The translations under genes were made by a program, and so were the position numbers. This document shows positions 1 to 64,000 of a DNA stretch of 64,000 nucleotides, one piece after another. The notes beneath the pieces are model-generated. The model saw nothing but the letters and a program-made list of their open reading frames with translations. It was not told the origin of the DNA and did not search any database. Source of the stretch: Methanosarcina acetivorans C2A (GTDB lineage Archaea > Halobacteriota > Methanosarcinia > Methanosarcinales > Methanosarcinaceae); NCBI RefSeq assembly GCF_000007345.1, contig NC_003552.1, forward strand, positions 3,534,001 to 3,598,000, written 5' to 3'. Within the stretch, counting starts at the first letter, position 1. Each line of letters starts with the position of its first letter.

Positions 1-133
1 TTTTTAATTTTGATTGTTTGCATTTCCCGGAAATATTAATGCTTAAATAGTATATGAAAATGAGTCAATAGTTGCTTACCCACCCATTTTTTTCCAAACG
101 TACATCTATTTAATAATTTAACCCTAATTAAAT

Positions 134-565
134 ATGCATGAGGGGATCAGGCGTGGGACAGATTTTCTTTCAACGTATGAAGAGAGAAGAAAAAGAGGAT
201 GGGATATAGACAACGGGCTTGGAGGATATGCTTCTTCTACAGCCATCGAGGCAGGAACAAGGCCTTGCCACGGCTGCTGTAACAGTTTCGGAGAATTCTC
301 CCGGAAGGCTTTTGCTGTTTCAACAGGAGATATTTCTTTCCTAACTCTTGAGAAGGTTGATAAACTCCATGCAAGGGAAGCAAATCGGCAGAATTTTCTC
401 GCTTTCGATTCGGGCTTACTAAGCCTTTTGCTCTTCAGCTTCTCAAGACAACTGATGCTTTTGTAGTGAAAAATCAGTTCACAGGGTGAAAACACGGTTA
501 TTGCAGGATATCACTGGTACTCGGGCTGGAGAAGGAATGCCATGATTTCTCTGCCCGGCCTGTAA
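134..565 (+). pseudogene. Decayed glycogen debranching enzyme (amylo-alpha-1,6-glucosidase) remnant
   Basis: The first fragment (from ATG 134) carries a damaged form of the NGLGGYASST motif that opens archaeal and bacterial glycogen debranching enzymes. A second fragment near 485-565 reads NTVIAGYHWYSGW followed by AMISLPGL, matching the family's GYHWF-DWGRDTMISLPGL region, but in another frame and ending at TAA 563. The two motifs normally lie more than 200 residues apart, so there is a large internal deletion, at least one frameshift and loss of the C-terminal catalytic half. It precedes two GH130 genes, so this may once have been a glycan-processing locus. It is not expected to be functional. 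Confidence 0.75.
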
Positions 566-794
566 AATTAAACACAGGCACAATTTCCAAAGTTTTTGAT
601 GTGGACTTCTCCCCACTCTTCCGGTGGTGCGATTGCCCGGGTGGAGAGTGTTGCAAAAATGTTAAGGGCATACGTAAGGAAAGTACGTGGGATCAGGTCT
701 TGAAAAAAGAATTGTGCATACCACCTTTAGTGAAGAAATAGCATGAGCTGGAAAGGAAGGAGGGGGTAATACGACCTGGGTAAATCATGGGGAG

Positions 795-1754
795 TTGTTT
801 GTAAGGCATAAGAAAAATCCTATACTTACGATTGAAGACTGGCCGTATCATGCTAATGCGGTTTTTAACCCCGCAGCTGCCATAGTTGACGGTGAAACAC
901 TATTGATGGTACGGGTTGAAGACCACAGAGGTTTTTCTCACCTTACAATAGCCAGGAGTAATAATGGAATCGATGGCTGGGAGATCGATCCCGAACCGAC
1001 CTTGGTCCCGGATCCCGCACACTATCCCGAGGAAATATACGGCATTGAAGACCCACGTATAACTTACATAGAGGAGATGGGGAAGTGGGCTGTAGCATAT
1101 ACGGCTTTTTCGGATTCGGGTCCTTTAGCTTCTCTTGCCTTCACGGAGGATTTCCGCAATTTTGAGAGAATAGGGGCTATAATGCCGCCCGAAAATAAAG
1201 ATGCTGCTCTTTTTCCTGTCAGATTTAACGGCAAGTGGGCTCTGTTACACAGACCAGTATCCGGCATGACAGGTACAAAAACAAACATCTGGATCTCTTT
1301 TTCCCCGGACATGAAACACTGGGGCGGGCATCAGGTCCTCCTGTATGCCCGGGAAGGAGGATGGTGGGATGCCCGTAAGATAGGTTTATCTCCGCATCCG
1401 ATGCGTGTGCCTGAAGGGTGGCTGATTATGTACTATGGTGCACGCCAGACAACAGGTAAAACAAGTTATCGGCTTGGGCTTGCTCTCCTTGACCCTGAAG
1501 ACCCGAGAAAAGTCCTCCGCAGGTCTGAAGGCTGGGTTTTCGGGCCCCGTGAACTCTACGAACGCAGTGGAGACGTCAACGATGTCATTTTGCCCTGCGG
1601 CTGGGTTTTAGTGGAGGATGAGATCAGAATTTATTATGGAAGTGCGGAAGTATCTGTCTCCATGGCCAGTGCAAAAATAAACGACATTCTGGAATATATC
1701 CGCGGATGCCCTGAGGAACAATATGCCGATGAATATTATAGCTGGTTCGGATGA
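795..1754 (+). CDS. GH130-family glycosidase/phosphorylase (beta-1,4-mannooligosaccharide phosphorylase type), copy 1
   Basis: 319 residues of the five-bladed beta-propeller GH130 type: RHKKNPILT near the N terminus, FNPAAA, VRVEDHRGFSHL, the GIEDPRIT signature, and repeated propeller blades ending in IYYGSA. Known family members phosphorolyse or hydrolyse beta-mannosides; the real substrate here is unknown. The start is TTG; no ATG or GTG is available in frame before the conserved RHKKNP. It is a close paralogue of the gene at 4709. A homologous open frame extends a few codons upstream of the TTG in both copies, so initiation is uncertain. The debranching remnant just upstream suggests a carbohydrate locus. 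Confidence 0.85.
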   Translation: MFVRHKKNPILTIEDWPYHANAVFNPAAAIVDGETLLMVRVEDHRGFSHLTIARSNNGIDGWEIDPEPTLVPDPAHYPEEIYGIEDPRITYIEEMGKWAVAYTAFSDSGPLASLAFTEDFRNFERIGAIMPPENKDAALFPVRFNGKWALLHRPVSGMTGTKTNIWISFSPDMKHWGGHQVLLYAREGGWWDARKIGLSPHPMRVPEGWLIMYYGARQTTGKTSYRLGLALLDPEDPRKVLRRSEGWVFGPRELYERSGDVNDVILPCGWVLVEDEIRIYYGSAEVSVSMASAKINDILEYIRGCPEEQYADEYYSWFG

Positions 1755-2221
1755 AGTATTGAAAGGTCTATTGATACAAAAAAGGATAATTTAAAATTAG
1801 ATTGCGTGGGCAGTTAATGGAATTCTCAGATAGAAATTTGATCCTCAAATTCAAATCCAGCAAATTCAAACCCGGTCAAATGGAGAGAACTCTCCATTTA
1901 AACAGATTTTATCAGGTCACACTTTGGAAAAATATTTCCTTTCAAGAAAATTCAATGGCAAAGGAATTTCCTGTGTTGGAGAGAATGCTGAACTCCTTTC
2001 TCTCTTTCATTTTCTATGAATTTTTTATGAATACTATTGTGGGGAAAGGGAACAAGACTGACTTAAGGTTCGTTGTCAAGGATTTTCCATTATACGTAAG
2101 CTCCGGGATTTCTTAGTCAATGTGAAGTAAATTCAATAATCGATATAATTCGGTATATTTCGGCATTGTAAACATTTTAGGTATTTTTGATTGAGTGAAC
2201 AATCAAGGTTTGGGGGTATTT
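1755..2221. other. Intergenic stretch, no supported gene
   Basis: AT-rich sequence between GH130 copy 1 and the ATPase. A 104-codon open frame (1802-2116, plus strand) has no recognisable motif, no convincing ribosome-binding site and unusual composition, so it is not called. The promoter of the ATPase presumably lies here. Confidence 0.5.
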
Positions 2222-4654
2222 ATGAAAGAAAATGTGCAACTCAAAGTTGATGAAATAAAGGATTCTCCTGCAAGCGAAATCATTAAAAAACTTGATTCGA
2301 GTGACAAAGGACTTTCTTCTTCGGAAGCTGAGAGCCGGATTGAGCAGTATGGCTATAATGAAATTTTCGAAAAGAAGGTCAGCCCGCTTAGAAAATTTTT
2401 CGGTTATTTCTGGGGTCCCATTCCCTGGATGATTGAAATTGCAGCTGTAATTTCAGCTTTTATCCATCGATGGGAAGACTTCGTGATAATTTCCTTGCTC
2501 CTTCTCTTAAACGGAGTCGTGGGGTTCTGGCAGGAAAATAAGGCTGACAATGCCATTGAACTCCTTAAGCAGAAAATGGCCCTTAATGCCAAAGTGCTCA
2601 GAGGAGGGGAATGGAGCCAGATACCTGCACGGGAACTGGTCCCCGGAGATGTGGTTCGCGTACGTTCAGGAGATGTTGTGCCTGCAGACCTTAAGCTCTT
2701 TGAAGGAGACTATCTGCAGGTAGATGAATCAGCTCTCACCGGGGAATCCCTGCCTGTAGAAAAAAAATCCGATGATATTGCCTATTCGGGGTCCGTTATC
2801 CAGAAAGGGGAGATGAACGCCCTTGTTGTGGCTACGGGTATGAATACCTATTTTGGAGAGACAACCAAACTGGTGGCCGAGATTCGGACCAGGAGCCACT
2901 TCCAAAAAGCGGTCCTAAAAATCGGAGACTACCTGATCGTCCTTGCAGCCTGCATTGTTGCGATTGTTTTAGTTATAGAGTTTTTTTTCAGGCATACTCC
3001 TTTTCTGGAAACCCTCCAGTTTGCTCTTGTGTTGATCGTAGCCGCAATTCCGGCAGCTCTTCCTGCCGTAATGTCCGTTTCAATGGCCGTTGGAGCCACC
3101 GAGCTCGCAAACAAAGGAGCCATTGTCAGCAAGCTGGTCTCCATAGAAGAAATGGCCGGGATGGATATCCTGTGTTCGGACAAAACCGGTACGATCACCC
3201 AGAATAAGCTAAAATTGTCAGAAATATCACCTTTCGGAAACTTTAAAGAAAACGATCTCCTGCTTTACGGCTCGCTGGCCTCAAGGGAAGAGGACAACGA
3301 CCCGATTGATAATGCAATCCTTCTGAAGGCAAAAGATGAAGGATCAGTTCAAGAAAAAATCGATTCTTATGAAGTCAAAGAGTTCACGCCGTTTGATCCC
3401 GTTATAAAGCACACCGAGGCTACGATTGAAGGGCCTGAAGGGAAATTAAAAATTGCCAAAGGTGCGCCCCAGGTTATTCTGGACATGTCAGATGATAAAG
3501 AAGAAGTAAGGCAGAAAGTGGAAGAAAAAGTAGATTCTCTGGCTTCAAAGGGGTATCGTGCCCTGGGAGTATGTGTGGGGGAAGAAGGGAAATACAGGTT
3601 TGCAGGGCTTCTGGGACTTTATGACCCCCCGCATGAGGACTCTGCTGAGACCATAAAGACAGCAAACTCCCTCAACGTGAACGTGAAAATGGTAACCGGG
3701 GACCATATCGCCATTGCTAAGGAGATAGCAAGCCAGGTAGGCCTGGGCACGAACATAATTACGGCTGATGATTTCGTAGAAAAATCCGATTCCGAAGCTC
3801 AGGAACTTGTAGAAAAGGCAGACGGGTTTGCCCAGGTCTTTCCCGAGCACAAATACAGGATCGTCGACCTCCTTCAAAAAGAAGAACATATTGTTGGCAT
3901 GACAGGAGACGGCGTCAACGACGTCCCTGCTCTGAAAATGGCTGATGCGGGAATTGCTGTTGCAGGAGCCACGGATGCCGCAAAATCCGCTGCAGACATC
4001 GTGTTTACAATATCAGGCCTCTCGATCATTATTAACGCGATAAAAGAAAGCCGCAAGATATTCCAGAGGATGAAGAGCTACTCCATCTACAGAATTGCCG
4101 AAACCGTCCGGGTGCTTTTTTTTATTGCCACTTCGATAATCGTGTTTAATTTCTATCCCATAACCGCCATAATGATCGTTTTGCTTGCTATTCTCAACGA
4201 TGCCCCTATAATGACTATTGCATATGACAATGTGAAATATTCCCTGAAACCGGAAGAATGGAACATGCGCGAGGTCGTGAGAGTTTCCACATTTCTGGGA
4301 ATTCTGGGAGTGATTGCTTCATTCCTGATATACTATATCGGAGCCAGGGTTCTTTACCTCAGTCCGGGTGTACTGCAGTCTTTTATCTTCCTGAAACTTG
4401 CCGTAGCCGGGCACCTGACCATATTTGTTGCCCGCACCAGGGGACATTTCTGGTCTCCTCCTCCGGGAAAGCTCCTTTTTTGGTCTGCAGTGGTCACAAA
4501 ACTGCTGGCAACCTTTATCGCAGTGTACGGGATCTATATATCTCCTATCGGATGGAAACTGGCAGGCTTTATCTGGATCTACGCACTTACAGCTTTTGTT
4601 ATAACCGATTATTTGAAGGTAGGCTTTTATAAGCTAATGGACAGCAGAGGATGA
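2222..4654 (+). CDS. P-type (P3A, plasma-membrane type) H+-transporting ATPase
   Basis: About 810 residues. ATG 2222 is preferred over in-frame GTG 2195 because GGGGG lies about 8 bases upstream of the ATG. Visible in order: N-terminal cytoplasmic cation-ATPase domain (GLSSSEAE), membrane helices 1-2, the actuator domain with ESALTGES, helices with PAALPAVM, the phosphorylation motif DKTGT (Asp about residue 320), the nucleotide-binding region with KGAP, the hinge MTGDGVNDVPALKMAD and C-terminal helices. The pattern matches archaeal and plant or fungal plasma-membrane proton pumps. It would pump H+ outward at the expense of ATP. It sits between the two GH130 paralogues with the same orientation and looks intact. 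Confidence 0.92.
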   Translation: MKENVQLKVDEIKDSPASEIIKKLDSSDKGLSSSEAESRIEQYGYNEIFEKKVSPLRKFFGYFWGPIPWMIEIAAVISAFIHRWEDFVIISLLLLLNGVVGFWQENKADNAIELLKQKMALNAKVLRGGEWSQIPARELVPGDVVRVRSGDVVPADLKLFEGDYLQVDESALTGESLPVEKKSDDIAYSGSVIQKGEMNALVVATGMNTYFGETTKLVAEIRTRSHFQKAVLKIGDYLIVLAACIVAIVLVIEFFFRHTPFLETLQFALVLIVAAIPAALPAVMSVSMAVGATELANKGAIVSKLVSIEEMAGMDILCSDKTGTITQNKLKLSEISPFGNFKENDLLLYGSLASREEDNDPIDNAILLKAKDEGSVQEKIDSYEVKEFTPFDPVIKHTEATIEGPEGKLKIAKGAPQVILDMSDDKEEVRQKVEEKVDSLASKGYRALGVCVGEEGKYRFAGLLGLYDPPHEDSAETIKTANSLNVNVKMVTGDHIAIAKEIASQVGLGTNIITADDFVEKSDSEAQELVEKADGFAQVFPEHKYRIVDLLQKEEHIVGMTGDGVNDVPALKMADAGIAVAGATDAAKSAADIVFTISGLSIIINAIKESRKIFQRMKSYSIYRIAETVRVLFFIATSIIVFNFYPITAIMIVLLAILNDAPIMTIAYDNVKYSLKPEEWNMREVVRVSTFLGILGVIASFLIYYIGARVLYLSPGVLQSFIFLKLAVAGHLTIFVARTRGHFWSPPPGKLLFWSAVVTKLLATFIAVYGIYISPIGWKLAGFIWIYALTAFVITDYLKVGFYKLMDSRG

Positions 4655-4708
4655 TTTTCTATCTGGAATGAAAGGGGGGATAATATTACCTGGAGAGACC
4701 GAGGAGAA

Positions 4709-5704
4709 TTGTTTGTAAGGCATAAGAAAAATCCCATACTTACAGTTGAAGACTGGCCGTATCATGCTAATTCGGTTTTTAACCCTGCAGCTGCCATAGT
4801 TGACGGCAAAATACTATTGCTGGTGCGTGTCGAAGATCACAGAGGCATTTCTCATCTTACAGTAGCCAGGAGTAATAATGGAATCGACGGCTGGGAGATC
4901 GACCCCGAACCGACCTTTGTCCCGGATCCTGTCAATTATCCTGAGGAGATATACGGCATTGAAGACCCACGCATAACCTACATTGATGAGCTGGGGAAGT
5001 GGGTTGTAGCGTATACAGCTTTTTCGGACTCCGGCCCCTTGCCGGCTCTTGCCTTTACGGAGGATTTCCGCAATTTTGAGAGAATAGGCCCCGCCCTGCC
5101 CCCTGAAAATAAAGACGCTGCCCTCTTTCCCGTAAGATTTAACGGCAAATGGGCAATGATACACAGGCCTGTGCCTGCTATTCACGGTATGAAAGCGAAT
5201 ATGTGGATCTCCTTTTCTACAGAAATGGAAGCCTGGGGCGGGCATCAGGTCCTTCTCTATGCCCGGGAAGGGGGATGGTGGGATGCCTATAAGATAGGAT
5301 TATGCCCGCAGCCGATACGTATACCCGACGGCTGGTTAATTATGTATCATGGAGTGCGCCCGACAATGCCAACAATAAGTTATCGGCTTGGGCTTGCTCT
5401 CCTTGACCCTGAAGACCCGAGAAAAGTCCTCCGCAGGTCTGAAGGCTGGGTTTTCGGGCCTCTCGAACTCTACGAACGCAGCGGAGATGTCAACTATGTT
5501 GTTTTCCCCTGCGGATGGGTTGTGGTGAAGGATGAACTTCGTATTTATTACGGAAGTGCGGATACATCTATCTCAATGGCCAGCGCAAAAATGAGCGAGA
5601 TCCTGGAATATGTCCGTGAATGCCCTGAAGAACAGTGTCCTGAAGAGTACTGCAGATTTTTTGAGGGGAACAGGAGGAGGGTTACTGACCTGAAAAGAGG
5701 CTAA
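4709..5704 (+). CDS. GH130-family glycosidase/phosphorylase, copy 2
   Basis: 331 residues, nearly the same protein as copy 1 at 795 (RHKKNPILT, VRVEDHRGISHL, GIEDPRIT, IYYGSA all present) with a slightly longer Arg/Lys-rich tail. The start is TTG 4709 with GAGGAG only two bases upstream, which is close for a ribosome site. The frame is open back to the stop codon of the ATPase at 4654, which is in the same frame. It probably shares a transcript with the ATPase. Divergence between the copies is concentrated in the middle (about residues 160-225), possibly changing substrate preference. Function by family only; substrate unknown. Confidence 0.85.
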   Translation: MFVRHKKNPILTVEDWPYHANSVFNPAAAIVDGKILLLVRVEDHRGISHLTVARSNNGIDGWEIDPEPTFVPDPVNYPEEIYGIEDPRITYIDELGKWVVAYTAFSDSGPLPALAFTEDFRNFERIGPALPPENKDAALFPVRFNGKWAMIHRPVPAIHGMKANMWISFSTEMEAWGGHQVLLYAREGGWWDAYKIGLCPQPIRIPDGWLIMYHGVRPTMPTISYRLGLALLDPEDPRKVLRRSEGWVFGPLELYERSGDVNYVVFPCGWVVVKDELRIYYGSADTSISMASAKMSEILEYVRECPEEQCPEEYCRFFEGNRRRVTDLKRG

Positions 5705-5808
5705 ATATAGAATATGGGGTTGGCATTATCTTACTAAAGTTTCAGGCTCTGGGTAAAGGACTCGTGCGCCGGACTCAGCAAAAGGTCTGGCTTTGAAATT
5801 TAAGAGGC

Positions 5809-6663
5809 TGTCTGAATATTCATTTTTCATCTGGATAAAGGTTCTATTTTAGCCAGTCGTCTGCTCATTATATGGATCATAGCCGCATAAATGAAGGCTT
5901 GACTGGACTCTGTTAATCCTTCATAATCTTTGCTCAAACGCCGATAACGACCCAACCATCCAAATGTACGCTCTACTACCCATCTGCGAGGAAGTACTTG
6001 AAAACCTTTGACATCATCTTTACGCCTTACTATTTCCAAAACCCAACCACAGGTTATCTTGACCCAATCAATCAGTTGACCAGCATAAGCAGCATCAGCC
6101 CAAATAAGCTGCAATCGAGAGAATGTCCCCTTAATTTGTTCCAGAACAAGTTTAGCTCCATCTCGATCCTGAATATTCGCTGCATGAACTACAACTATTA
6201 ATAGTAGCCCTGTTGTATCCACCAGAATATGGCGCTTTCGTCCTTTGACTTTCTTACCAGCATCATAGCCGCGTACTCCACGTGTTTCTGTGGTTTTGAC
6301 TGATTGACTATCCAAAATCGCTGCACTCGGTTCTGGTTCTCTGCCATTTTCAATTCTCAGTTCAGTTCTTAGCGCAGCATTTATGCGTTCCCAAATTCCA
6401 TAAAGACGCCAAAGACGGAAATAGTGGTAGACAGTTTGCCATGGTGGAAATTCGTGTGGTAACATTCGCCATGCACAACCAGAACGTAGCAAATAGAATA
6501 TGCCATTCAATATTTCACGATAGGGGTGAACACGTTTTTTGCCTCGATTAGTTGGGGGATTTGGGATATGAGGCTCGATTAGTTTCCATTCTTTATCAGA
6601 TAAATCGCTAGGATAAGGAAGTCTTTCAGTCTGTTCTGACATTGACGAACAATCTTGGGACAT
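5809..6663. mobile_element. IS5-family element, truncated at its 5' end
   Basis: Consists of the transposase at 5827-6663 plus one recognisable terminus (GAGGCTGTCTGAAT at about 5809). No inverted copy of that terminus is seen next to 6663 or beyond 7691, so one end appears lost at the junction with the adjacent element. Confidence 0.6.
5827..6663 (-). CDS. IS5-family transposase
   Basis: 278 residues with the DDE pattern of IS5 transposases: LSDKEWKLIEPHIP at the N terminus, ILDSQSVKTTE for the first Asp, IWADAAYAG for the second, and RWVVERTFGW for the Glu. The frame is uninterrupted. An internal ATG about 21 bases in (start of MSEQTERL) may be the true start. The 3' end is followed by a terminal-repeat-like GAGGCTGTCTGAAT near 5809. 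The matching upstream end is absent, because the start codon lies exactly at the edge of the neighbouring IS481-like element. The element is therefore probably truncated and immobile. Confidence 0.9.
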   Translation of the reverse strand: MSQDCSSMSEQTERLPYPSDLSDKEWKLIEPHIPNPPTNRGKKRVHPYREILNGIFYLLRSGCAWRMLPHEFPPWQTVYHYFRLWRLYGIWERINAALRTELRIENGREPEPSAAILDSQSVKTTETRGVRGYDAGKKVKGRKRHILVDTTGLLLIVVVHAANIQDRDGAKLVLEQIKGTFSRLQLIWADAAYAGQLIDWVKITCGWVLEIVRRKDDVKGFQVLPRRWVVERTFGWLGRYRRLSKDYEGLTESSQAFIYAAMIHIMSRRLAKIEPLSR

Positions 6664-7691
6664 GTTTTATCCCGAAATTATTTCGCGCTAAATATGTCGG
6701 TTGTAATCCCTTATCTTTTGTGAAACTTAATGGAAAAAAGATACGTTGGATCATTGCTCAAAAATCGAAAGGTGAATCTACCTCGACGATAGCTGAGATC
6801 CAGGGGATCTCAGCCCGTCGAGTTCAGCAGATCTACAAAGAATACGTTGAAACTGGTCAGCTTCCTCAAGTTGGCATTAATCTTGGAAGACCAAAGAACC
6901 CCTTATCCTCCTCTGATCAGGAATTGATTGACCAAACTTACTCTGATTATAAGTTTGGAGCCTGTTACCTTGAGATTCTCATCGAAGGCAAATATAATCG
7001 TAAGATATCTCATAACAGAATCCATAACTACCTACTTAGCATGGACCTTGCCAAGGAAAACCGAAAAAAGAAACAGAGAAGAAAATGGTGTAGATACGAA
7101 CGCGAACACAGCATGTCTGCTGCACACATCGATTGGCATGAGAATCCCCTGTTAGGACTGCAAGTCTGTGCCATTCTTGATGATTCATCAAGAATGATAA
7201 TTGCAGGTGGAGAGTACGTTCATTGCAACACGGAGAACACCATTAAAGTGATTGATGAACTTGTCAAAGAGTACTGGGACATATACCCTTTAAGAGAGCT
7301 CATTATGGATCATGGAAGTGAATTCGGGGCTCACAGGATTAATAAGGATGGTTCATGGGATAGTGACTTTAAAAGATGCATTGAAGAACTTGGAATCAAA
7401 CCAATACTTGCAAGGGTAAGACATCCTCAGACAAACGGAAAAATAGAGAAATGGTTCGATACATATCAAAGGTTTAGAGGAGAGTTTGAATCATTTGAAG
7501 AATTCGTACAGTGGTATAACAAGAGGCCACATGGAGCTTTGAAACTTGAACAGTTAGAATCGCCACAGGAAGCATTCTGGAATAGATTACCAGTTGAGGC
7601 AAAGTTCAGAATAGGAGTGAGATTGTTTGGGTGGTGAAAACATGGACAAGAGGAAAAAAGTTTCAAAGCGAAATTATTTCAGGACAAAACA
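6663..7691. mobile_element. Complete IS481-like element with ~24-bp terminal inverted repeats
   Basis: The left end TGTTTTATCCCGAAATTATT at 6663 and the reverse complement of the right end, TGTTTTGTCCTGAAATAATT, ending at 7691, match at all but three of these 20 positions and continue with TTCGC in both. The 1029-bp unit contains one transposase gene (6720-7637). Flanking bases show no obvious target duplication. The right end lies only 45 bases before the symporter start at 7736, so the insertion has replaced or separated that gene's promoter. Confidence 0.8.
6720..7637 (+). CDS. IS481-like (rve-type DDE) transposase
   Basis: About 305 residues from GTG 6720 (reading VKLNGKKIRW). The open frame extends back into the terminal repeat, but that part is not conserved-looking. 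An N-terminal helix-turn-helix (STIAEIQGISARRVQQ) is followed by an integrase-core domain with HIDWHENPLLG (first Asp), IMDHGSEFG (second Asp) and HPQTNGKIEKWF (Glu). No internal stops. Together with the well-preserved terminal repeats this copy could still be active. Confidence 0.88.
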   Translation: MKLNGKKIRWIIAQKSKGESTSTIAEIQGISARRVQQIYKEYVETGQLPQVGINLGRPKNPLSSSDQELIDQTYSDYKFGACYLEILIEGKYNRKISHNRIHNYLLSMDLAKENRKKKQRRKWCRYEREHSMSAAHIDWHENPLLGLQVCAILDDSSRMIIAGGEYVHCNTENTIKVIDELVKEYWDIYPLRELIMDHGSEFGAHRINKDGSWDSDFKRCIEELGIKPILARVRHPQTNGKIEKWFDTYQRFRGEFESFEEFVQWYNKRPHGALKLEQLESPQEAFWNRLPVEAKFRIGVRLFGW

Positions 7692-7735
7692 GAGCGAAGA
7701 ATTTTTTCTTTATTATTTAACCGGGGCTGGCTTGA

Positions 7736-9145
7736 ATGGAACTGCTGGGTGTGAACATACTTGAAGTTTTGACAGGGATAGACCAGTTTATCTGGGGACC
7801 ACCCCTTCTTATTTTGCTTGTTGGGACAGGAATTTTCCTGACTTTGCGCCTTGGGCTGATTCAGGTTTTCAGGCTGCCTCTTGCTCTCAAATATGTCCTG
7901 AATTCAAAGAAATATGAAGAAGGAGTCCTTGGCGACATTTCGAGCTTTGCGGCACTCAGCACCGCACTTTCTGCAACAATCGGAACAGGAAACATTGTAG
8001 GAGTTGCAACGGCAGTCAAGACCGGGGGTCCAGGGGCTCTTTTCTGGATGCTCCTTGCCGCCTTTTTCGGGATGGCAACCATGTATTCCGAAGCCCTGCT
8101 GGCAGTCAAATACAGAACAGTTGACGCAAACGGGCAGATGTCAGGGGGCCCAATGTATTACATTAAAAACGGACTTGCTCATAAGAAGTACAGCAAGGTC
8201 CTTGCCCCCCTTTTTGCCATCTTTGGGGTAAATGTGGCACTCTTCGGAATAGGAACTTTTCCTCAGGTAAACGCTATCGTGGACTCGGCAAGGATTGCTT
8301 TTGACATCCCCGAAGTCCTGACTGCAGCCGTGTTGAGCCTGCTTGTGGCTTTTGTGACACTAGGAGGGATCAGGAGGATTGCGGCTGTTGCCCAGTTCAT
8401 GGTACCTTTTATGGCAGTGGCTTATGTGCTGGGCTGCCTTGTGATTATCGGGCTGAACCTTGAAAAGCTCCCGGAAACGTTTGCTCTGATCCTCAGGTCC
8501 GCCTTTTCCGAAACAGCAGCAAAGGGAGGGTTCCTTGGGGCTGGGGTGATGCTTGCAATTCGGATGGGAGTTGCCAGGGGGATTTTCTCAAACGAAGCCG
8601 GGCTTGGAAGCTCCCCCATAGCAGCCGCGGCTGCAAGGGTCAAAGAGCCGGCAAAGCAGGGTCTGATCTCAATGACCGGGACCTTTTTCGATACCATTAT
8701 TGTCTGCCTGATGACAGGAACAGTGCTCATCATGACGGATTCCTGGACCGGAGATCTTGCAGGGGCTTACATGACAAGCTATGCCTTTTCCACCGTACTT
8801 GCAGAAATCGGGAGTTATATCGTAACGGTCGGGCTCATATTCTTTGCCTTTACAACCATTCTTGGGTGGAACTATTACGGGGAGCGCTGCACGGAGTTCC
8901 TCTTCGGGGTTAAAGGAATCCTTCCCTATAAAGTACTATATATCCTCATCGTTGCCTCAGGCGCCTTCCTGACCCTTGATGTCATCTGGGTCCTGGCAGA
9001 TATCGTGAACGGGCTTATGGCGATTCCGAATCTGATAGCCCTCCTGGCGCTGAGAAAGGTTGTTGAATCCGAAACTGGATGGTATTTTAAGAGGAATAAG
9101 GACTTTGAGAGGAATAAAAGCCATGGGGAAAAAAATAAGAGCTGA
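7736..9145 (+). CDS. Na+/alanine (or glycine) symporter, AGCS family
   Basis: 469 residues, strongly hydrophobic with about ten membrane segments. Family hallmarks are visible: SAFAAL-type SSFAALSTALSATIGTGNIVG, GPGALFWM, GGPMYYI, FSNEAGLGSSPIAAAAA and GWNYYGERC. It imports small neutral amino acids with Na+ (family knowledge). The Lys/Asn-rich tail is extended by repeated AGGAATAA-type sequence. An IS481-like element ends 45 bases upstream. No obvious operon partner. Confidence 0.93.
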   Translation: MELLGVNILEVLTGIDQFIWGPPLLILLVGTGIFLTLRLGLIQVFRLPLALKYVLNSKKYEEGVLGDISSFAALSTALSATIGTGNIVGVATAVKTGGPGALFWMLLAAFFGMATMYSEALLAVKYRTVDANGQMSGGPMYYIKNGLAHKKYSKVLAPLFAIFGVNVALFGIGTFPQVNAIVDSARIAFDIPEVLTAAVLSLLVAFVTLGGIRRIAAVAQFMVPFMAVAYVLGCLVIIGLNLEKLPETFALILRSAFSETAAKGGFLGAGVMLAIRMGVARGIFSNEAGLGSSPIAAAAARVKEPAKQGLISMTGTFFDTIIVCLMTGTVLIMTDSWTGDLAGAYMTSYAFSTVLAEIGSYIVTVGLIFFAFTTILGWNYYGERCTEFLFGVKGILPYKVLYILIVASGAFLTLDVIWVLADIVNGLMAIPNLIALLALRKVVESETGWYFKRNKDFERNKSHGEKNKS

Positions 9146-9240
9146 AAAATTGAATTAGGGAAGAAGTATAAGAGTTTTGAGAGGAATAAGAGCTTTAAAG
9201 GAAGTAAAAGTTGAAAATTGAATTAGGGAAGAAGTTCGAA
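9144..9240. repeat. Short direct repeat after the symporter gene
   Basis: TTGAATTAGGGAAGAAGT occurs at 9150-9167 and again at 9218-9235, with AGAGGAATAAGAGC-like sequence repeated around them and into the last codons of the symporter gene. It looks like a local tandem duplication. Confidence 0.6.
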
Positions 9241-9350
9241 AACATGAAAATACAACCTGATGCAGGTTGCAAACAAAGTGTAACGGTTATAAGCAAGACT
9301 TAAAGATTGTTAATTATAAAGTTCACAAAACCAGACAGGGATTGTTACCC

Positions 9351-10625
9351 ATGAAACTTACCTTTTCAGGAAAAGCCCCGGAGGCTATGAAGAAGGAAAA
9401 CAGAGGACTGAATTTTGTAACTGCGATACTGCTAATAGCCGTTCTTCTGACTTCTCCTGCATCTGCAGTTATCGTTTCGGGAGATACACACCTTCAGGTT
9501 GAAGTCTCGGAAATAACCCCTAACCCTGCAAGACCCGGAGAAGACCTGCTTATAACAGTCAATATAGAAAATACCGGTGACGAGCCTGCAGAGAACGTGA
9601 AAATAGGGATCGAAGAACTTTACCCTTTTATCTTTAAGTACAGCACCTCAGATGTGTACGGTTCCGGGACCAATACCGAACGCACTTTTCTAATCGAACA
9701 GATAAGGCAGCGTTCGAAGGTCCAGGTAGACTTCCATTTCAGGGTCAGCCCCGAAGCAAAATCGGGAGATTACCAGCTTGAATTTACTATCAAAGATGAC
9801 GGCGGAACAAGCTTTTCAAAAAGGATTCCTATTCGAGTGGAAGGAAACCCTGATCTCGTACTTACAGACACCGGGGTCTTTCCGGTAAATGCGGAAAATT
9901 CCTCTTCCGGAGCCCTTGTCCCCGGGGAAGAATTTTACCTCAGGACTACAGTCAAAAATGCAGGGAACGGAGATGCGAAAAATGTCCGTGTTATTCTCGA
10001 TCTGAACGGCTCTTCCCCTGTTATTTCCCTGCAGGATAACGTCCGTTTCTTTGAAAACCTGAGTGCCGGAAGTTCCGAAAACCTATCTTTCAAGCTCCTT
10101 TTAGGCAGCAATGCGGGCGTGCAGCCCTACAAGATTCCTCTCCGGATAACCGCCTCAAACGAAGCCGAAACCCTTCAGATCGACAAGTCCCAGGAAATTG
10201 GAGTGAATGTGCTGAACCGGGCGAAAATAAATATTGCAAGCCTTAAATTCGACCCTGAAATGCCTGAGAAAGGCCAGCAGGCTTCCATGATCCTGAGGCT
10301 TGAAAATGTGGGGGACGGAGAAGCTCGTTTTGTGAAAGCCAGGCTCGAAGGGCTTGATGGCGACGGCAACACATATGCTTTTATTGGAAAGCTAAAAAAA
10401 GATGATGATGCTCCTGCAGTCTTTATCTTCATTCCTGAAAAGGCAGGAGAACAGGAGGTAACCCTGCTTGTGGAGTACGAGGACGATTTCGGAGCCCACC
10501 AGCTCAGTGAAAACCTGACGTTCGATGTGATCAGGACAAAAACCAGTATTGTCCCAATTGTCCTGGGAGCAGTCATTGTACTTGCAGCCGCAGGCTTTTA
10601 CCTGAAAAAGAAAGGCAAAATCTAA
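9351..10625 (+). CDS. Secreted/anchored CARDB (COG1361, S-layer-like) protein of an ABC export operon
   Basis: About 424 residues from ATG 9351, or 412 from ATG 9387, which gives a classic signal peptide (MKKENRG, then hydrophobic VTAILLIAVLLT and an ASA cleavage site). Two or three Ig-like CARDB repeats follow (PARPGEDLLITVNIENTGD near the front, FYLRTTVKNAGNGDAKNV in the middle, a third near residue 300). A single C-terminal membrane helix (VLGAVIVLAAAGFYLKKK) anchors it, with the bulk outside. It is followed by a MacB-like permease and ATPase with short gaps, so it probably acts as the extracellular partner of that transporter. Confidence 0.8.
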   Translation: MKLTFSGKAPEAMKKENRGLNFVTAILLIAVLLTSPASAVIVSGDTHLQVEVSEITPNPARPGEDLLITVNIENTGDEPAENVKIGIEELYPFIFKYSTSDVYGSGTNTERTFLIEQIRQRSKVQVDFHFRVSPEAKSGDYQLEFTIKDDGGTSFSKRIPIRVEGNPDLVLTDTGVFPVNAENSSSGALVPGEEFYLRTTVKNAGNGDAKNVRVILDLNGSSPVISLQDNVRFFENLSAGSSENLSFKLLLGSNAGVQPYKIPLRITASNEAETLQIDKSQEIGVNVLNRAKINIASLKFDPEMPEKGQQASMILRLENVGDGEARFVKARLEGLDGDGNTYAFIGKLKKDDDAPAVFIFIPEKAGEQEVTLLVEYEDDFGAHQLSENLTFDVIRTKTSIVPIVLGAVIVLAAAGFYLKKKGKI

Positions 10626-10678
10626 GCTGGGGAAACGAAAAGAGGAACGTTTCAAATAACCTTAAAGGATGCCCTATT

Positions 10679-11884
10679 ATGCTTGAAAAGGCTAAAGTCT
10701 CCTTTTTTCTTGCCAGCCGTTCAATTACTCGAGGCAACAAAGGGATTACAATCTTTACGGTCTTCGTACTGACCCTGATATTTATTCAGCTTGTGCTTTT
10801 CTCAAGTATTCTGGCAGGAGTTACGCTCAAATTCAATGAGCTGATGGTGGACTACCAGACAGGGAACGTGGTGATTGAGCCAAAAGAAGAGGAACATTAT
10901 ATAGAAGATGCATCAGCCCTGCAGAAGAAGATCGAAAGTCTCCCCCAAGTTGTAGGGACCTCGGCCCGCCTGAAGACCACAGGAACTTTCCGCTACAAAG
11001 AAAAAGAGATAGGAGGTACGGTTTACGGGATTGATCCTGCGGATGAAGCCTTTGTAACCGGGCTTGAGGGAGCCGTAATAAGCGGGGAGTTTCTCAGCAG
11101 GCCCGACAGGGGCGAAATTATTCTGGGCAGGGAGGTCTCGGGAGGTTATGGAGCCTTGATGGAGTCAAGGTCTCTTGGCGGTGTGGAGGTTGGCGACACC
11201 ATAGAACTTACCATCAGCGGAAAAACCAAGGAGTTCAGAGTCAAAGGGATCTATTCCACTCTTTTCTTCATGGCCGACGCAGGAGCCTACATCAGCCGCG
11301 CCGACATGGAAGAGATGCTGGGCGTGGAAAACGAGGATTATGCTCAGGAAATAGCTGTCAAGACCACCCCAGGCACGGATGAATATGAGACCCGCACAGC
11401 CCTCCTGTCCCTCGGTATAAAGGAAAATATCCGCACCTGGCATGAGTTTGCAGGCATCCTCCGCCTCATTGAAAACACCCTGGGCCTTGTCAGGAACATT
11501 ATGAACGCAATAGGCCTTTTGATAGCGTTTGTGATTATCTTTGTGGTAATTTATGTTAATATAGTGAATAAGAAACGGCAGATCGGTGTCCAGAAAGCAA
11601 TCGGGATAGAACAGAATGTGATCGTTGCTTCTTTCGTGCTTCAGGCAATGCTCTACGCCGGCACAGGGATCATACTCGGCTATGCTTTTATGCGTTTCGG
11701 ACTTGTTCCTTACACGGTTTCTCACCCTCTCCAGGTCCCCCTGGGCGCTATGAGTCTGAAACTTGACGATGCCGAAGCCATAGACCGGGCAATCCTCCTT
11801 TTCCTTGCCTCCATAATAGGCTCTGTAATCCCTGCGTATAAACTGGCCCAGAAAGATCTTCTCGACCTTATCTGGGGGAAGTGA
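10679..11884 (+). CDS. MacB/FtsX-type ABC transporter permease
   Basis: 401 residues. An N-terminal membrane helix (VFVLTLIFIQLVLFSSIL) is followed by a large extracytoplasmic MacB-PCD-like domain (residues about 45-250) and an FtsX domain with three C-terminal helices (ending KLAQKDLLDLIWGK). It pairs with the ATPase that starts 15 bases downstream and with the CARDB protein upstream. Substrate unknown; such systems export or mechanically act on envelope molecules. Confidence 0.88.
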   Translation: MLEKAKVSFFLASRSITRGNKGITIFTVFVLTLIFIQLVLFSSILAGVTLKFNELMVDYQTGNVVIEPKEEEHYIEDASALQKKIESLPQVVGTSARLKTTGTFRYKEKEIGGTVYGIDPADEAFVTGLEGAVISGEFLSRPDRGEIILGREVSGGYGALMESRSLGGVEVGDTIELTISGKTKEFRVKGIYSTLFFMADAGAYISRADMEEMLGVENEDYAQEIAVKTTPGTDEYETRTALLSLGIKENIRTWHEFAGILRLIENTLGLVRNIMNAIGLLIAFVIIFVVIYVNIVNKKRQIGVQKAIGIEQNVIVASFVLQAMLYAGTGIILGYAFMRFGLVPYTVSHPLQVPLGAMSLKLDDAEAIDRAILLFLASIIGSVIPAYKLAQKDLLDLIWGK

Positions 11885-11899
11885 GAGGAGGTGACAAAA

Positions 11900-12634
11900 A
11901 TGGAAAATGAAAGGAAGCCTGAACTTGAAATGGAAACAGCTCCCGAAAAGAATGGCGACATAATTATTGAAGGAATAGAAATAGTCCGGACCTTCAAAAT
12001 GGGAGAGGTACAGGTAAGGGCGCTCCGGGGAGTAAATGTAAAAATCAGGAGAGGAGAGTTCGTTGCAATCATGGGTCCCAGCGGTTCCGGAAAAACCACT
12101 CTCTTAAACCAGCTGGGACTTCTCGATACCCCTACCTCAGGAAAAGTCGTTATAGACGAAACCGACACTTCCAGCATGTCCGACAAAGAAAAAGGCAAAT
12201 TCCGCCTCCATAACCTGGGCTATGTTTTTCAGGACTATGCCCTCCTGCCAGAACTTGATGCCTCCGAAAATGTCTATATTTCCCTCATGATGCAGGGCAA
12301 AACAAAAGAAGAATGCGAATCAGCAGCAGCAGAAATCCTCAAAGCCGTCGGCCTTGGAGACCGCCTGCATCAGCTTCCCTCAAAAATGAGTGGCGGCCAG
12401 CAGCAGCGAGTCTCTATTGCCCGCGCCCTTGCCCATTCCCCAAGAGTTCTGTTCGCAGACGAACCCTGCGCGAACCTGGACTCTCAAACCTCAAGAGAAG
12501 TGCTCGACCTTTTCAAGAAGTTCAATACGGAAAAAGGCCAGACGATCGTAATGGTCACGCATGAAGAATGGCACGCTGCATACGCTGACAGGGTGATCAG
12601 GTTAAAAGACGGGGTCGTGGAAAAGCGAGCTTAA
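11900..12634 (+). CDS. MacB/LolD-type ABC transporter ATP-binding protein
   Basis: About 244 residues. ATG 11900 is chosen over GTG 11891 because GGAGGTGA ends five bases before it. Walker A GPSGSGKTT, Q-loop FQDYALLPEL, signature SGGQQQR, Walker B VLFADEPCANLD and the H-loop MVTHE are all intact. The short Glu-rich N-terminal extension is atypical but harmless. It powers the adjacent FtsX-type permease. Confidence 0.93.
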   Translation: MENERKPELEMETAPEKNGDIIIEGIEIVRTFKMGEVQVRALRGVNVKIRRGEFVAIMGPSGSGKTTLLNQLGLLDTPTSGKVVIDETDTSSMSDKEKGKFRLHNLGYVFQDYALLPELDASENVYISLMMQGKTKEECESAAAEILKAVGLGDRLHQLPSKMSGGQQQRVSIARALAHSPRVLFADEPCANLDSQTSREVLDLFKKFNTEKGQTIVMVTHEEWHAAYADRVIRLKDGVVEKRA

Positions 12635-13511
12635 ACTTAAAATGCTATTGAACTTAAACCACTGTTTTACTTAAACCGCTGTTGACTTTAACTGCTCACC
12701 CGATTTCACCAACATAGCTGGGCCGCCCGAATTGCGCCTCGGGAGTACGCAGTCTGTTTCGCTCCGCTCAAGCAGACTATTTATGGGTTAATAAGTGGAT
12801 CTACACTCAAGAGGACTAACTTAAAAGCATGATAAAGTAAATAGACACAGGAGAGTGGTCTTCCTCAAGAAGACAAAAAAGAAGAAAAACAGACCAGAAG
12901 TAAAATCCAGAAGTGAAATTTACGAAGAAGCGAATAAGAAATAAACGGAAAAAAACAGGAAAATAGCAAGAAAAACAAGTGAATGGAACCGAAAAACAGG
13001 CAAGGTGTAAACAAGGAAAGTTAAATTCGATTTAAAAAATACTCTTTTTTAAATTTCAAAATTTTCCTACTCAGGGCTTTTTTCTTTCTACCACTGCTTA
13101 TTTCATATTTCGACAGGCTGCCAGAAAGGCTGGCAGGGAACATTGTATGATCTTAAAAGTATTTTTCAGGGCTTGAGAAGAAATAAGAGAAAGTATTTCC
13201 CGGAAGTTGCTTCCGGAAGTTGCGGCACAGAAATCAGATATTATTTTCTTTATCAGGGATTATTTCCTGAAGATGTAATACAAAAGACGGCATAAAAAAT
13301 ATGCTTCTCATAGAATTATATAGTTTTTTGGGTATATAGGATATAATAGGAATTCAAAGGGGGATTTGCTGGGATGTTATCCGAAATAGTTACCTTTGTA
13401 TTAGGCGGGTGATGGTCACTTTATTAGGGCAAGATTTGTCCGATTGTTTATTAAAATATTAGAAAAGTTTTATTAGTAACATTTACAATATAATTACTAT
13501 AAATTACAACT
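12635..13511. other. Gene-free stretch with two small hairpins
   Basis: About 880 bases without a credible gene. At 12726-12743 CCCGA and TCGGG can pair, and at 12751-12778 AGTCTG and CAGACT flank a 16-base loop; together they could form a structured RNA or a transcript end after the ABC operon. The rest is A-rich (12830-13030) or AT-rich, with TATA-like sequence near 13316-13350 that may serve the operon starting at 13512. Confidence 0.4.
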
Positions 13512-14390
13512 GTGGTTTGCGATTATATGCTTGTAGTGCCTCTTCTGGAAAAATATAAAAAATATCTGATGTGGTCGTATCGTACCCTCGGTTTTTTCCA
13601 AACAGCCGGAAAATTTTCTATTTTGTTTTTATTAATGATCCTGTTTAACCTGTACGAGCTGGCTTATTATATTCCCGAAGTGGAGAAATTGAGTAAGATC
13701 CAGACATACATGAACACTTACTGGTTTAACCTCGGGTTAATGGCGGCAGGGGCACTGGTGTTGACTCTTCTTTTCGGTTTGATTCACAGGTTACTTGACA
13801 GAAGAAATAAGTTTAACTTGATAACTCTCATTGAAACCGGCTTTCCGGAACTGAAAACAAGGCTTGCAACGGCATATGATAACAGCCAGAATATCAACAT
13901 AGTTACAAAGAAACTGCTTGAGGATGTGCACATCCAGCTCAGCGGGATCAAAATAAAAAAAATAATTCCGAAAAACCAGATTTTCAGGTCGTTTGTAATA
14001 TTTTTGCTGGCAGCTGGAGCTGTCACCTTCTGCATCCATGAGGGCTTCAGCTTTGATGTATCCCCCAGCCAGCTAATCGATGATCTCCTGGACAACATGT
14101 CTGACCTGAATGCCAGAGCAGCTTACGAGGAAAAAGAGGAGGTTGCCCCGGATTCCAGGTACAGGGTAGAAGCTGTCATCATAAAAAATGGAGATAAGGT
14201 TGAAATGAAAATCAACCCGAGCCTGGGCCTCGGGTTCACAAGCCAGGTCGATGCGGATACTGATAAGAATTTCAACGAGAGTGTAGACAACCTGGAAGAT
14301 GAATTCAGGCAGAGTCAAACCTACTCGGAAAACCTGCCGGAAGAATATGAGCCTTTGATCAAACAATATTTTGAAGCACTTTCATCCTGA
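13512..14390 (+). CDS. Membrane protein of unknown function, first gene of MoxR/vWA operon
   Basis: About 290 residues, with GTG 13512 or ATG 13527 as start. Two N-terminal membrane helices (around residues 33-50 and 73-95), a cytoplasmic stretch, a third helix (FVIFLLAAGAVTFCI), then an acidic soluble tail. I do not recognise a named family. It lies directly upstream of moxR and runs in the same direction, so it likely belongs to that membrane-associated chaperone operon. Confidence 0.75.
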   Translation: MVCDYMLVVPLLEKYKKYLMWSYRTLGFFQTAGKFSILFLLMILFNLYELAYYIPEVEKLSKIQTYMNTYWFNLGLMAAGALVLTLLFGLIHRLLDRRNKFNLITLIETGFPELKTRLATAYDNSQNINIVTKKLLEDVHIQLSGIKIKKIIPKNQIFRSFVIFLLAAGAVTFCIHEGFSFDVSPSQLIDDLLDNMSDLNARAAYEEKEEVAPDSRYRVEAVIIKNGDKVEMKINPSLGLGFTSQVDADTDKNFNESVDNLEDEFRQSQTYSENLPEEYEPLIKQYFEALSS

Positions 14391-14558
14391 ATCTGTCCCC
14401 CCGAATCTTCCCCTGAATCAATTATTTTCAATGAAAAAATTACAGCGAAGAAATTATAGAAATCAGAAGATAAGAGAAAGCAAAAAGCCCGTAAAGCAGC
14501 AGAAGTGCCCGAATTTGCAGCAAATGCCAGATTTATGAAAAAACAACGGAGTTTCAAT

Positions 14559-15560
14559 ATGATAGAGCTACAGGAAATCCAGCTTGAAGATTCTGAACTT
14601 AACTTAAAGCCTACCTATGAAAAAGCCCCCAAGATTTTCGAGGTTATTTTCAGAGAAATCGGCAATGCTATCGTCGGCCAGAAAGAAATGGTTCGCCAGA
14701 TCATAATAGCCATGCTGTGTGAAGGGCATGTCCTCGTTGAAAGCAATCCCGGGCTTGGCAAGACCCTTACGATTTCCACAATTTCCCAGATCATGAGCAT
14801 GAAGTTCAGCAGGATACAGTGTACACCTGACCTTATGCCTGCGGATATCACCGGGACCGACATTATCGAAGAAGACGAAAGAGGCTCAAAACGTTTCAGG
14901 TTCAAGCAAGGTCCTGTTTTTGCAAATATCGTGCTCGCAGATGAAATCAACCGCGCTTCCCCGAAGACCCAGTCCGCCCTGCTTGAAGCCATGCAGGAAA
15001 AACAGGTGACAATTGCAAGCACGACATATCCACTGGACAGGCCTTTCTTTATCCTTGCAACCCAGAACCCTATAGAAATGGAAGGTACTTATACCCTTCC
15101 CGAAGCCCAGCTTGACAGGTTTTTAATGAAGATCCGTCTGGGTTACCCGGATTCCGAAGAAGAGTTTGAGATTGTAAACCGTTACGCTGAGGCACTCAGG
15201 CCTTCGGTGCGGAGATGTATAGAAAAAAATACTTTTCTTGAACTGCAACAGATTACCCGCAGAATCCCTATCTCAAACAAACTCAAGAAATATGCAATCG
15301 ATATCGTGAACCAGACCCGGAATATGCCTGAGATGATAGAAGCAGGGGCATCCCCAAGGGCTTCAATTGCCCTGATTCTCTGCGCAAAGGCAAACGCGTT
15401 TCTCGACGGCAGGGGATACGTCGATAAAGAGGACATTGACTCCATGGCCCTTCCGGTCCTCCGCCACAGGATAATTCTATCTTTTGATGCTGCAAGGAGT
15501 AACATCACGAGCGATAAAATCATAGAAAAAATCCTGGAAAGCAGAAAAACAATTATCTGA
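14559..15560 (+). CDS. MoxR-family AAA+ ATPase
   Basis: About 333 residues from ATG 14559, which has GGAG seven bases upstream; the open frame extends to 14505 without better support. Walker A-like ESNPGLGKT, Walker B VLADEINRASPKTQSALLEAM, sensor 1 ATQNPIEMEGTYTLPEAQLDRF and the C-terminal lid are clear. MoxR ATPases work with DUF58 and vWA proteins in assembly or activation of partner complexes, commonly metalloenzymes or envelope proteins. The same gene order is seen here: moxR, DUF58, then two vWA membrane proteins. Confidence 0.94.
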   Translation: MIELQEIQLEDSELNLKPTYEKAPKIFEVIFREIGNAIVGQKEMVRQIIIAMLCEGHVLVESNPGLGKTLTISTISQIMSMKFSRIQCTPDLMPADITGTDIIEEDERGSKRFRFKQGPVFANIVLADEINRASPKTQSALLEAMQEKQVTIASTTYPLDRPFFILATQNPIEMEGTYTLPEAQLDRFLMKIRLGYPDSEEEFEIVNRYAEALRPSVRRCIEKNTFLELQQITRRIPISNKLKKYAIDIVNQTRNMPEMIEAGASPRASIALILCAKANAFLDGRGYVDKEDIDSMALPVLRHRIILSFDAARSNITSDKIIEKILESRKTII

Positions 15561-15590
15561 CCCGGCCTGCGGAAAAAAAGGCTGGAGGCG

Positions 15591-16481
15591 ATGATCATAA
15601 TGACTGGCGCAAAACACAGAATCGATACATCATTCCTGACCCAGCTCGATAGATATGAGATCCCCCTCAGCAGGAGAGTTTCCGCAATTCACACGGGCAG
15701 TCACCAGTCTACCAGGATGGGGGCAGGGCTTGAACTCATAGATCACAGAAAATACAATCCTGGAGACTCGTTAAAAAAAATAGACTGGAACCTCTATGCC
15801 CGTACGGAAAAGCTCTATATCCGCAGGTTCGAAGAAGACAAAAACCTCAACATGGTCATCCTGCTTGATGCCAGTGGCAGCATGCTCTTTCCTGAAAGCA
15901 CGCCGAACAAGTTCGAGTATGCGTCGACAATAGCTGCAGGTGTTTCTTACATCGTAATGAAACATAACGATGTGTATACGGTTGCAACGTTTGCAGACGG
16001 CGTGGAGTACACAAAAGCTCATAAAGGAAGGGACGACTTCCTGCGGACAATAGACTCCCTGACCCGGATTTCGGTCAGTGGAGACACAAAGCTTGCAGAT
16101 TGCGCCGACTCCATATATCCAAGGATAAAAACGAAATCAATGGTGCTTATAATTTCAGACTTTCTGGATAGCATCGAATCGGTCCGGAATGCCGTTAACA
16201 GGCTGTCCAGACACGAGCTTGTGCTTGTACATGTTTATGATGAGACCGAAATGAACCTGCCTGAAACCGTGGATGGATCAGTAAAATTTATTGACAGCGA
16301 GACAAACGAAGAAATCAGTTTTACGGTGGGCCCCAACTTCAAAGAAGAATACGCTGCCGAATACGCAAAGCATGTAGCCGAACTGGAAAAAATTGCCTAC
16401 GATTTTAAAATCCCTTACTTCCGTGTCAGCATAGAAAACCAGCCGTTTGATACCGTTCTAAGAATTATAGGTGAAGGGTGA
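15591..16481 (+). CDS. DUF58 domain protein with vWA-like fold
   Basis: 296 residues (ATG 15591; ATG 15600 is an alternative, since GGAGG ends only two bases before 15591). The DUF58 signature (GLELIDHRKYNPGDSLKKIDWN, split by one residue from RTEKLYIRRFEEDKN) is followed by a metal-site motif LLDASGSM. Soluble partner of MoxR. Its stop codon overlaps the GTG upstream of the next gene. Confidence 0.92.
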   Translation: MIIMTGAKHRIDTSFLTQLDRYEIPLSRRVSAIHTGSHQSTRMGAGLELIDHRKYNPGDSLKKIDWNLYARTEKLYIRRFEEDKNLNMVILLDASGSMLFPESTPNKFEYASTIAAGVSYIVMKHNDVYTVATFADGVEYTKAHKGRDDFLRTIDSLTRISVSGDTKLADCADSIYPRIKTKSMVLIISDFLDSIESVRNAVNRLSRHELVLVHVYDETEMNLPETVDGSVKFIDSETNEEISFTVGPNFKEEYAAEYAKHVAELEKIAYDFKIPYFRVSIENQPFDTVLRIIGEG

Positions 16482-16489
16482 TCCTGCCC

Positions 16490-18373
16490 ATGGACTTTGA
16501 ATTTTCTCAGGGGCTGGCTGCACTTGCAGGCATAATTCCCCTTACGATAATATACCTGCTCAAGCCCCGCCCAAAAAATGTTATTCTGCCTTCCCTGATG
16601 TTTGTCCGGAGGATAAGCCAGAATGTGCTTGATTCGCGGCGCACCATCAGTACGAAAATAACAGACCCTCTTTTTTTCATACAGTTGCTGGCCCTTATTC
16701 TTCTCTCGACAGCAATTGCAGGGCCCCTCCTCGAAGAAGTAAAAGCAGATTCTGAAAAGGTAATAATTATTATAGACTCGTCTGCAAGCATGACAGCCCG
16801 GGATAGGGTTGATGCCGCAAAGGCGATTGCAATAGACAGCCTTGCCGAAGAAAATACGATTATCACAGCTGAAAGTATTCCTGTGGTGCTTGCAAAAGCG
16901 CTGGATGCGGATGATGCAAAAGGAGTGATCGACAGCCTGGAGATGAGAAACACTCCGGCAGACATTCCCAAAGCGATTTTAACCGTTGTAAACGAGAAAG
17001 AGAACGAAAACGGAAAAGTCGTGGTTATATCCGATTTTGAAAATTGGGCAGGAAGGACACCTGAAACCTACATCCGGATTGCAAACACGAAAAACATGGA
17101 GCTTGAGTTCAGACAGGTTGGCGATAAAACTGCCAATTACGCAATTGTGGACGGTTACTTAAAAGACAGAAACGACGGGACATATGAATATACCTGTACT
17201 GTCAAAAATTTCAACAATGAAAGTGCAGACCTTGAAGTTCAACTGGAGAGTGGGACTGACTCCTCCGGCACAGAGGTGAGCAGTTCGGTACAGCTTGAAG
17301 GGCTCGGAGCGCAACAGATAAAGTTTTCAAATATTCCCCAGGGCGCATCAACTGTGAGAATCCTCAATGAGGATGCAATACCCTGCGACAATATTGCTTA
17401 CATTTCAATTCCTGAAGTCAAACCCAAAAAAGTTCTGGTCTTGACAGACCCTGAGGAAAATGCCGGGAAATCTCCCCTGATAACAGCGATATCCCTCCTG
17501 CCCGACATTCACCTTGAGGTCCGGCAGTCCCTGCCTGATAATGTTACGGAATATGATACCATTATCGTAAACTCTAAAGAGAAATCTCTCCCGGCCCTCG
17601 ATGTCCTGGAAATCGTAGCTTATGCAAAAAGCGGAAAGGACCTGATAGTAATAGGAAATGAGTGCCTGTACGATTCCTTACCTATGCACGGGCTTTATTC
17701 CGTCCTGCCGGTAAACATAATTTCAGTAGAAGATGAAGGTAGCCACACCATCGAGACCGTGGGGAGCGGAAAAAATATTTTTGAAGACGTTACGTTCGGT
17801 GAGGTATACCTGCGCCGGTTCCTCGTCACCACCCCGAAAGAAGGGGCTTCGGTCCTTGCAGAGGTAAAGGGAACAGGGCCTCTGGTCAGCATGCAGAGTA
17901 TAAAAAACGGGACCGTGACCTATGTAGGGTTCAGTGATACTACAGGAAAAGATGCCTGGAACAATTTTGCCACTACCCCGACCTACCCTGTGTTCTGGGT
18001 AAAACTGCTCAGATATATGTGGGGAGTCGGAGACATCAGTGAAACAAACGTGAATACGGGCCGGTACCAGGCATTTGACCAGGATGTCCTGATAAAAACT
18101 CCGACCGAGACGATCAGCAGCAGTTTCGTCTATTATGACGAGTGCGGGCTGTACAGCCTGAACCAGAAGACCGTTGCTGCTAACCTCTACGATTCCATGG
18201 AATCGAATACCTTTACGGAAAAAAGACTGAACCTGACAGGTGAAAACGGAGAAATCAAGAAGCTGGAACTCCGTACAAAGTTTCCTGACAAACTCCGGAA
18301 GTACCTTATCTACGCTTTACTGCTGCTCCTCATAATTGAAAACGCAGTCATGTTCAGGAGGAGGATCATATGA
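16490..18373 (+). CDS. BatA-like vWA membrane protein
   Basis: About 627 residues from ATG 16490, with GGTGAT seven bases upstream. It opens with the BatA N-terminal membrane motif (LAALAGIIPLTIIYLLKPRPK, two hydrophobic helices in the first 90 residues), then a vWA domain with IIDSSASM, a long extracytoplasmic region and a single C-terminal helix (YLIYALLLLLIIENAVMF). It overlaps the next gene by four bases. It probably forms the membrane complex acted on by MoxR and DUF58. Confidence 0.88.
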   Translation: MDFEFSQGLAALAGIIPLTIIYLLKPRPKNVILPSLMFVRRISQNVLDSRRTISTKITDPLFFIQLLALILLSTAIAGPLLEEVKADSEKVIIIIDSSASMTARDRVDAAKAIAIDSLAEENTIITAESIPVVLAKALDADDAKGVIDSLEMRNTPADIPKAILTVVNEKENENGKVVVISDFENWAGRTPETYIRIANTKNMELEFRQVGDKTANYAIVDGYLKDRNDGTYEYTCTVKNFNNESADLEVQLESGTDSSGTEVSSSVQLEGLGAQQIKFSNIPQGASTVRILNEDAIPCDNIAYISIPEVKPKKVLVLTDPEENAGKSPLITAISLLPDIHLEVRQSLPDNVTEYDTIIVNSKEKSLPALDVLEIVAYAKSGKDLIVIGNECLYDSLPMHGLYSVLPVNIISVEDEGSHTIETVGSGKNIFEDVTFGEVYLRRFLVTTPKEGASVLAEVKGTGPLVSMQSIKNGTVTYVGFSDTTGKDAWNNFATTPTYPVFWVKLLRYMWGVGDISETNVNTGRYQAFDQDVLIKTPTETISSSFVYYDECGLYSLNQKTVAANLYDSMESNTFTEKRLNLTGENGEIKKLELRTKFPDKLRKYLIYALLLLLIIENAVMFRRRII

Positions 18374-20952
18374 CCTTCAATCTCCCTTTTAATTTTGATT
18401 TTTTACACGGCAGCGAATTGCTGCTCTTTGTCCCTCTGGCCGTTTTTGTGCTATTAGGACTCTGGAAAAAGGTCGATAAAAAACACCTGTTCGTCCATGC
18501 CCTTGTTGTCTTCCTCCTGATCCTGGCTCTTGCAGCCCCTTACTCTGCAGAAATAGGCACTCCTAAAACCAACCAGACCGGGATAACCATAATTTCCGAT
18601 GAGACCGTAAGCATGGACCTGCTACAGAAAGGGGTCGCCGGGGAAATTTCAGAAAAACTCGGAACCAGCGTCCCGGTAACAGTAACAACGGTTTCAGGGA
18701 TACATACTTCTCTTGGTGACGCCATCATTCAGCAGGCTTCCCCCGAAACCTACGTGCTTGCGGTCTCGGACGGGCAGAGCAATTCAGGGACTCCGGTTGA
18801 AGAAGCCCTGTCTTATTGTTACAAAAATAATTTTCCGGTAGCAGCCCTTATCCCCAAAACCGAAAAAGAGGACCTCAGCGTGGAGATTGAGGGTGATAAT
18901 GAGGCTGTAATCGATAATGAGGCTTATTATAAAGTTAATGTCCGAAAGGCAACTGAAGAAAAAATGAGTTACCAGGTAAGGATTACCGTTGACCACCGGA
19001 AGGTTCTTGAGCGGGAAATAACCCAGACCGGAAGAATAGAAAGCATAGAGTTCAACCACACATTTGAGACGCTCGGCCCTCACACCGTAAAGGCAACCCT
19101 GCACCCGGCAAGTATCAGCGTAAAAAACCTGGATTATTTCGAGAACAATAACCAGTATATGAAAAGTATATACGTAACCCCCAAGCCAAAGATTCTGCTT
19201 ATTTCAAATGAACCCGACTCTCCTCTTGCAAACACGATGAAAGAGATCTACGATGTAAGAGTGACAAAATCATTCGGCTCCCTTAACGGCACGGACGCCG
19301 TTGTAATGGATAACCAGGCTGCATCAACGATTTCGGAGGAAGAAACCAGAACCCTCAGGAATTACGTCACTAACGGAGGGGGCCTGGTAGTGGTTGGAGG
19401 AGACTCTTCATTTGATTTCCCTGAAGAAAAAACATACCAGAATACCGGGTTTGAGGAACTCCTTCCTGTAACCTCAGAGCCTTCAAACTGGAGAGGAGGC
19501 AGAAACATTGTCCTGATGCTTGATGTTTCGCCAAGCGCTATGGATGCGAACGGGATTGGAGGGCGTGTTTTAGATGATATTTTGTCCAATGCGATCGTCC
19601 TTCTTGAAAGCGACCTCCTCAAAGATTCAAGAGTCGATGTGATCACCTTCGGAAGCAGGGGAATGGACATCACGGACGGATTCGTGGATATGTCAAAAGA
19701 ATCGAATAGATTATGGCTTGAAACCAAAATTCGTGAAATTCAACCTTCAGGGCGATCAACTTCTCTTGAGAGAGGACTATTAACCGCACACAACCTGCTT
19801 AAAGCACAGAACAGCAGTGCCGAAGCTGAAATTATAATCGTATCTGACGGCGGGATTGGGAATGCGGTTGAAGGTGACCTCAGGTTTGAGCGAGCAGTCC
19901 AGTGTGCGGAAAACCTTCATGAAGGTAGCGGTATTGACATCCACTTTGTCCATATATACACTCCGAAAATTGACGAGCTCAAGGTTACCTCTAAAGGTCA
20001 GTATTATGCCGAGCTTTTTATGAATAAAATAGGCCTGTCAGAAAACTACGAGAGGCTGAAACCCGGCGAGAGGGTCGAGGTAAGCTTCTCCGAAAATCCT
20101 GAAGAATCCGAAGACCGGGATGATGAATATTCGAGCGGGTCAATCGTGGTTTACGACCCTAAACATTTCATTACTCAAAACATTTCCGACATAAACCATG
20201 ATATTCTGGGGTATAATGAGGTCACCCCGAAGCCTGAAGCAAACCGCCTGGTGATAACACGGCTCGGAAAACCGATAATTACGACCTGGAGGCTTGGGCT
20301 CGGACGTGTTGCTGCAATTACAACCGATAATGGGGAAGGAAACGGGGCTCCCTGGGCGGCATTCCTGTATTCGGGAAATGACAGCCTTATAATTACAAGA
20401 ACCCTGAATTGGGCGGTTGCTGATACCGAAATGTCCGAAGAGATCCAGCTAAAGATACCGGACCTTAAAATGGGCCAGCCGGGCAGAATCCTGATCACAA
20501 CCGGAAAAGAAGGCACTCCTGAACTTTATTTTGACAAAAAGCCAATGGAAATAACCTCCATAGGGAATAACATGTACGAATCGTACGTCACAGCTGACAC
20601 CTTCGGGCTTCACAAAATCTCCGAAACCCCTGTTGAAGCAAACCTGACCGAGGAATTGCTGCCCGAAGCTTCAGGAACTGAGAATGCATCCTGGAGACCT
20701 GCTGCCGTAAACCGCCCTGACGAATATACGTATATCGGTGAAAACACTCTTTTCAGGACAGCAATACTTGAAAACGGCGGGAAAATCTACACAAAAGGAG
20801 ATATCTACTCAAAGATACTGGAAGACGCTTCAACCAGTACAGAGAAAAAAATCCTGACTAAGGTCTTTTATACAAAATATTTCCTTGCCCTTGCTTTTCT
20901 TATATACCTGCTGTATACCCTGCACCATACATACAATACCCGGATGAAATGA
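18370..20952 (+). CDS. Large vWA membrane protein with glutamine-amidotransferase-like domain
   Basis: 860 residues. Two helices at the N terminus (LLFVPLAVFVLLGLW and ALVVFLLILALAAP), an atypical first vWA-like segment, a GATase1-like segment with TNGGGLVVVGG near residue 338, a second vWA domain with LMLDVSPSAMD near residue 383, and a terminal helix (YFLALAFLIYLLYTL). The start overlaps the previous stop by four bases (ATGA). Last gene of the moxR operon. Confidence 0.88.
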   Translation: MTFNLPFNFDFLHGSELLLFVPLAVFVLLGLWKKVDKKHLFVHALVVFLLILALAAPYSAEIGTPKTNQTGITIISDETVSMDLLQKGVAGEISEKLGTSVPVTVTTVSGIHTSLGDAIIQQASPETYVLAVSDGQSNSGTPVEEALSYCYKNNFPVAALIPKTEKEDLSVEIEGDNEAVIDNEAYYKVNVRKATEEKMSYQVRITVDHRKVLEREITQTGRIESIEFNHTFETLGPHTVKATLHPASISVKNLDYFENNNQYMKSIYVTPKPKILLISNEPDSPLANTMKEIYDVRVTKSFGSLNGTDAVVMDNQAASTISEEETRTLRNYVTNGGGLVVVGGDSSFDFPEEKTYQNTGFEELLPVTSEPSNWRGGRNIVLMLDVSPSAMDANGIGGRVLDDILSNAIVLLESDLLKDSRVDVITFGSRGMDITDGFVDMSKESNRLWLETKIREIQPSGRSTSLERGLLTAHNLLKAQNSSAEAEIIIVSDGGIGNAVEGDLRFERAVQCAENLHEGSGIDIHFVHIYTPKIDELKVTSKGQYYAELFMNKIGLSENYERLKPGERVEVSFSENPEESEDRDDEYSSGSIVVYDPKHFITQNISDINHDILGYNEVTPKPEANRLVITRLGKPIITTWRLGLGRVAAITTDNGEGNGAPWAAFLYSGNDSLIITRTLNWAVADTEMSEEIQLKIPDLKMGQPGRILITTGKEGTPELYFDKKPMEITSIGNNMYESYVTADTFGLHKISETPVEANLTEELLPEASGTENASWRPAAVNRPDEYTYIGENTLFRTAILENGGKIYTKGDIYSKILEDASTSTEKKILTKVFYTKYFLALAFLIYLLYTLHHTYNTRMK

Positions 20953-21307
20953 CCGTAAAAATAAATTGATCCATAAGAACCGGCAAATCCAGGGATTATG
21001 ATAAAACTGTAATACGGCCAGAATGCAGTAAATTAAGGGATGTGATTGACCCGCAGTTCGGGACCGTCTTGGACAAGAGACAAACTACAATGAAGAAAAA
21101 ACCGAAATAAGGGACAAATAGTAATTAGCGGCAAACAGTAATTAGAGACACTGTATATGTGGGAAAAATTATGCCGGATATGAAGATATATTAGTTTAAT
21201 GATATAATATAAAACCAATTAACTAAAATTAGAAAGATGAGCTGAGGAATAGAGCAATAAAATAATATTAAGTATTAAAAATATTATATATGAGAAATGC
21301 ATAGTAT
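20953..21307. other. AT-rich intergenic stretch
   Basis: No supported gene; two short minus-strand open frames here lack ribosome sites and motifs. The right part (from about 21200) is similar to 22430-22519 and belongs to the repeat pair described next. Confidence 0.4.
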
Positions 21308-21479
21308 AAATTGCGTTCTCATCAAACACCCCACAAACACCTACTTCAAAACCTACTCCACAATAAAGAGACGAATACGAAATTCTCAACCCAAAACTCA
21401 AATACCTCAAACCTCTTCCCAAAAAAATCTCTTAGTACCGTTCGGAACTTCCAGATATTTTTAGATGGGAACGCAAACT
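21308..21479. repeat. Inverted-repeat-bounded element, copy 1 (degenerate)
   Basis: Bounded by AAATTGCGTTCTCATC (21308-21323) and GATGGGAACGCAAACT (21464-21479), which are inverted relative to each other with three mismatches. The interior shares GTTCGGAACTTCCAG and other short blocks with the copy at 22520-22724. Similarity to copy 2 also continues to the left through GCATAGTATA. No coding potential is convincing. Confidence 0.6.
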
Positions 21480-22033
21480 CATTTTAAAAACAAAACTGAT
21501 TTTTAAAATTCTTTTCGCATCCCTTTTCGTACTCCTTTCATAGGGATTTCAATGTTTACAATCAGTCAGGAGAATTAATTCTAATAAAACCCGGTGCATG
21601 CGTCCGTTCCTATTTTGCCGGCGTCCGATGCTCATAATTTTTATTTCCTTCAGGAATACGGAACAGATGTTTTAGAAATTCGTTTAATATCCCATTTGAA
21701 TCCCTGTTGAAGGCTAAAAAGATTTTGAGTAGAATTGAATGAAAACCAGACTATCCGCTTACAGACAACAGTTGCAACGGTTAGTGAGAAGTGGCATTTA
21801 ACGAGGTGGATAAAGTTATCGGGTTGAGAGACGGGGCCGCAGAACAGCAAAGAAAAGCAAAATCGAGCTGCAGTATGTCCACAATACGGCAAAAATAAAT
21901 AGAAAGAATATTGGAAGGGTAAATCCAGAGCTTGCAAGCATCCGGGGTCCAGAGAAGGGTCCAGAGAAGAATCCAGAGAAGAATATTCCCGCTATAGTAA
22001 GCAAAACACATGAATTCCTTTTCAGAATAGATT
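21480..22033. other. Intergenic stretch between the two repeat copies
   Basis: No gene can be supported. The sequence is less AT-rich between about 21780 and 21990 and contains an AGAGAAGG/TCCAGAGAAGA duplication near 21947-21984, but open frames are short and lack starts. Confidence 0.35.
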
Positions 22034-22240
22034 TTATTTGTAGAAGTGCATGATGTTTGGATTGTTATTGTCCCCGTAACTTTCAAGGTCTAATAGAAGA
22101 AGGTCTTCCGTGAGGTAATGTCTTGCAGGATATGTCAGTACGCCGTCCTTTATTACAGTACCCTCAGGCACGACATCAGCACAGCTTGTTGTGATCAGTA
22201 TCCAGGCAACAAGCACGAAAATGAAATTACGTTTTGTTAT
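22034..22240 (-). pseudogene. Truncated lipoprotein gene remnant
   Basis: The minus strand encodes a short lipoprotein-like signal (FIFVLVAWILITTSCAD, lipobox TTSC) followed by PEGTVIKDGVLTYPARHYL and a stop after about 68 codons. The GTV-KDG-LTYPAGHYL pattern resembles a larger Methanosarcina secreted protein family that continues well beyond this point (recalled, not checked). The position expected for ATG reads ATA (22238-22240); GTG 22216 would cut off part of the signal. Probably a dead fragment. Confidence 0.45.
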
Positions 22241-22519
22241 ACCTTTTCCTACTCAGATTTCGGAAACGATACTAAAACTAAAAATTCATTAAAAATTAAT
22301 ATCTTAGCTAAGAATTAGATAAAGTAGTATATATTGTTTTTAAAAATCCAAATAAATATATTCCTACAGATCACCCCTGATGGGGAGCGGATCCTGTACA
22401 CGATTAAAACAGGTACTGTGATTAAACTTGTAATATAATGTTATACCTATAAACTAATAGATATACGGATAAAATTATATTAGTTGTTGAAAATATTAAA
22501 TACAGTGGGTGCATAGTAT

Positions 22520-22724
22520 AAATTGCGTTCTCACCGTAACGCCAAACTAGCAAACACCTATTCAAAAAACCTACTTCAATATCCACTCCGAAAAAACTAC
22601 CCCACAAGTAAAGAAATAGTATAAAACTCACTGCCTATGAGTCAATTACCTCAAAAATCTTCCCAAATAAATAGCATCTCTTATAACATTCGGAACTTCC
22701 AGGATTCAGGTGAGAACGCAATTT
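22520..22724. repeat. Inverted-repeat-bounded element, copy 2 (perfect 16-bp ends)
   Basis: AAATTGCGTTCTCACC at 22520-22535 is the exact reverse complement of GGTGAGAACGCAATTT at 22709-22724. The 205-bp unit resembles copy 1 at 21308-21479. MITE-like by structure, but no transposase relative with these ends is present in the window, and an RNA hairpin or regulatory role is equally possible. Confidence 0.65.
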
Positions 22725-23123
22725 TTCTTAACTCAGTCTTTTCTTAACGCAATCTTTTCTTCACAAAAATAGTAATTCAGGACTTTTTTGATTACTTAGA
22801 CCTTTATTAACGAGACCTTTTTGATTATTCAGAAGTTTTCCGGTTATTTGGCACTTTTTTGATAATTCAAGCTTCTTATCATTTCGAAAATTTGGAGAAT
22901 CCCATATCCTTCTACGATATCTAGCGCAAATTGATGACGGGGAAAACTTTGAAACGGTCACGCAGAGAACTTTTTTAGAAAGGAGAGCTTTTAATATGCC
23001 TTCCAGCCTGATATATTAATGGCATGTCAGTAAAACTGGAAATGGAATATTAGTAAAAATTGGAAAGATATTGGATTTATCTCTCCAGCTTCCTTACAGC
23101 TTTTTCTTTTACCCTTCCAGAGC
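22725..23123. other. Intergenic stretch with imperfect TTTTTTGATTA repeats
   Basis: Between 22768 and 22870 variants of CTTTTTTGATTATTCAG recur about four times. No gene supported. This lies downstream of the AI-2E-type permease gene, which reads toward it. Confidence 0.35.
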
Positions 23124-24299
23124 TTAATTTCCGGACCGAGAACGTTCCCCGGAAGCCTTAACCGGCCTTTCAACGGACCTTCCAACCGGCGACTCATCTG
23201 ATTTTTCTCTCTGGCTCCCAACCAAATCTTCAGGTGAACCTGCAGCTGAACTCTCTGTCTGGGCGGAGGAAGTCCCGAGTATTTTTCTGGTTCTGAAGGC
23301 TGCAAGTAAAAATCCGTAGGTGAGCGGGCCTATAATGATCCCTATCGGGCCGAGAACAAAGACCGGAGCTGCAAAGGCGACAAGAGTAATTGCCGGATGG
23401 ATGGCAGCCCTGTTTCTGGCAAATCTTGGTCTCATGATAAAGTCAGGGATAATGCTCAGGAAGACAATTCCCAGGAAAATCAAAGCTCCTGCCGTAAAAA
23501 AGTCATCTATGAGGACATAGTAAAGGGCAAGTAGACCGTAGACCGTGCCTGCACCTACAACCGGCAGGAGAGCCATTATGAAAGTTAGAATTCCCCAGAT
23601 TAGTGAATAGGGCACTCCGAGGGCCCAGTAAAGGACTCCCCCGATTATGCCGGTAATGAGGCAGGTCAGGAAATAAACTATGAAGAGGTTCTGGTAAATG
23701 TAATTGAGCTCCCCGAGAAATACGACCCCCACTTTCCTGTCCGGAAAGAGATTTGGGAGTTCGGTTGCAATAGTTTCGCTTTCTACAAGCAGGTAATAGG
23801 TCAGGACAACGATTACGATCAGCTCTATAATCAGGATAGAAAGGCCTGTTGATATCTGGAAGATATTATTTTGAATTTGGGGTACGTAATCCGTGACCAG
23901 GGAATTTAAGTATGCGCCGATGCTTTCAGTCAGTTTCCCGGGATGGGTCTGAATAAGAGGCTCAAAAAGCCCTACTATCCGCCTTAGATCCATATTTGCA
24001 AACCCGTTAATGGTATTGGGAATTTCCAAAATTCTTGAAATCTCATTCATCAAAGCCTTCACTATCATAACACCGGAAGCCAATGTAATAAGAAAGATTG
24101 TACCAAGCGGGATCAGGGCACAGATCTGCTTGCTCTTTACGAACCTGATGCAAAAGAAGTACACAGGATGAATAATGTAAGCAAAAAGCGCACTGAGAAT
24201 AAGAACATAAAAAAAAGCGGAGGTAATATATAAAGTATATAAAGACACCAGTGAAATTATGACTGTATAGAGAACCTTAACAGGATCATAACTTTTCAT
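23124..24299 (-). CDS. AI-2E family transporter (UPF0118 permease)
   Basis: About 391 residues from ATG 24299; an upstream in-frame ATG at 24341 adds 14 residues, and neither has a clear ribosome site. Seven to eight membrane helices in the family arrangement: paired N-terminal helices, a soluble loop (residues about 75-140), then helices with GVPYSLIWGILTFIMALLPVVG and a final pair including GPIGIIIGPLTYGFL. The C terminus is a Ser/Glu-rich tail. Family members export small molecules or Na+/H+; the substrate here is unknown. Confidence 0.88.
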   Translation of the reverse strand: MKSYDPVKVLYTVIISLVSLYTLYITSAFFYVLILSALFAYIIHPVYFFCIRFVKSKQICALIPLGTIFLITLASGVMIVKALMNEISRILEIPNTINGFANMDLRRIVGLFEPLIQTHPGKLTESIGAYLNSLVTDYVPQIQNNIFQISTGLSILIIELIVIVVLTYYLLVESETIATELPNLFPDRKVGVVFLGELNYIYQNLFIVYFLTCLITGIIGGVLYWALGVPYSLIWGILTFIMALLPVVGAGTVYGLLALYYVLIDDFFTAGALIFLGIVFLSIIPDFIMRPRFARNRAAIHPAITLVAFAAPVFVLGPIGIIIGPLTYGFLLAAFRTRKILGTSSAQTESSAAGSPEDLVGSQREKSDESPVGRSVERPVKASGERSRSGN

Positions 24300-24562
24300 A
24301 GAATAAGATACTGAGGGAGTAGATAAATAACTTGCCATCAATATAAATAAACTTATCTCTATGAAAAGATTAAATTTGTTATTCTGAGATTATTGGAGTA
24401 TATTTGAGAGAAATATTGATAGAAATAATGAGAAAAAACTTGAGCAGATCAAATTCGCCAATTAAAATTTAGTTGGGAAAAACAAAAATTAAAAACAAAA
24501 ATTAAAAAGAGAAAAACATACTTTACCAAAAGACACTTCATGCTACAGGGGAGGAATTCAAA

Positions 24563-25696
24563 ATGAGATATACCTTTCAGGACTCCACAGAACTTCCTGT
24601 CCAGAGGGATTTTATCCAGGATCTGCAGGACTTCATAAGGATTTCAAAAGAAGCCATAACTCTAGAAAGATCAATTATAGGAATAAAGCAGGGGACTAAG
24701 GAAGAGACGGCAATCTCTCAGGAAAAGCTTGAGGAGATAGACAGGTTCCAGAAAGACGTTACCAGTTATATCGAAGAACGTACGCAGGGAATCGAATCCG
24801 CGGAGATTCTTGAGATCAAAGAAAAAACAATTGAGGCCGCTTCAACGGCAGCTCTGTTAAAAAAGAATGAAAGACTTGAAGATATTGACAGGCAAAACAG
24901 ACAAGCACTTATGGAATTGCAGCAGCTTGAAACCCAGATACTCACAACCCTCGGCCCCTTTTTTGAAACGAGCATCTACAGAGCTGAGAATGCCTATTAC
25001 GCTTCAGTTGAAGCCAAAGAAATGAAAGGAAGACAGGTCAGTTCAGTTAACGGTATACAGTACGAGTTTGAACTGCATTTTGTTCATGATTCCCTGAAAG
25101 TTGAGGACTTTCGGGAACTTACCCTGCCCGTGTGGGCAAAGAGCGGCATCCTGTCCAGAGAAGAGAAAGCAAAGAAAATGGATGTATCCGGTTTCCATAT
25201 TATGAGCATCGAGTACGAGGAAAACAATGTTCGAACAGTGCTTCAAGACAAAGATGCAGAGCACATGTTCAAAATCTCTGCAGATGAGAAGGCGCTGCTG
25301 ATCATGCATGGAGACCATGATATAACAGGAGACGAAAAACTGGCCGCTCTCATAGATAACGAAGCTCTCTATATGTTTATGGGCAAGCTCAAGGAGTTTT
25401 TTACAAAATCCGTCGAATTCAGAAGACTCAAGAAGGTCCTGCTGGACGGGAAAAATGCTGTTGAAGAGAACACCGTGTTTGACTGCCTGAAGATTATAGC
25501 CGGCATATACGGGAAGCTCGTAAGGGAATGCATTGAAAGAGGGTATACCAAAGGGGAGGTGACAATTAAGATGGAGGAGCCAGGGAGCGTACGGACCGAA
25601 AAATACATTTCGAAGTCTGAAGCTTCAGGTGAACTTTCATCCATAGGGAGCGAGGGCACGGAGCTTGCCAGAATCCTTGGAGTTTCCGAAGCCTGA
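24563..25696 (+). CDS. Conserved-looking coiled-coil protein of unknown function
   Basis: 377 residues, ATG with GAGG-type ribosome site (GGGGAGGAATTCAAA). Residues about 20-130 are highly charged with heptad-like spacing and predicted coiled coil; the remainder is a mixed alpha/beta region with no motif I recognise and no signal or membrane segment. Codon use matches the neighbours, so it is a real gene. It stands alone between a permease and a dead Mg2+ ATPase. Confidence 0.75.
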   Translation: MRYTFQDSTELPVQRDFIQDLQDFIRISKEAITLERSIIGIKQGTKEETAISQEKLEEIDRFQKDVTSYIEERTQGIESAEILEIKEKTIEAASTAALLKKNERLEDIDRQNRQALMELQQLETQILTTLGPFFETSIYRAENAYYASVEAKEMKGRQVSSVNGIQYEFELHFVHDSLKVEDFRELTLPVWAKSGILSREEKAKKMDVSGFHIMSIEYEENNVRTVLQDKDAEHMFKISADEKALLIMHGDHDITGDEKLAALIDNEALYMFMGKLKEFFTKSVEFRRLKKVLLDGKNAVEENTVFDCLKIIAGIYGKLVRECIERGYTKGEVTIKMEEPGSVRTEKYISKSEASGELSSIGSEGTELARILGVSEA

Positions 25697-25734
25697 AAAA
25701 CTAAACCGGGAATAAGTAGCTTTATTTTTGGTAT

Positions 25735-27284
25735 ATAAAGGGAGAGCTCGCGTTCTGGATTGTTCCTGTATCTGAGATATTACAGGAACTCCAGACAGGA
25801 ACCGAAGGTCTGAAAGGTTCCGAAAGCATTAAACGCCTTAAAATATATGGGGAGAATATTTTAAAGCCAAAAAAACGGTCAGGTGCTCTGAAAATCCTTT
25901 TTTCCCAGTTCAAAAACCCAATTTCCCTTATTCTCCATTTTGCATCCGGAATGTTTTTTTCCTGCATGACCGGATGGATACGATAATTATCGTAACTATC
26001 ATTTTTATCAGTAGCCTGCTTGGATTTTGGCAGGAAAAGTGGCTTCAGATGCTTTTGAGAAGCTATTAGTCACAGTGCAAATAAAAGCAGCAGTGCTCAG
26101 AGATGGTGAAGAAAAGGAAGTCCCTGTAGAAAAGATCGTACTCGGAGCTATAATCATTTTAAATCGGGAGATACTGTCCCTGCAGACTGCCTGATTCTTG
26201 ACTCAAAGAATCTTTTTGTCAGCGAAGTCATTCTCACGGGAGAGACTTTTCCTGTAGAAAAAGAAACCGGTATACTGAAAGCAGAAACTCCACTCGGAAA
26301 ACATACAAATTCTCTCTGAATGGGAACAAGTGTGGTCAGCGGGAGTGGAAAAGCAGTATCAATCTTTACCTGGGAAGAAACGGAATTCGGGAAGATTTCA
26401 GCAAAATTGAAACTAAGGCCGCCGGAAACCGAATTTGAAAAAGGGATTGCACAGTTCGGGCATTTACGGATTGAAGTTACTATGCTGATGGTGACGGCAA
26501 TTCTTACAATTAATGTATATCTCCAGCACCCGATCCTGACTCCTTTCTCTTTTCCCTTGCTCTTGCCGTCGGATTGACTCCTCAGTTGCTGCCTGCGATT
26601 ATCAGTGTCAACCTCTCTCATGGTGCACGAGATATGGCACAGAAGAAAGTTATTGTCAAGCGGCTCGTCTCTATTGAAAATCTTGGCAGCATGAACATGC
26701 TCCGCTCTGATAAAACCGGCACTCTGACAGAAGGGGAATTGCAGCTTCATTCATTTCAGGACCTGGAAGGAAAACACAGCGAAAAAGTTCTCCTTTATGC
26801 CTGTCTCAATGCCTATTATCAGAAAGGCTTCGAAAACCCGATAGACAGGGTAATCCTTGCACAAAATAGTTTTGATCTTTCCGCGTACCGAAAACTGGGC
26901 GAAATACCTTATGATTTCGTGCGCAAAAAACTTTCGGTATTCGACTATCTCACTTTTGTCACTCTGCTCCTTCTCCTACCCGGAATGACAGAAGAGTTCA
27001 GAACAGGATGGTTTATTGAGTCTGTAATTTCAGCATCAATGATAGTAATGGTAATCCGAAGCAGAAAACCGTTCTTCAGGAGCAAACCCGGAAAATACCT
27101 GCTTACAATTACCCTGCTTATCGGAGCTCTTACTTTAGTGTTCCCTCTAACCCCATTAGCAGCCGTCTTTAGTTTCAAGCCACTACCCTTTTCAGTCGTT
27201 TTAATTATTGAAGCAATTATAGGGCTGTAAATTATCACAGCTGAAATAGCAAAGAGGATTTTTTATAAAAAAGTAAAGCCTTAA
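25735..27284 (+). pseudogene. Decayed MgtA-type (P3B) Mg2+-transporting P-type ATPase
   Basis: Pieces in order: AFWIVPVSEILQEL with LKIYGENILKPKKR (N-terminal domain), LLGFWQEK, GDTVPADCL and LTGETFPVEKE (actuator), MGTSVVSGSGKA, LTPQLLPAIISVNLSHG, then SDKTGTLTEG. After PYDFVRKKLSV it jumps directly to the C-terminal helices (FDYLTF, RTGWFIESV, IRSRKPFF), so the nucleotide-binding and hinge domains are deleted. Several frameshifts and stops (for example TGA after TGWIR and TAA near 27228) interrupt it. Not functional. It would have imported Mg2+. Confidence 0.88.
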
Positions 27285-27323
27285 AATATTCTGGAATAAA
27301 ACCTTGCTGCCTGCAGGGTAAAC

Positions 27324-27587
27324 TCATGCTTCAAATGGCTCTTCCTTATAGTCTTCCAGATTTTCGATTTCTTTATAGTCGGTGCCGTCAGGCAGAAAAG
27401 GCGTGAAAAGGATAACCGAACAAAGGAGTAGAAATGTTCCAAACATCCGGGACTGCGCCTCAACAGTAGCATAAAACATGAGAATCCCAAGCATGACCCA
27501 CAAAATAAAGCTCAACTGAAAAGCAAGTTTAACTCTATAAATATTTTCTTCGCTTCTGATCAAGCAACTCCTCCCTGAATACCCCAT
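27324..27587 (-). CDS. Small two-helix membrane protein, unknown function
   Basis: 87 residues from ATG 27587. A TTG nine codons in (27563) has GGGAGGAG just upstream and may be the real start, giving 79 residues. Two hydrophobic helices (LSFILWVMLGILMFYAT and FGTFLLLCSVILFTPFL) and an acidic C-terminal tail. Convergent with the dead Mg2+ ATPase. No family recognised. Confidence 0.6.
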   Translation of the reverse strand: MGYSGRSCLIRSEENIYRVKLAFQLSFILWVMLGILMFYATVEAQSRMFGTFLLLCSVILFTPFLPDGTDYKEIENLEDYKEEPFEA

Positions 27588-27784
27588 TTATAATTGATTC
27601 GGGATTGAATAAATAGCTGTTTATTTGAAAGATTTGGAGATTTAAGCTCCAGAAATTAAAAATGTTACCCGGCTGAAAATAGATATTCCTGAATAAAATT
27701 TACGATTTCAGAAGCTGATGAATAAAAAAAATTAGTAAGAATGGAACACCGGAAAAAGAAGTAAAAAGAAGAATAATTCTGATT

Positions 27785-27880
27785 CAGAATGAAGACTTAG
27801 AGTGTCGGATTCAAAATATTAGATTAAAGCATCGGATTTAGAATATTAGATTCAAAACATCGGATTCAGAATCTAATATC
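27785..27880. repeat. Three imperfect tandem copies of a ~31-bp unit
   Basis: Units beginning GTCGGATTCA, ATCGGATTTA and ATCGGATTCA, each followed by GAATATTAGATT-like sequence, lie in tandem just after the radical SAM gene's 3' end. Confidence 0.6.
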
Positions 27881-27911
27881 CAGAGTCAGAGTCACAGACC
27901 CTTTTAGCGCA

Positions 27912-29642
27912 TCAAATTTCGATAAAGCTAATGATCTTGTCTCCCTCACTTACTCTCCTGAGAAAATCCTCCCTGCTGGTATATGGAACTCCAGAAGCTA
28001 TGGAATCCGCCGCTCTTCTACTGATCCCGGGAATCTCCCGGATAAGGGCAGGAGATGCAGTGTTTACCGGCAAAGGGTGGGGAATTCCGGTAATCGAACG
28101 CATTCCATGCCCTGTGACAGTAATGTCCGTGAATTTCCGCAGAGGCATGAGGGCAGAGATTCCTACAAGCAAAGGGTAAGAACCAAGCTGTCTCCCAAAA
28201 GTTATCCCCCTGCCGTGCACCTCGCACATTACATCCTTCAGTACCGTTCCTTCCGGCACGACCCTTCGGAGCATTGGAAGGTCAATATTCTTTCGGACCT
28301 GTTCCTTATAATCCAGAAAGAGTTTCTTATGCTTCCTTGCAGCTTCATCCCTGCCGGATATCGGAGTTCCGGGAAATGCCATAACCTGCCGGATATTAAT
28401 TCTGCGGAGCAACAGTCCAGAATTAAGCACCTGAAGCAGGAAATCATAGTTCAGCTGGAAGGTTTTTTTAGTCTCCCCCATCAGCCCGTGCACAAAATTG
28501 ATACCAGGGAGAATTTCCGGTAGCCCGTTTGTCCCGCGCCCGGCCCCTAACCTGTTTACCAGTTTGATCGCCTCAAAAACCTCTTCGGAAGTCGCCTTGA
28601 GGGAGTTTGCTGCAAACACCTTCGGGTCGGCAGTCTCCATGCCGAAGGCGGCTACATCGCCGGAAGTGTGATATTTGATAATCGTCTTCAGGATTTGCTC
28701 CGACTCTTTGGGATACGTTGCAAGAGTTATAGGATTTGCATTATCCATATGAAGCACGGAAAGTTCAGGTGCGGAATTCCTGATTCCCTTGTAAAGCCTT
28801 TCAAGAACCTCAGGCACGGGTTTCGGGACTGGTCCTCCTGCATCGGCCCCGTGGTAAGAAAAAAGGTCCGGTTGCCTCCCTATCCTGAAATAGCGGGCTC
28901 CATTGGAATAAAGTGCAGAGACTTCGGCGACAACGTCCTCTACAGGCCTGTAGTCCGAAGCCCCATAAAATGGTTCGGTGCAGAAGGAGCAGTGAACACG
29001 CCTGCCACAACCCCTGTAGGTTTCAAGCTCGCACATGCAGTATGGGTAGTCCGGGTGCTGCCGGATCAAAAAAGCCCCCTTCGGACCCCAGCGTCCAATC
29101 TCTGCCGTTGTCCTGAAACGGTGGTCAACGGATTCCGGGGCTTTCAGCCCGGTAGGAAGGCTCCCCCTGCTATCGCTTCCACTCCCACCAGCCCCTTCCT
29201 CAAAAAGATCGTAAACAAAAGCCTCGAGATCCATTTTTGCAAGTACTGCTTCTCCAAGGTTGATCCCACTTTCTGCCCCTTTTGCAGCCCTTCCTCCTTC
29301 GTTGCTGAATCCGAGCCTGATAGGGCCGCCTATAATTTTTACCCCGTTCGCAACCCGGAAAATAGTCTCGATCTCACCAAGCGTGATAGGGGATGCCCGG
29401 AGGTATTTTCCCGGTACGGTCATGCCTGCAATAATGACCAGAAGAGCGGCTTTTCCTATAAGCTCGCCGGTTCCGGGAGGGTTTTCCCGAAGGGTATCGA
29501 TTGTGAGGTAGTGAATTTCTTTTTCGGAAAGCCCGCGCTCTCTCAGAGCTCCTGCTATGTACCGGGAGTAGGGAGAGATATAAGGAGGAACCCCGAGGCA
29601 GGCGGGTTCATCCACGTAGCCGTCTATGATGAGTGCTTTCAT
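27912..29642 (-). CDS. B12-binding-like/radical SAM protein with C-terminal helix-hairpin-helix
   Basis: 576 residues. An N-terminal Rossmann-like region (MKALIIDGYVDEP, IIAGMTVPG, IIGGPI) typical of B12-binding radical SAM proteins precedes a radical SAM core with a cysteine cluster in CELETYRGCGRRVHCSFC, the GMETAD-type motif FGMETADP and a long C-terminal part. A helix-hairpin-helix (IPGISRRAADSIASG) lies near the end. It resembles the archaeal MJ_0865-type family; the reaction is unknown. Lone gene transcribed toward the repeats at 27785; the tRNA-His gene lies upstream on the same strand. Confidence 0.85.
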   Translation of the reverse strand: MKALIIDGYVDEPACLGVPPYISPYSRYIAGALRERGLSEKEIHYLTIDTLRENPPGTGELIGKAALLVIIAGMTVPGKYLRASPITLGEIETIFRVANGVKIIGGPIRLGFSNEGGRAAKGAESGINLGEAVLAKMDLEAFVYDLFEEGAGGSGSDSRGSLPTGLKAPESVDHRFRTTAEIGRWGPKGAFLIRQHPDYPYCMCELETYRGCGRRVHCSFCTEPFYGASDYRPVEDVVAEVSALYSNGARYFRIGRQPDLFSYHGADAGGPVPKPVPEVLERLYKGIRNSAPELSVLHMDNANPITLATYPKESEQILKTIIKYHTSGDVAAFGMETADPKVFAANSLKATSEEVFEAIKLVNRLGAGRGTNGLPEILPGINFVHGLMGETKKTFQLNYDFLLQVLNSGLLLRRINIRQVMAFPGTPISGRDEAARKHKKLFLDYKEQVRKNIDLPMLRRVVPEGTVLKDVMCEVHGRGITFGRQLGSYPLLVGISALMPLRKFTDITVTGHGMRSITGIPHPLPVNTASPALIREIPGISRRAADSIASGVPYTSREDFLRRVSEGDKIISFIEI

Positions 29643-29860
29643 ATCAGTTCTCGTTTCCTTGTTTAACTGAAGATTGGAGTATAGAATGCAGTTGGATATT
29701 AAATTAAAGGTGGATTGAAACCTGATAAAACAGGTGATTTAAACCCGTAAAGGCAAAATGGATACAGGTGGAATGAATACAAGCAAAACGAATAGTAAAA
29801 GTCAGAAGAATAGTAAAAGTCAGTGAAGATAAGTCCAGAGAAAAGATAAAAAATATTTAG

Positions 29861-29933
29861 GGCCGGGACCGAGAATCGAACTCGGGTCGTAGCCTCCACA
29901 GGGCCACAGGATGGACCTCTACCCTACCCCGGC
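29861..29933 (-). tRNA. tRNA-His (anticodon GUG)
   Basis: On the minus strand: acceptor GCCGGGG pairs with TCCCGGC, the anticodon stem TGGCC/GGCTA encloses loop CTGTGGA with anticodon GTG, and the T arm is CCGAG-TTCGATT-CTCGG. A G directly before position 1 (29934) faces discriminator C73 (29861), the G-1:C73 arrangement expected of histidine tRNA. CCA is not encoded. No intron. Confidence 0.95.
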
Positions 29934-29964
29934 CACAGGGTCTGATACTTCGGGTTTGAAGCAA

Positions 29965-29975
29965 CCTATAAAAGG
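29965..29975 (-). promoter_or_regulatory. Probable TATA box of tRNA-His
   Basis: CCTTTTATAGG on the minus strand lies about 35 bases upstream of the tRNA, at the spacing expected for an archaeal TATA box with a short leader. Confidence 0.6.
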
Positions 29976-30148
29976 AGTTTTTTTATATAAAGTTTTTGCC
30001 GGAAAAAGCAGGAGAACTCTCCAGGAAGCCGGGAGTTTTTTGCTTTTCGGCAGTTTGAGTATAAAAGTCCCGCTTCAGATTAGCTCAGCTAATTTCAAGC
30101 GCGCTTGAGGTAGGTTTCTGGCAGGTCTCTGCGGGCTTCAGGCAAGTT

Positions 30149-30931
30149 TCAGATTGTTTTAAGCCTGTCAAGGGCGAGTTTTGCAGCCTTTTCTCCGGAA
30201 AGGAGCATCCCTCCGAAGACAGGACCCATTCTCGGGGCACGGGTTGCGGCATTTGCAGCCATACCCGCGACAATCAGCCCGGGATAAATCTCCTGGGTTG
30301 CATTCACAGCCAGGCGCTCGCCGACCTCAGACCACATCGGTTTTTCTCCGAGCAGTCCGAGTTCCCCGATCTTTGCATTCGGGATTTTTCTGAGAATCGT
30401 GTTGCAGACAACTGCCTCATGGCCAGTTCCATCGATTACGAGTTTTGTGCGGATCATGAGCGGGTCCACATGCAGGCGCTGGGTTGTAACAGGCCCCCAG
30501 TTGATGACTATGCCGGTAACCCTGTCATTTTCCCGGATCATGATGTCTTCAAAGCTCACTAGGTTAAAGACCTCAGCCCCTGCCGAAGTTGCCCCTGCGA
30601 TCAGCTTCCCGACGGATTCCACGGAGTTTGCCACATAATACCCGGACTCGTACTCCTTATACCTGATTCCGAAGTCGTCTAGGATGCGGGTAGCTTCCTC
30701 CTGCACGACGATACGGGGAAACATCATCCCGCCTGCCCACATGCCGCCGCCCAGGGACAGTTTCTGCTCATACAAAGCGACCTTTACCCCGGCTTCGGCC
30801 AGGTATTTTGCAGCCACAAGGTTTGCAGGTCCCCCTCCTACGAGTGCTACATCAATGTCCGTGTAGTCAAGGAAGGTTTTGGAATACTCATCAAATATTG
30901 CCCGTGTGATTATGACTTCGTCAAGTTCCAT
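30149..30931 (-). CDS. thi4: Archaeal Thi4-family thiazole synthase (sulfide-dependent ADP-thiazole synthase)
   Basis: 260 residues. The FAD/NAD-binding fold begins with DVALVGGGPANLVAAKYLAEAG, followed by GGGMWAGGMM and, at the C terminus, GMAANAATRAPRMGPVFGGM. At residue 154 the motif reads RLHVDPL: His stands where yeast Thi4 has the suicidal sulfur-donor Cys. Established work on methanogen Thi4 shows that such enzymes use free sulfide and Fe(II) catalytically. It makes the thiazole half of thiamine. No TPP-riboswitch-like sequence is seen upstream. Confidence 0.93.
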   Translation of the reverse strand: MELDEVIITRAIFDEYSKTFLDYTDIDVALVGGGPANLVAAKYLAEAGVKVALYEQKLSLGGGMWAGGMMFPRIVVQEEATRILDDFGIRYKEYESGYYVANSVESVGKLIAGATSAGAEVFNLVSFEDIMIRENDRVTGIVINWGPVTTQRLHVDPLMIRTKLVIDGTGHEAVVCNTILRKIPNAKIGELGLLGEKPMWSEVGERLAVNATQEIYPGLIVAGMAANAATRAPRMGPVFGGMLLSGEKAAKLALDRLKTI

Positions 30932-31219
30932 TTTGATCTCTCATAAAGCTTCTACGGTTGAAATTCCGGGGAAAACTGCCCGGCGTTTTAAGAAAGCAAT
31001 CAGTGAATTGTCAACCCTGATCCGCAACATAATAATTCACATTTTGATACCGGGCATTGCTTTTAAAGTTGTTGGAATCTGATGGAGAAAGAAAGTAATT
31101 CTCAAAGGTCCTTCCGCAAAAGGTTTCTTCTCAACATATAGGAATCTCGCAAAGAAAAATTCAGATCATGCAATTGCTGAAAGCGTGCCGGATACTCGAC
31201 TATTTTCACAATAAATGAC

Positions 31220-31591
31220 TTGCTTCCCGCAGAGAGAGCAAAACCCACCAATAAATTATTATATCCGCCTCACAAAATAAATGAAGCGGTGGAAAGGGTG
31301 AAGAGTTTACTTTTTATCGATGCGGGAATTTTTATTATTGCAGCTGTTACAGCCTTCCTGAAGGGAGAACTCGGGTTTATTATAGACATCATAGGCTTAA
31401 CAGGTTTGATTTTTTTTGTTATGGCTGGAGTTTTGTCAGGTTCTTTTGCTAGTGGAGACTGGGTAAGGGCAAATTATGAGGATGAATTTGAAGAACGCGA
31501 GGAGAAAAACAGATTGTCAAAAAATTTATTTTTTGTTGGGCTATTCAACCTCGCTATATCAGTACTTACTTATGAATTCATACTACAGTGA
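31220..31591 (+). CDS. Small membrane protein, DUF5316-like
   Basis: Up to 123 residues; the TTG at 31220 is weak and GTG 31289 or 31298 (reading VERVKSLLF or VKSLLF) is more likely, giving about 97-100 residues. Three hydrophobic helices surround the motif VLSGSFASGDWVRANY, which resembles the SGAFVSGDRIRANF signature of DUF5316 proteins of Gram-positive bacteria (recalled, not searched). An acidic EEREEKN stretch follows. Function unknown. Confidence 0.65.
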   Translation: MLPAERAKPTNKLLYPPHKINEAVERVKSLLFIDAGIFIIAAVTAFLKGELGFIIDIIGLTGLIFFVMAGVLSGSFASGDWVRANYEDEFEEREEKNRLSKNLFFVGLFNLAISVLTYEFILQ

Positions 31592-31697
31592 CTTGCTATC
31601 ACGAATTGAAAACCCCAACATATTGTAAAAAAATCACATTGAAGCCGTTACAACTTTTCTAACCTCAATCTACCGAATCCATTTTTCATATCAAACT

Positions 31698-32252
31698 TTA
31701 CTGCTCAGCCTCTCCTCCATTTGTAAAGAACATTTTGTCACCTTCGATTCCGGGATAAAGGACAAGCTGTTCCTCCTCCAGAGCTGCTGATCCGACGCCC
31801 TGTAAAAGCGACATATATTCGCCGTCCATAGAATAAGGCCCGCATGCCATACGCGTAATAGAAGCCGAGCCAAGGGTTAAGTTGTTTCCTTCCAGGGTGT
31901 AGTTCCCACTGCCGTTGTTACAGTCGGCTTTGATATGATACGTGCCGTCAGGGAAGAAGGCAAGCGTATAGTTCTCAGGATCAGGTACCATCATCTGGTA
32001 CTCAGGCGTGTCAAAATTCTGAAAACTGGTCCACTGCCATTCGATACCGGTCATATTCTCAACAGAAACTGATTCGAGTTCCGGAGTAGTGTTTTCTACA
32101 GGTTCAACAATAGTAGGTTCAACAATAGCATTCTCTGCCGGTTCAGCAGGAGCCTCTTCTTGCTCAGTGCAGCCGAGCGAGAAGGAGAACAGGGCTAACC
32201 CACCCGTAGTAAGGAGCAAAACCAAACCAATTGATGCAATTTTCAGCTTCAT
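31698..32252 (-). CDS. META-domain lipoprotein
   Basis: About 184 residues from ATG 32252, which has GGGGG five bases upstream; in-frame ATGs at 32255 and 32276 are less well placed. Signal peptide with lipobox FSLGC, a Pro/Glu/Val-rich linker, then a META/HslJ-like domain (IEWQWTSF, YTLAFFPDGTYHIKADCN, GNNLTLGSASITRMAC, LLQGV). Such proteins are envelope proteins, in bacteria linked with heat or antibiotic stress. A single gene. Confidence 0.85.
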   Translation of the reverse strand: MKLKIASIGLVLLLTTGGLALFSFSLGCTEQEEAPAEPAENAIVEPTIVEPVENTTPELESVSVENMTGIEWQWTSFQNFDTPEYQMMVPDPENYTLAFFPDGTYHIKADCNNGSGNYTLEGNNLTLGSASITRMACGPYSMDGEYMSLLQGVGSAALEEEQLVLYPGIEGDKMFFTNGGEAEQ

Positions 32253-32848
32253 CATATCCCCCATTGATATTCCCAATATAAACTGAGTATATGGAATGAT
32301 GCGCCATTCAAATATATCCTTTGTTTAAATTGCGGTTTGATTTGCAGTCATCTGAACAGTTCTTCAACGATTTTGCAGAAATTTAAAACATAACTCACCC
32401 ACAAATAACAGTTATAAGTCAGAAATCGTAATCTCACAATTCTAAAACCATGATCTTGCGACCATGCCCATATGTTCTATGCTGTATTTTCTCACATTTC
32501 AGAATCTGCTTTTTTCGGGTAAAATTTTCTGGTTGCAGGAGCAGAATATAATCAGATATTAATCAGATATTTTCTTAAACTTCCTATTTCAATTGGAGGA
32601 AATTTTTCAAAGTGAGGCATTCTATGTACGGATGAAGATGTCCAATCCATGATGCTTGGAAATGAAAGATTAAAGTTCAGTAACTAAGTTCAGAAAGCCA
32701 GATTCCTATGCTTCTTTAATTCACAAGACCAACCTTTATTGATTAACAAAAAACCCGAATTGGGGATAGGTATGAAAAATGTAAGCATGAAAACAATTTT
32801 TTCTGAAAATAGTATGGACTAGTATTATTGAAAGAGGGGGAGTTAATT
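32253..32848. other. Intergenic stretch upstream of the TIR cluster
   Basis: About 600 bases of AT-rich sequence. No gene, RNA or repeat of note apart from a short AATCAGATATT duplication near 32550. Divergent promoters for the META lipoprotein and the TIR cluster probably lie here. Confidence 0.4.
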
Positions 32849-32983
32849 TTGAGAAAAGAAAATCGAAAACCATCTTTTCAACCTGAGCCAATACCTTCTC
32901 CGGAACCGCAACCGGTTCCTTCACCCGAACCGGTACCTGAACCCGAACCGGAGACTGAACATAAGTCCGAAAAAATAGGATAA
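32849..32983 (+). CDS. 44-residue Pro/Glu-rich micro-protein before the TIR gene
   Basis: TTG start with GAGGGGGA seven bases upstream (32834-32841). After a basic N terminus (LRKENRKPSF) the chain is an alternation of Pro and Glu (PEPIPSPEPQPVPSPEPVPE) and ends in a charged tail. Extended polyproline-like rods of this kind act as spacers or binding tails. It ends 21 bases before the TIR-domain gene, consistent with one transcript. It could be chance, but the ribosome site and clean repeat structure support it. Confidence 0.5.
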   Translation: MRKENRKPSFQPEPIPSPEPQPVPSPEPVPEPEPETEHKSEKIG

Positions 32984-33004
32984 TACAGGACAAATATAGC
33001 AGAC

Positions 33005-33565
33005 ATGATAACAAAAGTTTACATTTCGCACTGCGAGCAGGACGAACCGCTCGCCCAGGAACTTGCAAGGGCTCTTTGGACAGTGGAACTGGAAAGCTTC
33101 TCTGCCCTGTACAGGAAAGCCCGGATTCTTTCCCTGGCTGAAAGGATACGTTTCGGTATCCGTCAGTCAGACTGCATTATCCCTATTATTACCCAGGAAG
33201 GAGTGCTGTCTCCTGAGGTGAATCAGGAGATCGGGCTGGCAGTAGGAGCCGACCAGTTGATAATTCCGCTGGTAGAGGCAGGAGTCGAACTGCCTATCCT
33301 TATACGCCATCTTCCGCCGATTAATTTTTACCCCGAAGCCTATGAGGATGCCCTTGGAAAACTCATACAGAACATGAGGCAGCTTACGAAACTGGACTGG
33401 CTGAAGATAAAGTGCCCTTACTGCGGGGAGGAAATGACCCAGTATATCTCTCCTGAAGAAGAAGTTGAAAGAGCGCTTCTTGCAGGAAAACACCTTGAGA
33501 CTATCTGCAGCTACTGCCAGAGAAATATTTACCTTGACCCGAGAACCTTCAGGCCCACACCCTGA
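33005..33565 (+). CDS. TIR-domain protein with C-terminal zinc ribbon
   Basis: 186 residues. Residues 1-125 match the TIR fold: VYISHCEQDEPLAQELARAL as first strand and helix, SDCIIPIIT as the strand-C region, and SPEVNQEIGLA in the place of the TIR NADase glutamate motif (Ser...Glu). Residues about 135-175 form a zinc ribbon with CPYC and CSYC knuckles. TIR domains in prokaryotes are often NAD+-consuming defence or signalling enzymes; whether this one is active is not shown. It lies between a micro-protein and a 111-residue protein, 31 bases before the latter. Confidence 0.8.
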   Translation: MITKVYISHCEQDEPLAQELARALWTVELESFSALYRKARILSLAERIRFGIRQSDCIIPIITQEGVLSPEVNQEIGLAVGADQLIIPLVEAGVELPILIRHLPPINFYPEAYEDALGKLIQNMRQLTKLDWLKIKCPYCGEEMTQYISPEEEVERALLAGKHLETICSYCQRNIYLDPRTFRPTP

Positions 33566-33596
33566 GTATCTTTAACCTAAAAAGGGAGGCAAATTC

Positions 33597-33932
33597 ATGG
33601 AACAAAGTGTTAAGGACGAACCCGGAGAACCAATGGTTGCACAGTCCAAAATGGGGGAAGCTACCGTGAGCGAGACTGAAATCAGGGGTATTGAAGAGCT
33701 TACACCTGTTGAAAAGAAACATTTGCTGTTACAACTTTCCAGGGACAGAGCAAAAGACAGGTCTACCGGCCCATGGGAAATTGTTGATGTCCGCAGGGAA
33801 GAATGGGAAACCGTTAAAGCTACCCTGGTTCAACCCGTAGAAATTGACATCAGGGATACAGGGAAAGCCGAACTCTTCAGGGTATGGTTCGACATCACAA
33901 AGTTAGAAAGAGAACTTGAGTCCGTAACCTGA
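33597..33932 (+). CDS. Small acidic protein of unknown function linked to the TIR gene
   Basis: 111 residues from ATG with AGGGAGG a few bases upstream. An N-terminal disordered, acidic segment is followed by a compact region (ELTPVEKKHLLLQLSRDRA, GPWEIVDVRREEW, ELFRVWFDITKLE). No motif, signal or membrane segment is recognised. Close spacing to the TIR gene suggests a shared transcript. Its last codons are echoed twice downstream as a tandem repeat. Confidence 0.7.
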   Translation: MEQSVKDEPGEPMVAQSKMGEATVSETEIRGIEELTPVEKKHLLLQLSRDRAKDRSTGPWEIVDVRREEWETVKATLVQPVEIDIRDTGKAELFRVWFDITKLERELESVT

Positions 33933-34001
33933 TTCAGTAACTTGAGTCAATAACCTGAGTTACCAACCTTTTTAATTAACTTGAGTCAGTAGCCTGAGTC
34001 A
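33912..34001. repeat. Duplicated 3' end of the preceding gene
   Basis: AACTTGAGTC-N2-TA-N-CCTGA recurs at about 33913 (the last codons of the gene), 33939 and 33978. This looks like slippage or local duplication beyond the stop codon. Confidence 0.6.
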
Positions 34002-34360
34002 ACAAAATAACCGGCATCCTAACTATGAATGTAATGGGCTAAAAAACGGGTCGTATTATCTGATAAATGTGGAATAATAAAGGCTAATAAAACCGCTTAA
34101 TAAATCTCAAAAAACAATTTGAAAAAAAGAGGAGCTAAAAGCTTCCTTATTCTTTTCTTGCCTCAGATGTGAGGTTGTGAGCTTCTTCCATGCAACATCT
34201 TAATGCCGGAAATTTCTTGAATCTGGGCCTTTTCTTATTCGGATTGCTATCAGGTCATCCTCTCTGTGAAATTCCGGAAGAGTTTAAAGCTCCCTGAAGC
34301 CCAGCCGGTTTCATAATTTAAGCTGCCTCCCACCTGAGGGCTGGTTCACTCTGAGCAAAA
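34002..34360. other. Intergenic stretch, nothing found
   Basis: About 360 bases between the TIR cluster and the convergent DUF2795 gene. No gene, repeat or RNA can be supported. Confidence 0.4.
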
Positions 34361-34549
34361 TTATTTCCCTGAAAACGCCTTGCTGACATCGGCAGCGTTG
34401 GTGTACTCCTTCTCTGGAAGTTCTTCGAGAACCTCCATCACCTTACTGTCAGCTTTGTGCTTTTTAGCGTGTTCGATAAGCTGTTTTTTCTTCGCAGGAT
34501 AATCCATATTCTTTAAAGCTTTTTGGACTTCGATAGGACTCGTTTGCAT
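34361..34549 (-). CDS. DUF2795 domain protein
   Basis: 62 residues, ATG with GGGGGA six bases upstream. The pattern Q-KAL-NMDYPAKKKQLIEHAKKHKAD...VLEELPEKEYTNAADVSKAF is that of the DUF2795 family of small helical proteins (function unknown, present in bacteria and archaea). Single gene. Confidence 0.85.
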   Translation of the reverse strand: MQTSPIEVQKALKNMDYPAKKKQLIEHAKKHKADSKVMEVLEELPEKEYTNAADVSKAFSGK

Positions 34550-34631
34550 AAAATTCCCCCATATGGTGTATTATCTCTTGAAACTTTTATTGACACAAAC
34601 AGCATTTTCTGCTTTTTGTTAGAAAAGGTTA

Positions 34632-34859
34632 TTTCAGAACGTATACCCCACTGCTGGCATCGTTTTTGGAGTTTTAACCGGATTCCTTAACCGGATTAAT
34701 CCTGTTGTAGGACAATTGATGCCTTTGAATACATTCTGGGCCTTTACTGGATTTGTTCTCGTAAACAATCCTGTAAACTGTCAAATAAATTCAGTATTTA
34801 ACTCGATTTTTTCTGTCAAAGTACTCCTTTCTAAAGATTCGAGTTCAGGATTTGGGTAG
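34632..34859 (+). pseudogene. Possible remnant of a membrane protein
   Basis: An open frame without a start codon reads TAGIVFGVLTGFLNRINP and MPLNTFWAFTGFVLVNN, two hydrophobic stretches, before a stop at 34857. It looks like a fragment of a polytopic membrane protein but is too short to assign. Could also be chance. Confidence 0.3.
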
Positions 34860-35226
34860 CAATTGCTTCTATCCTTAACGTTGCCCACCCTCCATTCAGT
34901 ATTATGCAATATATATTATAAAAAAGAATTCAACTCAAACGTTTGTCGGAAGACGATTATTCTGGTCGGACAGTTCTTTATTTTTTACTGGTCTGGAGGG
35001 TCGTATTACTATAGATTCTAAATTTTTTGACTAAACTCCATTCTAAATGTTTTCAATTAGCTCCGGTTTAAGTTTAAAATACGATTTAAGCCCAAATTCC
35101 AGTTTAACTTTAACATCACTACGTAGTTCGTGGTCGAATCTGAAAAATATGGCTGAACAGAACAGAAAAAGCCCTCAAATAAAAATCCTCGTATAATTGA
35201 TATACCATCGTGACAATTCTACAGCC
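34860..35226. other. AT-rich intergenic stretch
   Basis: No gene seen; contains TATA-like sequence (TATATATTATAAAAAAG near 34910-34926). Confidence 0.35.
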
Positions 35227-35724
35227 ATGAATAACAGCAAATCCAAAGATTCCATTTTACCTTCTCATCGTTCTGACCGCGCAGCCTGTGAAAACCGTGA
35301 AAAGCAACCCGCCCGGCAGTCCACGTCTACCTATGAATCTTCTACTTTTTCAAGCCCCGCCCTTGACCAGTTCAGGGGGCTTTTACCTGACTTTAACAAC
35401 CGGCTTTCTCCAATGCGAGACCTGGGGCTTTCTCCCCTCGGACATTCCCGCCTGAGCTCCGAAGCCCGCCCAAGGCTTGTTTCCGACTCTGCTCTCGGAC
35501 TTGTATCCGGCATTCTTCCCGGTCCTCTTTCCGGGCCCAAGAACGAAAAACCTGAAATGTCGGTAGGAAAAAGGCTTGAGATCACTCCTGACCTGCCGGG
35601 GAAGACTCTTGCAGGAGATAAGGTCGGCTCGCTCACCCTGGATGCAGATCTTCCGATGGGGCTTATTGAGAGCAGGCTGCTTACTCTCAAGCCGGCCGAA
35701 GAGGAAACGAATGAAAAAAAGTGA
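35227..35724 (+). CDS. Hypothetical Ser/Leu/Pro-rich protein
   Basis: 165 residues from ATG 35227 (MNNSKSKDS); TTG- or ATA-type starts upstream are less likely. Low-complexity composition with recurring GL-P/GLSP/GLVSGILPG turns, no signal peptide and no recognised domain. A long open frame on the opposite strand (35331-35774) covers the same DNA; the plus-strand frame is preferred because its codon use is like the neighbours and a hairpin terminator follows it. Modest confidence that it is expressed. Confidence 0.5.
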   Translation: MNNSKSKDSILPSHRSDRAACENREKQPARQSTSTYESSTFSSPALDQFRGLLPDFNNRLSPMRDLGLSPLGHSRLSSEARPRLVSDSALGLVSGILPGPLSGPKNEKPEMSVGKRLEITPDLPGKTLAGDKVGSLTLDADLPMGLIESRLLTLKPAEEETNEKK

Positions 35725-35764
35725 ATGGTCAGGAAACAAAAATCGTTAGTAACTTCCATTAAAG

Positions 35765-35790
35765 GGGCAGTCAATACTGCTCTTTTCTTT
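35765..35790 (+). terminator. Hairpin and T-rich tract
   Basis: GGGCAGT (35765-35771) pairs with ACTGCTC (35776-35782) over a CAAT loop, followed by TTTTCTTTT. A plausible transcript end for the preceding gene. Confidence 0.55.
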
Positions 35791-36139
35791 TAGTAGTCCG
35801 TAATTTCGGAAAAACACGGAATCGAAGACAAAGGCTACTTTCGTGCGTCTCCAGTGTTTGATCTCTTCTTTTGAAACTGGATAGGAGACTTTCTCAATTT
35901 CCGATTTATCTCTCATGAAAAATAGCTGTCTTTTAGATTTGCTGCAGAAAACAGGTTAATTCATGAAATGGGTTCATGCGTCTTCGGTTAAGTGAGGAAT
36001 CGTGATAAATTGCCTCTATTCTCACAACAGTTGTCAATAATGTTAATGTGTTGTGGACTGGAATTGGTATCGATTTCATGTAATAAGGCCAAAATTTAAG
36101 GCAGCCTTTTGGTGCAAAATCGACAGCTTTCAGGCAAGA
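35791..36139. other. Intergenic stretch, nothing found
   Basis: About 350 bases between the terminator and the left 26-bp inverted repeat; no gene or structure supported. Confidence 0.35.
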
Positions 36140-36903
36140 AAATTCCTTAACCGATGACCAATGAAAATGGGTTAGTTCATAGCTACCATAATTCCCAAAA
36201 GGCTGACAGCCACTGCAATTACAATTATAAAAATAAGCAAAGCTGAACTATCGTTCTTCACCCGATTATTGCCCTCATAATCCATACTACTAAATATGTG
36301 GCGACACTTAAAAAACTTTTGTTAGTTAGCTGAAACTGATTGTTTCAGAATCGCAACTAAAAGACCTTATTTTCATTCATGAAACCGCAAAATTCATCTG
36401 TTTACTTATAATATTTATTATAATATTCTTGTTTATTTCTATATTTTGGGAGAGCAATTGCGGTGAACGGATTTATGAATTATTTTAGGTACTCCTCTAA
36501 ACTTCAAGTTTTTCATTCTTCTTGTTATTACTTTTCTCATGTTTCCGTTATGCCTTCAGGATTATAACTTGAGGATTAGTTCCAAGAAAACCAATCCATA
36601 CAACTCGATTAATAACTTTTATCTGCCTTATCTGGAATTCTACAAAAAACGAAACGTCCCCCTCAAACTTGCCTATTTACTTAAGGAGGTGTTTTTCATT
36701 ATTTGAGAGACGGATTAATAATTGTCTGATTACCGAGAAAAGCATCAGGTTTATGGAGTGAAGGAAATGCGAGCATTTCATGAATGTTGACTTCATCTTT
36801 ACAAGCTTCTATACAGGGGAAGATATTCCAAGAGGAGGGTCGTTTACAGGGGAAGCGGCTTGGAAAATGGAGAGGTATTCATTGGTCATCGGTTAAGGAA
36901 TTT
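36140..36903. repeat. 764-bp segment bounded by perfect 26-bp inverted repeats
   Basis: AAATTCCTTAACCGATGACC (start of the left repeat, 36140-36165) is exactly mirrored by the repeat at 36878-36903. Its 13-bp core CTTAACCGATGAC also occurs at 38338-38350 at the far end of the IS4-family remnant. The interior is AT-rich and non-coding except for a possible 37-residue micro-protein (36172-36285) lying just inside the left repeat; 36286-36877 has no other supportable gene. Confidence 0.65.
36172..36285 (-). CDS. Possible 37-residue single-helix membrane micro-protein
   Basis: ATG 36285 on the minus strand; a polar N terminus (MDYEGNNRVKNDSS) followed by a hydrophobic helix (ALLIFIIVIAVAVSLLGIMV) and stop. 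The topology is that of a typical archaeal micro-protein, but the ribosome site is weak, so this is tentative. It lies inside the inverted-repeat-bounded segment. Confidence 0.4.
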   Translation of the reverse strand: MDYEGNNRVKNDSSALLIFIIVIAVAVSLLGIMVAMN

Positions 36904-38350
36904 ATTACGTCATCCATCACTATTTTTTTCTTTTTGCCTACTTACCTATTCCAACCATCATCTCTAAACCTTCCTCTATTTACATGTGGATCCAATGCTT
37001 GACTTTCATATACACTCATCATAGTTTCAAAAGTTCTTTCAATTCCACATCTATGAAGAATCACTGTCAATAAATTTGAAGCATTTTCGGCAAATATTAT
37101 ACTCCATCTCTCTTGAGTATATCGCACCATCTTTTCAGGCTTAGCTGACTGTTCTTTACTATAGAATAAGCTGTACTGTTCTTTACTATAGAATAGATTC
37201 TTCTGCTAACGATTAACGTCAACATTGCCGTCCAGAGTAGAGCTTCAATTACCTGCACATTCTTTGTCTCAAGAACGTCAAGAACGTATTTGCTTTTCAA
37301 CTCCTTAAACAGCAGTTCTATATCCCATCTTGCTCCATATAATTTTGCAATGTCTTTTGCATTTAAAACATTTTTCTGTATGTTTGTAATATATATGTGA
37401 AAATTTTCCTCTTCACTGTTATATATTGCAACAAGACGTACGTTCATCTCATCTTGTTTTTGCTTGCCTTTATATGTTCTTCTTTTAAATGTTATTTTCA
37501 CAACAGCATCAAGATCTTTTCCTGAGAGTTGCTTAATACATTCGCTAACAGTTTTTCCAGCAAACTCTTTGCTTTTTGTCTTAGAAAGTCCCTCTTCAAC
37601 AGAAACAACAATGAGATCCATATTTTTCATAATTCTTGAGACAAAATATCCTCCATTTTCCTCAACTCTTGCAAACATTTGATTTTTGTAAAATCCAAGA
37701 TCAACAAGAAGAATACGGTCTTTGATCCAGGGACCTATTTTCAATGTTTTTATCTCGGCTGTTTTTTCAGAGTACAGAGCAACTGTTTTAGGTCCGTTAG
37801 CAACCGCACTTACCATAACTCCCACTTTAACTCCTGCAGCTACATTTCTTGCTCTTGCTGCTGGAGACTTATCGGTTAAAGAGGAGTGAAGGCGAACAAT
37901 TGTACTGTCCTGAATGAAAACATCCTTAAAGTTTTCGAGTTTTTTGCTAAGTTTTCTTCCAGATTCTTTTTCAAGCTCTTCTATGCCGTGAATAACACAC
38001 TGATGAAGAAACTCAACAAGTTATGGAGTGAATTTATAGTACCAGCTGCTGTCTCTTATGGTATTATTTACTTCTTTTTCATATTCTCTTTTCAAACTGG
38101 CGAGTGTACGCTGCAAGCATACACCAAAACCAAGAGTTAAAACTCAAAAGATGAAGACAGGATCAATTTTACGTTCACGTTTTATAAGACCGGTTTCTTT
38201 GGCAGTTTGCCTTAACCAATCTTCGGGAAACATTTCCCGAAGAGAGTCTTCGAGAGAGATTGGGGGTGAGGTGATATAGACATACTATTATCAAGTTTTG
38301 TTAATATAAAAACACGTACAGGAATGCTTCTCTAACGCTTAACCGATGAC
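36885..38350. mobile_element. Decayed IS4-family element
   Basis: About 1.47 kb bounded by inverted GTCATCGGTTAAG (36885-36897) and CTTAACCGATGAC (38338-38350). It contains the broken transposase gene on the minus strand. The element is not autonomous. Confidence 0.6.
36942..38268 (-). pseudogene. IS4-family transposase pseudogene
   Basis: The N-terminal part reads EDWLRQTAKETGLIKRERKIDP, then stops (TGA, later TAA) interrupt it before DVFIQDSTIVRLH (first Asp). A 242-codon open stretch (37097-37825) holds ILLVDLGFYK (second Asp) and YGARWDIELLFKELKS (Glu motif Y-x-x-R-W-x-I-E). The last part continues in another frame. A near-tandem repeat (AYSIVKNS) sits close to the C terminus of the open stretch. 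Confidence 0.85.
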
Positions 38351-38425
38351 GCATGCATTTATTTTACACTTCAATCACACCTTTTGGGTTTACGAGAAAT
38401 AGTTGTGTTTCCTCCTGTACTTAGA

Positions 38426-38558
38426 CATTTAATCCCTATCTTTTTTCCACTTCTTTTTGGCCACTCCTCCTATCACGGTGACAGAAAGACTGAAGAAGTC
38501 TATCAAGCTTGCTCAGTCTATTCCTTTCAGAATATTTTCCACCGATAGGGATTAAATG
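38426..38558. repeat. 133-bp unit with perfect 15-bp inverted ends
   Basis: CATTTAATCCCTATC (38426-38440) is the exact reverse complement of GATAGGGATTAAATG (38544-38558). The interior is non-coding. It lies between the IS4 remnant and the aminotransferase 3' end, so it could be a MITE, a hairpin RNA or a bidirectional transcript end. Confidence 0.6.
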
Positions 38559-38608
38559 AAAGCCATATATTGAACTTTTTTACTTCTAACTGAAAATCGA
38601 TTCTGCCT

Positions 38609-39946
38609 TTATTTCGCCGCTCTTCTCAACGCTTTTTCAAATTTATCAAGCCCGAGGTCGGCTTCTTCATCGGTCATGACGAGGGGAGGGGAAAAGCGGA
38701 TTACGGAGTCTCCGCAGGGAAGGAGCAGGACTCCTTCTTTAAACGCTTCCCTGACGATCCTGTCCCTTCGGATAGGGTCTATGGATTTGTCGGATTTTAC
38801 GATTTCTGCCCCTATCATAAGGCCTAGACCGCGAACGTCTCCTATGCAAGGGCAATTTTCCTGTAACTCCCTCAGACGCTGCCGGATATGCGTTCCCATT
38901 TCTCTGACACGGTTTTCCATATTTTCCTTTTCCAGGAATTCAAGGGAAGCGAGGGCTGAAGCTGAGGAGAGGAGGTTTCCCCCGAAGGTGTTTGAGTGGA
39001 CCCCGGGTGGCCAGTCCATGAGAGTACTGTCTGCGAGCATTGCACCTATTGGGAGGCCTGCACCAAGGGCTTTTGCAAGGCAGGTAATATCAGCCCTTAC
39101 CTCAAAGTTTTCCATGGCAAGGAAGGGGCCTGTCCTGAAACAGCCTGTCTGGACTTCATCGGCTATAAGCAGGACATCATTATCCGTGCAGATCCTTTTC
39201 ACTTCTTTATGGAACTCCTGAGGAGGGACGATATAGCCCCCTTCTCCCTGGACCGGCTCGATAAAAACGGCAGCCGTATCTTCTGGGCTTAGCTCTTTTC
39301 GGAAGATCAGGTTTTCAATCTGCTTTGCACATTCGACTCCGCAGGAAGGGTATTCAAGATTCAGGGGACAGCGATAACAGTAGGCGTAATGGGTGTGCAC
39401 TGTACGCATGGTGGGGAAATGCTCCTTTTGCCGGACTTTGGAACAGGTCAGGGAAAGGGCTCCCAGGGTTCGGCCGTGAAAAGCGTTGTAAAAAGCGATG
39501 AAGTTAGGGCGTTTTGTCTTCCACAGGGCAAGTTTCATTGCGGCTTCCACAGCTTCGGTTCCACTGTTGCAGTAAAAGACCTTTGAATAGCCTGAAAGCT
39601 CCCTTAGTTTTTTGGCAAGCTTTAACGGAGGCTCGGCGAAAAAGTCCCCGTATCCGCAGTGGACCATTTTCTCCAGCTGGGCTGAGATGGCGGCATTAAC
39701 CTCCGGGTTTGAATGGCCTGAATTCATGACCGCAATCCCTGCGATGAAATCGATGTACTCTTTTCCGTCTATGTCTTTTATTACGGAACCTTTTGCCCTG
39801 TCAACAACAAGTGGATAGGGACGGGATACACATGCGGACATTACCTTACAGTCCTGCCCTATGATCTCCCTAGCTCTTGGGCCGACCACATCAAGCAATC
39901 CTATTTCCTGTTCGAAAAAGTCAAGTTCTGTTTCCTGTTTCCTCAT
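38609..39946 (-). CDS. Class III aminotransferase (4-aminobutyrate/ornithine type)
   Basis: About 445 residues from ATG 39946 (MRKQETEL), which has AGAGGA upstream; the frame is open to ATG 40042 just after the aldehyde dehydrogenase stop, adding 32 residues without a ribosome site. PLP-fold signatures: NSGTEAVEAAMKLA, FHGRTLGALSLT, EPVQGEGGY, LLIADEVQTGCFRTG and the Lys-bearing TCLAKALGAGLPIGA. Class III enzymes move an omega-amino group from GABA, ornithine or related amines. It shares an operon with an aldehyde dehydrogenase, so the pair would turn an omega-amino acid into a semialdehyde and then an acid. The exact substrate is not determined. Confidence 0.87.
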   Translation of the reverse strand: MRKQETELDFFEQEIGLLDVVGPRAREIIGQDCKVMSACVSRPYPLVVDRAKGSVIKDIDGKEYIDFIAGIAVMNSGHSNPEVNAAISAQLEKMVHCGYGDFFAEPPLKLAKKLRELSGYSKVFYCNSGTEAVEAAMKLALWKTKRPNFIAFYNAFHGRTLGALSLTCSKVRQKEHFPTMRTVHTHYAYCYRCPLNLEYPSCGVECAKQIENLIFRKELSPEDTAAVFIEPVQGEGGYIVPPQEFHKEVKRICTDNDVLLIADEVQTGCFRTGPFLAMENFEVRADITCLAKALGAGLPIGAMLADSTLMDWPPGVHSNTFGGNLLSSASALASLEFLEKENMENRVREMGTHIRQRLRELQENCPCIGDVRGLGLMIGAEIVKSDKSIDPIRRDRIVREAFKEGVLLLPCGDSVIRFSPPLVMTDEEADLGLDKFEKALRRAAK

Positions 39947-40043
39947 CGGGTCCTCTGATTTTTCCGTTTTTTCCGAATTTCTCCATTTTTCAAGAGTTTC
40001 CGGCTCGCCGTAATCCAGAATGCTTCCCCCCTCTTCCCACATT

Positions 40044-41522
40044 TCATTCCATATCTATCTGAGCTCTTTGCAGCCTGCCGCTGTAATCTATATACACGGC
40101 TTTTATCTCCGTGAATTCTTTGATTGCTTCTGTCCCTGCTTCCCTGAAACCGTTTCCGGTCCCTTTTACGCCCCCGAAAGGAAGGTGGACTTCAGCCCCT
40201 ATTGTAGGGGCATTGACATATGTGATTCCAGCTTCTATCTTTTTAACCGCCCTGAAAGCTTTTCCAACGTTTTCGGTGTAAATTGCCGAGGAAAGCCCGT
40301 ATCTGGTGTTATTGGCAACTTCAATTGCTTCCTCAAGCCCCGAAACCGTAATGATGCTGAGCACAGGCCCAAAGATCTCTTCCTGTGCAATCCTCATATC
40401 CGGCCTGACATCCGTAAAGACAGTCGGCTCAAAAAAATAGCCCGGAAGCCCGGGATCTATGGCTTTTCCTCCGAGCAGGAGAGTTGCACCCTCTTCCATT
40501 CCTATCCGGACGTACCTTTCTATTTTTTCAAGCTGAGCTTTATTGATTATGGGCCCGATGTCCGTTTCCGGCAAAAGCCCGTTTCCTACCCTGAGAAGTT
40601 TTGTTTTTGCAAGCAGCCTTGCTGTAAATTCATCCTTTATTTTTTCGTGCAGGATCAGCCTGCTTGTTGCCGTGCAGCGCTGGCCTGTAGTCCCGAAAGC
40701 TCCCCAGAGCACGCCTTCAAGAGCAAGTTCAAGGTCGGCGTCATCCATGATAATTACCGGGTTTTTTCCCCCCAGCTCAAGTGAAACCCGCTTCATGGTT
40801 TTTGCACATTCTTCCATGATCCATTTTCCGGTTTCAAGGCTTCCTGTAAAGGAAATTGCTTTTATCCGGGGGTGCTGGACTATGGCTTTTCCGGTACTTC
40901 CGCCAGGCCCTGTCACAAGATTTACCACACCCGGAGGCAAACCCGCTTCCATCAGGATTTCAACGAGCTTGATTGCAAGCAGGGGCGTGTCGCTTGCAGG
41001 CTTGAACACGATTGCATTTCCTGCTATAAGAGCCGGCATGATCTTCCAGCCGGGAATCGCAAGAGGAAAGTTCCAGGGGGTTATCATGCCCACAACTCCT
41101 ATCGGCCTGAGCACGGTCATACAGAACTTATCCTTGAGTTCGGAGGTCGTTGTCTCTCCGAACATCCGCCTGCCTTCCCCTGCGGCATAAATGGCAATAT
41201 CTATCGCTTCCTGCACATCTCCCCTTGTTTCTGGCAGCACCTTTCCCATTTCCTCCGTCATGAGCCTGGCAAGATCTTCCTTTCTCTCCTGTAAAATGCG
41301 AGCTGTCCTGAAAAGCACTTCAGCTCTTCTGGGTGCCGGAACTTCGCTCCATACCCTGAACCCCTCTTCTGCCGCCTCAACTGCCCTGTCAACGTCTTCG
41401 CTTCCGGCTACCTGTACCGTGGCAAGGTTTTCAAGAGTGGCCGGATTGATGTTATCAAAAGTTTCTCCGGTTGCTGAGTCTCTCGACTCCCCACCTATGT
41501 GCAATTTATACTCCTGAACCAC
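40044..41522 (-). CDS. NAD(P)-dependent aldehyde dehydrogenase (semialdehyde type)
   Basis: About 492 residues from GTG 41522 (reading VQEYKLHIGG), chosen for the AGGGGGA ribosome site six bases upstream; the frame extends to 41555. Motifs: TPWNFPLAIPGWKIMPAL, SFTGSLETGKW, the general-base LELGGKNP, the catalytic Cys in GTTGQRCTATSR, EEIFGPVLS and LPFGGVKGTGNG. Succinate-semialdehyde and related dehydrogenases look like this. It is followed immediately by the class III aminotransferase. The pair is bacterial in character and may have been acquired by transfer. Confidence 0.92.
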   Translation of the reverse strand: MVQEYKLHIGGESRDSATGETFDNINPATLENLATVQVAGSEDVDRAVEAAEEGFRVWSEVPAPRRAEVLFRTARILQERKEDLARLMTEEMGKVLPETRGDVQEAIDIAIYAAGEGRRMFGETTTSELKDKFCMTVLRPIGVVGMITPWNFPLAIPGWKIMPALIAGNAIVFKPASDTPLLAIKLVEILMEAGLPPGVVNLVTGPGGSTGKAIVQHPRIKAISFTGSLETGKWIMEECAKTMKRVSLELGGKNPVIIMDDADLELALEGVLWGAFGTTGQRCTATSRLILHEKIKDEFTARLLAKTKLLRVGNGLLPETDIGPIINKAQLEKIERYVRIGMEEGATLLLGGKAIDPGLPGYFFEPTVFTDVRPDMRIAQEEIFGPVLSIITVSGLEEAIEVANNTRYGLSSAIYTENVGKAFRAVKKIEAGITYVNAPTIGAEVHLPFGGVKGTGNGFREAGTEAIKEFTEIKAVYIDYSGRLQRAQIDME

Positions 41523-41653
41523 AAAATCCCCCTGAAACAATGAGTATAATACCACTTATAGATATCCAAAAAACGATTTCGGATGAACTGAAATATTTTC
41601 AGAGTGTTCTACTGATTTGTGCCTGACTATCCTAAAGGAGTGGTAGAGACAAA

Positions 41654-41712
41654 TTAAAAATGGGTAGTTAAAAATGGTGGTTAAAAATGGGTGGTTAAAA
41701 ATGGGTAGTAAA
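41654..41712. repeat. Tandem 14-bp repeat
   Basis: Four near copies of TTAAAAATGGGTGG lie upstream of the aldehyde dehydrogenase and downstream of the response-regulator gene. Confidence 0.7.
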
Positions 41713-41777
41713 AAAGTATTGGCTAAGAAGGATTAGTTAAAAATACTCAAAGATATCTGATCCATATTTGTAATTCA

Positions 41778-42158
41778 TTAACCTGAACCATTTTTAACTA
41801 TTTGCCAGATCCGCTTTGATAGTTCAGAGTACTGAGCTTTAGGATCTCCTCTTTTCTGAATAAGGGAGTCTACACCGTTTTCGATAGCCTGACTCTTAAT
41901 TTCTTCTTTGCCCACTCCCGTAAACAGGATGAACGGGATATTAATTCTCTTATCACGGATAGTTTTCAGAAACGAAATGCCGTCCATATAAGGCATATCA
42001 TAATCCGAAACCACTACGTCATAGGAGAGCTCATCTAATTTCTCAAGAGCCTGTCTTGCGGATTCCACGGTATCGGAGTTTATGTCGTGGAATACCTCTA
42101 AGAACGTTTTTGACAGCTCCAAGAATACTGGGTCGTCGTCTACAAGCAGTACTTTCAT
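41778..42158 (-). CDS. Stand-alone response-regulator receiver domain
   Basis: 126 residues. The acidic pair is in LLVDDDP (residues 7-9), the phospho-acceptor Asp in VVVSDYDMPYMDG (about residue 52), Thr in LFTGVGK (about 80) and the conserved Lys in LIQKRG. No output domain, so it acts by protein contact, as do many methanogen receivers. GGAG lies nine bases before ATG 42158. No histidine kinase is nearby. Confidence 0.93.
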   Translation of the reverse strand: MKVLLVDDDPVFLELSKTFLEVFHDINSDTVESARQALEKLDELSYDVVVSDYDMPYMDGISFLKTIRDKRINIPFILFTGVGKEEIKSQAIENGVDSLIQKRGDPKAQYSELSKRIWQIVKNGSG

Positions 42159-42688
42159 GGGGGTTTTCTCCGCAACGTTATGATTTGCAATATAAAAGGA
42201 ACACCATGTTCCCGTTAAGAGGTTTTGCAGTTCAGTTGCATTTTTGGTAGTTCCTGCATGGAACTGGTATATGCCAAGCTAAGGTACAATTTCATACTTC
42301 TATCCCCCTTTTGCAAGCTCAACCCCGGCAGACAGGAATTAAGTCGTCTGATATCGTATGGTTTTGAAATACCATTAGAGCATATTTCTCAACTGAGTTT
42401 TTATGTTATAAGTAATAAGATCTTTTAGTTAATATAAAAAGTTATCTTACGTAAATAAGTTCTTTCACAAGCTGCTCGGATTTTATAACAATTTTATTTG
42501 TTTTTTACAAAAAATACTTATTATCATTAAAAAAAGTTCTGGAAGATGCGAAAGAATTAAGGCAGGTAAAGTAGGGGCGAAAAAAAAGGTAAAATAACTG
42601 AAAAAGCAGAACCTGAAGATATAAGAAAAATTGAAAGGAAAGTCTAAATGAGATATCGGAAAGGAAATGCAGAAAAAAAATCAGGGTT
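42159..42688. other. Intergenic stretch, nothing found
   Basis: About 530 bases upstream of the receiver gene and downstream of gatE. AT-rich with TATA-like AATATAAAAAG near 42430; no gene supported. Confidence 0.4.
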
Positions 42689-44590
42689 TTATCCCTGACC
42701 GATAAAGTTATCTATCTCCTTTTTCAGCATATGGCTCAGGATCTTTCCGTCAACTGTCCCTCTGTATTCCTTCATGACAATGCCCATGAGAGGACCGAGG
42801 GCAGAAGGCCCCTTGTCTTTTATGAAATCTCCTTTTTCCATGACCATCTGTTTTATGAAATTTTCTACTTCCTCAGGATCAAAGGCACTCAGGCCGAGCT
42901 TTGAGATTGCCTCCTGGACTGTCAGTTCAGGCTCTTTTGCAAGGGCGGTCAGAAGGTCCTGAATTGCTTCTTTTGCAATTTCCTGGTTTGAAATGGCTGC
43001 AAAAAGTCCTTTGAAGTGTTCATCCGTGAGGTTATCCGTCTCAACTCCGTTTCTCCTGATCTCCGGGACGATTCCTACAAGGGTTCTGGCAATAAGGGTT
43101 GAGTTAACATTTGCGTCCTTCGTGTAGGTCTCCAGAAGGATTTCAAAGAGGGGAAGATACCTTGAATAAGCCACTTTTTCGGCAAGTTCCTTATTCAGGC
43201 CGCTTTCGGAGGCAAACCGCTTTGCTCTTTTGGTCAGGAGTTCCGGAGGCTTTATGGAATCAAAATACTCCTGTGAGATTTCTATCTGGGGGACATCGGT
43301 TTCAGGGTACATCCTTGCCGCACCCGGAAGGGGGCGCATGTAAGCGGTGTTCCCGTCAGGAAGAGCTTTTCGGGTCTCCTCAGGGATTCCTTCAATGGCT
43401 TCCTTTGCCCTGTTAATTACTGCCTCAATTGCAAGCCTGGCTTTTTCGGGTTCATCCGCAACCATGACGAAGGCATCTTCAGGGCCTGCACCGATTGCGT
43501 CCTTTACAGCCTGGACTTCCTTTTCGGTTATCCCGTAGTTCGGAAGTTCATCTGTGTGGAAAAGCCCTCCGACACCTGCAGTCTTTGCCCTATCCGAAAA
43601 CTCGGTTCCCAGCCTTCTTCCGGGCTGGACTTCCTTGCCCACAAGCCTGTTAAATTTCTTCAGGAGGGCAGCAAGGATTGAGCCTTTCTTTACGCCCTTT
43701 TGCAGGACTTTGGACTTCGTGTCCATGAAAAGCCCTGTTACATCATAGATCTCCTCGCAAACAAAGGCTTTTCTCTCAAGGAGTTCTTGCCTGATAAAAA
43801 GAAGGTTCAACTGCCGTTCAACTTCCCTTCGGACGATGTCTTCTATGAGGTCAAGGGCCTGCACTCCTTTGATTTCAACCCTTTCCCCTCTGGCAATTGA
43901 GATGTTTACGTCCTGCCTGATCGTGCCAAGCCCTCTTTTTACCTTCCCTGTGGATCTGAGCACCATTCCTATATATTCTGCAACCTCCCGGGCGTGCCTT
44001 GGGGACCTTATGTCAGGGGCGGTTGCAATTTCGACAAGCGGAATCCCTAGCCTGTCCAGGGAATAGACTATTGAGTCTCCTTTTTCCTCTATTTTCTGGG
44101 CGGCTTCTTCTTCCACGCAGAGGCTGTCAATTCCGCAGCGCCCTTCCGAGGTCTCAATGTACCCGTCACTTGCCAGAAATGCAGTCCTCTGAAAGCCACT
44201 GGTGTTTGATCCGTCCACAACGATCTTTCTCATCACATGCATCTGGTCGACAGGCTTCATGTTGAAAAGCTTGGAAACCCCGAGGGAAATGTCCAGAGCT
44301 TCCTTATTGAGTTCCCTTGGAGGCTCCTCGTCGTTTTCTATGAGGCAGGTAGTGTCATAAGCCTTGTAAATGTACTTCCTCCTGATCTTTGTCTGCTCCA
44401 CCGCAGCCCTGTCCTTTTCTCCCATCTCGCTTTCCGTAGCCCTGAGATACCTGAAAAACTCGAAGTCCGAATCCCCGATGTCCCTGATCAGGGTAGGACA
44501 CCTGCAGAACAATTTCTCTTTTGAGTCAAGCTGCTGGTGAATTTCAAGCCCGGCTTTCAGCCCAAGTTCACTGTAGTCGTATTTTTCCAT
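42689..44590 (-). CDS. gatE: Glutamyl-tRNA(Gln) amidotransferase subunit E
   Basis: 633 residues, the usual GatE length, beginning [22 protein letters not shown], which is the GatB/GatE N-terminal signature, followed by an inserted AspRS-like (GAD) domain (about residues 270-410), the helical linker and the C-terminal tail domain ([22 protein letters not shown]). With GatD it converts Glu-tRNA(Gln) to Gln-tRNA(Gln); this heterodimer is restricted to archaea. GatD is not in this window. GGTGAAAAT precedes ATG 44590. Confidence 0.97.
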
Positions 44591-45151
44591 ATTTTCACCC
44601 GAATCTAAGCAGGAGGCGCCTTAATCCTTTTTAAATATCTCTAATTTTTCCTTTAGTCTTCCCTTCAATTTGTCTTTAATTTTCCGTTAATTTCTCTTTC
44701 AAATCCAGCTCTCTTTGCTCTTCCTTATCTTTTAAGCTCATCGGCTCGCTATAATTTCCTCTTCTTTTTAAACCCTCTTTCTGCGCTTGTTTCCTCTCTT
44801 AGCTCTTTTAGGTGCTGCATTAGTAGTTATCAGGAATTGTCCGTAAGAAACTGAATGTAAAAGGTGCGGTAGAATGTATAAAGGTATCTCTGTATATAAG
44901 ATTGAAGTAATTGCTGGCCCATTTTGCATGATAAAATAAGTTAGTAGAGCTTGATCGCTTTCAATAGAAATCAGGCATATCAACAAGTTGATGAGAAACA
45001 TTTCCGGGACAAAACAATAAATAAAAGTGTTATAAAGTCTAAAGATGTACTAAAGGTATTATTTTTTACTCCTGGCTAACACTTATTTTACATACAGATT
45101 CCCTACTTTTGTGAGTTATAGAATTAAATTTAATAGTTGAGAGAGATTAGG
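44591..45151. other. Intergenic stretch, no gene supported
   Basis: Contains TTTAATTT-rich sequence next to gatE and a 77-codon minus-strand open frame (44768-45001) with no ribosome site or motif. The divergent gatE promoter lies here. Confidence 0.4.
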
Positions 45152-46283
45152 ATGCCAGTAGAAACGGGAAGGGAGCAGCTTGAACCGCAATTTGATCCAA
45201 AAGTTATTGAAAATGCTGTCAATCGGTTTTTTATTTGTGAGAGGGCTCTGTGCATAAATAATGTCTGTGTGGAATGGACTATTCAGCATCTAACCTATCC
45301 GGAGCCTTCGGAAACTCCTGGTGCTGACAGTCTGTATTTGCGCTTCGACCTGGGATGGGGGCGGAGCCTATACAGGAGATACCATTCTACTCAGGCTCTT
45401 TCTTGAGGGGGAACATAATGAGGAGGTCAGGCTGGAGTTTGTAGAGGCCGAATCGACCGGGCTTCTGGATTGGGAAATGTTCCGGGACTTCAATATGATC
45501 CCTGCTTACCTGCAGCTGGTAAAGCCCGTACTTTATCGCTGCCTGTTGAAGATGATTTGTTCGGAAACGTATATCGTTATTATATCAAGGCCACTGAAAC
45601 CGGACAGTTCCTTTTCGGCCTAGCAACTGACGTTTCCCTGAGTGCGTCGACATTTGCCGGCAACAACCTCGGGATTATTACAGCCCCTGTAGCTGTCCAT
45701 AACCGTTTTGCTGTTGCGGTGGACCAGGAGTATCTGAAGGAAAGACGAAGGTTTCGAACCGGTCTCCCGGCTGCCGGACATGCCAGCCTGTGACTCTCTG
45801 AAGTTAAACGGAACCCGTCTGTTCCTGCACACCACGAACGGCGAAAGCCTGGAACTCTCACTCAAGGGTTCCTCCCGGCCAAAAGAACTTGCTCACTGCT
45901 TCGGGGCATGTGCAGAAAGGCAGCTCCTGCTGAAAAGTCGCAGAGCTTTTGCTATAGATCCGGACAGCAACCACGTGAGCCTGTACAGCCGGACTGTGCG
46001 GCGTATCGAACGTGACTTTGCCATGAAGCTGTCCAGAAAGCGCTGGGAAGAAGCCCGTAAAATCACCGTTATCCCTGCAAAATCCCGGCCGGCTGATAAG
46101 CGCTTCCTTGCAAATTCTAACAGTCAGGAGGTCCATGACCTGAACAATGAAAAAGCGCAGTGCCAGATAGATAAAATAATCCGAAACGGACATTCTCTTG
46201 TGTTTGCAAAAGATACTCTCGCTCAGGCTCACTGGGAAGGTTATGACAACTGTGCTTTTTGCCTGGGGAAGTCACTGCGTTGA
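45152..46283 (+). pseudogene. Unknown gene broken by three frameshifts
   Basis: ATG 45152 (MPVETGREQLEPQFDPKVIE) opens a frame that is lost near 45355. It continues in a second frame (YTGDTILLRLFLEGEHNEEV) to about 45520, a third (DLFGNVYRYYIKATETGQFL) to about 45745, then returns to frame for a C-terminal part of about 175 codons (DSLKLNGTRLFLHTT to CAFCLGKSLR). Joined, it would encode about 375 residues. Coding signal is strong in each piece. I do not recognise the family; no signal peptide or membrane segment. Sequencing error or true decay cannot be separated here. Confidence 0.65.
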
Positions 46284-46323
46284 ACTTTCCCGTTTTTGTA
46301 GAAAAGGGAAAATTGAAACCTTT

Positions 46324-46980
46324 TCAGTCCAGCAGAATCAATGTATACGGTACAGGAGCCGTATCGTCCATCGGGAACTTTTGGAGCGGAGTACCGATTT
46401 TTTCCAGGGTTTTGTCCATCCTTACCCCGAGCCCCATAAGACACGGCCTGCGGAGAGTCGGGTGATGGCAGGGCCCGCCTGCTCCCGCGCACTTTACGTC
46501 GGAGTAGTCTTTTGTAGCACACCAGGTACACATGCCTGGAAAGGTGGCAAGGGCGGTGTTATATCCCAGGGTCCAGGCGAGTTTTTCGAGTTCAAGGACA
46601 CCGGGCTGAATCGTTTCTTTTCGGTCTTTCATTATTGTTTTCAGGTTATTCTGGAACTGCTGTTTTACAGCTTCGTCTCCAGGAGGTTCGAAGCTGTATT
46701 TTACGAAATTCTCGCTGACTTCCCGGGGAAAGACATTATCGGAATTCCATTCAACGAGAAGGGCCCATTCGTAGTCTGCAAGCATTTTTTTGAATTCGTC
46801 CACTGTCGGGATGAAGGGGGGACAGACACGGCTCCCGTAGCCATTGCAGCCGAAAATACACTTCAGGACAGTTCGATCTTCTATCACGATATTTTCTGCG
46901 GGCAAGAGTCTGAGACTTTTTGCACCCAGCTCTTTTGCCTTTTCTTCCAGAAGCCTGTAGTTTTCATCATCTATCTTCAT
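46324..46980 (-). CDS. DUF2284 predicted metal-binding protein
   Basis: 218 residues with the cysteine pattern of DUF2284: CIFGCNGYGSRVCPPF near residue 40, then a Cys-rich C-terminal half (MCTWCATKDYSDVKCAGAG, CHHPTLRRPCLMG). These proteins probably bind an Fe-S cluster or zinc and are common in anaerobes; the biochemical role is unknown. Convergent with the broken gene at 45152. Confidence 0.88.
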   Translation of the reverse strand: MKIDDENYRLLEEKAKELGAKSLRLLPAENIVIEDRTVLKCIFGCNGYGSRVCPPFIPTVDEFKKMLADYEWALLVEWNSDNVFPREVSENFVKYSFEPPGDEAVKQQFQNNLKTIMKDRKETIQPGVLELEKLAWTLGYNTALATFPGMCTWCATKDYSDVKCAGAGGPCHHPTLRRPCLMGLGVRMDKTLEKIGTPLQKFPMDDTAPVPYTLILLD

Positions 46981-47152
46981 AGTTTATACTCGTATGATCA
47001 AGGACAATAAGTTATGCTGCACTGGGATGACCTTTGTCCAGTTCTCTGCCCTTTTCACTCTTCCAAAAATTAAATTTCTCTTCCCTATTACCCCTTCTAA
47101 ATCCGATGCAATTATATTTCTTGCAGGTGAATAAAGTAATTGGGGTTACTGA

Positions 47153-47611
47153 ATGGGAATCGTCAATTTCAGGAAAATAATGATTGCAACCGATGGTTCG
47201 ATCTGTTCCAGGATAGCTGCGAACTATGCGATAGAGCTTGCCCGTTTGAGCGGGGGCACTGTTTATGCGGTATATGTGGTGTCCACGGATTATTTCTCTT
47301 CTATGGCTGTGGATTTTGACTGGGAAAGGATGAATGAAGCCCTGAAAAAAGAGGGACATGCTGCCGTAAATTATGTAAAAAGGGCAGGAGAGATGGACAG
47401 GGTCGATGTGGCCCCAATCCTGCTTGAAGGACATCCGGCAGATGAGCTGATCCGTTATGCTGAAGACAACGAAATGGATGTCGTTATTATGGGAACCCTC
47501 GGCAAGACCGGGCTTGACAGGCTGCTGCTCGGCAGCGTGGCAGAAAAAGTTGTCCGGCACTGCAAGGTACCGGTAATGGTTATAAGCGAAAAATGCAAAT
47601 TCCGAGGCTGA
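47153..47611 (+). CDS. Universal stress protein (UspA family)
   Basis: 152 residues. Begins FRKIMIATDGSICSRIAANYAIELA and ends with the ATP-binding signature MGTLGKTGLDRLLLGSVAEKVVRHCKVPVMVI (G-x2-G-x9-G-S), so it likely belongs to the ATP-binding USP class. A 203-codon open frame on the other strand is its shadow. Single gene. Confidence 0.94.
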   Translation: MGIVNFRKIMIATDGSICSRIAANYAIELARLSGGTVYAVYVVSTDYFSSMAVDFDWERMNEALKKEGHAAVNYVKRAGEMDRVDVAPILLEGHPADELIRYAEDNEMDVVIMGTLGKTGLDRLLLGSVAEKVVRHCKVPVMVISEKCKFRG

Positions 47612-47744
47612 AGATCCCAAAAAAATAACGTTCAGCCTCAGGTTTATGTTCTCTGTATCTTCATCAATCTATTTCTATTCAACAGTCCTTCTTTTACTTT
47701 CTTCTTTAGCCTGGCAGACGATTTCTTTTTAACTTAGATCCGGC

Positions 47745-47816
47745 TTCAATTGGCTTCAATCCAGCTTTTAATCAGCTTTTAATCAGTTTTCAATCAGCTT
47801 TCAATCAGATTCCAAT
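47745..47816. repeat. Short tandem AATCAGCTTTC-type repeats
   Basis: GGCTTCAATC and then TTTTAATCAGC/TTTCAATCAGC units recur about six times immediately after the stop codon of the polyferredoxin gene (which reads toward them). Confidence 0.6.
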
Positions 47817-49286
47817 TCAGCCTTCGATCTTCTTTTTCACGGCTGCAGCAGTGCTTTCCGGAGAATCGGTTTCCCAGAGTTTCCTGACCTTTGCACTCTT
47901 AAGGGCAGGAATGAGGGAATCGATTTTTGCCTGCACGGCTGCAAGCGCCTCTTCATCGGTACATGGAGGCTCTATACCCATAAACTTCTGGGCTTTGAGG
48001 GTTTCCGTTTCTCTGAAGACGGCACGGTCAACCCCCTTCCGGACTCCGGTCTTCAGGGACTCTATCGCATCCCTCCACTGGGAAGCCCAGGGAGTATCCG
48101 GGATCTTGGTGTGGTGGACATCGGTTCTTTCCACTTTTATGGCTCCAAGGTGGCAGGCTTTCACACAGGCCCCGCAGTACATGCAGAAATCCTCGGCGAA
48201 AGCAATCTTTCGAGGGTCTTCGGGGTCTGTAGGCACGTACCAGAGTTCCGAGGGGCAAACATTAAAACAGCCACGGCAGCCCTGGGGGTCACACTCCTTC
48301 AGGTTAAGTTCGATAAGGCTCAGTTTCCCTTCCATGGGCTTTTGCAGGTCCACAGCTTCGTAGGGGCAGACAGCCTGACAGCGGGCGCACTGTGTGCATT
48401 TCATGTCATCAACTGTTACCTTGCCTTCCACCTTCGGAGCTTCGCAGGGGCGTTCCCCTTTGACCTTTATTGCCTCTTCCGGGCAGAGGTCTTGGCAGAG
48501 CACACAGTAATCGCATTTATCCTCGTCTACAAGGAGCTGCTCAAAAGGCACAGGGTTATCAGGGGTAGGTTCACGTTCAAGCAGGATGAAAGCGTCGCAG
48601 AATCGGGCGCAGATCCCGCAGAAGTTGCATTTTTCGGGGTCAATTTCGATTTCACCCCCCGCTCCTTCCTTAAAGGGAGCTATCTCTTCTTTTTTCGGGA
48701 AGGTGAACTCGACTTCGATTGCGTCCTGCGGGCAGGCTCCTTCACAGAGGGCGCAGGGGAGGCATTTTTCGTTGATATTCACAAACGCATCGTATTTTGG
48801 ATACTGTTCTTCATCAGGAACCTCTCCTACGGATTCGAAGGTTATGGCATGCACAGGGCAGAGGTTTGAACACATCCTGCAGAAGGTGCATTTATCAAGG
48901 TCCATCATGACAGGAGGGGCATCAAGCCCGGTTGCGATCTCATGCATGGGGCCCAGTTCAAGAGCTTTTGTGGGGCAGATATCCACACAGATCCCGCAGC
49001 CGTTGCAGCGCTTGTAATCGTAATCGAGGGTCTTGAGAGACTTCTCGGTTGCCTGCGTATAGAGGAAATGGCTTCCCTGCAGGTCCATGCTGGTCGTAAC
49101 CGTGAGCTTTTCCTGGTTTTCTTCTTCTGGCTCCGCCTCTGCCTGCTCCTCAAACTCTTCGGATTCGAGATCCTCAGTTTCATTTTCTCCTTTTTCGGAC
49201 TCTTCGTTTTCTCCGGCTCCACAGCAGCACCCGCCACATACCTGAGTTTCCTGCTCCGGGAACTCTTCGGGTTCATTCTCGCTCAC
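47817..49286 (-). CDS. Polyferredoxin with eight 4Fe-4S motifs, partner of HdrA
   Basis: 489 residues. GTG start overlapping the hdrA stop (GTGA) with GGAGGTGA four bases upstream, so translation is coupled. A Cys-rich start (CGGCCCG) and an acidic linker precede eight cluster motifs: CNGCGICVDIC, CTFCRMCSNLC, CLPCALCEGAC, CNFCGICARFC, CDYCVLCQDLC, CTQCARCQAVC, a C-x4-C-x2-C-x3-C variant (CDPQGCRGCFNVC) and CMYCGACVKAC. A C-terminal helical part of about 90 residues lacks cysteines. It probably feeds electrons to or from the HdrA-MvhD protein. Confidence 0.92.
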   Translation of the reverse strand: MSENEPEEFPEQETQVCGGCCCGAGENEESEKGENETEDLESEEFEEQAEAEPEEENQEKLTVTTSMDLQGSHFLYTQATEKSLKTLDYDYKRCNGCGICVDICPTKALELGPMHEIATGLDAPPVMMDLDKCTFCRMCSNLCPVHAITFESVGEVPDEEQYPKYDAFVNINEKCLPCALCEGACPQDAIEVEFTFPKKEEIAPFKEGAGGEIEIDPEKCNFCGICARFCDAFILLEREPTPDNPVPFEQLLVDEDKCDYCVLCQDLCPEEAIKVKGERPCEAPKVEGKVTVDDMKCTQCARCQAVCPYEAVDLQKPMEGKLSLIELNLKECDPQGCRGCFNVCPSELWYVPTDPEDPRKIAFAEDFCMYCGACVKACHLGAIKVERTDVHHTKIPDTPWASQWRDAIESLKTGVRKGVDRAVFRETETLKAQKFMGIEPPCTDEEALAAVQAKIDSLIPALKSAKVRKLWETDSPESTAAAVKKKIEG

Positions 49287-51664
49287 TGTGTCACCTCCTC
49301 AACCCCGGGAACAGCACATTCTTGCTTGAACTCGCTTCCTATGGGCCCTATTTCTTCGAGTTCCTTTACAAACTCATTAATCGTATTTGAGAAACGTTCT
49401 CCTTCGGCAGCCGAGATCCAGAGAGTCCGGAGTCTTTTCGGGTCAAGCCCGATTTCCTTAATGACTTCTTTTAAGATGTCCATACGCTTTTTCGCATCAA
49501 AGTTTCCGTGAATATAGTGGCACTCATCCATCCTGCAGCCCGCAACAAGCACGCCGTCCGCTCCGCCTTTGAGGGCTTCAAGCACGAATTCGGGGTTTAC
49601 CCTTGCCGAACACATGGTACGGATTACCCTGATGTTTGTCGGATAACGGATCCTTGACATTCCGGTCAGGTCGGCACAGGCATAACTGCACCAGTTGCAG
49701 AGGAAAGCCACAATAAAGGGGCACTGGGACTTATGAGCAGTTGCCTCCCTGACCTGGGCAAGGATCTGTTCGTTTTCAAAGTTCCGCATCTGAATTGCCC
49801 CAACAGGGCATGCGGCACTGCAGTCCCCGCAGCCGTAACAGGAGACCTCGTCCACAACAGCTTTTTTATTCTCAATGCTGATCTTTCCGAATTTGCAGAC
49901 TTCCACACATGTCCTGCAGCCAATGCACTTATCAGGATCAACATGGGCTCCCATGGGGTCGGCTTCAAGTTCTCCGGTCCCGAGAAGCTGCATAACTTTA
50001 GAGGCACAGGCACTGCCCTGAGCTATGGAGACCTGGATTTCTTTGGGCCCCGAAGCACAGCCTGCAAGGAAAACTCCGCTTACCGGGGCATCTACAGGAC
50101 GCATTTTCGGATGGGCGCTTGCAAAGAAACGGTCCGGGCGACGCGCAAGGTTAAGCATCCTGCCTATTCCCTCTGCAGCCTTGGTCGGCTCGTAGCCTGT
50201 CGAGAGCACAACAAGGTCATGGGCTTCTTCTTCAACGCTGGATTCCAGGGTATTTTCGAAACGGACAACGGGCCTTCCGTCTTCGCCGGAATAGACCTCG
50301 GCAACCTTTCCACGGATGAAGTCAACACCCATTTCCTGAGTCCTTGTGTAGTATTCTTCGTACATCTCCCCCGCAGCCCGTATATCGATATAGTGGATAG
50401 TAACATCAGTATCAGGGTAGCGTTCCTTTACCATCTGGGAATTTTTAAGGGCTGCCATACAGCAGACCCTTGAACAGTATTCGTTGCCTACGGTTTTGTC
50501 CCTTGATCCTACACACTGGATAAATGCAACGCTTTTTGGGGGCTCACCGGTGGAAGGCACAAGGACTCTTCCTCCTGTCGGGCCTGCAGAGTTCAGCATC
50601 CGTTCAAGCTGCATATTCGTTATGACATCGGGATATTTTCCAAACCCGTACTCCTTTTTCCGGGAAGCGTCAAAGAGCTGGTAACCTGTAGAAACGATTA
50701 TGGCTCCGGCTTCGAATTCGATTTCCTCCGGCTTCTGTTCGTAATCCACAGCTTCTGCAGGACATGCCAGCTGGCAGAGCCCGCAACCCACACAGTGGTC
50801 AGGGTCGATTAACACTACCTGAGGAACGGACTGGGGGATTGGCATATAGATAGCCCGGGTCTTTCCGATCCCGTAGTTCATGGGGTTTTCGATTTCAACA
50901 GGGCAGACCCCGGAGCAGAGGTCAACGCAGCCCTTGCATTTGTCCTCAAGTACGAACCTTGGTTTGCGTTTGACCCTAACATGGAATTTTCCGACCGATC
51001 CTGAGATATCGGTAACCTCAGAATATGTATAAAGAGTGATGTTGGGATGGTTCTGAACTTCTGTCATTTTGGGAGCAAGCACACAGATCGAGCAGTCGTT
51101 TGTCGGGAATACTTCATTCATCAGGGCCATTTTGCCTCCGATTGTAGATTCCTTCTCTACCATGGTTACGGGAAAACCGGCTTCTGCAAGGTTTAAGGCG
51201 GCTTCGATTCCTGCAACCCCTCCCCCTATGATAAGAACATTTCGGCTGGCTTTTGAGTTTGTTGCACTCAATTCCCTTAGGAACCGGGCTTTTGCAACCC
51301 CCATCCTTATCAGGTCAAAAGCTTTCTGGGTCGCCATCTGCGGGTCATCCGCATGCACCCAGGAGCACTGCTCTCTTATGTTTACCATCTCCATTAGGTA
51401 AGGATTAAGGCCGGCTTTTTCCATGACGTGCCTGAAGGTCTTTTCGTGCAGCCTTGGGGAACAGGCAGCTACCACAACCCTGTCAAGTTTGTTATCTTTT
51501 ATGTCCTTAATGATGCCTTCCTGTCCGGAATCGGAACATAGAAACTGTACTTCCCGGGCAAGCACCACATCTTCCAGTTCGTTTGCCATTGCCTCAAGGG
51601 CTGAAACGTCAATTACTCCTGCAATGTTCAGTCCGCAATGGCAAATGTAGACTCCGATTCGCAT
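49283..51664 (-). CDS. hdrA2: HdrA-MvhD fusion, electron-bifurcating heterodisulfide reductase subunit A
   Basis: 793 residues from ATG 51664 (MRIGVYICHCG), with GGAG nine bases upstream; an upstream ATG at 51733 is unlikely. Order: N-terminal HdrA domain, FAD fold NVLIIGGGVAGIEAALNLAEAG, HdrA-specific NDCSICVLAPKM, two 4Fe-4S motifs (CKGCVDLCSGVC, CVGCGLCQLAC), FAD C-half, two more 4Fe-4S motifs (CIGCRTCVEVC, CYGCGDCSAAC) and an MvhD domain (CNWCSYACAD, MCSARV, VAGCRMDECHYIHGN). This fused form is described in M. acetivorans as HdrA2, which with HdrB2C2 couples ferredoxin and F420 to CoM-S-S-CoB. hdrB and hdrC are not in this window. Confidence 0.95.
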   Translation of the reverse strand: MRIGVYICHCGLNIAGVIDVSALEAMANELEDVVLAREVQFLCSDSGQEGIIKDIKDNKLDRVVVAACSPRLHEKTFRHVMEKAGLNPYLMEMVNIREQCSWVHADDPQMATQKAFDLIRMGVAKARFLRELSATNSKASRNVLIIGGGVAGIEAALNLAEAGFPVTMVEKESTIGGKMALMNEVFPTNDCSICVLAPKMTEVQNHPNITLYTYSEVTDISGSVGKFHVRVKRKPRFVLEDKCKGCVDLCSGVCPVEIENPMNYGIGKTRAIYMPIPQSVPQVVLIDPDHCVGCGLCQLACPAEAVDYEQKPEEIEFEAGAIIVSTGYQLFDASRKKEYGFGKYPDVITNMQLERMLNSAGPTGGRVLVPSTGEPPKSVAFIQCVGSRDKTVGNEYCSRVCCMAALKNSQMVKERYPDTDVTIHYIDIRAAGEMYEEYYTRTQEMGVDFIRGKVAEVYSGEDGRPVVRFENTLESSVEEEAHDLVVLSTGYEPTKAAEGIGRMLNLARRPDRFFASAHPKMRPVDAPVSGVFLAGCASGPKEIQVSIAQGSACASKVMQLLGTGELEADPMGAHVDPDKCIGCRTCVEVCKFGKISIENKKAVVDEVSCYGCGDCSAACPVGAIQMRNFENEQILAQVREATAHKSQCPFIVAFLCNWCSYACADLTGMSRIRYPTNIRVIRTMCSARVNPEFVLEALKGGADGVLVAGCRMDECHYIHGNFDAKKRMDILKEVIKEIGLDPKRLRTLWISAAEGERFSNTINEFVKELEEIGPIGSEFKQECAVPGVEEVTQ

Positions 51665-51728
51665 GCTTGTTGACTCCTTATATTTACAAATATTCTTCGA
51701 ATTGAGTTTTGATATATCTTTTGATGTG

Positions 51729-51752
51729 ATCATATATATAATATATAAGTTA
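51729..51752 (-). promoter_or_regulatory. Possible TATA region of the hdrA operon
   Basis: A run of alternating T and A (TTATATATTATATATATGAT on the minus strand) lies about 65-85 bases before the hdrA start, plausible for an archaeal promoter with a leader of about 45 bases. Confidence 0.4.
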
Positions 51753-51880
51753 AAATTTTGAAAATTATAATTCTAAAACGCTTTTCTGCACAACATTTAC
51801 TCTCGTGCAGTAAAAGTAAGGTCCTGTATGGTCCGGTTCATATTATTCTTGTAAGAGCCTGGAAAAACTTTTCTTTATTT

Positions 51881-52040
51881 TTCCATTCAGGTTTTCATTC
51901 AGGTTTCCATTCAGGTTTCCATTCAGGTTTCCATTCAGGTTTCCATTCAGGTTTCCATTCAGGTTTCCATCTAGATTTCCATTCAGGTTTCCATCTAGAT
52001 TTTCATTCTGGTTTTCCTTCAGATTTTCCTTCAGGCTTTC
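51881..52040. repeat. 12-bp minisatellite, ~13 copies
   Basis: Unit GGTTTCCATTCA with minor variants (CATCTAGATT, CCTTCAGATT). Because 12 is a multiple of three, frames on both strands stay open across it and read FHSG repeats on plus and NGNL repeats on minus. It sits about 130 bases upstream of the hdrA promoter region. Confidence 0.85.
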
Positions 52041-52076
52041 CAGATACCTGTGAGCTTTGTGTTTTATAAATCTCAA

Positions 52077-52800
52077 TATAAATTTTCCCTCAAACAGGAT
52101 AAAAATGTAGCCGTTTTATACAAAATCAAAACCTTTATTTTGTAAATGTTTTCCGAGCCTCGTCCCTGCAGCTTTTTCATAATGAATAGTATCAAATTCA
52201 GAATTATTATCCTGAAACACACGCCTTTTTAGCTTTTCCAGTGACTTTCAGATTATCTTTTTTGAGCTTTATTGCAGACATGAAATATAGGGCAACTGTA
52301 ATTTCATCATGGGTAATCCGTGGACTTTTTAGAGAAAAAAATATTTACACATATTTTATATATTATATATAATATTTATATTATAGTTATGCTAATTTCA
52401 TATATATTAAGTTTTAGATTCCTGTTAAGGCCTGTGTTTAAGTTCCCTGAAGAGAAGCTGGTTAATTTGAGAGAGTAAGCTAAGATAAACTGATTGAAGG
52501 CTTTTTGGGCTCACCAATTAATTTATAGTTTGAGAACTTAATCCGTAATCTATCAGTCAGTATCGAATTGTTATTTATTATATATGCGGGAATTTTCCTG
52601 TGAGCAGGGGTATAATAAAATTTTCAAAAATAATTCTCAAGAATAATTGTCAAAAACCTGGATAAGTTACAGTTCTCAGGCAATCGTCTCAGACAGTTAT
52701 GCCAGAGTAAGAGTGCTCCTGACTCCCGATCTAATATTTCCGTGTATGACCTTCTCACGAATAACCAGTATCACTCTTACAAAAACAGGAGGGAACTCTA
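52077..52800. other. AT-rich intergenic stretch
   Basis: No gene supported in about 720 bases. Very AT-rich at 52345-52410 (TATATTATATATAATATTTA). It holds the promoter for the reductase gene at 52801 and perhaps control sequences for the divergent hdrA operon. Confidence 0.4.
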
Positions 52801-53082
52801 ATGAGTGAACATGATGAATTAAAAAATAAGATGTATGAATGGACAGAAAAATACGCAAACAAGGCAGGCTACAGGCTTAACCCGGATAAAGAAGCTCTTG
52901 ATTATGTTCTTGACGGGCTTGCTTCAAGGATTGAAAAGTTTGGGAGGCGCTACTGTCCCTGCAGAATAGTAACCGGGGACGAGGATGAGGATAAAAAGAT
53001 AGTTTGTCCCTGCATCTATCATAAGGATGAAATTGAGAAAGATGGAAACTGCCACTGTGAACTTTTCTTCAAGCCCTCCTGA
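52801..53082 (+). CDS. Ferredoxin:thioredoxin reductase catalytic-chain family protein
   Basis: 93 residues with the full signature of the FTR catalytic subunit: RRYCPCR, then IVCPCIYH, then NCHCELF (CPC, CPC, CHC), which hold a 4Fe-4S cluster next to a redox-active disulfide. A strong ribosome site (GGAGGG) precedes ATG 52801. In Methanosarcina such proteins pass electrons from ferredoxin to disulfides. It stands next to, and divergent from, the HdrA-MvhD operon. Confidence 0.93.
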   Translation: MSEHDELKNKMYEWTEKYANKAGYRLNPDKEALDYVLDGLASRIEKFGRRYCPCRIVTGDEDEDKKIVCPCIYHKDEIEKDGNCHCELFFKPS

Positions 53083-53204
53083 CGGATTTTGTTCTGCCAG
53101 ACCTGCTCCAAAAACGGGCTTTAAATGTTATCAGCGAAGGTGGGGGAGGACAATCTCTATAAATACTTTTTGTCCTTCCAGCCTCTCAAAGCTTTTCACT
53201 TAGA

Positions 53205-53920
53205 GCCTAATTGAAAAGTCTTGCTGCTCTGAAAGTTATCCATACGCATGCGAAATGTAGCATTGCCAGGTAATTCTCAATCTTCTTTTCTCATCTAATA
53301 AGCAATCTTCTAAATCTGTTTATCCATGAATGTGTCCTTTCCACAACCCACCTTCTTGTCCTATAACCTGGTATATCTATTCTTATGTTTTCTTCTCCAC
53401 ATCTCCTGATATGGCAGTATATCCGTAGTCATCAACCAATTCTCTGATATCAGGAAAATCATATCCTTTATCCATGCGGATATTCTGAGTTACTTCATGT
53501 GAAGGTCTTTCAATAACAATAGCATCAAGAGTCCCTTTTATAAGCATTTTATCATGACGATTTGCTCCATCCACAACAACAGAAAGTGGTATGCCTTTCG
53601 CATCAGTTAATATACTTCTTTTTGTGCCTTTTTTCCTCGATCAGCAGGATTAGTTCCGGCCCCAGCTCCACCCAATGGTGCTTTTATCATAGCTCCATCA
53701 ATTGCTTGCCACTCCCACTCTAGCCCTTTTTCATTATAATAATCCAGCAGACCAGTTTGCCACATTCGTTCAAATAATCCATCTTTCTGCCACTCTTGGA
53801 ATCGATCATGGACAGTACCTGGCACTCCATAACATCTTGGAAATGCTTTCCATTGGTAACCTGTACGAAGGAGATAAAAAATACCACTCATTATTTTCCA
53901 ATCATCTTCTCGACTCCTGA
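53205..53920 (-). pseudogene. IS5-family transposase pseudogene (second IS5 type)
   Basis: Reading on the minus strand: EDDWKIMSGIFYLLRTGYQW, the first Asp in WQAIDGAMIKAP, a frameshift near 53635, then VVVDGANRHD, MDKGYDFPD (second Asp), another break, TRRWVVERTHSW (Glu) and a TGA after RRLLIR. It ends with a typical IS5 tail (FRAARLFN). The N terminus is missing at the junction with the plus-strand gene fragment at 53915. Different from the IS5 copy at 5827. Confidence 0.85.
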
Positions 53921-54223
53921 AAATATGTGCAGGCAGCGCCTCTAGGGGAACACCGCGAATTGCACGCCCTGTGGCCCATAATTACCAATAACAAGAAAGC
54001 TTATGCCCACCATCCAGAAACACTGAGTTGGAAAGGAAAGTTAAAGGCTCTCTACCTGAGACATGAGGCTCTTGTGGAAGAAATGGGAAGAAGAGGATAT
54101 AATCACCATACCCCTCTTGACCCCGCCCTTGCTACAGGAAAAGCCGTGCAGGACGAGTTTGTTGACTCTTATGAAAAGCAGGTACGGATCCTCAAAGAAA
54201 GAGGATACGAATGCCGGGTCTGA
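53915..54223 (+). pseudogene. Probable pyrimidine-dimer DNA glycosylase family gene, truncated by IS5
   Basis: The plus strand reads PENMCRQRL, then with one missing base GEHRELHALWPIITNNKKAY, HHPETLSWKGKLKALYLRHE and AVQDEFVDSYEKQ, ending at 54223. This agrees with the conserved part of a family annotated as pyrimidine-dimer DNA glycosylase/endonuclease V (recalled, not searched). The first 10-15 residues are replaced by the IS5 remnant and a one-base deletion breaks the frame, so it is probably inactive unless a GTG at 53927 serves as start. Confidence 0.55.
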
Positions 54224-54540
54224 CCGGAAGTTTCCAGAAACCCGCGAATCCACATAAAACCCATAAACTCCGAATTTTTTCGAAGAACATCTCAATGTTT
54301 GAGAATTTTCTTAGTTTTATCAAAGCGTTGATTTTACAAAATATTATATATATTGTTATCGATAGTTATTAATATAATAAGAGCAGAGATAGAGAGACAA
54401 AACAGATATAATGAGAAAAGCTGTTAATGACAATATAAGAAGCAAGAGAATGGAAAAGTAAGGCATCAAGACAGTGAGTATTCAAAATACTACTCTGGAC
54501 CGAATAAGAATCTAAGGAACTTCAAAGGACTTAAATTTCA
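54224..54540. other. Intergenic stretch with likely promoter
   Basis: AT-rich; TTACAAAATATTATATATATTG near 54332-54355 is a plausible TATA region for the regulator-AhpD-regulator operon. No gene. Confidence 0.4.
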
Positions 54541-55137
54541 ATGGCTCTTGTGCTGGATGAAGAAGAGATATGGGTTCTTGAATGCATAAAAGAAGCCCGT
54601 ATAGACAAGGGATTTCATATTCGAGACATTATAAAGAAAGCTAAAACCGGATATGGATTATCAAGGTCGACAGTTTACGAAATAGTGGGTTATCTGGAGT
54701 TTCACGGCCTTATAAAGACTAATAAAGCCGGGAACAGAGAAATTGACGGGTCAGTAGCTTATTTTGTAACGTGTCTTGGATGCGGGAAGGAAATTCCGGG
54801 GAGCGAATACGTCAAAGAAAACGGAAAGCCTGTATGTGAGGACTGTTACCTGGAAGTGCACCAGAAAATAAAGTTTGCAGACCCTGTGGCAGTGCGTTCT
54901 AAAAAACTCTTCAGAAAACAGCACGGGTTTGAAGGAACCGACGGCCTGACCGAACTGCAAAAAGAAATTTATGACTTTATCCTGGAGGAAGGAGGAGCAA
55001 CCCCCGAAAAGATCTCGAAGCTTTTCAAACTCACCCTGCAGGAGACCAGTAACCAGCTTGCATTATTGCGGCACTGCGAACTTTTGAAGTGGAGAAAAAT
55101 GGGAGAAGAAATGTATATGGTACCTTTTGACTCCTGA
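54541..55137 (+). CDS. Two-winged-helix, zinc-ribbon putative transcription regulator
   Basis: 198 residues. An N-terminal winged helix (residues 8-70, RSTVYEIVGYLEFHGLIK as recognition region), a zinc finger with Cys78, Cys81, Cys99 and Cys102 (CLGC...CEDC), a linker VAVRSKKLFRKQ, and a second winged helix (residues 138-195, with LLRHCELLKW). It precedes an AhpD gene and a second copy of its own zinc-ribbon plus winged-helix half. It may sense redox state or metal through the Cys4 site (inference). Confidence 0.8.
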   Translation: MALVLDEEEIWVLECIKEARIDKGFHIRDIIKKAKTGYGLSRSTVYEIVGYLEFHGLIKTNKAGNREIDGSVAYFVTCLGCGKEIPGSEYVKENGKPVCEDCYLEVHQKIKFADPVAVRSKKLFRKQHGFEGTDGLTELQKEIYDFILEEGGATPEKISKLFKLTLQETSNQLALLRHCELLKWRKMGEEMYMVPFDS

Positions 55138-55188
55138 AAGTTCTTGTATAGTGTATATATGTACTTTGAAGCTTTCTGAGGTGAGAAG

Positions 55189-55518
55189 TTGACAGATAAA
55201 ACAGAGATGAACGAAAGGATGAAAGAAATGGCCGGGGAACTCCCGGGAGTGATGAACGCTATGATGGGACTTCATTCAGAAGTCGTCAAAGACGGAGCTT
55301 TAAGTGCCCGGACAAAAGAGCTGATGATGGTGGGGATTGCAGTTGCCCTGCGCTGTGAGCCCTGCCTCTGGAAGCATGTTCCCGAAGCCGTAAACCTTGG
55401 AGCAAACAGGAAAGAGATCATGGAGGCGGTCAGCACTGCAATAGTGATGGGAGGAGGGCCTTCAGTAGCTTACGGGTCAACGGTTGTTCTCAAAATTCTT
55501 GATGAAATGAATGTTTGA
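55189..55518 (+). CDS. AhpD-like carboxymuconolactone decarboxylase family protein
   Basis: 109 residues. TTG start at 55189 with GAGGTGAGAAG upstream. The CMD fold shows LSARTKELMMVGIAVALRCEPC, i.e. the CxxC-x3-H redox motif (CEPCLWKH) of AhpD-type alkylhydroperoxidases, and the C-terminal AIVMGGGPSVAYG. It would reduce peroxides or thiol partners. It sits between two related zinc-ribbon regulators, separated by 51 and 19 bases. Confidence 0.92.
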   Translation: MTDKTEMNERMKEMAGELPGVMNAMMGLHSEVVKDGALSARTKELMMVGIAVALRCEPCLWKHVPEAVNLGANRKEIMEAVSTAIVMGGGPSVAYGSTVVLKILDEMNV

Positions 55519-55537
55519 AACTTCGGAGGGATAAAAG

Positions 55538-55933
55538 ATTACAGAAGAAAAAACCGAGTGTTCAGTCTGCGGATGCAAACTGGAAAAAGAAGACATTTAC
55601 GAAGAAAATGGAAAGGTTCTTTGTGAAGACTGTTATATCGAAGGCCACCATAAAATCCAGGCATGTGACCCCTGGGCTGTCCGTTCGAAAAAGATTTTCA
55701 GGGAAGAAGCCGGGCTTGAGGGGACTGAAGGCCTGACTGAACTGCAAAAAGCCATTTATGAATTCATCGTCTCCAGGGGAAGAGTAAAAAAGGAAGAAAT
55801 TGTCGAAAAATTCGAGATATCCTCCCGCGAAGCCGAAAACCAGTTTGCTCTCCTGAGACATTGTGAGCTGGTAAAAGGCCAAAAAAGAGACGATGGCGTA
55901 TATCTTGTACCATTTGAAGCCCGATACCGATAA
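55538..55933 (+). CDS. Zinc-ribbon/winged-helix protein with an apparent ATT start
   Basis: 131 residues, frame intact from ATT 55538 to TAA 55931. It is homologous to residues 75-198 of the regulator at 54541: zinc ribbon with Cys8, Cys11, Cys29, Cys32 (CSVC...CEDC), WAVRSKKIFREEAGLEGTEG, then a winged helix ending LLRHCELV and VPFEA. GGAGGG lies at 55525-55530, seven bases before the ATT, and an in-frame TAA at 55532 excludes any start further upstream. No ATG, GTG or TTG occurs in frame before the conserved zinc ribbon. Confidence 0.75.
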   Translation: MTEEKTECSVCGCKLEKEDIYEENGKVLCEDCYIEGHHKIQACDPWAVRSKKIFREEAGLEGTEGLTELQKAIYEFIVSRGRVKKEEIVEKFEISSREAENQFALLRHCELVKGQKRDDGVYLVPFEARYR

Positions 55934-56330
55934 ATTAAAAAACGTGAATTCTTATAAAAACGTAAATTCTTATTTTTTCTTTCCGGATGAGCAGTTAAAT
56001 TGAAATTCATGTATTTCAACCTGCAAAAGGCAAGAACCTTATCCGGGAACAGAAAGCCCGTTAACACTGTAACTCAAAATTAACATTGAGAATTAAAAAG
56101 CAATAGTTTAAGGTGGATTAAATTCATCTCTTAAATAAATCTATTAACATTGTATTCCAATGCTCTTAGACGCTCAATATTCTCAGACCACGTTTCCTTC
56201 AAACCGGAATTCAAATGAGTAATTTTCGGTTCACATTACTGGCCTTTACAGACACTATTTCCTTGGTATGGTATTGACCTGCCATTTCTTTAATTTACTT
56301 AGGATAAATTTGACTCAAGGGTGACCTGAA
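55934..56330. other. Intergenic stretch, nothing found
   Basis: About 400 bases, AT-rich, between the AhpD operon and the fwd-like operon. No gene or RNA supported. Confidence 0.4.
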
Positions 56331-56795
56331 ATGACAAATGCAATGGAACTCTATCAGATGCTTCCAAAGACTAACTGCAAAAAATGTGGAAAGACCTCCT
56401 GTATGGCGTTTGCAGTTGCCCTTATGGCTCATGAGCTGACGCCTGAGGACTGCCCGCCCCTGAAAGAAGAACCCAAATATAAAGAAAACTACGAAAAGAT
56501 CAGCGGCCTTTTCAAGCCGTCGGAAGGAGCAACCGAAACAGGGCTCATAGTGCATGAAGACCTCTGTTTCGGTTGCGGAAACTGCGTCGTTGCCTGCCCT
56601 CCTAATGTAGCAAACGATCCTTATGGGGTAGGTTCTGGAAATGCCCCTACGAATCCTAACAAGCTGGTCCTGACCGTAGAAGACGGCGTTGTAAAAGCCC
56701 AGAACCTTGGGGAGTGCCGCAGATTCGGGAAGAATAAGATCCTCTGTAACGGCTGTATAGTAACCTGCCCTGTAGAGGCAATCGAGTTTGTGTGA
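56331..56795 (+). CDS. Fe-S protein of a formylmethanofuran-dehydrogenase-like operon
   Basis: 154 residues. An N-terminal 4Fe-4S domain of the corrinoid-protein type (LPKTNCKKCGKTSCMAFA, last Cys in EDCPPL) is followed by two ferredoxin-like sites (CFGCGNCVVACPPN; CRRFGKNKILCNGCIVTCP). Similar proteins accompany the tungsten formylmethanofuran dehydrogenase genes of Methanosarcina. It precedes fwdB by a few bases. It probably moves electrons to or from FwdB. Confidence 0.85.
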   Translation: MTNAMELYQMLPKTNCKKCGKTSCMAFAVALMAHELTPEDCPPLKEEPKYKENYEKISGLFKPSEGATETGLIVHEDLCFGCGNCVVACPPNVANDPYGVGSGNAPTNPNKLVLTVEDGVVKAQNLGECRRFGKNKILCNGCIVTCPVEAIEFV

Positions 56796-56805
56796 GGCTG
56801 AGAGG

Positions 56806-58050
56806 ATGGAGAAAAATTACTACGTATGCACAGGCTGTGGAATGCTCTGCGACGATATCGAGGTCGAGGCTGAAAAGAACATCGTAAACAAAGTATATAC
56901 AGCCTGCAGGGTTGGGGTAGCCCACATGAAAGAAGGCACGGATAATGCAGTTTTCCGTGTTGGCGATAAGCCTGTTGATGAAGCTACTGCTGTAAGCGAG
57001 GCTGTAGCTATCCTGAAGAATGCAAAAAACCCCCTGATTTTCGGGCTTGGGACCTCCAGTAATGAAGCGCAGAAACTTGCAATCGAGCTTGCAAAAAAAA
57101 CCAGTGCAACTCTTGATGATCCTTCTTCATTCCGTCTGGGGAGTTTGGTTGAAGCCCTCCTTCAAAACAGGTTCAAGACCTGTACGCTTGACGATGTGAG
57201 GAATAAAGCCGATGTTACTATTTACTGGGGGACGAACCCCTCGGACTCTCACCCCCGCCACCTTTCGAAACATTCCTATTTCCCCAGAGGCAAGGAAAAA
57301 CAGCGGGGCTGGGAAGAAGAAAGAACTGCAATTGCAATAGATGTCCGGAAGTCCCATACTGCAAAGATCTGCGGAAACTATTTCTTCGAGATCCCTCCAG
57401 GGGGAGATGCCGAGTTCATCGATGCCCTGATTGCAGCCCTTTCCGGAAAGCTTCCGAAAACCTCCTACAACTTCCCCCCAAAAAGAATCCTTGAACTGGC
57501 AAACATCCTTAAGGGGGCAAAGTTCGGAGTGGTCTTTGTGGGGCTTGGTTTGGTTTACTCCCTGGAAAACCTGGAACCTCTTTTCCGGCTCATGGATGCC
57601 CTGAACGAAAAAGCAAATTTCCACCTGATCCCCATGGTGGGATACTCCAACACACGGGGCTTTAATGAAAACCTCTTTGAAGAAACAGGGTACGTAAACA
57701 GTGTAAAGTTTGAAGACGGTGCCGTAAAGCACGGACCCGAATATTCGATCGTTGAATCTCTGAAAGCAAAAACCGTGGATGCAGCCCTTATAATCGGTTA
57801 TGATCCGTTTTCAAGCCTCCCCAGGTCTATTGCAAAGAACCTGCTTGAAATTCCCGTCATCTCGCTAAACCCCTTCGAAACCCTGACTTCCAGAAACGCA
57901 AAAGTCTATATTAATACTGCAGTCGGCGGAGTTGAGTCAGGAGGGACTGCCACACGTATGGACGGGGTAAAGGTAGACTTCAAACCTGTTGTTGAAACAA
58001 AGCGGCTCTCGGATGAAGCTGTTCTCAAAAAGATAATGGAGGCTCTCTGA
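56806..58050 (+). CDS. fwdB: Formylmethanofuran dehydrogenase subunit B paralogue lacking the metal-ligand Cys
   Basis: 414 residues from ATG 56806; GTG 56788 is an unlikely alternative. The N-terminal 4Fe-4S site is intact (Cys8, Cys11, Cys15 in CTGCGMLC, Cys34 in TACRVG). The molybdopterin-enzyme body follows, with IYWGTNPSDSHPRHLSKHS and the C-terminal EIPVISLNPFET. At the active-site loop, where catalytic FwdB reads SVCHGP with Cys118 binding W or Mo and His119 beside it, this protein reads SFRLGS, with Arg110 and Leu111. It may therefore bind the cofactor differently or have another role. Stop overlaps the fwdD start. Confidence 0.88.
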   Translation: MEKNYYVCTGCGMLCDDIEVEAEKNIVNKVYTACRVGVAHMKEGTDNAVFRVGDKPVDEATAVSEAVAILKNAKNPLIFGLGTSSNEAQKLAIELAKKTSATLDDPSSFRLGSLVEALLQNRFKTCTLDDVRNKADVTIYWGTNPSDSHPRHLSKHSYFPRGKEKQRGWEEERTAIAIDVRKSHTAKICGNYFFEIPPGGDAEFIDALIAALSGKLPKTSYNFPPKRILELANILKGAKFGVVFVGLGLVYSLENLEPLFRLMDALNEKANFHLIPMVGYSNTRGFNENLFEETGYVNSVKFEDGAVKHGPEYSIVESLKAKTVDAALIIGYDPFSSLPRSIAKNLLEIPVISLNPFETLTSRNAKVYINTAVGGVESGGTATRMDGVKVDFKPVVETKRLSDEAVLKKIMEAL

Positions 58051-58448
58051 TGGATTTCGGATCTTTTCTTAAATCCCCTGAAATAAAGATCAGGATCATA
58101 ACCTACAGTGATATCTTTCAGGACAAAGCGATGGTTGAAAACCGTTTTGGAGAAGAGTACAGGAACCTTTCTGCCGTAATAAAAATGGACCCTGCAGACC
58201 TCAAGCAGTTGAACGTGAAAAAAGGCGACACCGTAGTCCTGAAAAACTCCTTCGGAACGATTGTGGTCAAAGCTGAGGAGTCCGGATACGAAACCCCTCA
58301 TAGGGGCATTGCGTATATGCCTAACAGCCCCTGGTCCAATATGCTGGTCTCGGACGGAACGGGCGGCACCGGGGTCCCCAAATTCAAAGACATTTCCGTA
58401 ACCGTTACCAACGCAAAAGGAGAAAAAGTAACCGAAATCGAGTTTTAA
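58050..58448 (+). CDS. fwdD: Formylmethanofuran dehydrogenase subunit D (molybdopterin dinucleotide-binding)
   Basis: 132 residues starting at ATG 58050, overlapping the fwdB stop by one base (TGATG). A double-psi beta-barrel with IKMDPADLKQLNVKKGDTVVLKN-type start and the family motif GIAYMPNSPWSN, followed by TGGTGVPKFKDI. In the normal complex it caps the MGD cofactor of FwdB. fwdA, fwdC, fwdF and fwdG are not present next to it. Confidence 0.92.
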   Translation: MDFGSFLKSPEIKIRIITYSDIFQDKAMVENRFGEEYRNLSAVIKMDPADLKQLNVKKGDTVVLKNSFGTIVVKAEESGYETPHRGIAYMPNSPWSNMLVSDGTGGTGVPKFKDISVTVTNAKGEKVTEIEF

Positions 58449-58624
58449 CTTTCTTTGGCAGGCTTAATGGGAGAAAAGAGGCTTTAAAAGATAACCGTTA
58501 ACAGCCTTTAGAGGATAGCTTGCAAAAGATAACTTACAAAAAAATAGTAAAAACGGAAATTTACTTTTTCTGCTTTATTTTCTCCCTTTTCAGTTTTTTT
58601 CTTAAAACCAAACCGGATGAGAGT

Positions 58625-58912
58625 ATGGCTGATGTACTCCTGAAATTTACCAGGGTCTTGAAAAACGGAACTGTTTTCTACAATTTTGAAGGCTTTGAAA
58701 ATGTAAAATCCAGATGGGAACTGCCCTGTGAATACCTGTCTGGCTCTCATTTTGCAGCCTGGAACGGCGTTCTGCTGTACTCTGACGGGAATGCTGTAAA
58801 ACCTTTATCTCCAGGTAGTGTTATCTCAGAAAACGAGCACCTGGAACTGATGAAAATTGTTGAACTCGGGAAAAAAAGACTGAGTGAAATACAGGCCAAA
58901 ATGAAGATTTGA
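58625..58912 (+). CDS. Small hypothetical protein next to fwdD
   Basis: 95 residues from ATG 58625 (MADVLLKFTR); the open frame runs back to 58520 but the extra part is low-complexity and hydrophobic. Motifs such as NGTVFYNFEGF and ELPCEYLSGSHFAAWNGVLLYSDG do not match a family I know. Follows the fwd-like operon after about 180 bases. Confidence 0.6.
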   Translation: MADVLLKFTRVLKNGTVFYNFEGFENVKSRWELPCEYLSGSHFAAWNGVLLYSDGNAVKPLSPGSVISENEHLELMKIVELGKKRLSEIQAKMKI

Positions 58913-59158
58913 CGGCAGCGTACCGAAAAAATGTAGCTTCGGAAATGATGAATCTTAAATTCGGAACAATATTTTCTATTCTTATATAATATTACCGTAA
59001 CATATTCATCTGCAGATCTTAATTTTATGTTCTCAATGTAGTCAGATTTAATTTTAGTTCCCAGGTGTCATGCTTCTCAGGATTTTAATGTGAGCTTTGG
59101 AAATGTTTGTATTCAAAAAATACGGCTGCGAACACTTTAGAAGGATTACTTATCCTGA

Positions 59159-59992
59159 ATGTACATAAGAGGGGTTGGAGATATTATTTATTTTTTGCAG
59201 CAGTTACACCCACTGGAACAGGCACTGCTTGCAGGAATTTTCACATGGGGAATGACTGCGCTCGGAGCAGCATCTGTATTTTTTACCAGGGAGGTTAGCA
59301 GGAAAGTACTTGATTCGATGCTGGGTTTTACAGCCGGTGTAATGATCGCTGCTAGCTACTGGTCCCTGCTCGCTCCAGCTATTGAAATGTCGGAAGGCAG
59401 GAGTATTCCGGCATGGCTTCCTGCCGTACTGGGCTTCCTCCTGGGAGGTCTTTTCCTCAGAGGGATAGACAAAATACTTCCTCACCTTCAATTTGGCTCT
59501 GCGACTGAAGCTGCCGAAGGCCTAAAAACCTCCTGGAGGCGAAACACCCTGCTGGTTCTTGCCGTAACACTGCACAATATCCCTGAAGGACTTGCCGTCG
59601 GGGTTGCCTTTGGAGCTGCAGCTTCAGGATACATGTATAGCCTTCCGGCAGCCATTGCCCTGACTACAGGGATCGGGATCCAGAATTTTCCGGAAGGGCT
59701 TGTGGTTTCCGTTCCTCTTCGGCGTGAAGGCATGTCCTGTTTTAAAAGCTTCAACTACGGCCAGGCTTCCGCAATAGTCGAACCTATTGCAAGTGTGATC
59801 GGGGTCGCAGCAGTTATGCTTGTACGGCCTATCCTGCCATATGCTCTTGCCTTTGCCGCAGGCGCCATGATCTTTGTTGTGGTTGAAGAAATTATTCCCG
59901 AGTCCCAGCACGGAGGGAATGCTCCCCTTGCAACAATAGGTACAATGATAGGCTTCTCGGTAATGATGGTCCTTGACGTGGCTTTTGGCTAA
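59159..59992 (+). CDS. ZIP-family metal transporter
   Basis: 277 residues with eight helices. The metal-binding helices are [17 protein letters not shown] (helix IV) and [17 protein letters not shown] (helix V), with a further EEIIPES motif near the end. ZIP proteins bring Zn2+, Fe2+ or Mn2+ into the cytoplasm. The start ATG 59159 has little ribosome-site support; GAAGGATTACTTATCCTGA precedes it. Confidence 0.92.
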
Positions 59993-60275
59993 TAATTTAT
60001 CTCAAACAACTTCCGGGAAATTAACTTTTTATGGCGATCTCTGGTTTTTCACAGACCTGTGACATATTTTTGTTTTGGCCTCAGTCTCCAGCGGACTCAA
60101 AGAGAAAAGATAGAATAAGGTTGCTTGCTTTCTTTTTTATTTTTGAGATTATCGATGTAAGATTGTTTCAAAATGGATATATAAGGCCAAATATAATATA
60201 TCAATAATATAATAAAAAACATAATAATAAAACAACAATAGATCGAAATCGATAGCTACAACAGGGGTGATTACT
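59993..60275. other. Intergenic stretch with likely promoter of the ferritin-like gene
   Basis: Very AT-rich from 60175 to 60240; GGATATATAAGG near 60175 could serve as TATA box. No gene. Confidence 0.4.
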
Positions 60276-60827
60276 GTGGCAAAAGTGGCAAGAGAAGTTG
60301 TAGAGAAAGCAGGAGTTGACATTGAAAAACTGCTAGAACTTTTGATCAAAAATGCTTCTGCTGAACTCACAACTTACTACTACTATACCATACTGAGGTT
60401 TAATTTAATCGGCTTGGAGGGGGAAGGGATAAAAGAGATTGCCGAAACGGCCCGGGTCGAAGACCGGAACCACTTTGAAGCTCTTGTACCCAGGATTTAC
60501 GAACTGGGCGGAAAACTTCCCAGAAACATGAATGACTTCCACGATATTTCCGCCTGCTCGCCGGCATATCTTCCGGAAGATCCGACAGACATCCGGGCGA
60601 TGCTGCAAGTGCTTGTTGACGCAGAAAGATGTGCAGTGCGCGGATACACCGAAATCTGCAACTTAACTGCCGGTAAAGACCACCGCACCTATGACCTGTC
60701 CCAGGCAATCCTTAACGAAGAAATCGAACATGAGTCATGGTTCTCCGAATTCCTCGGAGAAGGGCCTTCCGGACACTTCCTGCGCAGAGGCGATACTTCT
60801 CCTTTTGTCTCCAAGTTTTTGAGATAA
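60276..60827 (+). CDS. Dps/ferritin-like protein
   Basis: 183 residues from GTG 60276, which has GGGGTGA seven to eight bases upstream; GTG 60267 lies within that ribosome site. A four-helix ferritin-like bundle with metal-site residues in NASAELTTYYYY (first Glu), VEDRNHFEALVPRIYELGG (E-x2-x-H) and EEIEHESWFSEFL. Archaeal relatives of Dps store iron and quench peroxide. Neighbours include AhpD, a ZIP transporter and protoglobin. Confidence 0.88.
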   Translation: MAKVAREVVEKAGVDIEKLLELLIKNASAELTTYYYYTILRFNLIGLEGEGIKEIAETARVEDRNHFEALVPRIYELGGKLPRNMNDFHDISACSPAYLPEDPTDIRAMLQVLVDAERCAVRGYTEICNLTAGKDHRTYDLSQAILNEEIEHESWFSEFLGEGPSGHFLRRGDTSPFVSKFLR

Positions 60828-60999
60828 TGCCAGGATTTCAGATAGTGGTTAGGTAGAAGTGGGAATACAGATAACAAGGAGCAGATAAAGAGAGAAAAAA
60901 CAAAAAGAACCTTAATCTAATTAAGGCATTTCTCTATTTTTTGAAAAAATTTCCCAGGCAGTATCGAAATAATAAAATAGTTTTGAGTTTCTGAATCCC

Positions 61000-61587
61000 T
61001 CAGAAATCACCATATTTCACATATGGGTAGCTCCATAAAGCTACCTGGAGTGTAGTTGCTTTAAACCAGGCCTGATACATCTTTTCGACTTCCTCGGGAG
61101 TATGGCCCTTCCTGGCGAGGAAAGGTTTCATCGTTGCTGTTATTGGGTAGATAAAAGCTACAAGGTAGCGGTAGCCAATGTTTGGAACAGACTCTACATT
61201 ATCGGTCTGGTTCTTCTTGGTTCGGTGATGTCGCAGCCCAATCTCATATTGATAGTCCAGCCATGCCTGGTCATAGCTGCGATTGCAGGTATCAAGAATC
61301 CATCTGGAGAATCGTTTTCGAACAGCAGCAAGGTATTTTTCATTAGGAGTGCCGTCCGGACTGGTAAAATAATACAGTAAATGCGGATGTGAGCCCACAA
61401 ATCCGTACCAGGTATCAAGGATCTCCTCGACCTGGTCTTCCAGCACTTCTCCGGCTTTCTGGATGTACTCTTCATCCTCTGCTGTAAACATTACGGCTTC
61501 TTTTAAAAGTTTCAGGTCTTCCAGGTTGAAAGGAGCCCTGTTTTCGGTTTCTCCATAGGTGTAACCCGGAATTTTTTCCACAGACAC
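61000..61587 (-). CDS. pgb: Protoglobin
   Basis: 195 residues, GTG start with GGGGGGT eight bases upstream. Single-domain globin of the globin-coupled-sensor lineage: an N-terminal extension (IPGYTYGE), Cys in LDTCNRS (about residue 101) and the proximal His in EIGLRHHRTKKNQ (about residue 120). Length and sequence, as far as I recall them, equal the structurally known M. acetivorans protoglobin, which binds O2, CO and NO. Its physiological role is unsettled. Transcribed alone. Confidence 0.95.
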   Translation of the reverse strand: MSVEKIPGYTYGETENRAPFNLEDLKLLKEAVMFTAEDEEYIQKAGEVLEDQVEEILDTWYGFVGSHPHLLYYFTSPDGTPNEKYLAAVRKRFSRWILDTCNRSYDQAWLDYQYEIGLRHHRTKKNQTDNVESVPNIGYRYLVAFIYPITATMKPFLARKGHTPEEVEKMYQAWFKATTLQVALWSYPYVKYGDF

Positions 61588-61684
61588 GGGTCTTACCCCC
61601 CAGTTTTATTATTCCCTTTGAAAATATGAGTGAAAATACTCTGTTTTTTCATTCATTATTATATTAATCATGGATATTAATCTT

Positions 61685-62344
61685 TCAATCACCGAATCCA
61701 CAAAATGTTTTTCTGGCTGAGATCGCAGCAAAACTCCCTGTTCCTGATCCTTTTTGTGGGAGTTCTATCCGTTCTATTTTCTCGGGATGCTTGAAAAGGG
61801 TCTGGCAGGCCTTAATTTCTTCAAATCCAAGTTCTATAAGCCAGCCTGACACTTCTGCAGTCGAGAGAAATTTCGCCTCAGAAGAGAACCTGCCCTCTTT
61901 TTTTCTCGATTCATAGAAATATCCATGAAGGCTGTTTCTGTCAAGTATCCCTATGATGATTTGCCCGCCTGGCTTAAGGACCCCTGCAGCTTCACAAAGT
62001 GCCTTTTCCGGGTCTTTGAAAAGAGAAAGGGCAGCTACTATCAAAATAAGGTCAAAACTCTGTCTTTTGAAAGGCAGGAACTCGGCAACTCCAAGCACGA
62101 CTTGCATACCTCTTTTTTCTGCTATCTTTGCCATTGATCCTGCAGGTTCAAGCCCATACCTTATCCCGAGGGGAACTGCAAACCTGCCAGTTCCAGCCCC
62201 GATTTCAAGGGTTTTAAGAATTCCCGGATTTTCCGGGATGAACGTTTTCAGGGCAAGAAGTTCGGATTCGTATGCAGGTTTATATTTTTCATACCAAGCA
62301 TCGTATTTTTCTGCATATCTTTCGAAGGCTTCCCAGGATTTTAT
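61685..62344 (-). CDS. Class I SAM-dependent methyltransferase with an apparent ATA start
   Basis: About 219 residues if read from ATA 62344 (then KSWEAFERYAEKYD). SAM-binding motif I LEIGAGTGRFAVPLG lies at about residues 46-60, followed by GVAEFLPF and VLKPGGQIIIGI. The only in-frame ATG, at 62134, lies after motif I and would give a protein without the SAM site. GAGAGGG lies about seven bases upstream of the ATA. No ATG, GTG or TTG is in frame between the upstream stop and motif I. Either a mutated start or a non-standard one. Confidence 0.7.
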   Translation of the reverse strand: MKSWEAFERYAEKYDAWYEKYKPAYESELLALKTFIPENPGILKTLEIGAGTGRFAVPLGIRYGLEPAGSMAKIAEKRGMQVVLGVAEFLPFKRQSFDLILIVAALSLFKDPEKALCEAAGVLKPGGQIIIGILDRNSLHGYFYESRKKEGRFSSEAKFLSTAEVSGWLIELGFEEIKACQTLFKHPEKIERIELPQKGSGTGSFAAISARKTFCGFGD

Positions 62345-62810
62345 TAAAATCCCTCTCGATGAATTTTGTTTTATCCCAAAATTAGTTCGCTTTTTTAATT
62401 TCTTTTGCTGTAGTTATATATCATATACATGCGACTCACTGTTTACTTCAACTTCGAATTTGCTTTATTTTACATGATCACTCCACAATATCAGAATGGA
62501 ATTGAAATTTACTCAATGTTCTACATTTTGCTCCATCTGCTGCGGTATCATGTATTGAACATTCAAACCGATTTGAATCTGCGAAATAATTTCAGGATAC
62601 AATATAAAAAGTATAAAATAAAGACATAATCGGGATGAAGGAGTTACTCCTCAATCCCGTCTCTTTTCGTGCTGGTCGAGTTATTTGATTGCGGTCTCTA
62701 TGAAACCAGGCTTTATGTCAACTCCTTTTTGTTGATTCGTAAGTAATTGTTTTTGTTTAGTTTGCAGATGTCTCTTAGTCTGTAGATCCCTCCGATTCCA
62801 CTGTAGATAT
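62345..62810. other. Intergenic stretch with one strong hairpin
   Basis: About 465 bases of AT-rich sequence between two minus-strand genes. Apart from the hairpin at 62631-62659 nothing can be supported; short plus-strand open frames are considered spurious. Confidence 0.4.
62631..62659. terminator. Hairpin, possible transcript end of the NosD-like gene region
   Basis: CGGGATGAAGGAG and CTCCTCAATCCCG pair with a TTA loop and one bulge, followed on the plus strand by TCTCTTTT. Could be a terminator or an IS end remnant. Confidence 0.4.
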
Positions 62811-64000
62811 TTACATTTGGTCATCCATGGATTCCGTTTGGTTATCTGTGGATATTTCCGTTTGGTTATCCGTAGACTCCGTTTGGTTATCCATAGACTC
62901 CGTTTGGTTATCCAGAGATTCCGTTTGGTTATCCAGAGATTCCGTTTGGTTATCCAGAGATTCCGTTTGGTTGTCTGTTACATCTACAGGAGTTGTGGGT
63001 TGCCCTGGTATAGAGGCAGTTACAAGCGGGAGGTAATCCGTATAGCCACTGGTTCCGATATTGTACACTCCGTCTGCAATGCCGTCTCCATCCGCATCCG
63101 TTGCAGTCTGGGAAAAGCCGGTACCATCAGGTTTTGCCCAGAGGTTTCCTCCTATGTAGGGTCCACCCGCAATATTCGTACCTGCGGTTTTTGTTGTGTT
63201 CCAGACATTTCCAAAGCTTCCAGGTTTAATATTTGCGTTAACGTTGTTGTTCAGGTAGTTATTAAACACTGTATTGTTGTTGCTTGTAGAAGTCATATAA
63301 AGGCCTGAAACACCGTTTGAAACAATATTATTGCCTGAAATCGTATTATCACTGGAAGTGCTCAGGTGGATGCCCCGGTTGCTGTTGGAAGCGTCATTTT
63401 CCGAGATGTTGTTTTCTGAGGAGTAAGTCAGCAGTATTGCGTATTCGCTGTTGTCCAGAACAGTATTGTTCAAAAGCGTGTTCCTGTTTGATTTTGTAAG
63501 GAAAACTCCCCTATTATTGCCGGAAGCTTCGTTGCTATTTAAGTTATTGTTACTCGAATCTCCGAGGTAGATCCCGTAAGCGCGATTATAGCTTGCTAAG
63601 TTGCCGGTCAGGTCATTATAATTGCTTGAGTTTTCCAGGACAATGCCATGATCCTCGCTTTCACTCACATCGTTGTTCGAGAGGACATTCCATCCCGAGC
63701 GCAGCAGGTAAGCTCCGTACCTGTTTTTCACAGCATTGTTGTTTAAAAGCGTATTGTAATTGGAATCCTCCAGGTTAAGTCCTCTTCCTCCGTTCTGCAT
63801 AGTGTTATTAAGAACGGTACTGTTGCTGGAAAAAGCCAGGTCTATTCCAATTGTGTTGTTCGCCAGTATGTTCTCGCTTACATTACAGTTAGTAGAGTTC
63901 AGGAATGAAATTCCGGAGTAGAAATTATCCGAAACCGAATTTTCTAAGACATCGTTGTTTCCTGCAGATGTGATCTGAATACCTCTTCCATTATTTGAAG
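62811..64000 (-). CDS. NosD-like right-handed beta-helix surface protein (C-terminal part, runs off the window)
   Basis: The minus-strand frame is open from 62811 to the window edge, so the N terminus is missing. At least 390 residues of parallel beta-helix repeats (GIYLGDSSNNNLNSNEASGN-type rungs with NN-L-N patterns), then a NosD-like closing unit (NVWNTTKTAGTNIAGGPYIGG and DADGDGIADGVYNIG). The tail is about eight DNQTES-type heptads, each a potential N-glycosylation site. Probably an exported or surface protein of the large Methanosarcina NosD-repeat group. Confidence 0.88.
   Translation of the reverse strand, partial: SNNGRGIQITSAGNNDVLENSVSDNFYSGISFLNSTNCNVSENILANNTIGIDLAFSSNSTVLNNTMQNGGRGLNLEDSNYNTLLNNNAVKNRYGAYLLRSGWNVLSNNDVSESEDHGIVLENSSNYNDLTGNLASYNRAYGIYLGDSSNNNLNSNEASGNNRGVFLTKSNRNTLLNNTVLDNSEYAILLTYSSENNISENDASNSNRGIHLSTSSDNTISGNNIVSNGVSGLYMTSTSNNNTVFNNYLNNNVNANIKPGSFGNVWNTTKTAGTNIAGGPYIGGNLWAKPDGTGFSQTATDADGDGIADGVYNIGTSGYTDYLPLVTASIPGQPTTPVDVTDNQTESLDNQTESLDNQTESLDNQTESMDNQTESTDNQTEISTDNQTESMDDQM
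62826..62975. repeat. 21-bp minisatellite encoding DNQTES heptads
   Basis: TTCCGTTTGGTTATCCAGAGA-like units recur about seven times in frame at the 3' end of the NosD-like gene; three consecutive units are almost identical, which suggests recent expansion. Confidence 0.85.

Follow-up and report, generated by a model that had tools for sequence, protein, structure and literature searches.

TIR proteins of prokaryotes are commonly interpreted as immune effectors with a patchy distribution. The question raised by a TIR gene of the methanogen Methanosarcina acetivorans C2A is whether it too belongs to an antiviral cluster, as an earlier note on this DNA had suggested, or whether it has a role in normal cell physiology. 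We addressed this question in a window of 64,000 nt from the genome, which is a single contig of 5,751,492 bases; all coordinates are positions in that window. As the note had described, three closely spaced ORFs lie on the + strand: a 44-aa Pro/Glu micro-protein (32849..32983, with a TTG start at 32849 and the stop codon at 32981-32983), a 186-aa TIR-zinc-ribbon protein (33005..33565) and a 111-aa partner protein (33597..33932), separated by gaps of 21 nt and 31 nt, respectively. Pooled dN/dS values were 0.16 for the micro-protein, 0.08 for the TIR protein and 0.13 for the 111-aa protein. All three ORFs are genuine proteins under purifying selection. Promoter and terminator scans at the locus gave no signal exceeding that of shuffled sequences.

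The identification of the 186-aa product as a TIR protein was borne out by both profile and structure comparisons. Pfam family PF13676 (TIR_2) matched it with E=2.3e-11 and 44.7 bits against a cut-off of 28, over residues 5-121 and all of the profile (1-122 of 122), and matched 18/18 aligned members of the TIR-zinc-ribbon family. The nucleoside deoxyribosyltransferase family, PF05014, also matched 10 of these 18 members, with a best E-value of 1.5e-4. An AlphaFold2 model (24 sequences in the alignment; pLDDT 88.6) displayed a TIR domain at residues ~1-128 followed by a two-knuckle zinc ribbon at residues ~132-184. In VIA, where the rows for this protein cover residues 1-138 only, the top fold relative was the SPARTA TIR (Z 18.0, 2.0 A, 126 residues, 21% identity), and the others included the SARM1 TIR (Z ~15.5), Toll-related chains and DNPH1/deoxyribosyltransferase chains. 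A search of solved structures by sequence returned weak matches only. The TIR domain is of a known kind. The C-terminal zinc ribbon reported earlier also stood: Cys137, Cys140, Cys168 and Cys171 form two CxxC knuckles with confident strands in the model and are invariant over 23 diverse members. No curated zinc-ribbon family scored above its cut-off on the 186-aa protein; the ribbon bears a weak similarity to nucleic-acid-associated ribbons.

Residue Glu75 (codon 33227-33229) is the candidate catalytic residue. An alignment of 23 members with identities as low as 23%, taken from Methanosarcinaceae, the haloarchaea and a second methanogen family, showed 12 invariant columns: M1, D13, E75, G77, A79, R125, W132, C137, C140, C168, C171 and P179. 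Glu75, which the earlier note had proposed as an NADase glutamate and whose absence from a structural alignment it had named as the observation that would count against the idea, is thus present in every aligned member of the three groups. Profile alignments pair it with the active-site Glu that BcmB and BlsM, two CMP N-glycosidases, carry in 'SPGTHxEIGWA', and also with the Glu in the WxxxE motif of BtTir; the E-values were weak (0.3-1.6), yet the register agreed. From what is established about these families, the aligned residues of BcmB, BlsM and BtTir are the catalytic ones, and the MilB E103A entry fits this. The protein carries EIGxA at Glu75 and has no WxxxE, and the residue at position -4 from Glu75 varies in Methanosarcinaceae. 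These features suggest that its substrate preference may differ from that of NADase TIRs.

The same stretch bears on whether the domain is an enzyme at all. It could be a non-catalytic scaffold that only assembles, with a structural role for the conserved Glu and with the Pro/Glu rod as a linker-like ligand. The animal adaptor TIRs MyD88 and MAL fit the fold nearly as well, and the WxxxE Trp is missing. However, no stretch of the TIR domain other than Glu75-x-Gly-x-Ala stays invariant down to 23% identity, and N-glycosidases and deoxyribosyltransferases carry this motif in their active sites. We consider the scaffold very unlikely.

Comparison with known systems places the protein near several of them and inside none. 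SPARTA TIR-APAZ, the short prokaryotic Argonaute NADase, is the nearest solved fold to the M. acetivorans TIR domain (Z 18.0) and uses a catalytic Glu, with E77A as its dead control (PMC10474274). In contrast to SPARTA, the 186-aa protein ends after the zinc ribbon without an APAZ region, there is no Argonaute among its neighbours, and its inheritance is near-core and vertical. NADases of the SARM1/BtTir/AbTir type share the TIR fold (SARM1 Z ~15-16), and Glu75 is in register with the BtTir Glu, but the 186-aa protein is of the EIGxA type without WxxxE and lacks a SAM/ARM or coiled-coil regulatory domain. The CMP N-glycosidases MilB, BcmB and BlsM and the nucleoside 2-deoxyribosyltransferases (PF05014) have the 'SP...EIGxA' active-site motif in common with it and match it structurally, whereas PF13676 is clearly its best family and the zinc ribbon is an addition. 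TcpA and TcpO are TIR proteins of other archaeal lineages, likened here by description only; TcpA has Glu-dependent NAD chemistry (PMC10937652). Thoeris ThsB gave a weak TIR-model match (best 6.9e-4 among members, with the M. acetivorans protein under the curated score), but no ThsA effector adjoins the M. acetivorans TIR gene. The CAP12/Pycsar TIR effector family PF10137 reached 11.8 bits on the 186-aa protein against a cut-off of 24.7 (E=0.24).

The earlier note had recognised no named defence system in the cluster, and our searches agree with it. PADLOC gave no match on the three genes, the closest being LmuB at E=0.08 only, and its sole match among ten neighbour genes was a marginal CARF-TM, ~9 kb away; NCBIfam likewise had no named defence system above its cut-off for the cluster. 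The TIR-zinc-ribbon gene had no match in IMG/VR or in phage and plasmid collections, which rules out viral or plasmid carriage as far as these collections reach.

The distribution of the gene is that of an old resident of these genomes. It occurs in 26/30 genomes of the genus Methanosarcina, almost always in one copy, and is split by a frameshift or stop in two of the genus (G150 and G175). A second family within the class has it in 33/33 genomes (>=90% complete). We infer this family to be Methanotrichaceae, as a close relative lies on a contig labelled Methanothrix. Among haloarchaeal-type genomes (a group label that is likewise inferred) it is patchier than in the methanogen groups, with a single match in each of 44 of 194. 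The gene is missing from most Methanolobus genomes, from several of Methanococcoides and from most haloarchaeal families; thus, it is not essential. In the protein tree of the family, members largely cluster by taxonomic group; L062 is the one clear exception. The neighbours change from group to group: Thi4-like and radical-SAM genes in Methanosarcina, RuBisCO in Methanococcoides, carbonic anhydrase and MsrA in Methanolobus and, by eye, a ribosomal-protein operon in several genomes of the second family and aMBF1-tpiA (triosephosphate isomerase) in haloarchaea. Beyond the two small genes, neighbourhood comparison found no partner gene common to the TIR loci across genera. We conclude that the TIR-zinc-ribbon gene is an old, near-core, single-copy and mostly vertically inherited archaeal gene.

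In six Methanolobus loci (L071, L072, L073, L075, L076 and L077) the 111-aa gene is replaced by a ~90-aa winged-helix gene (MarR-like, by eye) directly 3' of the TIR gene, and these loci have no Pro/Glu ORF. We rejected this gene as a functional partner of the TIR gene, as it travels with the general synteny.

These results do not support the antiviral reading: the gene is near-core and nearly always single-copy, its tree largely tracks taxonomy, its neighbours are housekeeping genes, and PADLOC, IMG/VR and the phage and plasmid collections hold no match to it. We rejected a mobile defence system on the basis of its presence in 33/33 and 26/30 genomes, nearly always as one copy among housekeeping neighbours, notwithstanding the patchier haloarchaea (44/194). 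A chromosomally fixed anti-virus (abortive-infection) NADase is a separate matter. Such an enzyme would deplete NAD+ or make a cyclic ADP-ribose signal upon infection, with the small proteins as its sensor or inhibitor, and vertical inheritance is compatible with a fixed defence role of this sort. Among the prokaryotic TIRs that have been characterised, most act in defence, and the closest solved folds here are defence TIRs (SPARTA). Small, faster-evolving partners would suit sensors or inhibitors, and both the TIR and the 111-aa genes are occasionally lost or disrupted. However, near-universal, single-copy and mostly vertical inheritance, housekeeping neighbourhoods, the lack of mobile-element carriage, the want of a convincing PADLOC match in the cluster or its neighbours, and the absence of an adjoining second effector all argue the other way. 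We regard such an NADase as unlikely.

The micro-protein consists of a core, QPEPxPxPEPxPxPxPEP, and a basic C-terminal tail. The core is kept, with rare single departures, in five genera of Methanosarcinaceae (Methanosarcina, g4, g5, Methanococcoides and g10). The TTG start and good ribosome site read from the sequence earlier were corroborated by conservation. The Shine-Dalgarno-like GAGGGGGAG lies at 32834..32842 (+), 5' of the TTG, and most orthologues have a G-rich site at a similar distance, with its first base 12-15 nt 5' of the TTG. In 33/37 copies of the ORF the TTG is exactly ten codons 5' of the motif Gln; three Methanococcoides copies instead have an upstream ATG and an extension, and one g5 copy has no usable start at the TTG position. 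Minor-base fractions at codon positions 1, 2 and 3 were 0.079, 0.045 and 0.385. This variability and the fixed TTG start rule out a chance ORF. TTG starts are ordinary for small ORFs of M. mazei, at ~20% of unannotated sORFs, according to the main text of the Ribo-seq paper, where no TIR entry is named (PMC11456600).

The micro-protein is tied to the TIR gene. Searched as a DNA pattern, its motif turned up in 36 of the 111 family genomes, exactly once in each. Every one of these copies (36/36) shares its strand with the TIR gene and lies <400 nt upstream of it; family genomes without the TIR gene had no copy. As the TIR-less genomes of the motif-bearing genera also lack the motif, loss of the two is shared. 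The distance from the micro-ORF to the TIR start is not fixed (12 to 290 nt), whereas the amino acid sequence is conserved, which disfavours coupling to the TIR gene by a leader peptide. The 290-nt gap belongs to L091, where a tract of short tandem repeats (AACAAAGTAACCAGAGAA-like) separates the two ORFs.

The 111-aa gene is found in exactly the 31 TIR-bearing genomes of three genera (g1, g4 and g5). It always lies <400 nt downstream of the TIR gene, and none of the remaining genomes among 392 of the phylum carries it; its linkage to the TIR gene, noted earlier in M. acetivorans, thus extends to three genera. Several copies bear a stop or frameshift despite a dN/dS of 0.13, so we view this protein as the least constrained part of the locus. 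Its model (pLDDT 82.6) has one helix, an antiparallel sheet and a C-terminal helix. No Pfam, NCBIfam or PADLOC family matched it, and we found no convincing paralogues in the same genome. COMMD chains gave Foldseek probabilities of 0.80-0.96 but E >=0.02, with a VIA Z of 3.5 and no Pfam match. Since neither this Z nor the best VIA value (5.3, 5eql) rises above background, we did not assign a known fold. In L084 and L085 (genus g5 and a deep Methanosarcina) the homologue has an N-terminal extension of imperfect repeats (NQHKVNQHKVNQPE...).

Whether the three genes form a unit depends on which gene is followed. The earlier note had held that the cluster would lose its meaning if the genes were apart in most genomes. 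In the genomes searched, neither small protein was found without the TIR gene, and to that extent the linkage stands; most TIR genomes outside the clade lack both small genes, and to that extent it does not. The TIR-zinc-ribbon genomes outside the clade are those of the second methanogen family, the haloarchaea and Methanolobus. Thus, the micro-protein and the 111-aa protein are clade-specific accessories and not parts of an obligate three-gene system. A type II toxin-antitoxin arrangement is compatible with gene order and co-occurrence in Methanosarcinaceae, whereas many TIR-zinc-ribbon genomes have neither small gene.

Based on these results, we propose with moderate confidence that the 186-aa protein, which is passed on vertically, is an N-glycosidase of NAD+ or nucleotides whose zinc ribbon serves as a targeting tail, and that in Methanosarcina and its relatives it has two clade-specific partners. 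Glu75 of the TIR domain would cleave the N-glycosidic bond of NAD+ or of an NAD-like or nucleotide-like substrate. The zinc ribbon may bring the enzyme to a nucleic acid or a protein partner. We believe that the enzyme would work in normal cell physiology and not as a mobile anti-phage system. The TIR protein of Methanosarcina and its relatives would have gained two dedicated partners from the same gene cluster: upstream, a stiff, polyproline-type Pro/Glu micro-protein and, downstream, a small beta-sheet protein. Both would be expected to bind the TIR protein and to control its assembly or activity.

The target of the zinc ribbon is where a different enzyme can be envisaged. The ribbon may bind RNA, and the TIR domain may strip nicotinamide from NAD-capped RNA, or remove another end base, in routine turnover. 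Archaeal TcpA and several bacterial TIRs take nicotinamide off NAD-RNA (PMC10937652). The haloarchaeon Haloferax has been shown to have NAD-RNAs, and the Nudix proteins tested from S. acidocaldarius gave no decapping (PMC10663502). With Glu-dependent archaeal TIR chemistry on NAD and NAD-RNA demonstrated (PMC10937652) and archaeal NAD-RNA processing unexplained (PMC10663502), an RNA-directed enzyme is a fair rival. The weak likeness of the ribbon to nucleic-acid-associated ribbons and the ribosomal-protein genes that adjoin the TIR gene in some second-family genomes also suit it. However, the archaeal TIR TcpO has no NAD-RNA activity (PMC10937652), and zinc ribbons bind proteins too. On balance we think it improbable. 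A broader version of our own proposal is that an ancestral TIR-zinc-ribbon N-glycosidase is core housekeeping in Halobacteriota, with NAD-capped RNA or a nucleotide signal as its possible substrate, and came under control of the rod in Methanosarcinaceae; we consider this rather unlikely.

In the open papers searched, we found no description of a near-core archaeal TIR-zinc-ribbon architecture or of a Pro/Glu micro-protein partner. The N-glycosidase proposal would imply a single-copy TIR enzyme that is present in all genomes searched of one methanogen family, common to methanogens and haloarchaea, and set in a housekeeping context. In M. acetivorans and M. mazei, the gene would offer a genetically tractable case for TIR roles beyond immunity. 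The micro-protein offers a clean case of a small protein that is conserved, starts at TTG and is tied to a single enzyme; if the broader version of our proposal is true, a polyproline-rod micro-protein would be a kind of TIR regulator without earlier description.

The window also contains several features outside the cluster. A DUF2795 protein (34361-34549, -; E=5e-23) lies near it, and in other Methanosarcina genomes several tandem copies of DUF2795 are found 3' of the TIR gene, with five in L082. A 242-aa DDE transposase (PF01609) ORF at 37097-37825 (-) begins inside the Pfam domain, at profile position 72, and is probably an insertion-sequence remnant, ~3 kb downstream of the cluster. At 795-1754 and 4709-5704 (+) are two closely similar ORFs of 319 and 331 aa, both starting MFVRHKKNPILT; the 819-aa ORF between them reads like a cation-transporting P-type ATPase, and the pair around it is possibly a local duplication.

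Follow-up and report, generated by a model that had tools for sequence, protein, structure and literature searches.

The nearest described systems to the genes treated here are the catalytic subunits FwdB/FmdB of formylmethanofuran dehydrogenase (5t5i, 8rja, 7bkb) and, in Methanosarcina itself, the gene set fwdG2B2D2 ('Fwd2'), which has been described as a tungsten-type formylmethanofuran dehydrogenase with a constitutive fwdB2 transcript at about half the level of fwd1; the accessible part of that account (PMC2838876) mentions neither the loss of an active site nor a link to CODH/ACS. Relatives of the MopB type that have no cofactor are known as well, namely FhcB and Nqo3 (PMC10100899) and an FdhA-like clade (PMC12054007). 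HdrA2B2C2, whose HdrA2 is MA2868, takes electrons of CODH/ACS via ferredoxin in vitro, and the polyferredoxin of HdrA2 is up on acetate but not required for the transfer from CODH/ACS to Hdr in vitro (PMC5296606). On acetate, levels are higher for the hdrA gene that pairs with pfd (MA2867), a polyferredoxin gene.

Results and Discussion

Active site of FwdB2

We analysed a window of 64,000 nucleotides from Methanosarcina acetivorans C2A (genome G000, 5,751,492 bases; window G000:C1:3534001-3598000), in which three intact frames on the forward strand form a cassette: FwdG2 (56331..56795), FwdB2 (56806..58050, start codon ATG at 56806) and FwdD2 (58050..58448). Judged by its G-B-D gene order, the cassette would correspond to fwdG2B2D2 of Methanosarcina (PMC2838876). 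FwdB2 is a FwdB-like protein of 414 aa that passes the NCBIfam equivalog TIGR03129 with 500 bits against a cut-off of 327.8, and its AlphaFold model (pLDDT 88, low at 154-171) reaches a Foldseek TM of 0.90-0.92 to FwdB. As the earlier note had reported, Arg-Leu stands in place of the Cys118-His119 of solved FwdB: codon 110 reads CGT (Arg, 57133-57135) and codon 111 CTG (Leu, 57136-57138), and SSFRLGS aligns without a gap to SVCHGP of 5t5i_B (phmmer against the PDB, E 8e-71), the loop being gapless also against 8rja, 9sfi and 9sw6. No Cys of FwdB2 is placed at the metal position, where the alignment puts the Arg; 9sfi itself has an X at this site, presumably Sec. The second-shell Arg288 has been changed too, with LIPMVGYSN aligned to LIPMRGHYN of 5t5i and Val278 consequently at the Arg288 site, followed by Gly279 and by Tyr280 at the site of His290 (57637..57645, forward strand). 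The [4Fe-4S] site and the NP-HPRH region are indeed kept, the four N-terminal Cys being residues 8, 11, 15 and 34. FwdB2 shares with catalytic FwdB/FmdB the fold, the N-terminal [4Fe-4S] site, most pterin-site motifs and the FwdD partner, whereas it has neither a Cys/Sec metal ligand nor His119 nor Arg288 and belongs to a separate clade.

A working alternative formylmethanofuran dehydrogenase that borrows FwdA and FwdC from other clusters would explain why FwdB2 passes TIGR03129 and why the genes are annotated and named fwd2 and found to be constitutively transcribed (PMC2838876). However, Cys, His119 and Arg288 are all lost together, no A or C partner was recognised alongside and FwdG2 is fused to a foreign domain, so that we consider this explanation highly improbable. 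TIGR03129 does not tell the FwdB2 clade apart from catalytic FwdB. In the lineages examined no FwdA- or FwdC-type gene was recognised in the cassette, of which only FwdG2, FwdB2 and FwdD2 recur, and the three lost residues together with the missing subunits are strong but indirect evidence that the complex would be inactive towards CO2. Going by the sequences, it is very unlikely that the window genes encode a formylmethanofuran dehydrogenase. The name tungsten formylmethanofuran dehydrogenase given to the Methanosarcina genes is probably a misnomer, and relatives scored with this family model would be misnamed in the same way. That no Arg can take the place of the thiolate is a fair chemical argument; alone it is no proof that the pterin is lost, as arsenite oxidase holds its Mo without a protein ligand (PMC10100899).

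Phylogeny and residue losses

FwdB2 relatives were collected in the order (150 genomes), in the phylum (295 genomes) and on named GTDB contigs, which cover Methanosarcina, Methanolobus, Methanococcoides, Methanohalophilus, Methanoperedens and Methanothrix, among others; the M. acetivorans genome contains five FwdB-type genes. In a tree of 129 rows the canonical FwdB/FmdB, with Arg or Lys at 288, form one clade (SH-aLRT 100) and the paralogues lie on the other side, the FwdB2 clade being present in Methanosarcinales and in further families of this phylum. Among 194 sequences compared, Arg288 is absent from every paralogue and the Cys-bearing paralogues possess Gln, Leu, Phe or Met at the His119 site, with a single exception from Methanolobus halotolerans (L202). 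This protein has Cys-His in the loop and Ala at the Arg288 site and is nested within the paralogue clade, and its His119 looks regained. Most Cys-less members showing a His in the His119 column, including the sequences of family f3, have a shortened loop, and because the loop is shortened and the Cys absent the His of the f3 sequences is not a secure match to His119. Near position 293, where canonical FwdB often has Thr, most paralogues carry an Arg (NMRGFN).

A family-wide loss of the metal Cys was considered and rejected, as most members retain it. Taking Cys as ancestral, it has been lost at least eight times (starred branches of the tree) and up to nine times, three of these losses lying within a Methanosarcina-level clade, and its loss accompanies that of the His or Gln at the His290 position (6 vs 0 independent pairs, median p 0.03). 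Sec at the metal site of TGA-bearing relatives was also rejected, since the loop is free of stops in the f3 sequences examined; such relatives have their stops at the N-terminal edge, except L281, whose stop falls close to residue 43 of the match. The latter (G108:C165) is a FwdB2 frame with an in-frame TAA and represents a pseudogene or an assembly error.

A second FwdB/FmdB of the own genome (G000:C1:1473931-1475148; L005, L271:7910-9241) has Gly-Asn for Cys-His and keeps Arg288. Neighbouring fmdA, fmdC and fmdD were not recognisable at this locus, genes for an ABC ATPase and a ModA-like protein lie nearby on the opposite strand, and the FwdB/FmdB gene is probably fmdB3.

Origin of the Arg form

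The Arg itself is not conserved in Methanosarcina: most orthologues retain Cys (SSFC-L-G), and within the genus only the own genome and G141 carry Arg. The orthologue of G141 is 93% identical and encodes the Arg as CGC, and the nearest Cys-bearing orthologues have TGC, so that one transition suffices for the change from Cys to Arg. Two distant genomes, G094 and G171, acquired an Arg at this site independently. A sequencing error or a decaying pseudogene has next to no probability left, and nothing was found in favour of either: the Arg is shared by G141 from another codon and is therefore not a sequencing error, the frames of all three genes are intact, and the pair of Arg genes gives a dN/dS of 0.08, compared with 0.05-0.12 in the Cys-bearing pairs. 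The dN/dS value indicates a working gene, purifying selection on FwdB2 being the same after the loss of the Cys, and the codon and dN/dS comparisons already refute the error or pseudogene explanation.

Eight substitutions map to the stem branch leading to G000 and G141 (T88A, T106P, C110R, D144N, H280Y, M283T, L335F and D355N), several of them in metal-site loops, and we read them as a possible remodelling of the pocket. In the Ser-bearing G147, positions 106, 110, 280, 283 and 335 changed independently, and at two of these the new residue is that of the Arg form, and a single origin of the Arg (G000, G141) and Ser (G147) forms was rejected (AU p 0.0002). Positions 280, 283 and 335 vary also among Cys-bearing Methanosarcina, and a link of their stem changes to the loss of the Cys is suggestive only. 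Should a link to CODH/ACS hold, the natural series from Cys kept through Ser and Arg to a deleted loop would allow one to ask at what point a molybdopterin enzyme turns into a scaffold.

Because the Arg is a late change of one lineage, we based the interpretation on the whole clade, which is marked by the loss of Arg288, by that of His119 in all Cys-bearing members but L202, and by the lack of FwdA and FwdC. The earlier note had deduced from the Arg that the gene set may encode a non-formylmethanofuran enzyme or an electron-transfer or regulatory relative. This is partly supported: an electron-transfer relative is also our best-supported reading and more likely than the CO2-fixing enzyme that the name implies, but the argument has to be drawn from the clade and not from the Arg.

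Cofactor pocket

Canonical-invariant positions were scored across 68 paralogues with the metal Cys and 20 without it, in all of which the [4Fe-4S] Cys of FwdB are kept. Trp142, Arg152, Asp180, Asp202, Asn283, Gly286, Gly381, Arg385 and Asp387 are retained in 99-100% of the Cys-bearing paralogues, and retention in the Cys-less ones falls to 55% for Asp105, 65% for Asp202 and 55% for Gly286. FwdD2, a FwdD-like molybdopterin-dinucleotide-binding subunit of 132 aa, is retained nearly everywhere beside FwdB2, and most canonical-invariant residues around the pterin are retained in FwdB2 of the window, which may for these reasons still hold Mo/W-bisPGD.

This raises the question whether the complex is still a Mo/W enzyme with another reaction, a bisPGD reductase or an oxo- or sulfur-transferring enzyme in the style of Nap or DMSO reductase, for which the His and Arg of formate chemistry would not be needed and the protein ligand would be exchangeable (Cys, Ser or none). 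The nearly complete pocket of the Cys-bearing paralogues and the conserved FwdD2 would suit such an enzyme, as would the nearly invariant new Arg of the NMRGFN motif (FwdB2 position 284) and the replacement of Cys by Ser in separate lineages. In addition, the Cys ligand kept in most orthologues speaks against a pure scaffold, which would not need it. On the other hand, any metal-binding residue at the site has been lost repeatedly with the rest of the operon retained, the pocket residues decay in the older Cys-less lineages and the gene context suggests no substrate, and we regard a different Mo/W reaction as unlikely.

FhcB (6s6y), from the formyltransferase/hydrolase complex of bacteria, is likewise derived from FwdB, has no Mo/W centre and plays a structural role (PMC10100899). 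FhcB is nevertheless distant from FwdB2 (profile E 2.9e-9 to 6s6y_B vs 7e-104 to 5t5i_B; TM 0.70) and sits together with FhcA, FhcC and FhcD, whereas FwdB2 keeps the [4Fe-4S] Cys and FwdD; no fhc genes were seen near the FwdB2 cassette. Similar to FwdB2 is also the 'Molybdop' clade, Cys-less MopB proteins of Methanosarcinales and ANME that are linked to HdrA and for which a structural role has been proposed (PMC12054007). Compared by its description, this clade is FdhA-like and occurs with fdhB, mvhD and hdrBC, while the cassette of the window has FwdG and FwdD and no fdhB; from 47 to 61 kb of the window no fdhB and no hdrBC could be recognised, though hdrA2 is near.

FwdG2 and the gene neighbourhood

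FwdG2 is a hybrid protein. Its residues 4-50 form the N-terminal [4Fe-4S] domain of the large subunit of the corrinoid iron-sulfur protein (CFeSP; CdhE/AcsC type; 2h9a, 2.6e-7) and its residues 71-152 match 5t5i_G (5e-13), a FwdG-type ferredoxin with two [4Fe-4S] clusters. CdhE/AcsC shares only this N-terminal domain with FwdG2, which has no corrinoid-binding part, and all 12 Cys of FwdG2 are invariant across 175 sequences. An extra partial FwdG2 copy with one TAA was found away from the cassette in G073 (G073:C1:35909-36226; L270), and G280 of family f30 has a FwdG2-type CFeSP-FwdG hybrid between cdhD and cdhE without FwdB2 (L251:9234-9689).

In families f9 and f34 the genes are arranged as FwdG2-B2-D2-cdhA-cdhB-cdhC-cooC-cdhD-cdhE. 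In 17 genomes the cassette stands directly upstream of the CODH/ACS operon on the same strand with a gap of 1611-1866 bases between FwdG2 and cdhA, and many other f9 genomes have no cdh neighbour of the cassette; some f9 genomes have UbiD-type and other genes adjoining it. An ornithine carbamoyltransferase gene next to the cassette in f6 and some f9 genomes was taken as incidental. Among 295 genomes of the phylum, cdhA is present in 122 of the 125 with FwdG2, the other three being 73-81% complete, vs 56 of the 170 without it (odds ratio 83, p 3e-34, a statistic that ignores kinship). We found no mention of the cassette beside cdh genes in the openly available literature. In family f2 a set of mtr genes, mtrA and mtrH among them, immediately precedes the cassette. 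In Methanosarcinaceae the order is a FwdF-like polyferredoxin and the divergent HdrA2, FTR (sometimes with thioredoxin), FwdG2, FwdB2 and FwdD2. In the window these neighbours are the FwdF-like polyferredoxin (47817..49286, reverse strand; NF042909 FwdF, 1.8e-71) downstream of hdrA2, HdrA2 with a fused VhuD/MvhD domain (49283..51733, reverse strand), and FTR, the catalytic chain of ferredoxin:thioredoxin reductase (52801..53082, forward strand), which most of the Methanosarcinaceae loci examined have close to the cassette. From gene order and family, the genes at 47817-51733 presumably are MA2867 pfd and MA2868 HdrA2.

The CFeSP-type domain, the shared operon with cdhA-E in two families and the position right behind mtrA..mtrH in a third could also point to a dedicated reductive activator or maturation factor, whose FwdG2 domain would feed electrons to the Co(II) of CFeSP (CdhDE) and MtrA. 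For this function the FwdBD core would be superfluous, no RamA/RACo-type ATPase was seen in the cassette and the mtr linkage was seen in a single family, which makes such an activator quite unlikely.

We favour a CO2-inactive electron module, because the [4Fe-4S] Cys of FwdB2 and the 12 Cys of FwdG2 are invariant while the metal Cys was lost eight to nine times. FwdG2B2D2 would be a Fwd-derived module that neither reduces CO2 nor makes formylmethanofuran and has been recruited for moving electrons of low potential around CODH/ACS and Hdr, a proposal to which we give slightly less than an even chance. It has kept the electron-wiring half, that is FwdG with its two clusters and the cluster of FwdB, and FwdG has gained the CFeSP-type [4Fe-4S] domain. 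The module would carry low-potential electrons between CODH/ACS and the electron partners of the latter. In Methanosarcinaceae the partner would be HdrA2 via the FwdF-like polyferredoxin, possibly with a branch to FTR and thioredoxin, and the FwdBD core would serve as a scaffold whose pterin site is losing constraint, down to the loss of the metal Cys in M. acetivorans. Gene linkage, the hybrid FwdG2 and the conservation of the clusters suggest the role beside CODH/ACS and HdrA2, as do the co-occurrence of FwdG2 with cdhA and the in vitro passage of CODH/ACS electrons to HdrA2B2C2 (PMC5296606). The residue losses, the lack of A and C subunits in the cassette, the conserved clusters, the fusion and the linkage are observed; the direction of electron flow, the formation of a physical complex and the loss of catalysis we infer. 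The linkage of the cassette varies by family between CODH/ACS, mtr, HdrA2/FTR or nothing obvious, which counts against the electron module, as does the finding that CODH/ACS-to-Hdr transfer in vitro works without the polyferredoxin (PMC5296606). Should the link to CODH/ACS hold, the module would be a concrete candidate for the path by which electrons move between CO/acetyl-CoA metabolism and soluble heterodisulfide reductase. That an ancient FwdGBD-derived complex, widespread among methanogens and ANME relatives, is an unrecognised CODH/ACS accessory wired to HdrA2 by the CFeSP-FwdG hybrid, its Mo/W site being dispensable or serving a new reaction, is conceivable, if somewhat doubtful.

Two further features of the window were observed. 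Between hdrA2 and FTR (51880-52042) there is a tandem array with 13.5 copies of the 12-base unit TTTCCATTCAGG, and a similar gene pair (795-1754 and 4709-5704) flanks a P-type ATPase-like gene, by eye apparently a local duplication.
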